Shown here: piece after piece, positions 1 to 48,334 of the stretch
Position numbering within the stretch: position 1 is the first letter of the stretch
Layout: every line of letters starts with the position of its first letter
Assembly (NCBI GenBank): GCA_902616905.1
Contig: CACMUP010000011.1
Location: 1 to 48,334 of the forward strand
DNA from: an uncultured Bacteroidota bacterium
Lineage (GTDB): Bacteria; Bacteroidota; Bacteroidia; Flavobacteriales; Flavobacteriaceae
Direction of reading: 5' to 3'
DNA length: 48,334 bases
Translations under genes and position numbers: made by a program
Notes under the pieces: generated by a model
The model's database searches: none
What the model saw: only the letters and a program-made list of their open reading frames with translations
Told to the model about the DNA's origin: nothing

Positions 1-1
1 A

Positions 2-3000
2 AACCTATTTGGGGTTCGAGCCGATTTGAAAATTGGAAACACAACTATCTCAGGAGTGTTTTCAGAACAGAGATCTCAATCACAAAATATTGTTACTCAA
101 GGAGGAGGAAGATTACAAGAGTTTAGTTTTTTCGCTTTGGATTATGAGGAAGATAGACATTTTTTTTTAAGTCACTATTTTAGAGATAATTACAATAATT
201 TTTTAGCAAATTATCCTTATATAAACTCACCAATACAAATTACAAGAATAGAGGTTTGGGTTACAAATAGAGGTTATCAGACTCAAAATGTTAGAAACAT
301 ATTAGCAATACAAGACTTAGGTGAAGCAAATCCTGAGAGAACAACTCTTGATGACGATTATCCTCAATTTTTTAATACATCAGTTACAGCAAATCCCCCA
401 AGTAACAATGCAAATAAACTCAATCCAGATGATATTGGTTTTGGGGGTATTTTAAATCAAAAAATACGTGACATAGCGACGGTCAATAGGGGTTTCGAAT
501 CCCTTAGTGTGAGAGAAGGGTTTGACTATGCAGTTTTAGAAAGTGCCAGAAAATTGAAATCACAAGAATATACATTTCATCCTCAATTAGGTTATATTTC
601 TTTAAATCAAAGATTGAGTAATGATGAAGTATTGGGTGTAGCTTTCCAATTTACTTATTTGGGAAAAGTTTATCAAGTAGGTGAGTTTGCTAATGGAGAT
701 ATACCAGGAACATCGATAACACAATCAGCTCAATTTCAAGGGCAACAACAAGTTCAAACTAACAACCTTATTGTAAAGATGTTAAAAAGTAACCTAACAG
801 ACGTTCGTCAACCAGTCTGGAATTTGATGATGAAAAACATATACAACACTGGTGCTTTTCAGTTGTCAGAAGATGATTTCCGTTTAAATATCTTGTATAC
901 AGATCCTTCACCTATCAATTATTTATCTCCTGTTGATAAGTCAATTTGGCCGGAAGATTTGGATGACGAAATATTACTAAACACACTAAAACTTGACCGC
1001 TTAAACGCATATCAAGATTTTGTTTCTTCAGGAGATGGATTTTTTGATTTTTTACCAGGAATTACAATTGATCCGCGTTATGGAAGAATAATTTTCCCAA
1101 TTGTTGAGCCTTTTGGAAAATTTTTATTTGATCTTCTTGACGATTCAAAATCTGCTAAAGAAGATTACAAAATTGATAATAGCTTCAATTTAAATCAGCA
1201 AAAATATGTTTTTAAAGAAATGTATTCGCTTACTAAGGCAGCAGCATTAGAATTTACAGAAAAGAATAAATTTCAGCTTAAAGGGAGATACAAATCAGAA
1301 GGTGGAGATGGAATTAATATTGGAGCTTTTAACATACCAAGAGGTTCTGTAAGGGTAACTGCTGGGGGAAGACTACTCCAAGAAGGACTTGATTATACAG
1401 TGAACTATGAAATTGGTAATGTAAAAATCCTTGACGAAGGACTTAAAGCATCAAACATACCGATTGACATTTCAGTTGAAAACAACTCTTTTTTTAATCA
1501 ACAAAATAAGCGGTTCTCAGGTATAAATATAAATCATAAATTAAGTGATAAGTTTTACATAGGAGGAACCTTGATCAATTTAAGTGAAAATCCACTTACT
1601 CAAAAGGCAAATTATGGAACAGAACCTGTTAATAATACCATGACTGGATTTAGTACAAATTTCTCAACTGAGATACCTTTTCTCTCGCGTTTGATAAACA
1701 AATGGCCTACAATTAAAACTAATATACCATCTCAAATTTCATTTCGAGGTGAGTTAGCTAACATTTCAGCAAATGACCCAAGAAATACACTTTTAAATGG
1801 TGAAACAAATGTTTATATAGATGATTTTGAAGGGGCACAAACTAATATTGATATAAAAGGATTTAATGCCTGGAATCTTTCAAGTGTTCCTATTAATGAG
1901 GTTCAAGGTTATGATTCAAAAGGGATTGAAAGTGGTTATGCTCGCGCTAAACTTGCATGGTACTCTATTGATCAAGTTTTTTATTCCAGGCAACAAACAG
2001 GGATTAATAATGATGACATATCCAGTAATGAAACAAGAAGTATTCTAATAAATGAGCTTTTTCCAGAACAGGACTTAGTTCAAGGTATGATTAGTAGGCT
2101 TCCAACTTTAGATTTGGCATTTTATCCCAAAGAGAAAGGGCCGTATAACAATTCTCCATTAGAGCGATTTCAATTGAATCCGAAAAATAATTGGGCAGGT
2201 ATAACGAGAGCCTTAAATGCAACAAATTTTGAACAATCAAATGTTGAATTTATAGAATTTTGGGTTTTAGATACTTTTTCTGAAAATGAGTCAGATTCAG
2301 AAAATTTAGGAGAATTAGTATTTCATTTAGGAAATATTTCTGAAGATATTTTACGAGACGGAAGAAAACAATTTGAAAATGGATTACCAAGCGACACTGA
2401 ACAAAATCCTACATATGAGACACCTTGGGGAGTTGTTCCTGCTACACAGTCATTAGTTTATGCATTTAATTCTATTGAAACAGATCGACCTCTTCAAGAT
2501 GTTGGATTAGATGGATTAAGTGATGACCAAGAATCCAGGATTTACACCAATGGTCCACAAAATGATCCCGCTGGAGATAATTACCAATATTACCTTCAAG
2601 CGGAGGGAGACATTTTAGAACGTTACAAAAATTACAATGGATTTGAAAATAATACTCCAATTGAGTTTAGCGATAATGATCGCGGAAATACAACCGAGCC
2701 TGATACTGAGGATATAAATAGAGATCAAAGTATGAATACAATTGATAGTTATTTTGAATATCGTGTGCCAATTTTTAAAGGCATGCAAGTAGGAAATCAT
2801 CCATTTATAACAGATGTTAGAGAAAATATCGAAGTAAATGCTCCAAATGGAGATCAATATACAACTAGATGGATTCAGTTTAAAGTTCCAATTCAAAAAT
2901 CATATTACGAGAATACATCATTTAATCCTTATTTTGATGCAATAAATGAGATAAATGATTTAAGATCTATTAGATTCATGAGAATGATTTTAAAAGGGTT

Positions 3001-6000
3001 TGAAGAGAAAGTAGTTTTTAGATTTGGAACTTTGGATCTAGTAAGAGGTGATTGGAGAAGATATAATAAACCATTAAATGAAGAAATTTTAGCTAATCAA
3101 AAAACAACAGTCGATATAAGTACAGTAAACATATTGGAGAATGAAAATAGAATTCCTATTAATTATGTGCTCCCACCTGAAATTCAGAGAGAACAAATAA
3201 ACAATAACAATACTATAATTAGACAAAATGAACAGTCTTTGGCTTTTCGCATTTCAAATTTAAAACCAATGGATTCAAGAGCTATTTTTAAAGCTGTTGA
3301 CTTAGATATGAGACAATATAGTATGCTTAGAATGTTTTTGCATGCTGAATCTTTACCTGGTAAAGAATTGCTTCCTGGTTCTGGCACCAAAGATGAATTT
3401 GATAAAAGAATGGTTGCGTTTATTCGTTTAGGGACAGATTATCAGGATAATTTTTATCAAATTGAAATTCCTTTAAAGCCATCAGAATATTCAGAAAACA
3501 CATCAAATAATTTGTCTGCTGAAGAGGTTTGGATTCCAGAATCTAATTCGTTAGAAATTTCCATTGATTTACTTTCAAGACTTAAAGCAAAAGCTCTTGC
3601 AAAATTAGGTTTGGGAAAGACACTATACTTTGATGAAGAACTTAATTCTATACAAGAATTTACACCAATTAGTAGTCTGCCAGGACAAAAAAAATATAAA
3701 CTTGCAATACAAGGTAATCCTTCGTTGGGTACAATACGAACCCTAATGATAGGTCTTAAAAATCCGTCTATTCAAATAGGAGATGATCTTTCAGGAGAAG
3801 TTTGGTTTAATGAATTACGTATTTCAGGTATAGATAGTCAAGGGGGGTGGGCCGCAATAGGAGCATTAGATGTTAATTGGGCTGATTTTGCTAATTTTTC
3901 TGCAAATGGACGTTATTCTTCTATTGGCTTTGGTACTATTGATCAATCACCAAATCAAAGAACTAGAGAAGAATTATTGCAATATGATTTTGTTTCTAAT
4001 ATAAATCTAGGTCAAATAACACCGTCCAGTTGGGGTCTTCAAATTCCATTTAGTTATTCTAATGGAGAGACTTATATAACACCAAAATATGATCCTTTTT
4101 ACCAGGATCTGAAACTTGATGATAGATTAGATACTTCAGTTCGCACTACACAAAAGGATTCTATAAGAAACCAAGCGATAAATTATACAAACAGGAAAAA
4201 TATAAGTTTTATTGGAGTAAGGAAAAATAAAACTGGAAATGGAAAATCTAGATTTTATAGTCCTGAAAATTTTGATTTTTCATATGCTCATAATGAATTA
4301 GAACACAGAGACTACGAAATTGAAAAACAAGAAGAGATAAATCTTTTACTTGGTGCAAATTATTCTCATTCATTTAATTCAAAGCCTCTAGAGCCATTTA
4401 AAAAAACTAAATATTTTATTAATAATCAATATTGGAGATGGATGCAACAATTAAACTTTAATTTTATACCAACTTCAATCCAAATCTCTACCAATATAAA
4501 TCGAATATTAAATAGTCAAAAATTTAGACAAGTTTATTTGGAAGGGACTGATGCTTCTCTTCAAAGAGGTTTACCAAATCTTCAACAACAAAATTTTTTA
4601 TTTGACTACAATTATGCTATTAGTCATAATTTAACAAGATCACTTAGATTTAATTTTAATGCAGCCACAAGTAGTATTATAAGACAGAAAAATAATATTA
4701 ACTCAATTAATAACAACTTAGTAAATAGCAATTATGAATTTTTATGGAAGGATATTTTAAATATGGGTGAACCAAATAGTCATTTCCAGTCTCTAGCATT
4801 AAATTATAAATTACCGTTTCAAAATATTCCATTTTTAAGTTTTATAGATGCTACCTATAATTACACAGGAAATTTCAACTGGCAGCGTGGTTCAGAAGCT
4901 TTAGCTGGAGTAACTAGTCAAAATGGATTAGTTTTAGGTCAAGTCAATACAATACAGAATAATAATACTAAAACTTTAACAGGAGCATTATCATTCTCAA
5001 AATTATATTCAGTTTTTGGTTTAAAAAACAGTAATAATCGTTTTCAAGCAAAATTAAATTCAATTAAGGAAAAAGATACAACAGCAAGAAAAAACACAAA
5101 CTTCAAAAAAAGTTTAACTAGGTTAGTTAAAATATTAACTACTATCAAGAGAGTTCAGGCTAGCTATAATGAAAATAATGGAACTGTACTTCCAGGATAT
5201 CTCTCAACTGTAGGTTTTGCTGGTGGAATGCGTCCCACATTAGGTTATACTATTGGGAGCCAAGCGGATGTAAGATATGAGGCAGCTAGGCAAGGTTGGT
5301 TAACAGATTTTCCAAATTTTAATCAAATGTTTACCCAGTTGCGGTCAAATAAATTTAAAGCAACAGCTCAAGTAGCCCCTTTAAATGATCTAATTATAGA
5401 GTTCAATGCAGAAAGAGATTTTACAGAGAATAAATTAGAGAATTTTGGTGTAGAAAATCATGAATATATTCCAAAAAATTCAAGTATTCTTGGGAATTTT
5501 GGAATGTCGACAATTTTAATAAAAACAGCATTTAATTTTTCTAAAGATTCAGAAAATTTTAATTTTAAGAAGTTTCGTAATAATAGAATTTTAATTGCTA
5601 AACGACTATCTGAAGAAAGTATTTTTTCAATGTTAGGAATTGATGAAGAAGGATATCCAGCCGGTTTTGGAAAAAATCAACAATCTGTTTTACTTCATTC
5701 TTTTGTTTCTGCATATTCTGGATCAGATCCAAATCAAATAGAATTAAACCCCATAAAAAAAACTCCTTTACCAAATTGGAATCTTAAATATACTGGTCTT
5801 ACTAAGATCAAATCGTTTTCAAAGATTTTTAATCGTTTTTCTTTAAACCATGCATACAGGGCTAGTTATACTCTAAATAATTATCAGACTAACTTTGATT
5901 ATGACCCTGAAATTCCTGATAAAACAGATCAAATGGGGAATTATATTCCTGAAAGATTATTTTCAAATATTAATTTGGTTGAACAATTTAACCCATTGGT

Positions 6001-6451
6001 TCGTTTAGATTTAGAATTTAAAAATTCTATTAAAATATTAGCAGAGCTAAGAAAAGAACGTGCAATTTCTCTAAGCTTAGATAATAATCTAATAACAGAA
6101 TCAAACGGAGATGAGTATGTTATAGGTGTTGGCTATAGAGTTCCTGATGTAAGATTTAGAACTAACTTTGGAGGAAGAAAGGTTGTTTTAAAAGGAGATT
6201 TAAATATAAAAGCAGATATTTCGTATAGAGATAATATTACGTTATTAAGAAATCTTGAATATGATAATAATCAAGTTACAGCAGGTCAACGATTGATTAA
6301 TATTAAAGTAACTGCTGATTATATGCTTACAAAAAATTTAACAGCTTTATTTTTTTATGATCATAATTTTTCAGAATTTGCCATATCTACTGCTTTTCCT
6401 CAAACAAGTATTCGTTCTGGATTTACAATTCGTTATAATTTTGGAAATTAA
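2..6451 (+). CDS. sprA: Gliding motility / T9SS outer-membrane translocon protein SprA (5' truncated by window edge)
   Basis: SprA (Sov in Porphyromonas) is the giant outer-membrane barrel through which type IX secretion clients, including gliding adhesins, leave the cell. The frame is open to the first bases of the window, where it reads LFGVRADLKIGNT ahead of a TTG at 26. That TTG lies inside conserved SprA-like sequence and is not the true start. About 2149 residues are present; characterised SprA proteins are about 2400, so roughly the first 250, with the signal peptide, are missing. The protein is rich in Asn, aromatic residues and alternating beta-strand patterns, with a typical barrel end (TSIRSGFTIRYNFGN). 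A T9SS client with a sorting tail is encoded at 42461. In known Flavobacteriaceae sprA often precedes gcvH and a VanZ-like gene, as it does here. The frame is uninterrupted. Confidence 0.93.
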   Translation, partial: NLFGVRADLKIGNTTISGVFSEQRSQSQNIVTQGGGRLQEFSFFALDYEEDRHFFLSHYFRDNYNNFLANYPYINSPIQITRIEVWVTNRGYQTQNVRNILAIQDLGEANPERTTLDDDYPQFFNTSVTANPPSNNANKLNPDDIGFGGILNQKIRDIATVNRGFESLSVREGFDYAVLESARKLKSQEYTFHPQLGYISLNQRLSNDEVLGVAFQFTYLGKVYQVGEFANGDIPGTSITQSAQFQGQQQVQTNNLIVKMLKSNLTDVRQPVWNLMMKNIYNTGAFQLSEDDFRLNILYTDPSPINYLSPVDKSIWPEDLDDEILLNTLKLDRLNAYQDFVSSGDGFFDFLPGITIDPRYGRIIFPIVEPFGKFLFDLLDDSKSAKEDYKIDNSFNLNQQKYVFKEMYSLTKAAALEFTEKNKFQLKGRYKSEGGDGINIGAFNIPRGSVRVTAGGRLLQEGLDYTVNYEIGNVKILDEGLKASNIPIDISVENNSFFNQQNKRFSGININHKLSDKFYIGGTLINLSENPLTQKANYGTEPVNNTMTGFSTNFSTEIPFLSRLINKWPTIKTNIPSQISFRGELANISANDPRNTLLNGETNVYIDDFEGAQTNIDIKGFNAWNLSSVPINEVQGYDSKGIESGYARAKLAWYSIDQVFYSRQQTGINNDDISSNETRSILINELFPEQDLVQGMISRLPTLDLAFYPKEKGPYNNSPLERFQLNPKNNWAGITRALNATNFEQSNVEFIEFWVLDTFSENESDSENLGELVFHLGNISEDILRDGRKQFENGLPSDTEQNPTYETPWGVVPATQSLVYAFNSIETDRPLQDVGLDGLSDDQESRIYTNGPQNDPAGDNYQYYLQAEGDILERYKNYNGFENNTPIEFSDNDRGNTTEPDTEDINRDQSMNTIDSYFEYRVPIFKGMQVGNHPFITDVRENIEVNAPNGDQYTTRWIQFKVPIQKSYYENTSFNPYFDAINEINDLRSIRFMRMILKGFEEKVVFRFGTLDLVRGDWRRYNKPLNEEILANQKTTVDISTVNILENENRIPINYVLPPEIQREQINNNNTIIRQNEQSLAFRISNLKPMDSRAIFKAVDLDMRQYSMLRMFLHAESLPGKELLPGSGTKDEFDKRMVAFIRLGTDYQDNFYQIEIPLKPSEYSENTSNNLSAEEVWIPESNSLEISIDLLSRLKAKALAKLGLGKTLYFDEELNSIQEFTPISSLPGQKKYKLAIQGNPSLGTIRTLMIGLKNPSIQIGDDLSGEVWFNELRISGIDSQGGWAAIGALDVNWADFANFSANGRYSSIGFGTIDQSPNQRTREELLQYDFVSNINLGQITPSSWGLQIPFSYSNGETYITPKYDPFYQDLKLDDRLDTSVRTTQKDSIRNQAINYTNRKNISFIGVRKNKTGNGKSRFYSPENFDFSYAHNELEHRDYEIEKQEEINLLLGANYSHSFNSKPLEPFKKTKYFINNQYWRWMQQLNFNFIPTSIQISTNINRILNSQKFRQVYLEGTDASLQRGLPNLQQQNFLFDYNYAISHNLTRSLRFNFNAATSSIIRQKNNINSINNNLVNSNYEFLWKDILNMGEPNSHFQSLALNYKLPFQNIPFLSFIDATYNYTGNFNWQRGSEALAGVTSQNGLVLGQVNTIQNNNTKTLTGALSFSKLYSVFGLKNSNNRFQAKLNSIKEKDTTARKNTNFKKSLTRLVKILTTIKRVQASYNENNGTVLPGYLSTVGFAGGMRPTLGYTIGSQADVRYEAARQGWLTDFPNFNQMFTQLRSNKFKATAQVAPLNDLIIEFNAERDFTENKLENFGVENHEYIPKNSSILGNFGMSTILIKTAFNFSKDSENFNFKKFRNNRILIAKRLSEESIFSMLGIDEEGYPAGFGKNQQSVLLHSFVSAYSGSDPNQIELNPIKKTPLPNWNLKYTGLTKIKSFSKIFNRFSLNHAYRASYTLNNYQTNFDYDPEIPDKTDQMGNYIPERLFSNINLVEQFNPLVRLDLEFKNSIKILAELRKERAISLSLDNNLITESNGDEYVIGVGYRVPDVRFRTNFGGRKVVLKGDLNIKADISYRDNITLLRNLEYDNNQVTAGQRLINIKVTADYMLTKNLTALFFYDHNFSEFAISTAFPQTSIRSGFTIRYNFGN

Positions 6452-6478
6452 AAGTCTTTTTTGATAAAGGAATTCTTT

Positions 6479-6486
6479 TACATTTG
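6479..6486 (+). promoter_or_regulatory. Putative -7 box TACATTTG for gcvH
   Basis: The octamer TACATTTG fits the Bacteroidota -7 consensus TAnnTTTG and ends 18 bases before the gcvH ATG. A TTG lies at 6461-6463, only 15 bases upstream, which is shorter than the usual 17-23, so the -33 assignment is weak. Confidence 0.4.
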
Positions 6487-6504
6487 TTTTTATAAATATG
6501 AAAG

Positions 6505-6882
6505 ATGAATATTCCAACAAATTTAAAATATACAAAAGACCATGAATGGATCAAATTCGACGATGATTTAGCAACTATTGGAATTACTGATTTTGCTCAA
6601 GGTGAATTAGGAGACATTGTATACATAGAAATTGAAACTTTAAATGAAAATTTAAATGCAGAAGATGTATTTGGTTCTGTGGAGGCTGTTAAAACAGTTT
6701 CAGACTTATTTATGCCTGTTTCAGGGGAAGTCATTGAGATAAACGAAGTACTTGAAGATAAACCTGAAATTGTAAATGAAGACCCTTATGGATCGGGCTG
6801 GATGGTAAAAGTAAAATGTAATAATCCAATCAAATCAGAAGATCTTTTAGATGCAGAACAATATAAAACTTTGGTTACTTAA
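6505..6882 (+). CDS. gcvH: Glycine cleavage system H protein
   Basis: The H protein carries the aminomethyl intermediate on a lipoyl arm between the P, T and L proteins of the glycine cleavage complex in the cytoplasm. The 125 residues span a complete single GcvH fold. The N-terminus has the family pattern YTKDHEW (residues 9-15). The lipoylation site is K63 in FGSVEAVKTVSD, and the C-terminal DPYGSGWMVKV block is intact. Length matches the family (about 125-130). No P, T or L gene is nearby, which is usual in Bacteroidota, where the H gene stands alone. Its last 32 bases overlap the start of the VanZ-like gene, suggesting cotranscription. The ATG at 6505 is chosen because an upstream ATG at 6498 is out of frame. 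Confidence 0.96.
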   Translation: MNIPTNLKYTKDHEWIKFDDDLATIGITDFAQGELGDIVYIEIETLNENLNAEDVFGSVEAVKTVSDLFMPVSGEVIEINEVLEDKPEIVNEDPYGSGWMVKVKCNNPIKSEDLLDAEQYKTLVT

Positions 6883-7252
6883 CGATAGACTTTTTAAGTT
6901 TTTATCTGTTTTAGCTACTTTAATTGTTATTTATTTTTCTTTAAAAGCACCAAATCCTAATGCAAAAAATTGGTATTTTATTATCGTAAGAGGGGATCTT
7001 TTTCTTCACTTTGTTTGCTATTTTGGTCTTAGTTCAATTTATTTTTATGCATTTCTCAACATTGAAAAAGGCAAATTATATGCCTTTTTGTTATCAATTT
7101 TTGTTGGTGCAATACTTGAAATTTTACAAATCATACCATTCTTTAAACGTTTTTTTGATTTTCAGGATTTGATTGCAAATTTTATTGGTGCAATGGTAGG
7201 TGTTATATCAAATAAATTATTTTCGATTCAAACAAATAATAAGTTGTTTTAA
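6851..7252 (+). CDS. VanZ-like family membrane protein
   Basis: This is a 133-residue inner-membrane protein of the VanZ-like type: four hydrophobic segments (about residues 16-33, 50-67, 73-91 and 108-126). It has the family hallmarks of an Asp/His-containing second helix (GDLFLHFVCYFGLS) and a polar FQDLIANFIGAMVG segment before the last helix. VanZ was named for low-level teicoplanin resistance, but the biochemical role of most family members is unknown and none is inferred here. The ATG at 6851 lies 32 bases inside gcvH; no better in-frame start is visible. tonB follows 40 bases downstream, so gcvH, this gene and tonB look like one transcript ending at the hairpin at 8006-8031. Confidence 0.8.
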   Translation: MQNNIKLWLLNDRLFKFLSVLATLIVIYFSLKAPNPNAKNWYFIIVRGDLFLHFVCYFGLSSIYFYAFLNIEKGKLYAFLLSIFVGAILEILQIIPFFKRFFDFQDLIANFIGAMVGVISNKLFSIQTNNKLF

Positions 7253-7292
7253 TTATAATTTTTGTTAGTTTAGCTAATCAATTTTATGCAAA

Positions 7293-7997
7293 ATGCAGCC
7301 AAAAAAAAGTGAAAAAGTAGATTTAGCAAAAAATAGCAGCCTCTATTTTGTAATAGGGCTTGCTTTTATTTTGTTAGTTTCATGGCAAGCTATTGAGTGG
7401 AAAACATATAAAAAAACTTACGGTTACGAGGCACTCAATGTCGAAGAGGATGATGACGAAGAAATACCAATTACCGAACAAATTAAGACACCACCACCAC
7501 CTCCTCCTCCACCTCCTCCAGCTCCAGAAGTAATTGAGATTGTCGAAGACGAAGAAGAAGTAGAGGAGACAGTAATAGAATCTACTGAGACTGATGAAGA
7601 GGAAATAGTTGAAATAGTTGAGGTAGAGGAAGAAGAAGTTGATATTGACGTACCCTTTGCTGTGATTGAAGACGTTCCTATTTTCCCCGGTTGTGAACGT
7701 GTTAAAAAATCTGAAAGAAGAAATTGCTTTCAGGAAAGAATGAATAAACATATTCGTAAAAACTTTCGTTATCCAGAAATTGCCCAGGAAATGGGTATTC
7801 AAGGACGTGTTTATGTAAACTTCATAATTTCAAAAGATGGAAGTATAACGAACATACGCATGCGTGGGCCAGACAAAAATTTAGAAGCTGAAGCTCAACG
7901 AATTATCGCTAAACTACCAAAAATGACACCTGGAAAACAAAGAGGCCGTCCCGTCCGTGTTCCCTTCAGTATTCCAATAACATTCAGATTACAATAA
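7293..7997 (+). CDS. tonB: Energy transducer TonB
   Basis: TonB couples the inner-membrane proton motive force to TonB-dependent outer-membrane receptors. The 234 residues show a short basic N-terminus and one membrane anchor (about residues 16-35). A periplasmic linker with ten consecutive prolines (67-76) is flanked by long Glu/Asp runs. The C-terminal TonB domain (about 140-234) contains YPEIAQEMGIQGRVYVNFII and ends in a PFSIPITFRLQ strand. Two cysteines (PGCERV and RNCFQ) just before the domain are common in Bacteroidota TonB proteins. No exbB/exbD is in the window. The acidic repeat codons create a long antisense open frame that is not a gene. Confidence 0.93.
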   Translation: MQPKKSEKVDLAKNSSLYFVIGLAFILLVSWQAIEWKTYKKTYGYEALNVEEDDDEEIPITEQIKTPPPPPPPPPPAPEVIEIVEDEEEVEETVIESTETDEEEIVEIVEVEEEEVDIDVPFAVIEDVPIFPGCERVKKSERRNCFQERMNKHIRKNFRYPEIAQEMGIQGRVYVNFIISKDGSITNIRMRGPDKNLEAEAQRIIAKLPKMTPGKQRGRPVRVPFSIPITFRLQ

Positions 7998-8005
7998 TAT
8001 CAAAT

Positions 8006-8031
8006 AAAACCTAACTAATAAGTTGGGTTTT
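8006..8031 (+). terminator. Rho-independent terminator after tonB
   Basis: The stem AAAACCTAACT (8006-8016) pairs with AGTTGGGTTTT (8021-8031) around the loop AATA, with one T-G wobble, and is followed by further T residues (TTATTTTT). It lies 9 bases after the tonB stop and closes the gcvH-vanZ-tonB unit. Confidence 0.8.
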
Positions 8032-8059
8032 TATTTTTGATTACAACTTAAAAAATAGA

Positions 8060-8089
8060 TTGTATAATGGTTTATCTCTATTATCTTTG
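8060..8089 (+). promoter_or_regulatory. Promoter of the heme-copper oxidase cluster
   Basis: TTG at 8060-8062, a 19-base spacer and TATCTTTG at 8082-8089 together match the Bacteroidota promoter (TTG-N17-23-TAnnTTTG). This is the best-spaced promoter found in the window. It lies 21 bases before the ctaB ATG, which also has an AGGAG ribosome site at 8104-8108, a strong Shine-Dalgarno for this phylum. Confidence 0.72.
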
Positions 8090-8110
8090 TTGGCTCAATG
8101 AAGAGGAGTA

Positions 8111-9013
8111 ATGCTGAATAACAAAACCGTTGAATTTTCATTAAATCAAAAAGTTTTGACTGATTTTTTTCAGTTAACAAAATTTAGGTTATCAATATCA
8201 GTGATAGCTTCTTCGATTGCAGGTTATTTTTTAGCTGTAGACCAAATTGACTTTTTTATTTTATTACTTCTTACTGTTGGTGGATTTGCGATGGTAGGTG
8301 CTTCAAATGTGTTTAACCAAATTTTTGAAAAGGATTTAGATAAACTAATGGCGAGGACCAAAAATAGACCATTACCTGATGAGAGAATGCAAACAAAAAC
8401 AGCAATGCTTATTGGAGTGATTTTAACGTTAATAGGTATTTTTTCACTTTATTTAATTAATATTAAAACTGCGTTTTTTGCCAGTGTTTCTACATTCTTG
8501 TATACATGCTTATACACTCCTTTGAAACAAAAAACACCACTTTCAGTGTTTGTTGGTGCCTTTCCTGGAGCAATTCCTTTTATGCTTGGCTGGGTAGCTG
8601 CAACAAATGAATTTGGCATAGAACCAGGGGTACTCTTTATGTTACAATTTTTTTGGCAGTTTCCGCATTTTTGGGCAATAGGTTGGTTAATGCATGATCA
8701 ATACATAAAAGCTGGGTTTAAAATGTTGCCTTCAGGTGAAAAAGATCAAAGTACAGCTTTTCAGATTGTATTCTATACATTTTGGACAATTTTAATTTCT
8801 ATAGTTCCAGCTCTTGAATTTACAGGGAGGTTATATATTTCTAATTATGCTTTAATTTTTGTTTTAATATTTGGGATTATTTTTCTTTATTATGCATTTC
8901 GCTTAATGGTGTTGAAATCAGATTTTGAAGCAAAAATGTTGCTTAGAGTAAGTATAATTTACATAACATGTATACAAATTATTTATGTTTTAGATAAAAT
9001 ATTATTTCAATGA
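8111..9013 (+). CDS. ctaB: Protoheme IX farnesyltransferase (heme O synthase)
   Basis: CtaB/CyoE transfers a farnesyl group to heme B to give heme O, the precursor of heme A for the terminal oxidase. It is a UbiA-family membrane prenyltransferase of 300 residues (family about 280-310). The first Asp-rich prenyl-diphosphate motif is visible as N66-x2-N69-x3-E73-x-D75-x-D77 followed by R82-T83. The second conserved loop is YTPLKQKTPLSVFVGAFPGA, and the FWQFPHFWAIGW heme/prenyl motif follows. About nine hydrophobic helices are present. Its TGA overlaps the ATG of the next gene (ATGA), so it is translationally coupled to subunit III. It is the first gene of the oxidase cluster and has its own promoter. 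Confidence 0.96.
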   Translation: MLNNKTVEFSLNQKVLTDFFQLTKFRLSISVIASSIAGYFLAVDQIDFFILLLLTVGGFAMVGASNVFNQIFEKDLDKLMARTKNRPLPDERMQTKTAMLIGVILTLIGIFSLYLINIKTAFFASVSTFLYTCLYTPLKQKTPLSVFVGAFPGAIPFMLGWVAATNEFGIEPGVLFMLQFFWQFPHFWAIGWLMHDQYIKAGFKMLPSGEKDQSTAFQIVFYTFWTILISIVPALEFTGRLYISNYALIFVLIFGIIFLYYAFRLMVLKSDFEAKMLLRVSIIYITCIQIIYVLDKILFQ

Positions 9014-9588
9014 ATACTAGTGATCCCATAAAAATTAAAAATAACCGAGCAAAAAAAATGATGCTATGGTTTGGAATGATTAGCATGAGTATGACTTTTG
9101 CAGGTTTAACAAGTGCTTATGTGGTAAGTAGTTCAAGAGCAGACTGGATTCAACAGATTGAACTCCCCTTTTCATTTACCATGAGTACCTTTTTAATTGT
9201 AACAAGTAGCGTTACTTTTTATTTAGCTTCAAAAATGTTGAAAAAGAATAAAATTAAAAATACACAAGTCTTACTGATTTCCACTTTAGCATTGGCTTTT
9301 GGATTTGTTTATTTTCAATTTAAAGGATTTAATGGTATTATTGAAAGTGGTTATTACTTTACTGGACCTGAAAGTTCAATAACAACTTCCTATTTATACG
9401 TATTAGTTTTGTTGCATTTAGCTCACCTAGTTGCAGGAATTATTATTGTGTTAATTGTATTTTTTAAAACAATAAGCGGTTCTTATTTTAATGGAGAAAC
9501 ACTTGGATTCGAGTTAGCTTTAACTTTTTGGCATTTTCTTGATATCCTGTGGGTATATTTATTTTTATTCGTTTCATTCTACAATTAA
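9010..9588 (+). CDS. Cytochrome c oxidase subunit III-like protein (short form)
   Basis: This is a heme-copper oxidase subunit III family membrane protein of 192 residues with five hydrophobic helices. Subunit III is a non-catalytic core subunit that stabilises the oxidase. Family features include the helix pattern MMLWFGMISMSMTFAGLTSAY, the LLHLAHLVAGII helix and the terminal ALTFWHFLDILWVYLFLF. It starts with the ATGA overlap on ctaB. The larger paralogue follows after 35 bases. Two tandem subunit III genes after ctaB are common in Flavobacteriaceae. The catalytic subunits I and II are not in this window. Confidence 0.88.
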   Translation: MNTSDPIKIKNNRAKKMMLWFGMISMSMTFAGLTSAYVVSSSRADWIQQIELPFSFTMSTFLIVTSSVTFYLASKMLKKNKIKNTQVLLISTLALAFGFVYFQFKGFNGIIESGYYFTGPESSITTSYLYVLVLLHLAHLVAGIIIVLIVFFKTISGSYFNGETLGFELALTFWHFLDILWVYLFLFVSFYN

Positions 9589-9594
9589 AATTAA

Positions 9595-9602
9595 TAAATT
9601 TG
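9595..9602 (+). promoter_or_regulatory. Putative -7 box TAAATTTG before the second subunit III gene
   Basis: An exact TAnnTTTG octamer lies between the two subunit III genes, 21 bases before the ATG at 9624. No TTG is found 17-23 bases upstream, so this would be a secondary internal promoter at best. Confidence 0.35.
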
Positions 9603-9623
9603 TAAAGGATTTAATTTTTAATT

Positions 9624-10604
9624 ATGGAAGTGACTTCTAACGTACCTGTCGATGATGGTCAAGTTTGGAGGGGAGGCAACAAACCTTTGAATGCTAGTTA
9701 TGGCAAAATGATGATGTGGTTTTTTATCGTGTCAGATGCCCTAACATTTACTGGTTTTTTAGTTTCATACGGTTTTTCAAGATTCAAAAATATTAACTCT
9801 TGGCCAATTGCTGACGAGGTATTTACCCATTTCCCTTTTCTACATGGCATCGATGCACCAATGTATTATGTAGCTTTGATGACCTTTATTTTAATTTTCT
9901 CGTCTGTGACTATGGTACTAGCAGTAGATGCGGGACATCACATGAATAAAGCCAAGGTGACATTTTATATGTTACTAACAATAATTGGAGGGGCGATTTT
10001 TGTTGGTTCTCAAGCATGGGAATGGAAAAATTTTATTAAAGGGGAATATGGTGCTTTAGAAACTAAAGGAGGTCAAATTCTTCAATTTGTTAATGCTGAA
10101 ACTGGGAAACGTGAATCAATTCAAGACTTTGCTATTGGTATTGCATCAGAGCGCGAAACTCACGCTCCGAATAATGGGGTTTGGTATCAAAATGAAAAGT
10201 CACTACCAAATGTATCGGTTGCAGAGGTTAAAAAGGGTTTTTTAGCTAACCCTGACTTAGTTATTAGAACAGAACAACTTAATAGTGAAGGAAGAAAAAC
10301 TGTTTTAACCAGAGAAAATTCTCTTTACAAGATCGAAGATGCTGTAAATGTAGTTGAAGGAGCTAACTTGATACACAATGAGTACGGAAACAGACTTTTT
10401 GCGGATTTCTTTTTCTTTATTACTGGTTTTCATGGATTCCATGTATTTTCTGGTGTTGTAATAAATATTATTATATTTTTTAATGTCATTTTGGGGACTT
10501 ACGAAAAGAGGGGCCATTATGAAATGGTTGAAAAAGTTGGATTATATTGGCATTTTGTCGATTTAGTTTGGGTTTTTGTATTCACATTTTTTTATTTAGT
10601 TTAA
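9624..10604 (+). CDS. Cytochrome c oxidase subunit III with a long soluble insertion
   Basis: This is a second heme-copper oxidase subunit III, 326 residues. Helices resembling subunit III lie at about 27-50, 80-100, 112-131, 258-285 and 305-325. Conserved residues include the histidines in DAGHHMNKA and FITGFHGFHVFSG and the ending YWHFVDLVWVFVFTFFYLV. Between the third helix and the GFHGFH helix is a hydrophilic insertion of about 115 residues (about 141-255) absent from classical subunit III. It has no recognised domain and no cysteine, and contains many charged residues. Such insertions occur in Bacteroidota homologues; the function is unknown to me. It lies between the short subunit III and the subunit IV genes. 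Confidence 0.92.
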   Translation: MEVTSNVPVDDGQVWRGGNKPLNASYGKMMMWFFIVSDALTFTGFLVSYGFSRFKNINSWPIADEVFTHFPFLHGIDAPMYYVALMTFILIFSSVTMVLAVDAGHHMNKAKVTFYMLLTIIGGAIFVGSQAWEWKNFIKGEYGALETKGGQILQFVNAETGKRESIQDFAIGIASERETHAPNNGVWYQNEKSLPNVSVAEVKKGFLANPDLVIRTEQLNSEGRKTVLTRENSLYKIEDAVNVVEGANLIHNEYGNRLFADFFFFITGFHGFHVFSGVVINIIIFFNVILGTYEKRGHYEMVEKVGLYWHFVDLVWVFVFTFFYLV

Positions 10605-10623
10605 AATTTAAATTCTTAATAAT

Positions 10624-11007
10624 ATGGAAGCAGGAGAACATAAATTAGCAATTTTCAGAGGTCTTTTAAAATTTAAATCAAATCAGCAAAAAATATGGGG
10701 TGTCCTTATATTTTTATCAATAGTTACTACTATTGAGGTAGTATTAGGAATTTTAAAACCTCAAATTCTAATGGCAAGTTTTTTAAGAATGAAACTCTTA
10801 AATTGGATATTTATTATCATGACTATTATAAAGGCATATTATATCGCTTGGGATTTTATGCATATTCGTGATGAAAAAACAGGGTTAAAAAACTCTATCG
10901 TATTGCCTTTAATAATTTTAATTCCTTATTTAGCTTTCATCCTTCTTTTAGAGGCAGACTATATTTTTGATGTTATGGGGCAAGGTTTTGTTTCTTGGAA
11001 TTTTTAA
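10624..11007 (+). CDS. Cytochrome c oxidase subunit IV family protein
   Basis: This is a small membrane protein of 127 residues with three hydrophobic segments (about 24-41, 57-75 and 90-108), matching the bacterial cytochrome c oxidase subunit IV (prokaryotic COX4) family. Supporting motifs are WGVLIFLSIVTTIEVVLGIL in the first helix and YYIAWDFMHIRDEK after the second. Family members stabilise the oxidase and do not bind cofactors. It starts 19 bases after the subunit III stop and is the last oxidase gene before the sugar-use insertion. A weak hairpin overlaps its stop codon. Confidence 0.87.
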   Translation: MEAGEHKLAIFRGLLKFKSNQQKIWGVLIFLSIVTTIEVVLGILKPQILMASFLRMKLLNWIFIIMTIIKAYYIAWDFMHIRDEKTGLKNSIVLPLIILIPYLAFILLLEADYIFDVMGQGFVSWNF

Positions 11008-11026
11008 GCCTGACCGTGCTTATTTT
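11005..11026 (+). terminator. Weak hairpin at the end of the subunit IV gene
   Basis: TAAGC (11005-11009, starting at the stop codon) pairs with GCTTA (11018-11022), followed by TTTT. The stem is only five pairs, so termination here is uncertain. The rest of the 283-base gap to 11290 is AT-rich and shows no gene. It holds TATTTTTT-C-AAAAAATA (11048-11064) and CTTATA-TTAG-TATAAG (11251-11266), the latter 25 bases before the GH2 start and possibly an operator. Confidence 0.3.
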
Positions 11027-11290
11027 AGAATATTAATTAACCTATCATATTTTTTCAAAAAATAAATAACTAAAAACACTGACTATTCTACTATTTTTTA
11101 ATTTCAATTTTATTGTTTAAAATTTCATCGCTTTAAGAAACAGTCTTATAAAAATATCTTTCTTATTTGTTCAATTCATACAAATTTTAAATGACTATGA
11201 AAATCGCATTTTATTATTAAATATAAATAAGTGTAAAAAAGAGGATATGTCTTATATTAGTATAAGTTAGTAGAATTAACAAATTATGAA

Positions 11291-14080
11291 ATGCGTAAAT
11301 TAATCAATTATATTTTGATTATATTTTTTTTTAATTATGTAGGGAATTCACAAATACCACTTCCTGAGCACCCTCGCCCAGATTTTAATCGATCGACTTG
11401 GAAAAATCTTAATGGTATTTGGGAATTTAAATTTGATCCAAAAAATATAGGTTTGATTGAAAACTGGTATTTAGGTAAAACAAAATTTGACAAAAAAATA
11501 GTTGTACCTTTTCCATGGGGATCAAAATTATCTAAAGTTAATGATGAGTCTAACATAGCCTGGTATTCACGAATCATAAATATTCCTTCAGAATGGAAGA
11601 CAAAAAAAACCTTTATTACCATTGGTGCTTCAGATTGGGAAACAACAGTATGGTTAGACGGTAAATTAATTGGTAAGCATCAAGGCGGGTATGTGCCTTT
11701 TTCTTTTGATTTATCTTCACACCTAAAATATGATTTAAACCAAAAACTAATAATAAGGGTTGATGATGATGCTGGCGATCCAAAAAAATTTAAAAGAGGT
11801 CATGCTCTTTATGGCAAACAAGGTTATGGAAATGCGAGAGGAATTTGGCAAACAGTTTATCTAGAATCTAGAGGGGAGAATTTTCTTGAAGCAATACATT
11901 TTACTCCAGATATAGATAACAGAATAATAAATGTTTCAACTTATTTGAAAAATGATTCCAAAAATGAATTACCACTGTCATTAAAAATTAAAACTGAAAA
12001 TGGTTTTATAAATCATAAAATCACAGTAAAACCTGGTCAACAAAAAAGAAATTTTGATATAGAAATTCCAAATATGAGATTATGGTCTTTAGTAGACCCG
12101 TTTCTATACGAAGTTGAAGTGTCATTTGAGAATGATGTAGTTCATTCTTATTTTGGAATGCGTAAAATATCTACTAAAATTCTACCAGGAACTGACTATC
12201 CTTATGTTGCTTTAAACAATAAACCAATTTATCTCCAACTTGCACTTGACCAGTCCTATCACCCCCATGGATATTATACATTCCCAGATGACAATTTCAT
12301 TAAGGAGGAAATTTTAAGAACTAAGTCTATTGGTTTAAATGGAATTAGGGTTCATATTAAAGTTGAGGTGCCTAGAAAATTATATTGGGCAGATAAATTA
12401 GGTCTTTTAATTGTTGAGGACTTACCTAATTCATGGGGTGAACCAAATAAATTAATGAAAGCTGAGTCTGAATATACACTTAAGGAAATGATTAAAAGGG
12501 ATTACAATCACCCTTCTATTTTTTCATGGGTTCTATTTAATGAACAATGGGGTCTTTCAACTAAAAATGATCCTGAAGATAATAAAGAGAAAAGAAATGA
12601 GATACTTCCAGAAACATATCATTGGATAACATCAATGTATTATTTAGCAAAATCTCTTGATACATCCAGATTAATCGAGGATAACTCTTTGTGTTGTGGT
12701 GGTGTTCACACTGCTACTGATTTAAATTCGTGGCATGTTTATCTTCCTGGGTATGAATGGGAAAATTATCTTAAAGATCAAACAGAAAAAAATTTTAAAG
12801 GAGGGAATCATTTATACTACAAAGGTTTTAAACAAGAAAATCAACCATTTTTAAATTCAGAGTCTGGTAATGTTTGGGGTTATAAAGGAAGTACTGGTGA
12901 TATTGATTGGAGCTATGATTATCATAGAATGATTAACAGTTTCAGAAAATTTCCAGAGGTTGCTGGCTGGTTATATACAGAACATCATGATGTAATTAAT
13001 GAGTGGAATGGTTACTGGAAATTTGATAGATCTGAAAAGTATACAGGGTTAAGTGAAATTTTTGGGGGCATGACCATAAATGATTTTCATTCACCAATTT
13101 ATCTTTCAACAGGTGTTGAAATTTGCCGATCTGTAAAAAATAATGAAAAAGTAAAAATTCCCTTATTTATATCTTCAATGACGAATAAAAAATATGGAAA
13201 AGAACTATTACTTGATTACAAATTAATACATATGAATTACATAGCAGAAGAGTCTCTTGTCCACTCAAGTCAAATTAAGATTGAATACAAACCTTGGATA
13301 CAAAAAAGTCTTATGCCAATAGATTTAACAATGGCAAACGTAAGCGGTCTTTCGAAATTAATACTTACACTTAAAACTCTTGATGGTAAAATATTACACA
13401 GAAATTTTATGCATTTTGAGGTAAAATCAGAAAAAAAAATTAAAGGTATAAAAGTGATTGATCTTCCTGTAATATCACTTTCAAATTCAAGTTGGACAAA
13501 AAAAATGTGGCAGATATTTGATGGAAAAAAAATAAATGGAACTGGAAGTGGTTTTTTCGAATATGAGTTTGAAATTCCCGACGAAATAAAAAAGCAAAAA
13601 TTTAAAAAGGTTTTTTTTATTTTAGAGGCATCAGCTAAGGAGCTTTTTGAAAAAGATAGAGAAGACAATTATTATATTGACGCTGGTATTGATTTTATGA
13701 AAGGGTCAAAACTTAGTCCAAGTATAAATCCGAACTCTTACCCAATGACTGATACAAAATTTTATCAGTCTAAAATTGATATTTCAGTTAATGGAGAAGT
13801 GAAAAAAAGAATTACTCTAAAAGATGATCCTGCTGATCATAGAGGAATACTGTCTTGGCATAATCAAAAAAAATCTATTGAGGGACCTCCTTCCTTAAAT
13901 GAAGCTGGTTCTTATGGTTATTTAATTAAAGTACCGATTTCTAAACAGGAATTAGAAAATTCAAAAAGCCAAGGAATAATAAAATTAAAATTACAAACTA
14001 AAGGGGAGGGAGGTATTGCAATTTATGGAGAATCATTTGGAAGATATCCTTTAAATCCTAGTTTGGTATTCATAAAATAA
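11291..14080 (+). CDS. Glycoside hydrolase family 2 protein (beta-galactosidase/beta-glucuronidase type), exported
   Basis: This is a retaining glycosidase of clan GH-A, 929 residues. A signal peptide (about residues 1-21, ending GNSQ) indicates export to the periplasm. The order is a sugar-binding jelly roll (about 30-195, opening with the typical RPDFNRSTWKNLNGIWEFKF), an immunoglobulin-like domain (about 195-295) and a TIM barrel (about 300-610). The acid/base E418 lies in LFNEQWG and the nucleophile E524 in NSESGNVWG. About 300 further residues form extra beta domains of unknown role. The substrate cannot be read from the sequence; beta-galactoside and beta-glucuronide are both possible. 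It is followed after 10 bases by galM. The pair interrupts the oxidase cluster. No SusC/SusD, sugar transporter or regulator is adjacent. Confidence 0.9.
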   Translation: MRKLINYILIIFFFNYVGNSQIPLPEHPRPDFNRSTWKNLNGIWEFKFDPKNIGLIENWYLGKTKFDKKIVVPFPWGSKLSKVNDESNIAWYSRIINIPSEWKTKKTFITIGASDWETTVWLDGKLIGKHQGGYVPFSFDLSSHLKYDLNQKLIIRVDDDAGDPKKFKRGHALYGKQGYGNARGIWQTVYLESRGENFLEAIHFTPDIDNRIINVSTYLKNDSKNELPLSLKIKTENGFINHKITVKPGQQKRNFDIEIPNMRLWSLVDPFLYEVEVSFENDVVHSYFGMRKISTKILPGTDYPYVALNNKPIYLQLALDQSYHPHGYYTFPDDNFIKEEILRTKSIGLNGIRVHIKVEVPRKLYWADKLGLLIVEDLPNSWGEPNKLMKAESEYTLKEMIKRDYNHPSIFSWVLFNEQWGLSTKNDPEDNKEKRNEILPETYHWITSMYYLAKSLDTSRLIEDNSLCCGGVHTATDLNSWHVYLPGYEWENYLKDQTEKNFKGGNHLYYKGFKQENQPFLNSESGNVWGYKGSTGDIDWSYDYHRMINSFRKFPEVAGWLYTEHHDVINEWNGYWKFDRSEKYTGLSEIFGGMTINDFHSPIYLSTGVEICRSVKNNEKVKIPLFISSMTNKKYGKELLLDYKLIHMNYIAEESLVHSSQIKIEYKPWIQKSLMPIDLTMANVSGLSKLILTLKTLDGKILHRNFMHFEVKSEKKIKGIKVIDLPVISLSNSSWTKKMWQIFDGKKINGTGSGFFEYEFEIPDEIKKQKFKKVFFILEASAKELFEKDREDNYYIDAGIDFMKGSKLSPSINPNSYPMTDTKFYQSKIDISVNGEVKKRITLKDDPADHRGILSWHNQKKSIEGPPSLNEAGSYGYLIKVPISKQELENSKSQGIIKLKLQTKGEGGIAIYGESFGRYPLNPSLVFIK

Positions 14081-14090
14081 AAAGAAGAAA

Positions 14091-15254
14091 ATGAATATTT
14101 TTAAAATTATTAAATCAATAAGAGTTTTATTATTCATTCTTCTAACAATAAATTTTTCTTGTAAGAAATTTATTAAAAACCGTGATTTAGAGTTGACGTA
14201 TATAGACAAGAAATTTTTTGGTAAAACTAAGAATGGCCAAGATGTTTTTTTATTTGAAATGAAAAATAAAAAAGGAATGGTCATAAAAATAATTACATAC
14301 GGGGGGATCATTACTTCCTGGAAAGTAAAAAACAGAAAAAATCATTTTGAGGATATAGTTTTAGGCTATAAAACTTTATTAGAATATGAAAATAAGAGTC
14401 CTTATTTTGGAGCGATAATTGGACGATACGGAAATCGTATTGCGGAAGGAAAATTCTCATTAGATGGTAAAGAATATAACTTGGAAACTAATAATTATCC
14501 AAATCACTTACATGGAGGGACTAAAGGTTTTGACAAGGTCGTATGGCAAGCAAGAGAAATTTCAAATGACTCATCCTCTTCGATAGAACTAAGTTATTTA
14601 AGCAGAGATGGAGATCAAGGTTATCCTGGAAATCTTAAAGTAAAAGTTATTTATACACTAAACAATAATAATGAATTGCTAGTTGAATATTTTGCTGAAA
14701 CAGATAAAAGTACGATAGTAAATTTAACTCAGCATTCATATTTTAATCTTTCTGGAAATTTCCAAAAAGATATATTGGATCATAAATTGGTTATAAATGC
14801 AGATAATTTTCTTCCGGTGGATTCTACTCTAATTCCTACTGGAGAAATAAGAAAAGTAAATACAACCCCTTTTGATTTTAGGATACCAAAAAAAATAGGA
14901 CATGATATCAATGAAAAAAACCAACAGTTAAAAAATGGAATTGGATATGATCATTGTTGGGTAGTAAATTCAAATGAAAAAGATTTCAGATTTGTTGCAT
15001 CCGCATATGAAGAAAATTCGGGAAGACTTCTAGAAATTTTTTCTACACAACCAGGGATTCAGTTTTATTCAGGTAATTTTTTAGATGGAACACTTCCAAC
15101 TAAGACAAAAGGATTTTATAAAAAAAGAACAGGCTTTTGTCTAGAAACACAACATTTTCCAGATTCTCCAAACCAACTCAATTTCCCAGATGTTAAACTC
15201 AAACCTGGGGAAATTTATTTTTCAAAAACTAAATTTAGATTATCTGTAAAGTAA
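14091..15254 (+). CDS. galM: Aldose 1-epimerase, lipoprotein
   Basis: Mutarotase interconverts alpha and beta anomers of hexoses such as galactose and glucose. The 387 residues begin with a hydrophobic signal and a lipobox INFSC (C24 lipidated), so it is probably anchored to a periplasmic or outer-membrane face, as is common for Bacteroidota GalM. Catalytic-site blocks are visible: GRYGNRIAEGKF, NHLHGGTKGFDK, the His of LTQHSYFNLSG and YDHCWVV. The catalytic Glu lies in GFCLETQHFPDSPNQ. It sits 10 bases downstream of the GH2 gene; the epimerase would equilibrate the sugar anomer released by the glycosidase. Confidence in the family is high; sugar specificity is unknown. Confidence 0.93.
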   Translation: MNIFKIIKSIRVLLFILLTINFSCKKFIKNRDLELTYIDKKFFGKTKNGQDVFLFEMKNKKGMVIKIITYGGIITSWKVKNRKNHFEDIVLGYKTLLEYENKSPYFGAIIGRYGNRIAEGKFSLDGKEYNLETNNYPNHLHGGTKGFDKVVWQAREISNDSSSSIELSYLSRDGDQGYPGNLKVKVIYTLNNNNELLVEYFAETDKSTIVNLTQHSYFNLSGNFQKDILDHKLVINADNFLPVDSTLIPTGEIRKVNTTPFDFRIPKKIGHDINEKNQQLKNGIGYDHCWVVNSNEKDFRFVASAYEENSGRLLEIFSTQPGIQFYSGNFLDGTLPTKTKGFYKKRTGFCLETQHFPDSPNQLNFPDVKLKPGEIYFSKTKFRLSVK

Positions 15255-15257
15255 ATA

Positions 15258-15276
15258 CACTAATTCTATTTTAGTG
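15258..15276 (+). terminator. Possible weak terminator after galM
   Basis: CACTAA (15258-15263) pairs with TTAGTG (15271-15276) over a 7-base loop, three bases after the galM stop. There is no U-tract, so it may only be a 3'-end stabiliser. Confidence 0.25.
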
Positions 15277-15314
15277 ACATTAAATATGTAAAAGTACTAG
15301 TAAAATAGTTTTGG

Positions 15315-15322
15315 TAAATTTG
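15315..15322 (+). promoter_or_regulatory. Putative -7 box TAAATTTG before the SCO-region genes
   Basis: An exact TAnnTTTG lies 46 bases before the ATG at 15369. No clear TTG is present at the -33 distance. If used, it would let the SCO-DUF420 genes be expressed independently of the sugar cassette upstream. Confidence 0.4.
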
Positions 15323-15368
15323 CATTTGTTTATCAAAAATAAAAATATAGATCTTTAATTAGGATCAA

Positions 15369-16028
15369 ATGAAAAAGGAGGAAGTTTATAAAAAAATTGT
15401 TTTAGGGATTTTATTTGTTTTTCCCTTATTAGTTTATCTTTTCTTTGCTTCAGGTAAAAATAATTTTGCCAAACTCCCTATTCTTTCTGAGAAAATAATG
15501 GAACTTCCTGAAAATAGTATTGGTAATTCAACAAAACTTAATGGTCATATTTCAATACTTGGGTATTGGGGAGGTAGTTTACAAAATAAAAAAGCAGAAG
15601 CTCTGAATTTAAATGAGAAAATTTATAAAAGGTTTTATCAATTCGATGATTTTCAATTTGTTTTTTTAGTAGACTCTGACAAAAAAAAAGAAGTTGAAGA
15701 ATTAAAATCTTCTCTTAAACAAGGAGTTGGAACCGATCTTTCTAGATGGAATTTCGTATTTGCAGAAAAGACCGAAATTAAATCACATTTTTTATCACTT
15801 AATATTTCTATGGATTTAGATGAGTATGATAATACACCTTATGTATTTATAATTGATAAAAATCTTAATCTTAGAGGAAGAAATGATGATGAAGATATTG
15901 TAACTCTTTATGGATATGATGCTAGATCTGTAGCACAGATTAATAAAAAAATGATTGATGATGTAAAAGTTATTTTAGCTGAATATCGTTTGGCTTTAAA
16001 AATATATAATAATAAAAGGGAAAAGTAG
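15369..16028 (+). CDS. Membrane-anchored thioredoxin-fold-like protein without cysteines (SCO-associated)
   Basis: The function is not established. The 219 residues have one N-terminal anchor (about 10-27) and then a soluble domain that reads like a degenerate thioredoxin/SCO fold. The strand ISILGYWGG sits where a CxxC-type motif would normally follow, then FQFVFLVDSDKKKEVEELK, WNFVFAEKTEI and NTPYVFIIDKNLNLRGR, which resembles the TPxxFxID strand near the cis-proline of thioredoxins. There is not a single cysteine, so no redox or Cys-ligated copper role is possible. It ends one base before the SCO ATG, so the two are surely cotranscribed. Comparable ORFs stand before sco genes in other Flavobacteriaceae. 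A role in oxidase copper-site assembly is inferred from context only. Confidence 0.7.
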   Translation: MKKEEVYKKIVLGILFVFPLLVYLFFASGKNNFAKLPILSEKIMELPENSIGNSTKLNGHISILGYWGGSLQNKKAEALNLNEKIYKRFYQFDDFQFVFLVDSDKKKEVEELKSSLKQGVGTDLSRWNFVFAEKTEIKSHFLSLNISMDLDEYDNTPYVFIIDKNLNLRGRNDDEDIVTLYGYDARSVAQINKKMIDDVKVILAEYRLALKIYNNKREK

Positions 16029-16724
16029 ATGAGAAATACAAAGTTTGTTGGACTAATCTTGGTTGTCATAATCTTTGGAATCATTTTTATTCCTGAGATA
16101 ATTTCAAGGATAACTAATCGTAGTATTGTTGAAAGCAATCGTTCTCAATCGTCAATTCCACTGCAATATGTTTTTTTAAATGGTGAAGCTAAAAAGGTAC
16201 CTGAATTTGCTTTTCTTAATCAAGACAGTATCATAATTTCTAATGAAGACTATAGTAAAAAGGTATATATAGCTGAGTTTTTCTTTACATCATGTCCCAG
16301 TATTTGTCCAATAATGAATAAAAATATGAAACGTATTGAAAATCGTTTTGGCAAACATCAAGACTTTGGTATAGCTTCATTCAGTATTGACCCTTCAAAA
16401 GACACTCCTTCAGTTTTAAAAGCATACGCAGAGACTTATGATGTTTTTTCTCAGAATTGGCATTTTCTTACAGGCGAAAAAGATAAGATTTATGATTTAG
16501 CAAATAAAGGTTTTAATATATTTGCATCAGTAAATTCAAGAGTTGCTGGAGGATTTGAGCATCAAGGTTATTTTGCTTTGATTGATAAAAATGGTTTCAT
16601 TCGTTGTCGCTCAGATCAATTTGGAAATCCTATTGTGTATTACATGGGTATTGACGAGGAAGATGTTGAAATTCAAGAAGTAGACTTGCTTATAGAAGAT
16701 ATTGAAAAACTCTTAAAGGAATAA
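16029..16724 (+). CDS. SCO1/SenC family copper chaperone
   Basis: SCO proteins deliver copper to, or reduce, the CuA site of cytochrome c oxidase subunit II at the periplasmic face. The 231 residues have an N-terminal anchor (about 7-24) and a thioredoxin-like domain (about 45-230). The copper ligands are present: the CxxxC motif C89-PSI-C93 in FTSCPSICP, and H178 in GGFEHQGYFALID. The FSIDPSKDTP block is also typical. It starts directly after the stop of the upstream gene and is followed after 4 bases by the DUF420 gene. Length and motifs match functional SCO proteins. Confidence 0.94.
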   Translation: MRNTKFVGLILVVIIFGIIFIPEIISRITNRSIVESNRSQSSIPLQYVFLNGEAKKVPEFAFLNQDSIIISNEDYSKKVYIAEFFFTSCPSICPIMNKNMKRIENRFGKHQDFGIASFSIDPSKDTPSVLKAYAETYDVFSQNWHFLTGEKDKIYDLANKGFNIFASVNSRVAGGFEHQGYFALIDKNGFIRCRSDQFGNPIVYYMGIDEEDVEIQEVDLLIEDIEKLLKE

Positions 16725-16728
16725 AACC

Positions 16729-17262
16729 ATGAGTGAAAAAGATTATGAAAAAGTAAAAAAATATACTCCTTGGGTATGGATTTTATCTGTTGCAATTCCT
16801 GTCGTAGTTGCAATTCTATTTTTGATTAAAATACCAAATATTGAACCCTTAACATTTTTGCCCCCTATTTACGCGTTTATTAACGCCATAACAGCTGTTT
16901 TTTTAACTATTGCTTATATAGCTATAAAAAGAAAGAAAATAACTCTTCATGAAAGATTTATGAAAATTTCAATAGGTTTATCTGTTATTTTTCTTGTTAT
17001 GTATGTATCTTATCATATGACTTCAGATCCAACACCTTATGGGGGAGATGGAGTAATTAGATCGGTCTACTACTTTATATTAATCTCACATGTGCTACTT
17101 TCTATTGGAATTATACCACTTGTTTTAATTACTTATGTGAGAGCAATATCAAAATTATTTTCAGACCACAAAAAAATAGCTAGATACACTTTTCCTATCT
17201 GGATGTACATAGCTGTAACTGGAGTAATTGTTTATTTAATGATATCACCTTATTATGCATAA
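16729..17262 (+). CDS. DUF420 family membrane protein
   Basis: This is a 177-residue integral membrane protein with about five helices (about 13-33, 42-64, 78-101, 110-135 and 152-173) and the DUF420 pattern. Conserved features include the polar HERFMK preceding the third helix, VMYVSYHMTSDPTPYGGDG, and a His in the LISHVLLSIGIIPLVL helix. DUF420 genes are regularly found with heme-copper oxidase and SCO genes (CtaM-like YozB of Bacillus is a distant relative) and are thought to help oxidase maturation. Here it sits between SCO and a small CxxC protein, overlapping the latter by 8 bases. The exact activity is not known. Confidence 0.85.
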   Translation: MSEKDYEKVKKYTPWVWILSVAIPVVVAILFLIKIPNIEPLTFLPPIYAFINAITAVFLTIAYIAIKRKKITLHERFMKISIGLSVIFLVMYVSYHMTSDPTPYGGDGVIRSVYYFILISHVLLSIGIIPLVLITYVRAISKLFSDHKKIARYTFPIWMYIAVTGVIVYLMISPYYA

Positions 17263-17479
17263 AAAGGGATACAGGATATTTTTTTTATTAATTTTTATTT
17301 TTTTAATAAATGTTGAAGAAATATACAGTCAGTGCTCAATGTGTAGAGCCGTACTTGAATCTGAGGAAGGACAAACAACAGCAAAAGGCATAAATAATGG
17401 AATATTATATTTGATGGCGATACCCTATTTATTAGTTGGTTTCATTGGATGGAAAGTAATACAAATACTTAAAAAGTAG
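17255..17479 (+). CDS. Small exported CxxC membrane protein of the oxidase cluster
   Basis: This 74-residue protein has an N-terminal signal (about 7-25, ending IYSQ) and then immediately C27-S-M-C30. A short polar stretch (RAVLESEEGQTTAKGINNG) leads to a single C-terminal helix (about 50-70) with a basic end. After signal cleavage the mature protein would be about 49 residues, displaying the two cysteines near its N-terminus. It overlaps the DUF420 gene by 8 bases, so it is translationally coupled to it. Similar small ORFs follow DUF420 in other Flavobacteriaceae. The vicinal cysteines next to SCO suggest metal or redox work in oxidase assembly, which is inference. I know of no characterised homologue. 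Confidence 0.75.
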   Translation: MHKKGYRIFFLLIFIFLINVEEIYSQCSMCRAVLESEEGQTTAKGINNGILYLMAIPYLLVGFIGWKVIQILKK

Positions 17480-17503
17480 ATTAAATTTTTTTTACAAAAT
17501 ATA

Positions 17504-17529
17504 GTTTATAATATAAACTTGTTTATATT
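17504..17529 (+). promoter_or_regulatory. Triple half-site operator GTTTATA/TATAAAC/GTTTATA
   Basis: Two perfect overlapping palindromes share their middle arm. GTTTATA (17504-17510), one base, TATAAAC (17512-17518) form the first. AATATAAAC (17510-17518), TT, GTTTATATT (17521-17529) form the second. The right arm covers most of the -7 box TATATTTG at 17524-17531. It sits 16 bases before the membrane protein gene whose downstream partner encodes a winged-helix regulator, so autoregulation by that protein is the natural reading (inferred). Confidence 0.6.
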
Positions 17530-17531
17530 TG
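17524..17531 (+). promoter_or_regulatory. -7 box TATATTTG of the membrane protein-regulator operon
   Basis: An exact TAnnTTTG lies 13 bases before the ATG at 17545 and overlaps the right arm of the palindromic operator. No TTG is present at the -33 distance. A bound regulator here would block polymerase. Confidence 0.55.
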
Positions 17532-17544
17532 TAATAAATTTATA

Positions 17545-18132
17545 ATGAATAATATTAAAAAACATATTGAAACTATTGCAGGTGTAATAAAAAGTACAAA
17601 AGAGAACCTGAAACCTTTAAGTATTAACTTTATTTTTTGGGGGATTTTTGTTAACGCATTGAGTATTTTCCATTATTCTTTTCCTTCTTTAGTTCAATCA
17701 ACTAAATATTCGGCAATTCTATATTGGATAATCTCATCCATAACGGGATTGATCTTTATGGTTTACTATAACATAAAAACTAGAAAGAATATTGGTTATG
17801 AGACACATTTAAGTAGGGTAATTAAAATTATTTGGATTGTATTTAGTGTTTCATGGATTTACGTAATTATTCTTTCCTTTTTTCTAGAAAATTTTAACCC
17901 AGTACCATCTATACTGTTTTTTTTAAGTTTGATTTTAATCATGACAGGACTTATAATAAAATTTAATCCAATCATATTTGGAGGAATTTTTCTTTTACTA
18001 TTTACATTCTATTTAAATTTAAATCCTGGAATTAACCTTTTATTGGTAAATATAGTTGGAGTTTCGCTAGGTATGCTGCTCCCTGGTTTATCACTTTTTT
18101 ATTCAAAATCCACCAATAATAGTGATCGATAA
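17545..18132 (+). CDS. Six-helix membrane protein of unknown function, coupled to a winged-helix regulator
   Basis: This 195-residue protein has a cytoplasmic amphipathic N-terminus (about 1-25) and then six hydrophobic segments (about 26-44, 57-75, 91-112, 119-138, 141-158 and 162-183). I see no catalytic or transport motif and do not recognise a named family. It overlaps the following regulator gene by 11 bases, with the regulator starting on an internal GTG. Membrane proteins paired with small winged-helix regulators, next to ABC exporters, recur in Bacteroidota. It could sense a membrane signal and pass it to the regulator, or simply be a regulated target. Both are speculation from context. 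Confidence 0.7.
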   Translation: MNNIKKHIETIAGVIKSTKENLKPLSINFIFWGIFVNALSIFHYSFPSLVQSTKYSAILYWIISSITGLIFMVYYNIKTRKNIGYETHLSRVIKIIWIVFSVSWIYVIILSFFLENFNPVPSILFFLSLILIMTGLIIKFNPIIFGGIFLLLFTFYLNLNPGINLLLVNIVGVSLGMLLPGLSLFYSKSTNNSDR

Positions 18133-18397
18133 GTTATTATTTAATCCAATCAGATTAAAAATCATATCATCCCTAATAAATAACAGTAATTGTGATTTTA
18201 ATTTTTTAAAAGAAGTAACGGATTCTACACAAGGCAATTTAAGCATTCAATTAAAAAAATTAAAACAAGAAAATTATATTGAAATTGAAAAAACATTCTG
18301 TAATAATTATCCAAAAACAAGTTGTAGAGTTACTGACAAGGGAAAAATAAAATTTGAAGAATTCTTTAACTATTTAATAAAAATGAAAAATGAATAA
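18122..18397 (+). CDS. Winged-helix transcriptional regulator (HTH_34/ArsR-MarR type)
   Basis: This is a one-domain DNA-binding protein of 91 residues. It opens with LLFNPIRLKIISSLI and continues with FNFLKEVTDSTQGNLSIQLK, the recognition-helix region. The wing KLKQENYIEIEKTF and the end SCRVTDKGKIKFEEFF are typical of the small transcriptional regulators of the HTH_34 family. Two cysteines (C24, C60) and one in the wing (C68) exist but form no evident metal site. The start is GTG, inside the upstream gene, with no ATG available before the domain. It probably binds the palindromic operator at 17504-17529 and may also control the ABC transporter downstream (inference). Confidence 0.85.
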   Translation: MIDKLLFNPIRLKIISSLINNSNCDFNFLKEVTDSTQGNLSIQLKKLKQENYIEIEKTFCNNYPKTSCRVTDKGKIKFEEFFNYLIKMKNE

Positions 18398-18488
18398 TTT
18401 TTTACAACATGTTACATTCCACAAATTATATTGTCAAACATTTAAAAGAAAATAAAGTATAACATTTACTACTCTTTTAAAAAAGGAT

Positions 18489-18496
18489 TAGTTTTG
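18489..18496 (+). promoter_or_regulatory. -7 box TAGTTTTG of the efflux operon
   Basis: An exact TAnnTTTG lies 18 bases before the ATG at 18515. It includes the in-frame TTG (18494-18496) that would otherwise extend the ATPase, which argues that translation begins at 18515. The -33 region reads TTTA rather than TTG. Confidence 0.5.
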
Positions 18497-18514
18497 CACT
18501 CAATAAAAATACCA

Positions 18515-19216
18515 ATGATTCAAATAAAAAATCTTCACAAATCTTATAAAATGGGAACTTCCTCATTGCACGTTTTAAAAGGGATTAATTTCAATATAGA
18601 AGAAGGTGAGCTTGTAGCTATAATGGGTTCTTCTGGATCAGGAAAATCAACTCTTTTAAATATTTTAGGCATGTTGGATATTGCAGATGAAGGAGATTAT
18701 ATTTTGGATAATGTTCCAATTAAAAACTTAAACGAAACCAAGGCTGCTAAATACAGAAATAAGTTCTTAGGTTTTGTATTTCAGTCTTTTAATTTAATTA
18801 ATTACAAGACTGCCTTAGAAAATGTTTCTTTACCATTATACTATCAAGGCATCGCAAGAAAGGAAAGGCAAGAACTAGCACTAGATTACCTTGAACGAGT
18901 TGGATTAAAAGAATGGTCAACTCATTTGCCAAGTGAGCTTTCAGGTGGCCAAAAGCAAAGGGTAGCCATAGCTAGAGCTATGGCTTCAAAACCTAAAGTA
19001 TTATTAGCAGATGAACCTACCGGTGCATTAGATTCTAAAACTTCATTTGAAGTTATGGATCTCATTCAAAAGATTAATGAAGAGGGGAAAACTATTTTAG
19101 TTGTTACACACGAAAAAGATATTGCTCAAATGTGTAAAAGAATTGTAAAGCTTAAAGATGGTGTTATAATAGAAGACAACAAAATAAAACAAATCCTAGC
19201 TTCTTCATATGTTTAG
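18515..19216 (+). CDS. ABC transporter ATP-binding protein (MacB/LolD type)
   Basis: This is the ATPase of a MacAB-TolC-like exporter, 233 residues from the ATG giving [11 protein letters not shown]. It has a Walker [11 protein letters not shown]-loop FVFQSFNLI, signature [14 protein letters not shown], Walker [14 protein letters not shown] and switch His in VVTHEKD, all intact. Length and the TGALDS D-loop are typical of the LolD/MacB/FtsE group. The in-frame TTG at 18494 would add seven residues but lies inside the -7 box. It overlaps the first permease gene by 8 bases. Since the ATPase and permeases are separate ORFs, this differs from E. coli MacB, where they are fused. Confidence 0.94.
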
Positions 19217-20438
19217 CAGAGATCGTTGGAAAGAAATATTAGATACAATAAGTAAAAATAAGTTACGCACGTTTTTGTCTGGTTTCACTGTGGCACTAGG
19301 TATCTTTATTTTTATAATATTATTTGGTTTAGGGAACGGATTAAAAAATACTTTCCAGGAGTTCTTTCTTGATGATGCCAGTAATTCTATTTTCTTGTAC
19401 CCAGGGAAAACCTCTAAACCCTATAAAGGTTTTAAAGCAAAAAGGAGAATTGAATTTAAAAACGATGATCTTTTAGATATAAAAGAAAATTTTACTCTAT
19501 TTATAGAAAATTTAACACCTCGAATTACAAGAAGCGCTTTAACTAGTTATAAAAACGAAAGCAATAGTTACAGTACAAGAGCTGTTGCTCCTGGTCACCA
19601 GTTTGTTGAAAAAACAATTTTAATGAAAGGAAGATACATCAATCAACTAGATATAAAAGAAAAAAAGAAAAGTGCGGTTATTGGAAGGTTAGTAGCAAAA
19701 GATTTATTTAAAAGCGAAGAAGCAGTTGGTAAATATATAAATGTAGGATCTACAGCATTTAAAGTAATAGGGGTTTTTCAAGATGATGGGGGTGATAATG
19801 AAGAGAGAAATATTTATATACCATATACTACCAGACAACTTATTGAAAAAAGCAATGATAAGGTTGATCAAATTGTAATAACCTATAAGAAAGAACTAGG
19901 GCATGCAGGTGCACTAGCACTTGAAGAATCTTTAAAAAAATTTTTAAAAGATAAAAAAGCGATTGCTCCTGATGATCCAAATGGAATTTATTTTCGAAAT
20001 CTCACGGATGATTTAAAACAAACCCAGCAATTTGCTATTGTTTTACAATTGATTGTAAGTATTGTCGGGTTAGGAACACTAATAGCTGGTATTATTGGTA
20101 TTTCAAATATTATGGTATTTGTGGTAAAAGAGAGAACTAAAGAATTAGGTATAAGAAAAGCTCTTGGAGCCACACCTAATTCGGTAATTCAAATGATATT
20201 ACAAGAATCTATATTTATAACAACAATTTCTGGATATCTAGGCTTATTTCTAGGAATAATAGTTCTTGAAAATATAGGATTAAATCTAGAGGAATACTTT
20301 ATTAAAAATCCATTTATAGATAGTGTAACAGCGATAACAGCAACAATTGTTTTGATAATTTTTGGAGGTATTGCCGGATATGTTCCTGCAAAAAGAGCTT
20401 CAAGTATAAAACCTATAGTAGCATTGAGGGATGAGTAG
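19209..20438 (+). CDS. ABC transporter permease, MacB/FtsX type (first)
   Basis: This is a 409-residue permease of the type VII ABC class. The first helix (about 21-43, LSGFTVALGIFIFIILFGLG) precedes a large periplasmic MacB_PCD domain (about 44-270). Three C-terminal helices (about 278-300, 325-352 and 370-390) form the FtsX domain. The conserved KERTKELGIRKALGATP loop after the second helix contacts the ATPase. The end SIKPIVALRDE is typical. It overlaps its neighbours by 8 bases on each side. It is about 30 percent similar by eye to the next permease; together they would form a heterodimer working mechanically with the adaptor and TolC to expel substrate from the periplasm. Confidence 0.92.
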   Translation: MFSRDRWKEILDTISKNKLRTFLSGFTVALGIFIFIILFGLGNGLKNTFQEFFLDDASNSIFLYPGKTSKPYKGFKAKRRIEFKNDDLLDIKENFTLFIENLTPRITRSALTSYKNESNSYSTRAVAPGHQFVEKTILMKGRYINQLDIKEKKKSAVIGRLVAKDLFKSEEAVGKYINVGSTAFKVIGVFQDDGGDNEERNIYIPYTTRQLIEKSNDKVDQIVITYKKELGHAGALALEESLKKFLKDKKAIAPDDPNGIYFRNLTDDLKQTQQFAIVLQLIVSIVGLGTLIAGIIGISNIMVFVVKERTKELGIRKALGATPNSVIQMILQESIFITTISGYLGLFLGIIVLENIGLNLEEYFIKNPFIDSVTAITATIVLIIFGGIAGYVPAKRASSIKPIVALRDE

Positions 20439-21705
20439 TTTTAAAGTAATTTTTGATAAAGATACTTGGCAAGAAATTTTTGGTTCCATTTCCAAAAATA
20501 AAACAAGAACTATTATAACAGTTATTGGTGTGCTATGGGGTATTTTCATCTATATAACTCTTTCAGGAGCTGCTAAAGGGCTGGATAATGGTTTTGAAAG
20601 GCAGTTTGAAAATATAGCTATGAACTCAATGTTTATTTGGGGTCAAAGAACTAGCATTCCATATGCTGGTTATAAGATAGGTAGAAACATAAGGCTAAGG
20701 CTATCAGATATTGACTACATCAAAAAAACAATTCCCGAAGTTCAATATGCCGTGCCAAGAAATTCTCGTGGTGTTTTCACAGGTGCACCCCCTTTGGTGG
20801 TAAGGAAAAACAAATCAAACAATTATGCTGTTTATGGAGATTTTCCTGAGTTTACAAAAATTGCTACTAAGAAAATATATGATGGAGGCAGATTCATTAA
20901 CGAAGAAGATATTAAATTCAAAAGAAAAGTTTGTGTTATTGGTGAAAGAACTCATACGGAACTTTTTGAAAAAGATGAAAATCCAATCGGACAATACATA
21001 AGAATTGATAATATATATTTTCAAGTTATAGGAGTACATAAATTTATCCCTGGCGGAGGTTTCGAGAGTGATGGAGATATTTTCATCCCTTATGAAACAT
21101 TTAGAAAAATATATAATACTGGTAATTGGGTTCAATGGTTTACTATTGCTGCTTATGATGATGTAGATGTTATAGAAGTTGAAAAAAATATTAAAGCAAC
21201 CCTTAAACGAATTCATAAAGTATCTCCTGATGATGAGCGTGCTTTTGGCGGATTTAATCTAGGTGAGATTTTTAATAAAATTGTAGGTTTTTCAAAAGGG
21301 ATGACGTTGTTGTCACTTATTGTTGGAATTGCAACAATCTTAGCAGGAGTCATTGGTATTGGGAACATACTTTTGATTTCTGTTAAGGAAAGAACAAAGG
21401 AATTGGGTGTAAGAAGAGCTTTGGGAGCCACACCATCTGAAGTAAGAAATCAAATTATATTAGAATCAGTTTTTTTGACATTAATAGCAGGAGTTATTGG
21501 AATTATTCTAGGAGCTTTTGTTTTATTTGGCATAAATGCCTCAACTCAAGATTTAACAGATTTCCCGTATACAAATCCTACTGTGCCTATACCTTTCGTT
21601 CTGGGGGCCCTGTTTATAATGGTATTTTTAGGGACGCTTATTGGACTCATACCTGCACAAAGAGCAGTAAGTATTAAACCTATCGATGCATTAAGAGAAG
21701 AATAA
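20431..21705 (+). CDS. ABC transporter permease, MacB/FtsX type (second)
   Basis: This 424-residue permease has the same plan as the preceding one. An N-terminal helix (about 25-45) follows the amphipathic WQEIFGSISKNKTRT. The periplasmic MacB_PCD domain (about 46-285) comes next, then three FtsX helices (about 292-315, 340-365 and 385-408). The coupling loop is KERTKELGVRRALGATPSEV and the end is SIKPIDALREE. It begins inside the previous gene (8-base overlap), so both permeases are made in equal amounts. The adaptor gene follows after 22 bases. The substrate is unknown. Confidence 0.92.
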   Translation: MSSFKVIFDKDTWQEIFGSISKNKTRTIITVIGVLWGIFIYITLSGAAKGLDNGFERQFENIAMNSMFIWGQRTSIPYAGYKIGRNIRLRLSDIDYIKKTIPEVQYAVPRNSRGVFTGAPPLVVRKNKSNNYAVYGDFPEFTKIATKKIYDGGRFINEEDIKFKRKVCVIGERTHTELFEKDENPIGQYIRIDNIYFQVIGVHKFIPGGGFESDGDIFIPYETFRKIYNTGNWVQWFTIAAYDDVDVIEVEKNIKATLKRIHKVSPDDERAFGGFNLGEIFNKIVGFSKGMTLLSLIVGIATILAGVIGIGNILLISVKERTKELGVRRALGATPSEVRNQIILESVFLTLIAGVIGIILGAFVLFGINASTQDLTDFPYTNPTVPIPFVLGALFIMVFLGTLIGLIPAQRAVSIKPIDALREE

Positions 21706-21727
21706 TTTAATCAATAATAATGAAACC

Positions 21728-22867
21728 ATGAAAATTTTAAAATACTCAGCAATATCACTTTTAGTTATTGGTGCACTTTTTGCAGCAGCCTATTTTATAA
21801 AAACAAATGATAAATCTGTAATTGAATATGATACCCAAAAAACGTTAATAACTTCTATTGAGAAAAAAACAGTAGTAACAGGAAAAGTTATTCCTGAAGA
21901 TGAAGTAGAAATTAAACCGCAAATCCAGGGAATTATTGACGCAATTTTTGTTGAAGAAGGAGATTTGGTGAAAACAGGAGATTTACTTGCTAAAATAAAG
22001 GTTGTACCAAATGAGCAAAATTTAAATAGTGCAGAAGGCAGGTTAGCAAATTCTAGAATTGTACTTAAAAATGCACAAATAGAATTCAATAGAAATAAAG
22101 ACCTGTATGAAAAAGGAATTATTTCAAAACAAGATTATGACAATGTACAATTGCGTTACAATCAGTCAAAATTAGATGTATCAAATGCTATTTCTGACTT
22201 ACAAATAATTAGGTCAGGATCAAAAGGAGGAGCTGCGTCCGCAAATACTAATATAAGAGCTACGGTACCAGGAACTGTTTTAGAAATTCCTGTAGAAGAA
22301 GGATTTCAAGTTATAGCTAGTAATAGTTTTAATGCAGGAACTACAATTGCAACTATTGCAGATTTAAACAAGATGATTTTTGAGGGTAAAGTTGATGAAG
22401 CAGAAGTAGGAAAACTTAAGGTTGGTATGCCTTTAGAAGTAAGTCTTGGTGCCATTGAAGATCAAGCATTACAAGCAAAGTTGAAATTTATTGCTCCAAA
22501 AGGAAATGAGGAACAAGGAGCTGTTCAATTTAAAATAGAGGCTGATTTATATTTAAATGATTCAATTTTTGTTAGGGCAGGATATAGTGCAAACGCATCA
22601 CTTGTTTTGGAACGTAAGGATAGTGTAATGGCAATGTCTGAATCTTTACTTCAATTTGATCGTAAAACTGAAGAACCATTCGTTGAAATTGAAATGGAGG
22701 ATCAAAAATTTGAAAGAAGAGATGTCGAAATAGGTATATCTGATGGAGTAAATGTTGAAATTATCTCTGGAGTTTCTGAAAATGAAAAAATCAAAGTATG
22801 GAATAAAACTGAGCCCACTAAAAAGGGTGATGACAGATCATCAACTGAAAATGAGATAATAGATTAA
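21728..22867 (+). CDS. Periplasmic adaptor (MacA/HlyD-type membrane fusion protein)
   Basis: The adaptor bridges the ABC permeases and the TolC channel. The 379 residues begin with a single anchor (about 5-23). A beta-barrel/lipoyl half (VEIKPQIQGIIDAIFVEEGD, about 55-90) leads to an alpha-helical hairpin (about 95-165). The hairpin carries the TolC-contact pattern DLYEKGIISKQDYDN at its tip. The second lipoyl half (about 170-200), barrel (about 205-285) and a membrane-proximal domain follow. The helical hairpin is of MacA length. It sits between permease 2 and tolC, completing a tripartite exporter. Confidence 0.92.
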   Translation: MKILKYSAISLLVIGALFAAAYFIKTNDKSVIEYDTQKTLITSIEKKTVVTGKVIPEDEVEIKPQIQGIIDAIFVEEGDLVKTGDLLAKIKVVPNEQNLNSAEGRLANSRIVLKNAQIEFNRNKDLYEKGIISKQDYDNVQLRYNQSKLDVSNAISDLQIIRSGSKGGAASANTNIRATVPGTVLEIPVEEGFQVIASNSFNAGTTIATIADLNKMIFEGKVDEAEVGKLKVGMPLEVSLGAIEDQALQAKLKFIAPKGNEEQGAVQFKIEADLYLNDSIFVRAGYSANASLVLERKDSVMAMSESLLQFDRKTEEPFVEIEMEDQKFERRDVEIGISDGVNVEIISGVSENEKIKVWNKTEPTKKGDDRSSTENEIID

Positions 22868-22880
22868 CTTAATTATTTAA

Positions 22881-24302
22881 ATGATTATGAATAAAGTTAC
22901 AAGCTTAATTTTTTGCTTTTTATCGTTTACAATTAATGCACAATTAAAAAAATATACTTTATTAGAATGTGTAAATATTGCGCTTGAAAAGAATATCAAT
23001 ATCCAACAATCTGAATTTGATTTAGAGGGAGCTGATATAGATAGAGGTGATGCAATTGGAAATTTTTTACCAAGAATAAATGCACAATCTCAACATATAT
23101 GGAATAATGGTTTAAGTCAAAACATAACCAATGGATTAATTGAAAACTTAACAACACAATTTTCTTCTTTTGGTGGAAATTTAGGAGTAACCTTATTTAG
23201 CGGTAAACAAAATATTAATCAGTTAGCAAAAGCTAATCTTAACATTATATCCAGACAATATCAGCTTGAGGATATGAAAGATGATATAAGTCTATTTGTT
23301 GCGAATTCATACTTACAAGTTATGTTTAACAAAGAATTGGAACAGGTGCAGCGTTATCAACTTGAGATAGCTAAACAAGAATTAGAAAGAACACAACTTA
23401 GAATTTCAGCTGGAGTTCAGACTGAAGCAGAAATATTCGAAATTGAAGCAAATTTAGCTTCTCAAGAACAAGCTTTAGTTCAATCTGAAAATGCAACACG
23501 TCTTTCTTTGATTAGCCTCGCTCAATCACTTTTAATAACTGATTACGAAAACTTTGATATAGCTGATATAAATTTTGATGTTCCACTTTCTCAGATTCTT
23601 ATGGAAAAGCCCAAAAAAATATTTGAAAAATCACTAACCTTAAGAAATGATATCAAAGTTGCAGCAACCAATATTGAGCTTGCGAAAACTGATATAGATT
23701 TAGCTAAAGGAGCATTATTACCAACCCTTTCTGCATTTTATAATTATAATACAAGGATTTCCTACAGTGATAGGTTTATTGAAACAGGAAATTTCATTGA
23801 AACACCAATTGGTGTTGTAAAAGAAAACGGATCACTCGTAGTTTCTCAATTTCCTGAAAGAGCTATAACCGATCCTCTCTCTTTTGGTGATCAATTCAGA
23901 CAAAATGATGGACATAGTTATGGGCTTGCATTGAACATTCCAATATTTAATGGTCTTTCTATTAAAAATAACATTAAAAGAAGAAAACTTAATTTGAAAA
24001 GATCAGAAACTCAATTTGAACAAACAAAATTAGATTTAGAAAATACTATCAATCAAGCATATAATAATGCTGAAGGGGCTTTTAAGTTTTACGAAGCTTC
24101 AGAAAAAACACTAAAAGCAAGAAAGGAGGCTTATTTCATAGCTGAAAAGCAATTTGAGGCAGGAGTTTTGAACTCCTATGATTTTATACAGATTAAACAA
24201 AGATACGATATTGCAGCTTCTGATAATGTTAGGGCTAAGTACGACTATATTTTTAAATTGAAAGTATTGGAGTTTTATTTTGGTGTTGAAATTGCTATTT
24301 AA
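22881..24302 (+). CDS. TolC family outer-membrane efflux protein
   Basis: This is the outer-membrane/periplasmic exit duct of the tripartite exporter, 473 residues. It has a signal peptide (about 1-20, ending NAQ) and two structural repeats of long amphipathic coiled coils. Repeat one covers about 30-225 and repeat two about 245-465. The LTLRNDIKVAATNIELAKTD segment and GLALNIPIFNGLSIKNNIKR are typical of the TolC/OEP family, the latter near a beta strand. GVLNSYDFIQIKQRY matches the second-repeat motif. ATG 22881 or ATG 22887 could be the start; both give a good signal. It is the last gene of the exporter operon, and no clear terminator follows. Confidence 0.93.
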   Translation: MIMNKVTSLIFCFLSFTINAQLKKYTLLECVNIALEKNINIQQSEFDLEGADIDRGDAIGNFLPRINAQSQHIWNNGLSQNITNGLIENLTTQFSSFGGNLGVTLFSGKQNINQLAKANLNIISRQYQLEDMKDDISLFVANSYLQVMFNKELEQVQRYQLEIAKQELERTQLRISAGVQTEAEIFEIEANLASQEQALVQSENATRLSLISLAQSLLITDYENFDIADINFDVPLSQILMEKPKKIFEKSLTLRNDIKVAATNIELAKTDIDLAKGALLPTLSAFYNYNTRISYSDRFIETGNFIETPIGVVKENGSLVVSQFPERAITDPLSFGDQFRQNDGHSYGLALNIPIFNGLSIKNNIKRRKLNLKRSETQFEQTKLDLENTINQAYNNAEGAFKFYEASEKTLKARKEAYFIAEKQFEAGVLNSYDFIQIKQRYDIAASDNVRAKYDYIFKLKVLEFYFGVEIAI

Positions 24303-24355
24303 TAATAATAATGATTACAATTTGCTTTTTTTATCTTTAATAAAATAATTATAAA

Positions 24356-24976
24356 ATGGAAGTATGTAAAACTAATGCCTATGAAAATAAGCATAAAAAA
24401 ATTCCAGGAAATCCTTCAATTGCAAAAAGTAGTTCAATTAAATTAAACACAAGAAAAAATAATGAATCTTTAAGAGTACTTAATGATGAACAGTTGAAAT
24501 TTTGGGTTTATAAAGGATATATAGTAATTAAAAATGCGATACCTAAAGGACAAGCAAAATCAACTGCAAATTTTCTTTGGGAAAGAATAATTCTCATTTC
24601 GAGTGAGTGTAGTTATATCGTTCCGTCTGACATGATTTTCTACAGTGATACAAAGTCAGCAATTCATGCTGTTTCAAGAGTAATATCAAATATGACAAAA
24701 GTAATTTATGTAACATCAAACGTAATAGTACCTGGATCAACTTTAAGTAAGGGAGCAAAAAAAATTATCAAAGAAAAAGCAAAATATAAAAATATAATTA
24801 TTAGAGAAGTTAAAACTAATCTCTTTAAAACTGAAAGACAAAACTCTTTGCTTGAAAATTTCGCCGCGACTGAAGAGATGGCAAATACAATTTCTTACCC
24901 ATGTAGCCCACATTACTTAGAAACAAATGGAAGTGCTATTAAATTTGACGGTGTAAGCTCAGGAGGTATTTTTTAA
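24356..24976 (+). CDS. Chimeric ORF: PhyH-like N-terminus fused to C-terminal half of an SDR (probable gene remnant)
   Basis: This open frame of 206 residues joins parts of two unrelated enzymes. Residues about 1-76 resemble the N-terminus of phytanoyl-CoA dioxygenase (PhyH)-like proteins, with SLRVLNDEQLKFWVYKGY and IVIKNAIPKGQ, then FLWE. No iron-binding HxD...H follows. From about residue 77 it reads as the second half of a short-chain dehydrogenase: IILISSE with S83, Y96-SDT-K100, NVIVPGSTLSKGAKKI, LLENFAATEEMANTISYPCSP and NGSAIKFDG. The NAD-binding TGxxxGIG half is missing. The junction is near 24584. A deletion between neighbouring phyH and SDR genes is the simplest origin. No activity is expected; expression is unknown. 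It lies between tolC and tsaB. Confidence 0.7.
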   Translation: MEVCKTNAYENKHKKIPGNPSIAKSSSIKLNTRKNNESLRVLNDEQLKFWVYKGYIVIKNAIPKGQAKSTANFLWERIILISSECSYIVPSDMIFYSDTKSAIHAVSRVISNMTKVIYVTSNVIVPGSTLSKGAKKIIKEKAKYKNIIIREVKTNLFKTERQNSLLENFAATEEMANTISYPCSPHYLETNGSAIKFDGVSSGGIF

Positions 24977-24983
24977 TTATTTA

Positions 24984-25667
24984 ATGGCCTATATACTTCA
25001 TATCGAGACATCAACAAAACAATGTTCTGTTGCAATAGGTTATAAGGGTAAATGTATATCAGAGAAAAAACTATTATCAGAACATTATAGTCATGAAGAG
25101 AAACTTCATGTTTTTATACAAGAAGCTTTACAAGAAGTCAATCTAAATATTTCTGAATTAGGAGCGGTTTCAGTAAGTAAAGGTCCTGGATCATTTACAG
25201 GACTCCGTATAGGTGTTGCCACTGCAAAAGGAATTTGTTATGCACTTGATTTACCGTTAATAGCTATTGATACTCTTAAATTGATGATCCAACCATATTT
25301 AAAAAAAAAAGATATTGATTTTCTAATTCCAATGCTGGATGCAAGAAGAATGGAGGTATATACAGCAATTTATGACAACTACGAAAATTGTGTTCAACAA
25401 ATAAAAGCACAAGTACTTACTGAAAATAGCTTTCATAAAGTTGTTGGTGATAGAAACTGTTTAATCATAGGAAATGGGGCGGTAAAATTCCAAAATATTA
25501 AACCTAAAATAAAGGCTTATTTTTCTGAATATATTTATTATCCTTCAGCAAAGGATATGTGTTTGTTGTCATGGAAACATAAATTAAACAGAAATTATCA
25601 AGATATAAATACATTTGAACCGTATTATTTAAAGGATTTTCAAGCAACACTTCCTAAAAACAGTTAA
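24984..25667 (+). CDS. tsaB: tRNA threonylcarbamoyladenosine biosynthesis protein TsaB
   Basis: TsaB is the non-catalytic partner of TsaD in making the t6A37 modification on ANN-decoding tRNAs. The 227 residues show the ASKHA-type fold: the N-terminal YILHIETSTKQCSVAIG phosphate-loop-like segment and the family signature VSKGPGSFTGLRIGVATAKG (about 63-82). PMLDARRMEVYTAIYD, also diagnostic, follows. Length fits the family (about 220-230). It starts 7 bases after the chimeric ORF and converges with nfu, whose stop is 19 bases away. No obvious terminator separates the two convergent genes. Confidence 0.95.
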   Translation: MAYILHIETSTKQCSVAIGYKGKCISEKKLLSEHYSHEEKLHVFIQEALQEVNLNISELGAVSVSKGPGSFTGLRIGVATAKGICYALDLPLIAIDTLKLMIQPYLKKKDIDFLIPMLDARRMEVYTAIYDNYENCVQQIKAQVLTENSFHKVVGDRNCLIIGNGAVKFQNIKPKIKAYFSEYIYYPSAKDMCLLSWKHKLNRNYQDINTFEPYYLKDFQATLPKNS

Positions 25668-25686
25668 TAATTAAATCCTGGAATAT

Positions 25687-26574
25687 TTAACCATTAATTG
25701 CGATTACGGTTTCAACTTTTCCTGGGAGCATCTCTTTTAGCATATTTTCAATTCCATTTTTTAGTGTAAAAGTTGATGAGGGACATCCGCTACATGCTCC
25801 CTGTAAGATAACTTGTACCGATTTTTCTTTATTATTATAAGAATCAAATACTATGTTTCCTCCATCTGATGCAACTGCAGGTTTAATATATTCTTCAATT
25901 ATAGAAACAATTTTCTCCTCGAGAGAATTAATTTTTTTTGAAGGAGAAATTTTTTGATTTTTCTTTTTAACCTTTGAGTTATCAATAACTACATTTCCCT
26001 CTTCAATAAATGAACGAATAAACTCTCTTAAGTCCATAACTATCTCCTCCCAAGTTGGCATATCATATTTGGTAATAGATACATAATTTGAACTCATAAA
26101 TATTTCTTTTACAAATGGGAAAAGAAATAATTTTTTAGCTAAAGGAGAATTTTTTGCATCATCAATATTTTTGAATTCAACAATTTCATTTATTAGTTTT
26201 TTATTTGAAACAAATTTCATCACAGAGGGGTTTGGTGTACTTTCAGCATAAACTGTAACAGGAGTCTTATCTGCTAGATTTTTTTCAATAATTTGACCCC
26301 CATCATTAAGATAATTTTGTAATTGAGTACTTACTTCGTCTATTACATCTTCCCATTCTAAAATATCAAAACGTGTAATCACAATTTGTTTTTCTTCAAG
26401 TTTTACAGACTTTACAAAAGGTAAATAAAATAATTGCTGGATCAAAGGTGATTCTTTCGCTTGATCAATATTTTCAAAATAAATTGGTTTCTTTGGACCA
26501 ATACTTTTATTAATTATAAACCTAGCCTTATCATTTCCTCTTTCAGAACTTGATGTAATTTTATAAATTTCCAT
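25687..26574 (-). CDS. NifU-like Fe-S scaffold/carrier protein with two Nfu N-terminal domains
   Basis: Nfu proteins carry 4Fe-4S clusters to target enzymes. The 295-residue protein has two tandem copies of the Nfu N-terminal domain. Copy one spans about 5-85 (YFENIDQAKESPLIQQLFYLPFVK) and copy two about 106-190 (STPNPSVMKF, then FKNIDDAKNSPLAKKLFLFPFVK). A Lys-rich linker follows, then the C-terminal NifU domain with the cluster ligands C261-SG-C264 in LQGACSGCPSST. The first copy has lost the TPNP motif. The gene is monocistronic, convergent with tsaB and divergent from the carbonic anhydrase. This arrangement is usual in Flavobacteriaceae. Confidence 0.92.
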   Translation of the reverse strand: MEIYKITSSSERGNDKARFIINKSIGPKKPIYFENIDQAKESPLIQQLFYLPFVKSVKLEEKQIVITRFDILEWEDVIDEVSTQLQNYLNDGGQIIEKNLADKTPVTVYAESTPNPSVMKFVSNKKLINEIVEFKNIDDAKNSPLAKKLFLFPFVKEIFMSSNYVSITKYDMPTWEEIVMDLREFIRSFIEEGNVVIDNSKVKKKNQKISPSKKINSLEEKIVSIIEEYIKPAVASDGGNIVFDSYNNKEKSVQVILQGACSGCPSSTFTLKNGIENMLKEMLPGKVETVIAING

Positions 26575-26661
26575 TTATTTATAAAAATAGTTATTCGGAG
26601 TGAAATATTACATTTTACTCTATCGATTTCGATTAAATTCTTTTATATTTTAATTAAAATT

Positions 26662-27171
26662 ATGATAATTAAAACAATTAGAGGGATTACTCCAAAATTT
26701 GGCAAGAATTGTTTTTTTGCAGAAAATGCGACTGTAATTGGCGATGTAATTATGGGTGACGAAGTATCTGTTTGGTATCACTCAGTTGTTAGAGGTGATG
26801 TAAATAGTATTAAAATTGGTAATAAAGTAAATATACAAGATGGTGTTATAATACATGCTACATATAAAACTGCACAAACTAATATAGGTAATAATGTTTC
26901 AATTGGACATAATGCTATAATTCATGGTTGCACTTTAGATGATAATGTATTAGTAGGTATGGGAAGTATTATTATGGACAATTGTTTAATTGGAAGTAAT
27001 TGTATAATAGCAGCAGGCGCAGTTGTGACTCAAAACACGATTATATCACCAGGTTCAATTTATGGTGGAGTTCCTGCGAGAAAAATAAAAGATATCGATA
27101 TTAAATTACATAGAAGTGAAATTGATAGAATTGCCAATAACTATATTCTTTATGCTTCGTGGTATAAATAA
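26662..27171 (+). CDS. Gamma-carbonic anhydrase family protein (left-handed beta-helix)
   Basis: This 169-residue hexapeptide-repeat protein belongs to the YrdA/CaiE/gamma-CA group. Repeated I-G-x-N/D-x-x-I/V units form the beta-helix (about 15-140). The three zinc-binding histidine positions are present: HATYKT (about residue 69) and the pair in IGHNAIIHGC (about 86 and 91). Other marks are VWYHSVVRGDVNSIKIG, and YGGVPARKIKDI before the C-terminal helix. Homologues are often annotated gamma-carbonic anhydrase, but measured activity varies, so the substrate is uncertain. It is transcribed alone, divergent from nfu and ended by a shared hairpin at 27172-27198. Confidence 0.9.
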   Translation: MIIKTIRGITPKFGKNCFFAENATVIGDVIMGDEVSVWYHSVVRGDVNSIKIGNKVNIQDGVIIHATYKTAQTNIGNNVSIGHNAIIHGCTLDDNVLVGMGSIIMDNCLIGSNCIIAAGAVVTQNTIISPGSIYGGVPARKIKDIDIKLHRSEIDRIANNYILYASWYK

Positions 27172-27198
27172 AAAGTTACCCTAAGAAGTGGTAGCTTT
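27172..27198 (-). terminator. Bidirectional terminator between the carbonic anhydrase and ompH
   Basis: AAAGTTACC (27172-27180) pairs with GGTAGCTTT (27190-27198), with one wobble and a 9-base loop. Read on the minus strand it is followed by TTATTTAT, giving a fair terminator for the bamA-ompH operon. Read on the plus strand AAGTTTTT follows, so it may also serve the carbonic anhydrase gene. Confidence 0.6.
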
Positions 27199-27217
27199 AA
27201 GTTTTTAAAATAAATAT

Positions 27218-27724
27218 TTAGAAACCCAAGTCGGATTTAACATCTGCCATTAGATCTTTCCCCGAAGCCATAATTACGCTACCTCCTGGGCTAGAGTCCA
27301 AAACATAATTATATCCTTGGGCAGCTGCAACTTTTTCAATTGAAGCACGGGCTTTCTCATATAATGGTCTCATCATTTCTGCTGATCGCTTTTGAAGTTC
27401 TTGAGCTGCTGTTTCTCTGAATTCTTGAATCCTTTGTTGCATTTCTTGTAATTCAACTTGTCTTTGTTGATTTATAAGTTCAGTCTGGTTTTGAGCATCT
27501 CCTTGATAAGTTTGAGCTTTTGTTTGAAATTCTTTTGCAGAAGTTTCTAATTCTTTTGCATATTGATCTTCTAATTTTTTTAATTCACTTTGCGCTGCAA
27601 TAACTTCAGGCATCTCACTAATTAATTGTTGGGTATTGATATGTGCAACTTTTGACTGCGCATATGTATTAATAGGAACAATTAATAATAATAGACTAAC
27701 AAATAAGGTTATAAGATGTTTCAT
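27218..27724 (-). CDS. OmpH/Skp family periplasmic chaperone (downstream copy)
   Basis: Skp-like chaperones hold unfolded outer-membrane proteins on their way to BamA. The 168 residues have a signal peptide ending TYAQ (about 1-22), the OmpH start SKVAHINTQQLISEMPE and a long charged coiled coil (about 40-125, rich in Gln/Glu). The end KVAAAQGYNYVLDSSPGGSVI is diagnostic. It is the last gene of the nadK-uppS-bamA operon. The upstream paralogue ends 14 bases before it. Length matches the family (about 160-190). Confidence 0.93.
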   Translation of the reverse strand: MKHLITLFVSLLLLIVPINTYAQSKVAHINTQQLISEMPEVIAAQSELKKLEDQYAKELETSAKEFQTKAQTYQGDAQNQTELINQQRQVELQEMQQRIQEFRETAAQELQKRSAEMMRPLYEKARASIEKVAAAQGYNYVLDSSPGGSVIMASGKDLMADVKSDLGF

Positions 27725-27738
27725 AAGTTTAGATATTG

Positions 27739-28335
27739 TTAATTTTTTGAGTTACTTGTGTTATTTTTTAATTTTTCTATTTGGTTTTTTCTATTTTGTA
27801 TTCGTTGTTGTCTGTTAATTCTTTTTATAACTAGCTCGCTAATATCGTAAATTTTTGCGGAATAAAGCATAGTAACACTCGAAGATCGATCAAAAATGAA
27901 ATCATATTTTTTTTCTTCAGCAATTTGTTTCACCACCGACAATACTTGATCTTGAACAGGCTGGATTAATTTTGATCTTTGTATAATCATATCTCCACTA
28001 GGTCCAAAGCGCTTTTCTTGAAGATTTATAATTTCTGAAGCAAAATCTTTAATTTCTAATTCTCTATCGTTTATAAGCTCTGGAGTTAGTAATATTCTTT
28101 CTGTATTAAGTTGTTCTTCGTATTGATTCAACTGAATTTTTTTTAATTCAATCTCCTTTTTCCACTTTTCAATATTTTTGTCAAGTAGCGCACTTGCTTT
28201 ATTGTATTCATCAATATTTTTAAGTATTATGTTCATGTCAATATAACCAACTCGTGTACCCTTTTGAGCAAAAGTTGAGATATTTATAAATGATATAAAT
28301 ACTATAAAAAGACTTTTAAATTTTATCAGATTCAT
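27739..28335 (-). CDS. OmpH/Skp family periplasmic chaperone (upstream copy)
   Basis: This is a second Skp-like chaperone of 198 residues, a diverged paralogue of the next gene. It has a signal peptide ending TFAQ (about 1-23), RVGYIDMNIILKNIDEY, a charged coiled coil (about 45-120), and then EEKKYDFIFDRSSSVTMLYSAK. Its C-terminal tail of about 40 basic residues (INRQQRIQNRKNQ and on) is longer than in the downstream copy. The bamA stop lies 65 bases upstream. Tandem ompH genes after bamA are typical of Bacteroidota. Confidence 0.93.
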   Translation of the reverse strand: MNLIKFKSLFIVFISFINISTFAQKGTRVGYIDMNIILKNIDEYNKASALLDKNIEKWKKEIELKKIQLNQYEEQLNTERILLTPELINDRELEIKDFASEIINLQEKRFGPSGDMIIQRSKLIQPVQDQVLSVVKQIAEEKKYDFIFDRSSSVTMLYSAKIYDISELVIKRINRQQRIQNRKNQIEKLKNNTSNSKN

Positions 28336-28400
28336 TAAGTAATTAACGTTTAGATTTGTAAGTTATTATAAAAATATACTAACACTTAATCGTGTTTAAT

Positions 28401-31004
28401 CTAAAATCTTTGTCCAATAACGAAATGTGTTTCCCATCCATTGGGGGTGGTTATGCTTGGATTTGGATTATCAAATCCGTAACCAAAGTCTATACCAAGT
28501 AATCCAAAAGCAGGCATAAAAATTCTAACTCCGACTCCAGCAGACCTTCTAGAATTAAAGGGATTAAACTCCCTAAAGCTATTATATCCGTTTCCAGCTT
28601 CTAAGAATGTTAGAGTATATATAGAAGCAGTTGGCTTTAATGTGATTGGATAACGAAGTTCTAAGGTAAATTTATTATATATTACAGACCCATCGGTGCT
28701 GGATAAAGATTGATTAGGATACCCTCTAAGAGCAATAGTTTCTCTGCCATCAAGAGCATAATTAATCATTCCATCACCGCCAAGAAAGAAGCGCTCGAAT
28801 GGAATATTTCCTCTTGCTAAGTTGTAGGCTCCTAAAAATCCAAAATCTGCTTGTGTTTTTAAGATTAGTTTCTCATAAATAGGGGTATACCAAGTTCCAT
28901 TAAACTTGATTTTATAAAATTCAAGCCACTTAAATTTTTCTTGATCTATTTTTGACTGGTTTGGATTTCCATTTTCATCTTGAAATTCTGCTAACACCCC
29001 TAAATTTGAATAATCTTTTTTTGATAATAAAGAGTACGGTGGTGTAAACTTTCCACTAATACTAAAAGTTGATCCACCAGTTGGAAAAATAGGGTTTATT
29101 CTTGTATTATTTCTTATAAGATTTATGGTATAAGAAAGGTTATTGGCTTCTCCGTCACCAAAAGTAAACAAACCTGTAAAGTAATTATTTAAGTTGTAAT
29201 ATTGATAAGAAATTGCTTGTGAGAGCTGAAAAAAATCATCTGGAATACGTAATCTTTTTGCAAGGCCTAATGTTATTCCACTAATTTGAAAAGATTGAGA
29301 TTTATCAGCAAGGCCTGTAAAAAAATCATAACGATATTGAATTGTATGTTGAAGTGATGTTGAAAATTGGACTGGCTGTTCTCCACCTAACCAAGGTTCA
29401 GAAAAACTAAAACTGTATGTGTTATAAAATTGGCTTGCTTGAAGTCGTAAAGCTAAGGTTTGTCCATCTCCCATTGGTAAAGGCTTATATTTTGTTTTAT
29501 CAAATATATTTCTCATTGAAAAGTTGTTAAATGAGAGCCCTAGAGTTCCAATAAAACCTCCCTGTCCGTAACCTCCTTGTAGTTCGATTTGGCTGGCTCC
29601 TGATTCGACAAGGTTGAACCGAACATCAATGGTTCCAGAGTTTGGGTCTACATTTTCAATCTGGGGATTAATTTGTTCCGCATCAAAAAACCCTAATTGA
29701 CCTACCTCTCTTACTGTTCTTACAAGCTTATCTTTACTGTACAATTCTCCTGGTTTAGTTCTTAGTTCGCGATAGATTACATGATCATTAGTTTTTGTAT
29801 TTCCTTCTACCACAATTTTATTAAAATTAGCGAGTTTTCCTTCAGTAATTCTAATTTCAAAATCTATTGTATCATTAATTGCACTTACTTCAACTGCATT
29901 TATATTTGAAAATAAATAGCCGTTATTTTGATATAGATTTGTAATATCATTGCCATCAGGTTTGCTGGTATCGGCAATTCTCTTTTTTAGTAAAACGCCA
30001 TTGTATACATCACCTTTATTAAGCCCTAGTATTTGTTGTAAAGAATTATTACTATAAACGGTATTTCCAATAAAATTAATATCTCCAAAATAATACTTTT
30101 TTCCTTCTTCAATGTCAAGTTTGAGTGCTATAGAATTAGATGTATTTTCGTTTCTCAGTAAAGTATCTTTAATAATACGGGCATCTCGAAAACCGTTTTC
30201 TTTATAAAACTCAATTAATTTATTGAGGTCATCATTAAAATCATTCTTGATAAATTTTGATCCTTTCCAAAAACGGATAGGGTTTTTAACTTTTGTATTT
30301 TTTAGTTTTGATTTTAGCTTGGATTCTTTAAAAACCACATTTCCATCAAAATCAATTTTTTTTATTTTTATTCTAGATCCCTTATCAATGTTTACAACCA
30401 TTTTGTAGGAGTTTGCCCCAACAGTGTCTTTTATCGTGTTTAGATTAACTTTAGTATCTAGGAAACCTTCTTTTTTGTATTTATTTGTGATGTAATTTTT
30501 TGTGTTTGTTAGAAAACTTTCCGATAGTTTTTTCCCTTTTGTGAGCTCAGTATCCTTGATTAATGTTTCTATTTTACCCTTTTTTAATCCATTAATTTTT
30601 ACGTCTGTTAATGTTGGAAGTTCTTTTATTTCGATATCTAATGAAATTTTGTTGTTTTCAACATTGGTAACAAAAACATTTATATCACTAAATAATTCTA
30701 ATCCCCATAATTTTTTAATAACTGAACTAACCTCCTCACCAGGGACTTTTATTTTTTGCCCCTTTCTTAGACCACTATATGAAATTACTGTTTGTTCATT
30801 GAATGTTTTAATTCCACTAACAGATAAAGAATCTAATTCATAAGTTTTTCCTTTCACAAAGTTTTCTGTTTGACTGAAAGAGAAAGCTCCTATCATAAGG
30901 ATAAGAAAAGCTATTGATTTTTTTGACGGAATAATTCTAATTGAGTTGTTCGCTCGTTTTTCCAAATCGTCTTTCTCTTTTATAATAGTTACGAAATGCT
31001 TCAT
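28401..31004 (-). CDS. bamA: Outer-membrane protein assembly factor BamA
   Basis: BamA inserts beta-barrel proteins into the outer membrane. From the ATG at 31004 the protein has 867 residues: an N-terminal extension of about 29 basic residues, a signal core IAFLILMIGAFSFSQ, five POTRA domains (about 50-440) and an Omp85 barrel (about 460-867). The barrel shows the GGYGQGGFIGTLGLSFNNFS entry and the GDGMINYALDGRETIALRGYPN loop, the equivalent of the VRGF/Y motif. The barrel ends in GWETHFVIGQRF, with the expected terminal aromatic. It overlaps uppS by 68 bases; an in-frame TTG (at 30965) could be the real start and would shorten the leader. It is followed by two ompH genes. Confidence 0.95.
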   Translation of the reverse strand: MKHFVTIIKEKDDLEKRANNSIRIIPSKKSIAFLILMIGAFSFSQTENFVKGKTYELDSLSVSGIKTFNEQTVISYSGLRKGQKIKVPGEEVSSVIKKLWGLELFSDINVFVTNVENNKISLDIEIKELPTLTDVKINGLKKGKIETLIKDTELTKGKKLSESFLTNTKNYITNKYKKEGFLDTKVNLNTIKDTVGANSYKMVVNIDKGSRIKIKKIDFDGNVVFKESKLKSKLKNTKVKNPIRFWKGSKFIKNDFNDDLNKLIEFYKENGFRDARIIKDTLLRNENTSNSIALKLDIEEGKKYYFGDINFIGNTVYSNNSLQQILGLNKGDVYNGVLLKKRIADTSKPDGNDITNLYQNNGYLFSNINAVEVSAINDTIDFEIRITEGKLANFNKIVVEGNTKTNDHVIYRELRTKPGELYSKDKLVRTVREVGQLGFFDAEQINPQIENVDPNSGTIDVRFNLVESGASQIELQGGYGQGGFIGTLGLSFNNFSMRNIFDKTKYKPLPMGDGQTLALRLQASQFYNTYSFSFSEPWLGGEQPVQFSTSLQHTIQYRYDFFTGLADKSQSFQISGITLGLAKRLRIPDDFFQLSQAISYQYYNLNNYFTGLFTFGDGEANNLSYTINLIRNNTRINPIFPTGGSTFSISGKFTPPYSLLSKKDYSNLGVLAEFQDENGNPNQSKIDQEKFKWLEFYKIKFNGTWYTPIYEKLILKTQADFGFLGAYNLARGNIPFERFFLGGDGMINYALDGRETIALRGYPNQSLSSTDGSVIYNKFTLELRYPITLKPTASIYTLTFLEAGNGYNSFREFNPFNSRRSAGVGVRIFMPAFGLLGIDFGYGFDNPNPSITTPNGWETHFVIGQRF

Positions 31005-31653
31005 TTAAATCTTCTTTTGTGAAATCTGGCCAAAGAGTTTTTGTAAAGTATAGCTCAGCATATGCGATGTGCCACAAAAGGAAGTTACTAATTCTTTCTT
31101 CACCACTAGTTCTAATCAGTAAATCTACAGGAGGTAGATTTCGGGTATAAAGATGATCAATTATGGTGGATTCGTCAACTTTTTCGGGTGAAATTATGTT
31201 ATTTTTAACTTTATCTGAAATAGATTTTACAGCATCTATAATTTCTTCTTTTCCACCGTAATTTAATGCCAATGTAAGAACCATTCCAGAATTATTTTTC
31301 GTTTTATTCTTAACATATGATAATTCTTCCTTAACAAGTTTAGGTAATGAATCAATATTGCCGATAGAAGAAAGTCTTATATCATTCTCCGTAAGTTTAA
31401 CAAATTCTTTTTTTAGTGAACTCACCAAAAGTTTCATTAATATATTTACTTCATCTTTTGGGCGATTCCAATTTTCAGTAGAAAATGCAAAAAGAGTTAA
31501 ATATTTAATTTTTTCTTTAGCTGCTTGTTCAACAATTTTACTAACGGTTTTTGCACCACGATTATGACCTGCATAACGTTTTTTACCCTGTTTTTTCGCC
31601 CACCGACCATTACCGTCCATAATTATCGCTACATGTTTTGGTTTTTTACTCAT
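30937..31653 (-). CDS. uppS: Isoprenyl transferase (undecaprenyl diphosphate synthase)
   Basis: UppS condenses isopentenyl diphosphate onto farnesyl diphosphate to make the C55 carrier for peptidoglycan and other polymers. The 238 residues contain the cis-prenyltransferase signature AIIMDGNGRWAKKQGKKR with catalytic D13, then GHNRGAKTV. FSTENWNRPKDEV, the diphosphate-binding RTSGEERISNFLLW and YFTKTLWPDF follow. Length and motifs match functional enzymes. It starts one base after the DUF6089 gene stop and contains the start of bamA, linking envelope lipid synthesis with outer-membrane assembly in one transcript. Confidence 0.96.
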   Translation of the reverse strand: MSKKPKHVAIIMDGNGRWAKKQGKKRYAGHNRGAKTVSKIVEQAAKEKIKYLTLFAFSTENWNRPKDEVNILMKLLVSSLKKEFVKLTENDIRLSSIGNIDSLPKLVKEELSYVKNKTKNNSGMVLTLALNYGGKEEIIDAVKSISDKVKNNIISPEKVDESTIIDHLYTRNLPPVDLLIRTSGEERISNFLLWHIAYAELYFTKTLWPDFTKEDLNEAFRNYYKRERRFGKTSEQLN

Positions 31654-32367
31654 TTATTCTTTACAATAACATGGGAGATCGCCAAAGGTAAATGAAATTG
31701 TCAAACCAGTAAAAATATACCAATCATTATTAGAAAAATTTCCAAATTCCAGTGCGGAAGGATACTCAGTTAGAATCTCAGTGGTTGGATTACTTCCGTC
31801 CAAGTTATCTGTTAAGGTATATCTGGCTCCAATTTCAAAACCTAGAACAAAAAATGGGTTTGGATTTATTTTAAAACCAAAACTTAACGGTATAGCAATT
31901 TTTCTGTCCTTACTAAAAACATTAATTGAAGGAGGATCTATCGGACCGTTAGAAATTAAATATGGTTGATCATATCTGAAATATCCCAATCCATAGAAAA
32001 TGTATGGTGTAAAACTGAATTCTGGGTCATGTAGATTAAATTCTTTAAAATTTATTTCTACCCCTGCCGTTATCTCTTGGATAGGGTTGTTAACTTTATA
32101 CGATCTTCTGAATCTATTGATATCAGTATTTCTGAACTCATTTTCATTTAAATTGGAAAAAGTTACTCCGCTTCTTAATGAATATCGATCTGTTACATTC
32201 CATTTGTATAAAACTCCGTAAGCGAATTCATTAGGATCAATATATCTATGACTCCCAATATCTCCAATATAGTTGCTACCTCCCAGAAAAATTCCGATTT
32301 CATGAAACTGTGCTGAAGCAAATCTCATCAAAAAAAAACAAGCAATAAAGTAAACTTTTTTATACAT
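31654..32367 (-). CDS. DUF6089 family outer-membrane beta-barrel protein
   Basis: This exported 237-residue protein has a signal peptide ending FASAQ (about 1-20). The rest is alternating beta-strand sequence: FHEIGIFLGGSNYIGDIG, YSLRSGVTFSNL, FTPYIFYGLGYFRY, FFVLGFEIGARYTLTDNLDG. It ends with WYIFTGLTISFTFG plus a short CYC tail. The pattern and its place between nadK and uppS match the DUF6089 family of Bacteroidota, predicted outer-membrane barrels of unknown function. The stop abuts the uppS start. The C-terminal Cys-Tyr-Cys is odd for a barrel and worth noting. Confidence 0.85.
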   Translation of the reverse strand: MYKKVYFIACFFLMRFASAQFHEIGIFLGGSNYIGDIGSHRYIDPNEFAYGVLYKWNVTDRYSLRSGVTFSNLNENEFRNTDINRFRRSYKVNNPIQEITAGVEINFKEFNLHDPEFSFTPYIFYGLGYFRYDQPYLISNGPIDPPSINVFSKDRKIAIPLSFGFKINPNPFFVLGFEIGARYTLTDNLDGSNPTTEILTEYPSALEFGNFSNNDWYIFTGLTISFTFGDLPCYCKE

Positions 32368-32427
32368 CGGCGTGACATAACTAAATGACCAAGTTTTTAG
32401 TATAGTATAAACCGAAAAAGCCCTATT

Positions 32428-33309
32428 TTATTGTATATTTCTTGAATCTTGACCCCAAAAAAGCTTTTCTCTCAAAGCATCAAAAAATGAAGTTCCATCT
32501 AATTGAACTGTTATAGCATTAAACTTAGCTTTACTTATATAAATATCATTACCATTTTCTAACGTAAATATTCTTGAGTCTAAGGAAAGTAAATGAGTTT
32601 TACCCCTACCATTGACAGATATTTTGAAGTAAGTTTTATCAGGTACAATTAAAGGACGCATATTAATATTATGAGGTGCTATAGGATTGACAATTAGACA
32701 ATTAGATGATGGAGTCACAATCGGACCACCGCTACTTAAAGAATAGCCCGTGGAACCAGTTGGTGTTGCAATTATTAGTCCATCTGACCAGTAAGTGGTT
32801 AAAAATTGATCGTCTAAATTAGTATCGATACTTAACATAGATGTTGTATTTTTTCTATTTATAGAAACTTCATTCAGTGCATACCCATTATCTTCAATTG
32901 TTTCGATGGGAATTTTTGTTTTTACTTCAAGAAGTGACCGCTCCACAAATGAATATTTTCCATTAAAAAACATATCTAATCCATTTTTTAATGTGTCACG
33001 CTTTATAGTTGTTAAAAACCCAAGGTTTCCAGCGTTAATTCCAAGTATAGGAATTTTGGTATCACCAATAATAGAAATAGAACGCAATAATGTACCATCG
33101 CCACCTACAGAAAATAAAAAATCAATTTTTTGACTTAACATTTCATCATCTTTAAAATAATTGTATTTATCAGCTTCTGAACCAATATGTTTTTTTAATC
33201 TATCAACTAGAATAAAAACGTGTTTTTTTTCTTCAAGATAATTTATGACAGATTTAATGTAAGTTATTGAGGTTGTAGAATAAAATGCACTGTAAATAGC
33301 TATATTCAT
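32428..33309 (-). CDS. nadK: NAD kinase
   Basis: NadK phosphorylates NAD to NADP with ATP. From the ATG giving MNIAIYSAFY the protein has 293 residues (family about 290-300). It contains the GGDG motif at 69-72 (D71 catalytic), the AGNLGFLT loop and NEVSINR. The conserved SDGLIIATPTGSTGYSLSSGGPI and IAPHNINMRPLIVP follow. The open frame extends upstream to a TTG at 33336, but that codon is next to the promoter -7 box and the extra residues are unlike the family. An alternative ATG lies one codon upstream (33312). It is the first gene of the envelope operon and is divergent from pdxJ. Confidence 0.95.
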   Translation of the reverse strand: MNIAIYSAFYSTTSITYIKSVINYLEEKKHVFILVDRLKKHIGSEADKYNYFKDDEMLSQKIDFLFSVGGDGTLLRSISIIGDTKIPILGINAGNLGFLTTIKRDTLKNGLDMFFNGKYSFVERSLLEVKTKIPIETIEDNGYALNEVSINRKNTTSMLSIDTNLDDQFLTTYWSDGLIIATPTGSTGYSLSSGGPIVTPSSNCLIVNPIAPHNINMRPLIVPDKTYFKISVNGRGKTHLLSLDSRIFTLENGNDIYISKAKFNAITVQLDGTSFFDALREKLFWGQDSRNIQ

Positions 33310-33325
33310 CATTAAAGTATAAAAA

Positions 33326-33333
33326 CAAATGTA
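33326..33333 (-). promoter_or_regulatory. -7 box TACATTTG of the nadK operon
   Basis: Read on the minus strand, TACATTTG matches TAnnTTTG and ends 14-17 bases before the nadK ATG, predicting a leader of fewer than about 10 bases. No TTG appears at the -33 distance. Confidence 0.5.
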
Positions 33334-33406
33334 CAAAACTCTAAAATCATATTTTTAAAAATAAATTCTTTACTAAAAGTTATTTTTCAGTTAAATGATA
33401 ACATAA

Positions 33407-33414
33407 TATCTTTG
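33407..33414 (+). promoter_or_regulatory. -7 box TATCTTTG of pdxJ, adjoining its start codon
   Basis: An exact TAnnTTTG ends six bases before the pdxJ ATG at 33421. Transcription usually begins about 5-8 bases after this box, so the mRNA would start at or very near the AUG (leaderless). The -33 region is T-rich (TATTTTTC) without a TTG. Confidence 0.5.
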
Positions 33415-33420
33415 AAAAAA

Positions 33421-34137
33421 ATGACATCTCTCAGTGTAAATATCAACAAAGTTGCTACTCTAAGAAACTCAAGGGGAGGTGATACTCCAAATCTTTTGAA
33501 AGTAGCCAAAGACCTCCAAGAGTATGGAGCACACGGAATAACGATACATCCAAGACCAGATCAGCGTCATATTCGTTATAAAGATGCACTTGATTTACCT
33601 GATGTATTAAGTACTGAGTACAACATTGAGGGAAATCCGATTCCTAAATTTATTGACTTAGTACTTAAAATAAAACCAACACAAGTAACTTTAGTACCTG
33701 ATGCTGAAGATGCAATTACTTCAAGTGCTGGTTGGAATACAATAAAGCATCAAAAATATCTTAAAAAGATTATTGATAAATTCAAAGCAAATGGAATAAG
33801 GACTTCAATTTTTGTTGATCCTGAAATTCCAATGGTTCAGGGGGCTTTTGACACTGGTACTGATAGAATTGAGCTTTATACAGAAAGCTATGCGAAAAAC
33901 TATCACATTGATAAATCTAAAGCAATTTCTCCATACATAAATGCAGCAAAAAAAGCAAAAGAACTAGGTATTGGTTTAAATGCTGGTCATGATTTAAATC
34001 TAAAAAATCTAGCTTATTTTTCGCAAAATATTCCTGATCTATTGGAAGTTTCTATTGGTCATGCACTGATTTGCGAAAGTTTATATTTAGGTTTTGAAAA
34101 TGTAATACCTATGTATCTTCAACGTCTTACAAATTGA
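33421..34137 (+). CDS. pdxJ: Pyridoxine 5'-phosphate synthase PdxJ
   Basis: PdxJ condenses 1-deoxyxylulose 5-phosphate with 3-amino-2-oxopropyl phosphate to give pyridoxine 5'-phosphate, the last step of the DXP-dependent vitamin B6 route. The 238 residues contain LSVNINKVATLRNSRGG, the catalytic region ITIHPRPDQRHI (H43, R45, R49, H50) and VTLVPDAEDAITSSAGW. LNAGHDLNLKNL and EVSIGHALICESLYLG close the barrel. The ATG at 33421 is preferred over the TTG at 33412, which lies in the -7 box. The stop TGA overlaps the start of the next gene. Confidence 0.96.
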   Translation: MTSLSVNINKVATLRNSRGGDTPNLLKVAKDLQEYGAHGITIHPRPDQRHIRYKDALDLPDVLSTEYNIEGNPIPKFIDLVLKIKPTQVTLVPDAEDAITSSAGWNTIKHQKYLKKIIDKFKANGIRTSIFVDPEIPMVQGAFDTGTDRIELYTESYAKNYHIDKSKAISPYINAAKKAKELGIGLNAGHDLNLKNLAYFSQNIPDLLEVSIGHALICESLYLGFENVIPMYLQRLTN

Positions 34138-34919
34138 ATATTCTTCATAGTTTAATTTTAGGTGAACAGGGAGAAGATTTATTAATACTCCATGGTTTTT
34201 TGGGGATGGGTGATAATTGGAAAACCTATGCTAAACGTTTGACTCCACATGGCTTTAGAGTCCATCTTGTAGATCAAAGAAATCATGGGCGTAGTTTTTG
34301 GGATCCAAAATTCTCTTATTCTAATATGGCACAAGACATTGTTGAGTACTGTAGTTATCACAACTTAAATAATATTATAATTCTGGGTCATTCAATGGGA
34401 GGTAAGGTTGCGATGCATCTTGCATGTTACCATAAACAATTATTGAAGGCATTTATAGTTGCAGATATAGCACCTAAAAAATATGATCCTCACCACCAAC
34501 AGATACTAAATGGTTTGTCAGATTTGGACTTTAATAAAATCTCATCAAGGGCAATGGCTGATGAAAAGTTATCAAATTGGGTTGTCGATGCCTCAACAAG
34601 ACAATTTTTACTCAAGAATCTTTATTGGAAAAAATCAGGGGAATTAGGTTTAAGGGTTAATATTGAGGTTTTGAAAAATTCAAGTGAAGCAATTGGTGAA
34701 GGGCTTGACAAAGATGCTAAATCTAACAAACCATGTTTGTTTTTAAAAGGTCAAAATTCGGATTATATAACCGATAATGATCATTCTATTATAAGGTATC
34801 ATTTTCAAAGTGCCAGCTACTCGATGATAACAAAATCAGGACACTGGCTACATGCTGAAAATCCTGAAGAATTTTTTAGAGTTACATTAACTTGGTTAAA
34901 GGAGACCTCTATTTTATAA
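34134..34919 (+). CDS. Alpha/beta-fold hydrolase (YbfF-like esterase)
   Basis: This is a 261-residue hydrolase of the alpha/beta fold. The oxyanion HG (20-21, ILHGFLGMGDNW), VDQRNHGRS, the nucleophile S87 in LGHSMGGKV and the catalytic His in SGHWLHAENP (H237) are all present. An acid is plausible in KGQNSDYI. The closest pattern is YbfF/YbfK-type thioesterases or carboxylesterases; the natural substrate is unknown. The start is TTG, overlapping the pdxJ stop as TTGA. Starting there gives MNILHSLILGEQGEDLLILHG, which matches homologous N-termini, and no other start precedes the HG motif in a sensible place. It is translationally coupled to pdxJ. Confidence 0.87.
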   Translation: MNILHSLILGEQGEDLLILHGFLGMGDNWKTYAKRLTPHGFRVHLVDQRNHGRSFWDPKFSYSNMAQDIVEYCSYHNLNNIIILGHSMGGKVAMHLACYHKQLLKAFIVADIAPKKYDPHHQQILNGLSDLDFNKISSRAMADEKLSNWVVDASTRQFLLKNLYWKKSGELGLRVNIEVLKNSSEAIGEGLDKDAKSNKPCLFLKGQNSDYITDNDHSIIRYHFQSASYSMITKSGHWLHAENPEEFFRVTLTWLKETSIL

Positions 34920-34978
34920 CATAGCTAACAAAATTGTGATATTTATTTAGCTTTAAGGCTTGTATCTTCTAGTTATCC

Positions 34979-34986
34979 TACTTTTG
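34979..34986 (+). promoter_or_regulatory. -7 box TACTTTTG before the GNAT gene
   Basis: An exact TAnnTTTG lies 15 bases before the ATG at 35002, with a TTG at 34960-34962 (16-base spacer). The TTG that would extend the GNAT frame upstream is this same -33 element, supporting ATG 35002 as the start. Confidence 0.5.
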
Positions 34987-35001
34987 CATCAAAATTTTTC
35001 A

Positions 35002-35490
35002 ATGAAAACAGTTATAAGAAAGGCGAGAAAAAAGGATAGTAGAGCAATTCATAACTTAATTAAAGAATTGGCAATCTTTGAAAAAGAGCCTGATAGTGTA
35101 AAAATATCAGTTTTAGATATTGAAAATCATGGTTTTGGTTCAAAACCTCTTTTTGAATGTATCATTGCTGAAATCAGTTATAAAGTTGTAGGAATGGCAT
35201 TATATTATCCTCGATATTCTACATGGAGAGGCCCTACGTTTCATCTTGAAGACTTAATTGTTTCTGAGAAATACAAAGGAAAAGGGATAGGAACCAAATT
35301 GTATTCTGCATTTATAAGACAATCATACGACGCAGGGGTTCAGCGTATTGAATGGAATGTTCTAAATTGGAATACACCAGCTGTCAATTTTTATGAAAAT
35401 AGTGGTGCTACTGTCTTAAATGAATGGGATACAGTGCAAATGCATCGTTTGGAAATGGGAAAATTTTTAGACTCACTAAAAGAATCTTAA
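35002..35490 (+). CDS. GNAT family N-acetyltransferase
   Basis: This 162-residue acetyltransferase has the spermidine/spermine- or RimI-like GNAT fold. It opens with IRKARKKDSRAIHNLIKELA. The central strand FHLEDLIVSEKYKGKGIGTKL contains the acetyl-CoA-binding R/Q-x-x-G-x-G/A type motif, here KGKGIGT. The end RIEWNVLNWNTPAVNFYENSGA is typical of the thialysine/spermidine (SAT-like) branch. The acceptor is not determined. The ATG at 35002 is preferred over the TTG at 34960. It is followed 6 bases later by the aspartate kinase gene, so the two probably share a transcript. Confidence 0.88.
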   Translation: MKTVIRKARKKDSRAIHNLIKELAIFEKEPDSVKISVLDIENHGFGSKPLFECIIAEISYKVVGMALYYPRYSTWRGPTFHLEDLIVSEKYKGKGIGTKLYSAFIRQSYDAGVQRIEWNVLNWNTPAVNFYENSGATVLNEWDTVQMHRLEMGKFLDSLKES

Positions 35491-35496
35491 TCAAAT

Positions 35497-36747
35497 ATGA
35501 AAGTATTTAAATTTGGTGGAGCATCGGTTAAGGATGCTTTAGGTGTAAAAAATCTTGTATCTGTTATTAAAACAGTTGGTCATAAAGATACATTAGTGGT
35601 AGTGTCTGCTATGGGAAAGACCACTAATGCCCTTGAAAAAATAATTGATGACTACTTTAAAGAAAAAGATAAAACTCCAGAAGAGATTTATCAGCTTAAA
35701 GAATTTCATTTAAACATAATAAAAGATCTTTTTGAAAAAAATAGTTCCGAAATAGAAAAGAGGATACATGAAATTTTTGATGAGTTAATTGGTTTTTTAA
35801 ATTCAAATAAATCTCCCAATTATAGCTTTGTTTATGATCAAGTAGTTAGCTATGGAGAAATATTATCCACAAAAATCATCCACCATTTTATTGAATTTTC
35901 TGGAATAGATAACTTTTGGTTGGACTCTAGAAATTGTATTAAAACAGATGATTATTACCGAGCAGCTAATTTAAATTGGGAATTAACTCAAAAAAATATT
36001 AAACAGCAAGTAGAAAATGATTCTTTAATTATAACACAAGGGTTTATTGGAAGCAACTCAAATAACTTTACTACTACTTTAGGACGTGAAGGATCTGATT
36101 ATTCAGCAGCAATTTTTGCATACGCATTAAATGCAACTTCTGTAACTATTTGGAAAGATGTCCCTGGAGTTTTAAATGGTGATCCTCGTGTATTTCAAAA
36201 CACTCAATTATTGAATCAGATTTCCTATAGAGAAGCAATAGAACTTGCTTTCTACGGTGCTTCTGTGATTCATCCAAAAACTTTGCAACCACTTCAACGT
36301 AAGGAGATACCTCTTTATGTAAAGTCATTTGAAAATCCAATAAAACCTGGTACTGCAGTATCAAAAGGGAAAACTATCGAGCCAAATATACCTTGTTATA
36401 TTGTTAAAAAAAATCAAGTATTATTAAGGCTTTCATCTATTGATTTCTCATTTATTGTGGAGGAAAATATTAGTTATATTTTCAGTATGCTTCATGAATA
36501 TCAAATGCCAGTGGAGCTAATTCAAAATTCTGCTATTAGCTTTTCAGTATGTGTTTATAATAAATATAAACGTCTTGAAGAGTTAGTTCTCGTTTTGCGT
36601 TCTAAATTTAATGTTGAGGTAATCGAAAATGTCGATTTATATACGATAAGACATTTTGATAAAAATGCATCTAAATTTATTAATAGCTTTAAAAAACCAA
36701 TTCTTTTAGAACAAAGAACACAAGAAACAGCCCAATTTCTTATATGA
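35497..36747 (+). CDS. Aspartate kinase (monofunctional)
   Basis: Aspartate kinase phosphorylates L-aspartate, the first step to lysine, threonine and methionine. The 416 residues start with the amino-acid kinase signature KFGGASVKDA. SAMGKTTNALEKII, the aspartate site TLGREGSDYSAAIFAYAL and WKDVPGVLNGDPR follow. A C-terminal regulatory region (about 300-416) contains one clear ACT-like domain (FSMLHEYQMPVELIQNSAISFSV). There is no fused homoserine dehydrogenase, unlike the ThrA type that Flavobacteriaceae also carry, so this is probably the separate lysine-branch or constitutive kinase. The gene overlaps the convergent dehydrogenase gene by 8 bases at the 3' end. Confidence 0.93.
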   Translation: MKVFKFGGASVKDALGVKNLVSVIKTVGHKDTLVVVSAMGKTTNALEKIIDDYFKEKDKTPEEIYQLKEFHLNIIKDLFEKNSSEIEKRIHEIFDELIGFLNSNKSPNYSFVYDQVVSYGEILSTKIIHHFIEFSGIDNFWLDSRNCIKTDDYYRAANLNWELTQKNIKQQVENDSLIITQGFIGSNSNNFTTTLGREGSDYSAAIFAYALNATSVTIWKDVPGVLNGDPRVFQNTQLLNQISYREAIELAFYGASVIHPKTLQPLQRKEIPLYVKSFENPIKPGTAVSKGKTIEPNIPCYIVKKNQVLLRLSSIDFSFIVEENISYIFSMLHEYQMPVELIQNSAISFSVCVYNKYKRLEELVLVLRSKFNVEVIENVDLYTIRHFDKNASKFINSFKKPILLEQRTQETAQFLI

Positions 36748-37693
36748 TTCTTAGATTAAGAATCTTGTTAAGTATGGTTTTGGCCAGTTTTTGATGACTT
36801 TCAACTGTCCAACCACCCACGTGTGGACTTAAAATTACTTGATCAGCTTCTATCAAAAATTTTAATGAATTCATTTCTTTATCAGAATTAAAAACAGAAT
36901 TAAAAGAAGAGGATTCATAGTCTAAAACATCTAATCCAGCTCCGATTATTTTCTTTGATTTTATGGCATCAACTAAATCTTTTGTAACAACAGCTTTACC
37001 TCTAGCAGTATTTATTAACCAAAAAGGATGTTTCATTTTTGAGATAAAATTTTTGTTTATCATTCCTATTGTTTGGTCAGTTTCTGGAACATGGAGACTT
37101 ATTATTTGAGCTTTACTTTGAATTTCATTTATAGAAACTTGTTTCGCAATATTATCTCCCAAGTTTGGTTTAATGTCATTACATAGAATTTCAACATTAT
37201 TAAAACCAGTTAATTTTTTTGCAAAACTTTTACCTGTATTACCATAACCAATTATTCCTACAGTATTACCCTCAATCTCACATCCACGATGAAATTCTCT
37301 AAGCCATAATCCTTTAGAAATGTTTTGGTGCCCAATTCTCAATTTATTCATAATTGAAAGTAACATACCTAAGGCATGTTCACCAACAGCATTTCTATTA
37401 CCTTCAGGGGCAGCAATTAAACTAATGTTTTTGTGCTCAGCATAAGATATATCTATGTTCTCTAAACCCGCTCCTACACGTGCTATAAATTTGAGAGACG
37501 TAGCAAATTCAAGAAATTTTTTATCTATCGGAAATCTACTTCTAATTACAAGTCCCTCATAAAGATTAAGATTTGGGATTAATTTTTCAAGTGGAGTATT
37601 ATATTCAATTACATTTTCAAACCCCATATCTTTTAACCCTTTAATTAAAAGTGGATGATTTTCGTCTACATGAAGTATATGCGGTTTTCTCAT
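36740..37693 (-). CDS. D-2-hydroxyacid dehydrogenase family protein (SerA-like)
   Basis: This is an NAD-dependent 2-hydroxyacid dehydrogenase of 317 residues. The catalytic-domain start is VIRSRFPIDKKFL and FIARVGAGLENID. The nucleotide-binding motif G149-Y-G151-NT-G154 and the catalytic triad R231 (NTARGKAV), E260 (DVLDYESS) and H291 (LSPHVGGWT) are all present. It lacks the C-terminal ACT domain of long SerA enzymes. The substrate could be 3-phosphoglycerate or another 2-hydroxyacid. It is the last gene of the minus-strand operon, sharing one base with mgtE, and overlaps aspartate kinase 3' to 3'. Confidence 0.9.
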   Translation of the reverse strand: MRKPHILHVDENHPLLIKGLKDMGFENVIEYNTPLEKLIPNLNLYEGLVIRSRFPIDKKFLEFATSLKFIARVGAGLENIDISYAEHKNISLIAAPEGNRNAVGEHALGMLLSIMNKLRIGHQNISKGLWLREFHRGCEIEGNTVGIIGYGNTGKSFAKKLTGFNNVEILCNDIKPNLGDNIAKQVSINEIQSKAQIISLHVPETDQTIGMINKNFISKMKHPFWLINTARGKAVVTKDLVDAIKSKKIIGAGLDVLDYESSSFNSVFNSDKEMNSLKFLIEADQVILSPHVGGWTVESHQKLAKTILNKILNLRII

Positions 37694-39051
37694 TAAAAAC
37701 CTAAAATAAGTTTTGCAATATAAAAGAATAGGAAAATACCAAAGATATCATTTGCGGTTGTTATAAAAGGACCAGTAGCTATAGCAGGGTCAATTCCTTG
37801 TTTATTTAAAACTATAGGAACAAAAGTTCCTACAAGAGCCGCTACAACTATAACTAACATCATCGATCCTGCTATGGTTGCACTTACTAAAAATGATTGA
37901 TTGATAATTTGTCCAAAAATTAGAATGATAATTGCTAGTGAAAATCCATTTATAAGGCTTAATCCTATTTCTTTTACTAAACGATTGAAAAGAGAACCTT
38001 TAACAACATCATTTGCAATTCCTTGTACAATAATTGCTGAAGATTGAACCCCTACATTTCCGGCCATAGCAGCAATTAGTGGGGTATAAAAAAATAAATT
38101 TCGAATTGTGGGCTCTTCCATGATTGTTTCAAAATCTTGGAGTATAAAGACACTTCCTAAACCACCTAGTAGCCCTAGAAATAACCAAGGTAGTCTTGCT
38201 TTAACAAGATCAAATATTTTATCATCGGCTTCAACATCGGCGGAAATCCCAGCAGCTAATTGATAATCTTTATCCGCTTCTTCTTTAATCACATCTACAA
38301 TATCATCAATAGTGATACGACCCAAAAGTTCTTTACTATCATTGACTACTGGAATAGCTTCCAAGTCATACTTTGACATTATTTTAGCCACTTCTTCATT
38401 TTCTTGATCGACGGTTACATAATCTACCTTTGGAATATAAATATCTTTTACTTTAGCTTTAGAATTGGCTGTAATCAGATCTTTTAGCGAGAGCCTCCCT
38501 TTAAGTTTATTATTTTTATCAACCACATATATTGAGTGCACACGAGTAACATTTTCAGCTTGAGCTCTCATTTCATTAAGACATTTTAATACGCTAAGGT
38601 CTTCATTTACTTTGACTAGTTCTTTTGCCATTAGTCCCCCTGCTGTGTTTTCATCATACTTTAAAAGATCCCTGATATCACTTACGTGCTCATCATCTGC
38701 AATCTGCGACATTACTTTTTCTTGCCTTTCGGCGGGTAGTTCCAATATAATATCCGTGGCATCATCAGTATCCAATTCCAAAACTTCTTTGGCAATTTCT
38801 TTTGCTGAAAGCTGTTCTAAAATTCCTTCTCTGATATCAGGATCTACTTCTGCGAGAGCATCTGCAGTTTTATCACTACCTAATAATTTTATAAGATAGG
38901 TTGCTTCTTCTAATGAAATGGCTTCTATAATTTCTCCTAGATCAGCATAGTGAGCTGATTTGAGTTTTGATTTTATACGGGTTTTGTTTCCCTTTGCAAT
39001 AAGGTCTTTTATTTCATTTATAAAATCGGAATTAATTTGAAATGTTGCCAT
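37693..39051 (-). CDS. mgtE: Magnesium transporter MgtE
   Basis: MgtE is a Mg2+-gated magnesium channel of the inner membrane. From the ATG giving MATFQINSDFINE the protein has 452 residues (family about 450). It has an N-terminal superhelical MgtE_N domain (about 20-125, with DADLGEII-like ALAEVDPDIREGILEQL) and a pair of CBS domains (about 130-250). Five membrane helices (about 290-450) follow, with the conserved TPLIAAMAGNVGVQSSAIIVQGI pore region and a Mg-binding DPAIATGPF. A longer frame from 39114 would run 83 bases into rsmA and is rejected. The gene overlaps rsmA by 20 bases and the downstream dehydrogenase by one. Confidence 0.95.
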   Translation of the reverse strand: MATFQINSDFINEIKDLIAKGNKTRIKSKLKSAHYADLGEIIEAISLEEATYLIKLLGSDKTADALAEVDPDIREGILEQLSAKEIAKEVLELDTDDATDIILELPAERQEKVMSQIADDEHVSDIRDLLKYDENTAGGLMAKELVKVNEDLSVLKCLNEMRAQAENVTRVHSIYVVDKNNKLKGRLSLKDLITANSKAKVKDIYIPKVDYVTVDQENEEVAKIMSKYDLEAIPVVNDSKELLGRITIDDIVDVIKEEADKDYQLAAGISADVEADDKIFDLVKARLPWLFLGLLGGLGSVFILQDFETIMEEPTIRNLFFYTPLIAAMAGNVGVQSSAIIVQGIANDVVKGSLFNRLVKEIGLSLINGFSLAIIILIFGQIINQSFLVSATIAGSMMLVIVVAALVGTFVPIVLNKQGIDPAIATGPFITTANDIFGIFLFFYIAKLILGF

Positions 39052-39817
39052 TGCCAATCCTTTTTGCAAGTTGGACGAAGTCCTTTCCTGAGAGCATCTC
39101 TGGACGTTTGTCAAAGATACTATCTTCTCTTAACATTTCATGTATATTCAATTTTTTTAAACTATTTCTAAGAGTTTTGCGCCTTTGTTGAAAACTTAAT
39201 TTAACGATTTTAAAGAGTAACTTTTCATCACAATCTAGGTTTAAATTTTCTTTCCTTTCCAACTTAATTACAGCAGAAACAACTTTAGGTTTTGGTCTAA
39301 ATACCTCAGGGGGAACTTCAAAAAGTAGTTTTGTTTCATAAAATAATTGAGTTAGTACCGAAAGTATTCCATATTTTTTAGAGCCAGGAGATTCACAAAT
39401 TCTCTCTGCAACTTCTTTTTGAAACATTCCTGAAAAAAAAGGGATTTGATTTCTGTGTTCTAAAGTTTTAAAAATAATTTGAGTGGAGATATTGTAAGGA
39501 AAATTTCCAATTATAGCAAGGGGCTCAGATCCAAGTGTCTTTTCAATATCTAATTTTAAAAAATCACCCTCTATGAGATTGAAAACCTTTTCTTTATAAT
39601 GTTTTTTAAGATAAGCTGCTGAATCTGAATCAATTTCAATAAGATTAAGATCTTTAGTTTTTTCAATTAAAAATTGAGTAAGCACTCCCATTCCTGGTCC
39701 TATCTCTACAACTTTATTATAATTCTCAAAGGTTAATGTTTCAGAAATTTTACGAGCAATATTTAAATCCTTTAAAAAGTGTTGGCCTAAATTTTTTTTT
39801 GCTCTTACTGATTTCAT
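39032..39817 (-). CDS. rsmA: 16S rRNA (adenine1518-N6/adenine1519-N6)-dimethyltransferase
   Basis: RsmA/KsgA dimethylates the two adjacent adenines in the 3' terminal helix of 16S rRNA late in small-subunit assembly. The 261 residues have KKNLGQHFLKD (RNA-binding start), SAM motif I VVEIGPGMGVLTQFLI and acidic IEIDSD. The catalytic motif IV is GNFPYNIST. VPPEVFRPKPKVVSAVIKL and FQQRRKTLRNSLK follow. Length matches the family. It overlaps DUF4286 by 4 bases (ATGA type) and mgtE by 20 bases. Confidence 0.97.
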   Translation of the reverse strand: MKSVRAKKNLGQHFLKDLNIARKISETLTFENYNKVVEIGPGMGVLTQFLIEKTKDLNLIEIDSDSAAYLKKHYKEKVFNLIEGDFLKLDIEKTLGSEPLAIIGNFPYNISTQIIFKTLEHRNQIPFFSGMFQKEVAERICESPGSKKYGILSVLTQLFYETKLLFEVPPEVFRPKPKVVSAVIKLERKENLNLDCDEKLLFKIVKLSFQQRRKTLRNSLKKLNIHEMLREDSIFDKRPEMLSGKDFVQLAKRIGNGNISN

Positions 39818-40125
39818 GGTTGTTGTCCAATTAACTCAAGTTCAATTCTAAATGATAAGATAGGATCTCCAAATTTATTTACATCGTCCTCTCTAAGTTT
39901 AGCTGCAAAACAATTTTGATAATGCTTTAAAGACTTTTTATCATAACTGTTATGTGGAGCTGTGTAGCTGACTCCTTTTACATTTTTGCTAATAATCTTA
40001 AATATTTTGGCAGCTTTAAACTTTTTTGTTGCTAGCATTTCCGGTAGATGTTTTTCTTTTATCCAATTTAGCCAACTTTTTTCTACAGATGATTCTACAT
40101 GGGAGGTAACATTGTATATTACCAT
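39814..40125 (-). CDS. DUF4286 family protein
   Basis: This is a small cytoplasmic protein of 103 residues with a ferredoxin-like, dimeric alpha/beta-barrel type pattern. It reads MVIYNVTSHVESSVEKSW, then LNWIKEKHLPEMLATKKFKAAKIFKI, and ends ILSFRIELELIGQQ. The sequence and its place between serS and rsmA match the DUF4286 family found in Bacteroidota. No function is known. It begins one base after the serS stop and overlaps rsmA by 4 bases, so it is made together with these translation genes. Confidence 0.85.
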   Translation of the reverse strand: MVIYNVTSHVESSVEKSWLNWIKEKHLPEMLATKKFKAAKIFKIISKNVKGVSYTAPHNSYDKKSLKHYQNCFAAKLREDDVNKFGDPILSFRIELELIGQQP

Positions 40126-40126
40126 C

Positions 40127-41398
40127 TTAATTTATTAAATCAAAACCTGTGTAGGGGACTAGTACTTCTGGAATTTTAATCCCCTGTACAGTTTGAAAGT
40201 TTTCTATTAAACCTGCAATTACTCTTGGCAAGGCAAGGGAACTTCCGTTTAAAGTATGAACACTTTGTTTTTTCCCTTCTTTATCCTTATATCTTAATTG
40301 TAAACGTTCAGCTTGAAAGCTGTTAAATGTAGATACTGAACTTATTTCCAGCCAACGTTTTTGAGCAGTAGAAAATACCTCAAAATCATATGTTAAAGCA
40401 GAGGTAAAACCTAAATCACCACCACATAGTTTTAAAACACGATACGGAAGACCCAGATCATTTAATATAGATTTTACATGATCCACCATGCTATCTAAAG
40501 CATTCATTGCATTTTGAGGTTCTTCAATTCTAACGATTTCAACTTTGTCAAATTGATGTAATCTGTTTAATCCTCTAACATGTGCTCCATAACTTCCAGC
40601 TTCTCTTCTATAACAAGGAGTATAACCGGTAAGTGCTATAGGAAGCTCTGACACATTTAGTAAAGAATTTCTGTAAAGGTTGGTTATTGGTACTTCAGCT
40701 GTTGGGATTAGGTATAAATTATCGTTTTGAATATGATACATTTGTCCCTCTTTATCTGGAAGTTGACCGGTACCAAATCCAGAATCTTCATTTACTAGAT
40801 GAGGAACTTGAACTTCTTTATATCCAGCTGCTGTATTGCGATCCAAAAAAAAATTGATAAGACCACGTTGTAATCTTGCACCTTTGCCTTTGTATACTGG
40901 GAAACCTGCTCCTGTGATTTTATTACCTAATTCAAAATCAATAAGATCGTATTTACTAGCTAAATCCCAGTGACACAGCGCATTTGAATCTAGTCTTGGA
41001 ATTTCTCCAGCTCTAAAAACTTCTTCATTATCTTCTTCAGTGTTTCCAGCTTGAACACTTTTATCAGGAATATTTGGAATTTGAGTTCTCAATTCTAGCA
41101 ACTCAGAAGAGATTTTTTTTAATTGTTCTTGTAATTGTGTTGTTAGCTCTTTAGCTTGAATACTTGTTTCTTTAAGTACATTGGCTTTTTCTGTTTCCCC
41201 TGACTTAAATAAATTTCCAATTTCTTTTGCTATCTGATTTGAATCAGATAAGCGAGAATCTAATTTTGTTTGAATACTTCTTCTTCGTTCATCCAAATCA
41301 ATAATTTGGTCAATAAGTTCAACAGATTTAAACCCTCTTTTCTCAAGACCTTCTAGAACAGAACTTTTATTTTCTCTAATGTATTGCAGTGCAAGCAT
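40127..41398 (-). CDS. serS: Seryl-tRNA synthetase
   Basis: SerS charges tRNA-Ser with serine. The 423 residues have an N-terminal tRNA-binding coiled coil (about 1-105) and a class II catalytic core. Core marks are PHLVNEDSGFGTGQLPD and the serine-binding TAEVPITN. Motif 2 lies in YRREAGSYGAHVRGLNRLHQFDKVEIV. The LEISSVSTFNSFQAERLQLRY segment and motif 3 TLNGSSLALPRVIAGLIEN are also present. Length is normal (about 420-430). A -7 box lies 17 bases upstream; ribF ends 31 bases before the start. Confidence 0.97.
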   Translation of the reverse strand: MLALQYIRENKSSVLEGLEKRGFKSVELIDQIIDLDERRRSIQTKLDSRLSDSNQIAKEIGNLFKSGETEKANVLKETSIQAKELTTQLQEQLKKISSELLELRTQIPNIPDKSVQAGNTEEDNEEVFRAGEIPRLDSNALCHWDLASKYDLIDFELGNKITGAGFPVYKGKGARLQRGLINFFLDRNTAAGYKEVQVPHLVNEDSGFGTGQLPDKEGQMYHIQNDNLYLIPTAEVPITNLYRNSLLNVSELPIALTGYTPCYRREAGSYGAHVRGLNRLHQFDKVEIVRIEEPQNAMNALDSMVDHVKSILNDLGLPYRVLKLCGGDLGFTSALTYDFEVFSTAQKRWLEISSVSTFNSFQAERLQLRYKDKEGKKQSVHTLNGSSLALPRVIAGLIENFQTVQGIKIPEVLVPYTGFDLIN

Positions 41399-41414
41399 GA
41401 AATATCATTTGTGC

Positions 41415-41422
41415 AAAAATAA
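41415..41422 (-). promoter_or_regulatory. -7 box TATTTTTG before serS
   Basis: On the minus strand, TATTTTTG fits TAnnTTTG and ends 16 bases before the serS ATG. It would give serS and downstream genes a promoter separate from that of ribF. No TTG is found at the -33 distance. Confidence 0.42.
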
Positions 41423-41429
41423 AGTAATT

Positions 41430-42368
41430 TTATAATGGCTGGAGACTACTTATGATTCTTTTACAATTTTCTTGGTCTTTTAAAAGTTGTTTTTTTAATT
41501 CATCTAAGGAATTAAACTTTTTCTCATCTCTAATTTTTTTAAGAAAACATACCTTTATAAGGTCATCGTAAATACTTTTATTAAAATCAAAAATATGAAC
41601 TTCTTGCGTTTGTTTATTACCATTAATGGTGGGTCTATTTCCAATATTCATCATTCCTAGATAATCATTTTCATTGTAGCGAGCCCTAACCAGATAGACT
41701 CCTATATTAGGAATAAGTTTATACTGTTCATCAACTTTTAAATTAGCAGTAGGAAAACCAATTGTTCTTCCCAGACCATCGCCTTTTATTACCTTTCCAT
41801 TTAGTTCATATGGACGACCTAAAAACTTTTTTACTTTTTCAAATTCACTATTTTTTATAGCTTCCCTTATCTTGGTTGAGCTCACTGTAATTGAAGAAAT
41901 ATCTTGAGCTGGAATTATAATTACTTCAAAATCATACATTTTTCCAAATTCTACAAGATCTTCAACAGTAGCTTCCCTATTTTTTCCAAAACGGTGATCG
42001 TAACCAATATAAAGAGAAGAAATCCCTAGTTGACCTACAAGTATGTCTCTTGTAAACTTTGAAGCGGTAAGTCTAGAAAAATCTTTAGAAAAAGGATGGA
42101 CAATTAAATTATTTATACCTAAACTTTTTAGAATTCTCTCTTTTTCTTTTTGAGTATCAATTAATTTAATACTTGTTTCTTTTTGCAAAATCATCCTAGG
42201 ATGAGGAAAAAAAGTAAGAAGATTCGCTTGTAGATTTTTTTCTCTGGCATGACTAACCAATGAGCGAATAATTTTTTGATGTCCTACGTGAACACCATCA
42301 AAGGTTCCAATGGTTAAAATAGATTTGGTAGAGTAGGAGTAGTTTTCAATTCCGTGAAAAACCTTCAT
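41430..42368 (-). CDS. ribF: Bifunctional riboflavin kinase/FAD synthetase
   Basis: RibF phosphorylates riboflavin to FMN and then adenylylates it to FAD. The 312 residues begin with the FAD synthetase domain: LTIGTFDGVHVGHQKII (nucleotidyl-transfer HxGH-like), FFPHPRMIL and IGYDHRFGKNREA, about 1-180. The riboflavin kinase domain follows (about 185-310), with GDGLGRTIGFPTANL and MMNIGNRPTINGN plus the acidic EVHIFDFN. Length and motifs are those of the standard bifunctional enzyme. It is upstream of serS on the same strand and divergent from the metalloprotease gene. A -7 box lies 28 bases upstream. Confidence 0.96.
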   Translation of the reverse strand: MKVFHGIENYSYSTKSILTIGTFDGVHVGHQKIIRSLVSHAREKNLQANLLTFFPHPRMILQKETSIKLIDTQKEKERILKSLGINNLIVHPFSKDFSRLTASKFTRDILVGQLGISSLYIGYDHRFGKNREATVEDLVEFGKMYDFEVIIIPAQDISSITVSSTKIREAIKNSEFEKVKKFLGRPYELNGKVIKGDGLGRTIGFPTANLKVDEQYKLIPNIGVYLVRARYNENDYLGMMNIGNRPTINGNKQTQEVHIFDFNKSIYDDLIKVCFLKKIRDEKKFNSLDELKKQLLKDQENCKRIISSLQPL

Positions 42369-42395
42369 TCAAAAAACGTCTTCTTTTTTGCCTTA

Positions 42396-42403
42396 CAAAA
42401 GTA
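42396..42403 (-). promoter_or_regulatory. -7 box TACTTTTG before ribF
   Basis: On the minus strand, TACTTTTG fits TAnnTTTG and ends 27 bases before the ribF ATG. No TTG is found at the expected -33 distance. It lies in the 92-base divergent gap shared with the metalloprotease gene. Confidence 0.45.
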
Positions 42404-42460
42404 CATTAATATAAGTTACAGAAGAATTAGTTTGATTATTTTTAACCAACACTTGAACGG

Positions 42461-45400
42461 TTGGAATTGAAAAAGCTCAACATTTATCGCCTCAAAGAGT
42501 TTAGTATTCGGTGGATTATTTTTATTTTAATTTCCTTCCAAACTTTGTTTAGTCAAGATCATTGGACACAGATTAAAAACAATAACCAAACAAATCAATT
42601 TGATGTTTTAGCAGGGCGTTTTTTCAAAATGCCAGCGGCTATTTTCTCATCAAATAAGTTTAATGCTAAACAGAGTAAAAATGAAATAATACTGCCGAAT
42701 GAAAAAGGAGAAGAAGAAGTATTTGAAATTGAACCGACACATTTACTTTCAAAGCATCTTATAGAGAAATATCCTAACCTTAAAACCTACAAGGGAATTA
42801 GTAAAACTAGACCTAATGTGAGACTTAGTCTAAGCACTCAATATGAGGGTATCAACGGGTGGTTACAATTTGATAATGCTCCTGATTATTTTATTCAGCC
42901 GGTCAAGGGTGAGAAAAAATTACATTACACATATTTAAAAAATAAGAAAGATTCAAGTACACCTTTGTTTTGTAAAACTGAAATCGGGTTATCAAGAAAT
43001 AGGTTGAATCAGAACAAATCAAAAAAACAATTCGCAACAGAATCCATTCGCACATTTAGAATTGCTATATCCGCTACAGGAGAATTCACGAGCTTCTGGG
43101 GGGATAATGATAATTCAAATGGATCTAATAGTGAGGATGCTCTTGCTGCTGTTGTAAGTACTCTCAATAGAATTAATGTAATCTTTGAAAGAGATTTAAA
43201 TGTCAGACTTGAGTTAGTATCCGATGCAAGTTTACTATATAGTGACTCAAATACGGATCCCTACACAGGAAATTTTAGTAATGAACTTCAAACAACTTTG
43301 GATCAAGAGTTGGGAGACGGGGCATATGATTTAGGACATTTATTTGATTATGGTGAACCCAATGGCGATGCAGGTTGTATAGGCTGTGTATGTATTTCAG
43401 GTGAAAAAGCACAAGGATATTCAACACATCCATTTAGAGATATATACGGGGGAACTTTTCGCAATGATTATTTTGATCTTGACTATGCTGGTCATGAAAT
43501 AGGACATCAATTCGGTGCTTATCATACCTATTCTTTTGAAACAGAAGGAACAGGCTTTAATGTTGAGCCAGGTAGTGGTTCAACAATAATGGGATATGCA
43601 GGGATTACTGGTGAAGATGATCTTCAGCAGCATGGGGATCCTTACTTTCACTATTACAGTATTCAAAATATTTTAGAATATGTAAATACTATTTCTTGTG
43701 GCACTTCAGAAAATATATCTCTAGATACATTTAGTATTGATGCAGGTAAAGACTATATAATTCCGATTGGTACTGCTTACGAACTATCTATCAACACTAT
43801 AATTGGAAAAACTTCAGAAAGCTTTAATTACTGTTGGGAACAATTGGATAGTGCAGAGATCACATCCCGTAATTTTGGACCTAACAATCAAACTGGAGCA
43901 CTAGTGAGGTCTGTTCTTCCTAAATCTAACCCTAAAAGAATAATACCCAATTTAGATCGGGTTCTAAAAAGTGAGTTAACCGAGGAAAACCCGAGCATGT
44001 TTGATGATTGGGAGACAGTACCAATGGTAAGTAGAACTATAAATTGGGGACTTACAGTTCGAAAGCAAACTGCCTCTTTTAGTCAAATAGCACAAGATAA
44101 AATTGAGGTTACTTCAATTGCTAACGCAGGTCCGTTCACTATGGATTCACAAAACCAATTTGGTAAAATCATAAAAGGGGGATCGTTTGAGGAAATTCTA
44201 TGGAGTGTTAAGGGAACCGATCAAAGTCCGATTAATGCATCAAGTGTAAATATTTTATTATCTACCGATGGAGGAAGTACATTTCCAATTGTATTAGCTG
44301 AAACAGTCCCTAATAACGGCTCTGCTCAGGTAATTATTCCCAATGGTATTGACACTACAAATGCAAGGATAAAGATTAAACCGGTAAGTAATATCTTTTT
44401 TGCAATCAACTCTATTCCTTTTACAATTCAATCTAGAGATTTAGTATTAAATCTAAATCCATTTGCTAAAGAAAATTGTGGTGAAAATTCACTGCAATTT
44501 GACTTTAATATTGAAAAAGATGAAAATTTTGATGGCATTTTTAACCTTCAAATAAGCTCTTTACCCAATGGTGTAGAGGTAGAATATTCAAAATCAACTT
44601 ATAGTTCACCAGATACTTCAGGATCATTCACTTTAAGTGGACTCTCTTCTTTAACTTCAGGGGATTACAATTTTATTTTAGATGCTAGGTACAATAATAT
44701 AGTAGAGTCATTCCCATTTATTTTGAAACAGCGAAGTGATACTTATGATGATTTAAAATTATTAGAGCCTTTTAATGAGCAAACTAATGTAAGTTTAAGT
44801 CCTGTTTTGTCCTGGGAAAAAGGATCGAATGTAGATCGAACTAGAGTTCAACTTTCTAAAAACCCAAGCTTTGAATCTTTGATTTTAGATTCTTTAGTTG
44901 CAACTTCTGAAATTCAAATTCAAAAATTATCTCCTTCAACAGGTTATTATTGGCGAATTCAAAATCAAAATAATTGCGGAAGCACTGATTTTTCAGAGAT
45001 TTATTCTTTTATTACTAATTCAACTTTCTGTGATAGCTACAGATCAATTGATCTTCCCAAAGATTTAGTTGACGCAACAGATAATGATGAAGGAGAAACT
45101 TACTCAATAATTAATATAAATTTCGACGCTCCTATATTAGATATAAATGTTCTTGTAGATTTAACTCATACATGGTTAGAGGATCTTTCATTGTACCTTA
45201 TCGCTCCAAATGGAGATCGCTATTTATTGTCTTCTAAACAAGGAGGATCAAGTGATAATTATACGCAAACTATTTTTGATCAAGAAGCAACCTTGAGTAT
45301 AAATGAGGGTTTGTCTCCATTTACAGGAACCTACAGGCCTACTGAAGATCCTGAAGATCCTACTCAGGATTTTAGTCTTTTATATGGAACTTCTTCACGA

Positions 45401-46327
45401 GGTGAGTGGAGACTATTGGTATTGGATCAGACTAAAAATGATATTGGTAGGTTATTAGAATTTCGTATTGACCTATGTGTGGAGGGTGGTATTGAATTTA
45501 ATAGTGATAACGATTCTTTTGTTGATAGTGAGGATAATTGTCCACTTATAACAAATGAGGATCAATCAGACATTGACAATAATAAAATAGGGGATGTGTG
45601 TGATATTTTTTCAGAGCAAAACATAAGTATAGCAAAAAAAGACACAAGTTGTCCTGATAATCAAAATGGATCGTTGAGATTTGATGCACTTGCTAACTTC
45701 ACTTATAGAGCTGAAATTTATGGTCCCTCGGGATATCAAAGGGACTTAATTTTTACTGAAAATGGAAAAACTCTTGAAAATCTTGCTTCAGGTGAATATG
45801 ATATATGTGTTTATTCTAATCGTTTTCCTGACTTTCAGTACTGCTTCTTTACCGAAATAAGCTCCCCTGAGGAGCTAGGAGTTGTATCAAAATACAACCC
45901 TTCAAAACAAACAATTTCACTTAATTTATCTGGGAGTAGCGAATATGAAATATTAATAAATGAAAGGACTTACCTGGTTACAGATAAAAATACAGTTGAG
46001 TTACCTTTAAATAAAAAACTAAATAGAATTAAGATTAAAACAAATAAAATATGCCAAGGGATTTTTGAGGATTGGATTAATTTGGAACCCCAAGCGAAAG
46101 TATTCCCAAATCCATTTATTGAAAAAATTAATTTGATACTGCCAAAGGATAAGGCTGCTGACCTCTATTTATTTTCTGCATCAGGTGAACTTTTAATTAA
46201 AAGAGAAAAAGTTTCAGACATCGATGGGATTCATAATATTTCTATGGGATCATTCCCTAGGGGTTGGTATGTTTTACAAATTGATTATGGCAGCCATAGT
46301 GAAACCCATAAATTATTAAAGCAATGA
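42461..46327 (+). CDS. Secreted reprolysin-like zinc metalloprotease with P-domain and T9SS sorting tail
   Basis: This is an exported protease of 1288 residues. A signal (about 17-33, ending LFSQ) and propeptide (about 34-195) lead to an M12B-like catalytic domain (about 196-420). The zinc motif is H345-E346-x2-H349-x5-H355 (HEIGHQFGAYH), with the Met-turn STIMGYAG (M377). An Ig/FnIII-like region (about 765-855, ending YYWRI...SFIT) precedes a proprotein convertase P-domain (about 856-1006). A calcium-binding thrombospondin type 3-like stretch (about 1016-1048, DNDSFVDSEDNC) and a type A T9SS sorting tail (about 1214-1288, VFPNPF...GWYVLQID) follow. The start must be TTG (42461 or 42467), since a stop codon lies at 42443 and no ATG precedes the signal. 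Its stop overlaps the next gene. Confidence 0.9.
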   Translation: MELKKLNIYRLKEFSIRWIIFILISFQTLFSQDHWTQIKNNNQTNQFDVLAGRFFKMPAAIFSSNKFNAKQSKNEIILPNEKGEEEVFEIEPTHLLSKHLIEKYPNLKTYKGISKTRPNVRLSLSTQYEGINGWLQFDNAPDYFIQPVKGEKKLHYTYLKNKKDSSTPLFCKTEIGLSRNRLNQNKSKKQFATESIRTFRIAISATGEFTSFWGDNDNSNGSNSEDALAAVVSTLNRINVIFERDLNVRLELVSDASLLYSDSNTDPYTGNFSNELQTTLDQELGDGAYDLGHLFDYGEPNGDAGCIGCVCISGEKAQGYSTHPFRDIYGGTFRNDYFDLDYAGHEIGHQFGAYHTYSFETEGTGFNVEPGSGSTIMGYAGITGEDDLQQHGDPYFHYYSIQNILEYVNTISCGTSENISLDTFSIDAGKDYIIPIGTAYELSINTIIGKTSESFNYCWEQLDSAEITSRNFGPNNQTGALVRSVLPKSNPKRIIPNLDRVLKSELTEENPSMFDDWETVPMVSRTINWGLTVRKQTASFSQIAQDKIEVTSIANAGPFTMDSQNQFGKIIKGGSFEEILWSVKGTDQSPINASSVNILLSTDGGSTFPIVLAETVPNNGSAQVIIPNGIDTTNARIKIKPVSNIFFAINSIPFTIQSRDLVLNLNPFAKENCGENSLQFDFNIEKDENFDGIFNLQISSLPNGVEVEYSKSTYSSPDTSGSFTLSGLSSLTSGDYNFILDARYNNIVESFPFILKQRSDTYDDLKLLEPFNEQTNVSLSPVLSWEKGSNVDRTRVQLSKNPSFESLILDSLVATSEIQIQKLSPSTGYYWRIQNQNNCGSTDFSEIYSFITNSTFCDSYRSIDLPKDLVDATDNDEGETYSIININFDAPILDINVLVDLTHTWLEDLSLYLIAPNGDRYLLSSKQGGSSDNYTQTIFDQEATLSINEGLSPFTGTYRPTEDPEDPTQDFSLLYGTSSRGEWRLLVLDQTKNDIGRLLEFRIDLCVEGGIEFNSDNDSFVDSEDNCPLITNEDQSDIDNNKIGDVCDIFSEQNISIAKKDTSCPDNQNGSLRFDALANFTYRAEIYGPSGYQRDLIFTENGKTLENLASGEYDICVYSNRFPDFQYCFFTEISSPEELGVVSKYNPSKQTISLNLSGSSEYEILINERTYLVTDKNTVELPLNKKLNRIKIKTNKICQGIFEDWINLEPQAKVFPNPFIEKINLILPKDKAADLYLFSASGELLIKREKVSDIDGIHNISMGSFPRGWYVLQIDYGSHSETHKLLKQ

Positions 46328-46995
46328 AAAAAGTTTTTTTGTTTATGATTTTAATTATCAGTTGTGGTCCCGATCCAATTCCTGACCCTGAATCTGTTAA
46401 TTTAGTTGCTCCAAATGATTTAGAATCTTGTACAACTGCCTCAAGAGTAAATGATCTAGAAAGACAAGTTCGCTTTCAATGGACGGCTGCACTAAACGCT
46501 GATCAGTATGAATTGATAATTGAAAACACTCTTACAAACCAACAATTTAGATCCAGTACCTACCTTTTAAATATTTCAGTAATTTTACCAGCTGGTTTTC
46601 CCTATCAATGGTTTGTGAGATCTAAATCAAGTCTCACAACGGCTTCTGCCGATAGCCAGACTTGGAGTTTTTATCTTGAAGATTTACCTGAAGAGAGTCA
46701 TTTTCCTTTTCCTGCCAAATTATTGCAACCTGAAAATAATTCTATAGTTAGTTTGACAAATTCTCGTGAAGTTCTCTTTAGTTGGCAGGCAAAAGATTTA
46801 GACGAAGATATTACGTCTTATCATCTTTATATAGGAAGTAGTGAGGATCAGCTTTCATTAAAAAGAGAAGGGATTCTTCAAACACAAACTACTGAAATTT
46901 TAGATGAAAAATCAGAATATTTCTGGCAGGTAATAACTATAGATGAAAATACAAATCAATCCCGCTCAAAAGTTTTTAGTTTTCAAACAGATTGA
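46324..46995 (+). CDS. Lipoprotein with two FnIII/Ig-like repeats, coupled to the metalloprotease
   Basis: The function is unknown. The 223 residues begin with a short signal and lipobox IISC (C14), so it is an anchored lipoprotein. Two beta-sandwich units follow: about 28-120 (VNLVAPNDLES...QTWSFYL) and about 131-223 (AKLLQPENNSIV...SKVFSFQTD). Each has the W/F...Y..W pattern of fibronectin III-like modules (YQWFVRSKSS and YFWQVITID). The last segment of the protease's FnIII-like region has a similar pattern. The ATGA overlap with the protease stop shows translational coupling. It could hold or present the protease at the surface, which is inference. The 3' end overlaps pth on the other strand by 13 bases. 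Confidence 0.75.
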   Translation: MKKVFLFMILIISCGPDPIPDPESVNLVAPNDLESCTTASRVNDLERQVRFQWTAALNADQYELIIENTLTNQQFRSSTYLLNISVILPAGFPYQWFVRSKSSLTTASADSQTWSFYLEDLPEESHFPFPAKLLQPENNSIVSLTNSREVLFSWQAKDLDEDITSYHLYIGSSEDQLSLKREGILQTQTTEILDEKSEYFWQVITIDENTNQSRSKVFSFQTD

Positions 46996-47609
46996 TAATT
47001 ATCGTTAAATTTATTCATAGCAGTATTTATTCCCTCTAACCCAAAACAAATAATTGCCTCAGCACATTTTTCGATTATTTTAGGTAAGGTATCTTCTTCT
47101 TTTCTATTCCATGGATCAAGAACAAATTTAACTTGGTCATAAGTTTTTTGCTCTTGACCAATTCCAAAGCGAAGTCTACAATAATGGGGAGTATTAAGCT
47201 GATTTTCAATATCTTTTAGACCATTGTGTCCAGCAGGGCTTCCTTTAGATCTTAATCTTATTGATCCAAAGGGAAGATGCAGTTCATCAGTAGCAATTAA
47301 AATATTTTCTAAAGGAATTTTTTCTCGTAATGCCCAATAACGTACTGATTTTCCACTTCTATTCATATAGGTATTGGGTTTAATAAGTATAAACTGTCTT
47401 CCTTTAACCTTTAAGCTAGAATAGTTACCAAGTTTTTTTACCTCCCAGCCAAGATCATGTTTTTCAGCTAGGTGATCAAGGATTTGAAAACCTATATTAT
47501 GGCGAGTATTTTGATATTCTTCACCAATATTTCCAAGTCCTACAATTAAATATTTTTTCATCTCTACAGTAGGGGTCCTCTTTTTAAAAAATCTTTCTAA
47601 GAGTCTCAT
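46983..47609 (-). CDS. pth: Peptidyl-tRNA hydrolase
   Basis: Pth releases peptides from prematurely dropped peptidyl-tRNA. From the ATG at 47609 it has 208 residues. KKYLIVGLGNIGEEYQNTRHNIGF holds the catalytic His (H37). LIKPNTYMNRSGKSV, the D108 site in ATDELHLPFGSIRLR, and KGSPAGHNGLKDIENQL follow. The first 16 residues are a basic extension not needed by the fold; the internal ATG (47561) giving MKKYLIVG is an alternative start, with a length of 192 matching most family members. It lies downstream of rplY, but a strong hairpin separates them. The gene order rplY-pth is common in bacteria. Confidence 0.95.
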   Translation of the reverse strand: MRLLERFFKKRTPTVEMKKYLIVGLGNIGEEYQNTRHNIGFQILDHLAEKHDLGWEVKKLGNYSSLKVKGRQFILIKPNTYMNRSGKSVRYWALREKIPLENILIATDELHLPFGSIRLRSKGSPAGHNGLKDIENQLNTPHYCRLRFGIGQEQKTYDQVKFVLDPWNRKEEDTLPKIIEKCAEAIICFGLEGINTAMNKFNDNYQSV

Positions 47610-47625
47610 GCTCTAAAATAAAAAA

Positions 47626-47651
47626 AGCATGTGACTATAGAATCACATGCT
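47626..47651 (-). terminator. Rho-independent terminator downstream of rplY
   Basis: Nine perfect pairs join AGCATGTGA (47626-47634) to TCACATGCT (47643-47651) around an 8-base loop. On the minus strand the stem is followed by TTTTTTATTTT, a classical terminator between rplY and pth. Confidence 0.85.
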
Positions 47652-47652
47652 C

Positions 47653-47676
47653 TAAACTTTATTAAAATAAAGTTTA
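47653..47676 (-). terminator. Second AT-rich hairpin between rplY and the main terminator
   Basis: TAAACTTTAT (47653-47662) pairs perfectly with ATAAAGTTTA (47667-47676), loop TAAA, 10 bases after the rplY stop. It is AT-only except for two pairs, so it may assist the main terminator or protect the mRNA 3' end. Confidence 0.5.
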
Positions 47677-47686
47677 TCCCTTAAGC

Positions 47687-48334
47687 TTAAGATTCTTTTT
47701 CACCACCGCCTTCTTTAGGCGCTTCTGATCCTTCTTTAGCTGTTGGAGCTCCTTCCTTAGGTGCTTCCGCAGATGCCCCAGTACCTTCTGTTTCTTCTAC
47801 AGCTTCTTCTTCTTTTATAGAAGCTCTAGAAGTTCTTACTTGACAAACAACGGTGTTGTCTGGATGTAGAATTGTGTAATTCTCTGATTGCAATTCAGAT
47901 GTATAAAGTTTATTTCCTAACTCTAATTTAGAAATATCTGCGATCATAAAATCAGGCAGGTTTGCGGGAAGTGCTTTAACTCTTAACTTTCTTTTATTTC
48001 TACTTAACACTCCACCGCTGTTTAAAACACCGGGTGCAGCTCCCTCAATTTTAACAGGAATATTCATTGATACTTCTTTATCATCAAATAGCTGATAAAA
48101 GTCTACATGCAATATTTTATCTGTCAAAGGGTGGAATTGTATGTCTTGCATGATGGCTGAAGTTTTGCTTCCATCTTTAAGAATAATTTCTACTGTGTGA
48201 GCGTTAGGTGTATAGACGAGTTTACTGAAATCGAGTTCAGGTGCAGAAAAATGGAGGGGCTCACCACCACCATAAAGTACACACGGAACTCTGCCAGCAT
48301 TACGTAAGGCTTTGGTAGCAACCTTGCCCACGCT
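47687..48334 (-). CDS. rplY: 50S ribosomal protein L25/Ctc (5' truncated by window edge)
   Basis: L25 binds 5S rRNA in the large subunit. This is the long Ctc form. It has an L25 domain (about 1-85 of the visible part, [27 protein letters not shown]) and a TL5-type C-terminal beta domain (about 90-175, [17 protein letters not shown]). A low-complexity Glu/Ala/Gly/Lys tail (about 176-214) follows. The frame runs off the right edge; the first visible codons give SVGKVATK, where homologues have about 15 more N-terminal residues, so the GTG at 48331 is not the start. Long acidic tails on L25 are common in Flavobacteriaceae. Confidence 0.95.

Follow-up and report, generated by a model that had tools for sequence, protein, structure and literature searches.

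A probable deletion-fusion remnant of a phyH-SDR gene pair upstream of tsaB in an uncultured Flavobacteriaceae bacterium

Deletion-fusion (chimeric) pseudogenes and gene remnants are a known kind of locus in bacteria. The iron site of PhyH proteins is formed by an HxD...H motif, while classical short-chain dehydrogenases (SDRs) carry a Gly-rich cofactor motif, an NNxG motif and the residues Ser-Tyr-Lys, which make up a tetrad with Asn. Among the papers listed by literature searches, none dealt with this phyH-SDR gene pair or its fusion.

Here we describe an ORF composed of parts of two such genes. It is located in a 48,334-nucleotide stretch of DNA (hereafter the window) from an uncultured Bacteroidota bacterium of the family Flavobacteriaceae (contig CACMUP010000011.1). 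The genome of origin (G000; assembly GCA_902616905.1) is a fragmented draft of 54 contigs, 68% complete, and a sister genome (G019) served as the main reference. An open frame of 206 codons had been predicted from the sequence, and it is present as claimed. Features of the locus are summarized in Table 1. The gene downstream of the ORF is one that we take to be tsaB, presumably acting in tRNA t6A synthesis.

Table 1. Predicted features of the locus between tolC and tsaB (window coordinates)
Feature	Position	Strand	Basis
Fused ORF, 206 aa plus stop, ATG start	24356..24976	+	ORF call
Predicted 5' remnant of phyH-family (PF05721) gene, codons 1-76 of about 323	24356..24583	+	80% aa identity to G019
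Predicted deletion junction, TTGGG common to both parents	24577..24583	+	Comparison with G019
Predicted 3' remnant of SDR gene, last ~131 of 264 codons plus stop	24584..24976	+	73.5% aa identity to C-terminal half of G019 SDR; Pfam/NCBIfam/PDB
tolC-type outer membrane efflux gene, left landmark	22881..24302	+	PF02321; 97% identical in G019
Spacer between tolC and the ORF, 53 bp; tract TTACAATTTGC common to G019	24303..24355	+	
Spacer between fusion stop and tsaB start, 7 bp	24977..24983	+	
tsaB (presumed), right landmark	24984..25667	+	Pfam match PF00814 (TsaD)

Composition and origin of the fused ORF

The original prediction had assigned the second part of the ORF to the SDRs, and this assignment stands: from about residue 76 onwards the protein matches SDR profiles, albeit below their cut-offs, as well as solved SDRs. 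Pfam adh_short_C2 aligned with residues 76-199 (E 3.5e-4, 20.6 bits, cut-off 27) and adh_short scored 16.6 bits (cut-off 26.6), so that the fused ORF reaches neither of the two curated Pfam cut-offs. NCBIfam TIGR01963 matched residues 56-199 (E 4.2e-8) with 32.7 bits, far below its cut-off of 307. The nearest solved SDRs in the PDB are 8g9m (E 7e-17) and 3t4x (E 1.5e-16).

The likeness of the N-terminal part to PhyH, originally placed at about residues 38-76 only, is borne out through the G019 parent and extends over residues 1-76. A direct profile check was unsuccessful: no Pfam model matched residues 1-80 alone at E<=10, the PhyH profile (PF05721) matched neither this segment nor the whole fused ORF, and a single NCBIfam match of residues 1-80 (E 0.0037, 15.3 bits vs a cut-off of 1243) was rejected as evidently spurious; by the criterion set with the original prediction, this outcome would speak against PhyH. 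However, residues 1-76 share 80% identity with codons 1-76 of a 323-aa ORF of G019, and since the latter passes the Pfam cut-off for PhyH (33.7 bits vs 22, E 5.9e-8), we regard them as PhyH-derived.

The gene order in G019 is tolC - phyH (323 aa) - 6 bp - SDR (264 aa) - 7 bp - tsaB, and that in the window is tolC - fused ORF - 7 bp - tsaB. The window is exactly 1,152 bp shorter (384 codons, in frame), and both ORF halves align to their G019 parents without gaps; taking 1,152 bp out of the G019 arrangement yields that of the window, in agreement with the predicted in-frame deletion between two neighbouring genes. At the junction, the blastn blocks that the window shares with the G019 contig overlap by 7 bp, which places the breakpoint slightly to the left of the predicted one (about 24584). 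The junction displays a microhomology of 7 bp with one mismatch and the core TTGGG, and a TGG codon lies there in the same phase in both parents. Because the core spans this codon in equal phase in both genes, one short-homology deletion suffices for an in-frame join.

These comparisons point to a single 1,152-bp deletion that fused the start of phyH to the end of the SDR gene. Occurring at TTGGG, by slippage or illegitimate recombination at the microhomology, it would have removed the last three quarters of phyH, the 6-bp spacer and the first half of the SDR gene. A false join across a 1,152-bp drop-out is conceivable in a draft assembly as fragmented as this one, but the junction lies within a 48-kb contig that is collinear with G019 on both sides, a false join falling exactly in frame on a shared motif would have to be coincidental, and an assembly error would not speed the evolution of both halves alone. 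Because both halves, unlike the flanking genes tested, are accelerated on the G000 lineage alone (see below), we consider an artefact highly improbable.

Another difference between the two contigs lies at 11056-14094 of the window, a 3.0-kb stretch that is missing from the corresponding position of the G019 contig, although the two are otherwise collinear. The stretch contains a 929-aa ORF (11291-14080) with glycoside hydrolase family 2 domains, which appears to be an accessory gene gained or lost between the sister species.

Motifs of both enzyme families map to the deleted part of the G019 parents, in agreement with the predicted absence of the iron-binding and Rossmann halves. In the G019 PhyH protein the HxD...H residues occupy positions 161-163 and 244, and in the G019 SDR the motifs GSTSGIG (at 14) and NNVG (at 88) and the catalytic Asn113 are all located in the lost segment. 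The fusion retains Ser83, Tyr96 and Lys100, exactly where they had been predicted, and the parent's Asn113 is gone. Judging from the motifs lost, the fused product is probably dead as an enzyme; lacking the Fe/2-oxoglutarate site of PhyH and the NAD(P)-binding half of the SDR, it would be capable of neither reaction.

Among SDR columns that are invariant in the copies of 16 relatives, 6 of 39 are altered in the window (the junction codon, F80, G109, F156, R168 and G200). The same leave-one-out count gave 6/45 for G016 and 4/43 for G004, values near that of G000, and the altered columns are alone not extreme. For the fusion, AlphaFold2 arrived at no confident fold (mean pLDDT 41.3, pTM 0.28, 14-row alignment); for the whole G019 SDR it gave a pLDDT of 76.5 and a pTM of 0.78 with an 8-row alignment, a contrast that is a weak indication given alignments that differ in kind.

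On this evidence, we consider it probable that the ORF is a deletion-fusion gene remnant, enzymatically dead and decaying.

Distribution of the gene pair among relatives

In the genus set of 38 genomes, which counts G000 itself, both halves of the fusion are matched by 24 further genomes, 18 of these on one contig, while five match the phyH half only and eight neither half (E<=1e-8). Loci were fetched from 16 of the 18 one-contig genomes, and 15 of them contain an adjacent phyH-SDR pair between tolC and tsaB, which is the arrangement that had been anticipated. The distance between the SDR gene and tsaB is 7 bp in both the window and G019, and varies from 6 to 15 bp over the 15 loci that have the pair. 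The exception is G004 (locus L045), in which the pair is found elsewhere and a sodium:solute symporter gene separates phyH from the SDR gene. The phyH ORF of G003 (L047, 3812-4672) is 36 aa shorter than usual and holds undetermined bases; the cause is a gap in the assembly rather than another deletion.

A further 13 of 30 tsaB loci were inspected, picked for SDR absence or separated halves in the 38-genome search. In nine of them tolC is directly beside tsaB, some 70-210 bp apart, three have the order tolC - SDR - tsaB without phyH, and in the last one the SDR gene neighbours tsaB at a contig edge. Because relatives occur without the pair, or with the SDR gene only, at the tsaB site, the phyH-SDR pair is accessory and a site lacking it is tolerated. 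The two genes can also be separated: G021, G033 and G036 (loci L074, L070 and L078) carry only the SDR gene between tolC and tsaB and have phyH on another contig.

Apart from the window itself, no fused match was detected in the 38 genus genomes or in 397 genomes sampled evenly from a larger family-level group, G000 among them, with at most seven candidate places scored in each genome. Neither set yielded full-length homologues of this architecture, which according to the original prediction would make the fusion a genuine family, and a new protein family was rejected as far as searched.

In the rest of the G000 genome (68% complete) no further PhyH copy was found, with a query that lacked the start Met of minus-strand genes. 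The SDR query matched nine other places there with 24-34% identity, which appear to be other SDRs and no close copies. A phage or mobile origin gave no lead: only four of 50,697 phage records matched at E<=1, all with 28-32% identity and 61-72% query coverage, within query residues 51-199.

The company kept by phyH genes was examined in the best 80 of 575 loci from a scan with a PhyH alignment; an SDR relative with 40% identity or more is present in 26 of these 80, and 13 have the symporter gene inside the flanks examined. In G004 the phyH, sodium:solute symporter and SDR genes form a cluster (L045, 3954-7448) away from tolC-tsaB. Such gene company suggests a role in the uptake and oxidation of some substrate in Bacteroidota.

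Accelerated evolution and the open reading frame

Both halves of the fusion have changed faster in G000 than in its sister. Taking medians over 15 outgroups, G000 has 19 unique amino acid changes in the SDR half against 2 for G019, and 7 against 2 in the phyH half. The corresponding counts for five flanking genes were 5 to 2, 6 to 3, 9 to 5.5, 11.5 to 7 and 9 to 6 (14 outgroups), i.e. all five also have more unique changes in G000, albeit less lopsidedly, and the lineage is slightly faster throughout.

In the main test of branch omega, performed on 7 of 16 taxa, neutral branch lengths were fixed from tsaB, a nifU-like gene and gca, because free-length models (16 and 9 taxa) gave poorly determined foreground lengths. 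The tolC and HlyD-like genes were first omitted from the calibration on account of their lower synonymous distances (0.30 and 0.21 vs 0.33-0.41). G004 remained outside all codon models, as its pair lies elsewhere and the flanking genes are missing from the fetched stretch.

With this three-gene calibration, omega on the G000 branch was 0.379 for the SDR half (background 0.086, 2dlnL 37.8) and 0.266 for the phyH half (background 0.078, 2dlnL 11.2). No significant change on the same branch was observed for tsaB, nifU-like and gca (0.119/0.107, 0.135/0.103 and 0.092/0.064, respectively). Among the other six terminal branches, each tested in turn, none was significantly raised, the next largest change being a decrease in G015 (4.6). 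Calibration with all five genes yielded 0.385/0.073 (2dlnL 46) for SDR and 0.281/0.069 (2dlnL 14) for phyH, and calibration with tolC and HlyD-like alone gave 0.325 and 0.256 (2dlnL 61 and 19); the choice of calibration genes changes nothing of substance. The signals were weaker with free branch lengths (2dlnL for SDR and phyH 7.6 and 0.6 with 9 taxa, 12.2 and 1.4 with 16 taxa), and the strong ones depend on neutral lengths fixed from the flanking genes. The acceleration of both halves on the G000 lineage alone argues for loss of enzyme function. This omega averages in the time before the deletion, and relaxation before or after the event fits equally.

Synonymous divergence from G019 is uneven around the fusion. 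It is lowest in the HlyD-like and tolC genes (window 21728-24302; dS 0.21 and 0.30), reaches 0.33-0.41 in the three genes tested on the other side, and is highest in the remnant halves themselves (0.45 and 0.65), a pattern that may reflect rate differences or past recombination.

In the alignment to G019, no later stops or indels were found within the 206 codons. About 7% of random single changes in the fused ORF create a stop, and the simulated probability of encountering none is 0.14, 0.06 and 0.03 for 30, 40 and 50 neutral changes, respectively. A neutral model with stops allowed fitted best with 20-25% of the branch after the deletion, equivalent to some 36-45 neutral changes. Its lnL (about -3093.8) was about 3 units worse than that of relaxed coding (-3090.6), or 3.4 units worse under the five-gene calibration, and a model barring stops but leaving amino acids free reached -3090.1. 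An added indel term, set from noncoding window/G019 alignment in which 306 substitutions accompany 16 gap openings, lowered the neutral model to about -3095.7 at best, about 5 units below relaxed coding. Other calibrations preserved the order of the three models.

Pure neutral decay is therefore moderately disfavoured, in a model-dependent way, and it is more likely than not that the open frame is under some constraint. Under the neutral model, roughly 20-25% of the time since the G019 split would have followed the deletion, unless relaxation came earlier; the "recent scar", one of the two options originally proposed, needs this qualification. Three readings remain that fit the data.

In the first, constraint on the pair as a whole had begun to weaken before the deletion, which is very recent. 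A uniform relaxed omega over the entire branch fits as well as any alternative (-3090.6), and a very recent event accounts for the missing stops and indels. However, two steps are required, and one genome cannot tell the readings apart. We hold this order of events to be rather unlikely.

The second reading concerns tsaB: the amino acids of the fused product would be irrelevant, and the frame, open to 7 bp before tsaB, would be kept for expression of that gene. The stop-forbidden model with free amino acids fits as well as any, and the spacing between the SDR gene and tsaB is short in every locus with the pair. In a study of E. coli and Haloferax gene pairs, termination-reinitiation is described as falling steeply with distance and as almost abolished at about 20 nt (PMC10666635), and work on E. 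coli operon gene deletions reports lowering of the directly downstream gene, dependent on intergenic distance (PMC8547470); both effects would favour a translated leader. The former study, however, also holds genes spaced at about +10 nt to be weakly coupled or, more likely, independently initiated (PMC10666635). Moreover, tsaB needs no upstream coupled ORF in the nine pairless genomes, because roughly 70-210 bp separate it from tolC there, and chance is not strongly rejected as the cause of the open frame. A leader of this kind is likewise rather unlikely, and the specific proposal that the remnant is a translational conduit, its frame selected so that ribosomes reach a stop 7 bp before the essential tRNA-modification gene tsaB, seems to us quite unlikely.

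In the third reading, the 206-aa protein or one of its halves has a selected function of its own. This would be consistent with the open, indel-free frame, the retention of Ser-Tyr-Lys and a joint branch omega of 0.34, well below 1 (the whole branch at omega 1 was worse by 23 lnL). However, that omega includes pre-deletion time, and a model barring stops with free amino acids over the last ~28% of the branch fits equally (-3090.1 vs -3090.6). Furthermore, neither active site is complete, SDR residues invariant in the relatives' copies are altered, the structure prediction suggests no confident fold, and the fusion was found in one genome only among the 38 of the genus and the 397 sampled from the family. 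Residual function of this kind, the "retained novel protein" of the original prediction, is very doubtful in our estimate.

We thus return to the fusion as a decaying remnant. Having lost much of its protein-level constraint, it would represent an intermediate on the way to losing an accessory gene pair, and its frame may still be open through modest luck, a recent deletion or weakly selected translation up to tsaB. The claim made is that of a remnant rather than a proven pseudogene, because there are no inactivating stops or frameshifts besides the deletion.

Significance and comparison with known systems

The fusion documents cleanly how an accessory enzyme pair can disappear in nature, with adjacent parents, pairless sites and a half-way fused stage all within one genus. 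It also illustrates an annotation hazard: weak similarity could label the ORF an SDR-family oxidoreductase despite the missing cofactor-binding half. If it were true that the frame is selected only for tsaB, the locus would be a measurable case of a dead gene kept translatable, and the open frame beside tsaB is the only part of the finding that deserves further test.

Compared with the PhyH family (PF05721), i.e. Fe(II)/2-oxoglutarate oxygenases, the first 76 residues of the fusion are orthologous to the PhyH-family protein of G019, but the HxD...H iron site and the remaining domain are lacking. The C-terminal half resembles that of classical SDRs (PF00106/PF13561; nearest solved 8g9m and 3t4x), including Ser-Tyr-Lys, and differs in the loss of the Rossmann glycine motif, NNVG and the catalytic Asn and in altered conserved glycines.

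The closest likeness in kind is to deletion-fusion pseudogenes, in which a deletion between short repeats joins neighbouring genes, both activities are lost and evolution is accelerated. The locus shows adjacent parents in relatives, a single deletion with junction homology and relaxed constraint; extra stops or frameshifts number 0 in 206 codons. It differs from that kind in a frame that is open over its full length, a deletion that is an exact multiple of three and the lack of any later indel. The fusion seems to be a case of ordinary gene loss whose record is unusually clean.
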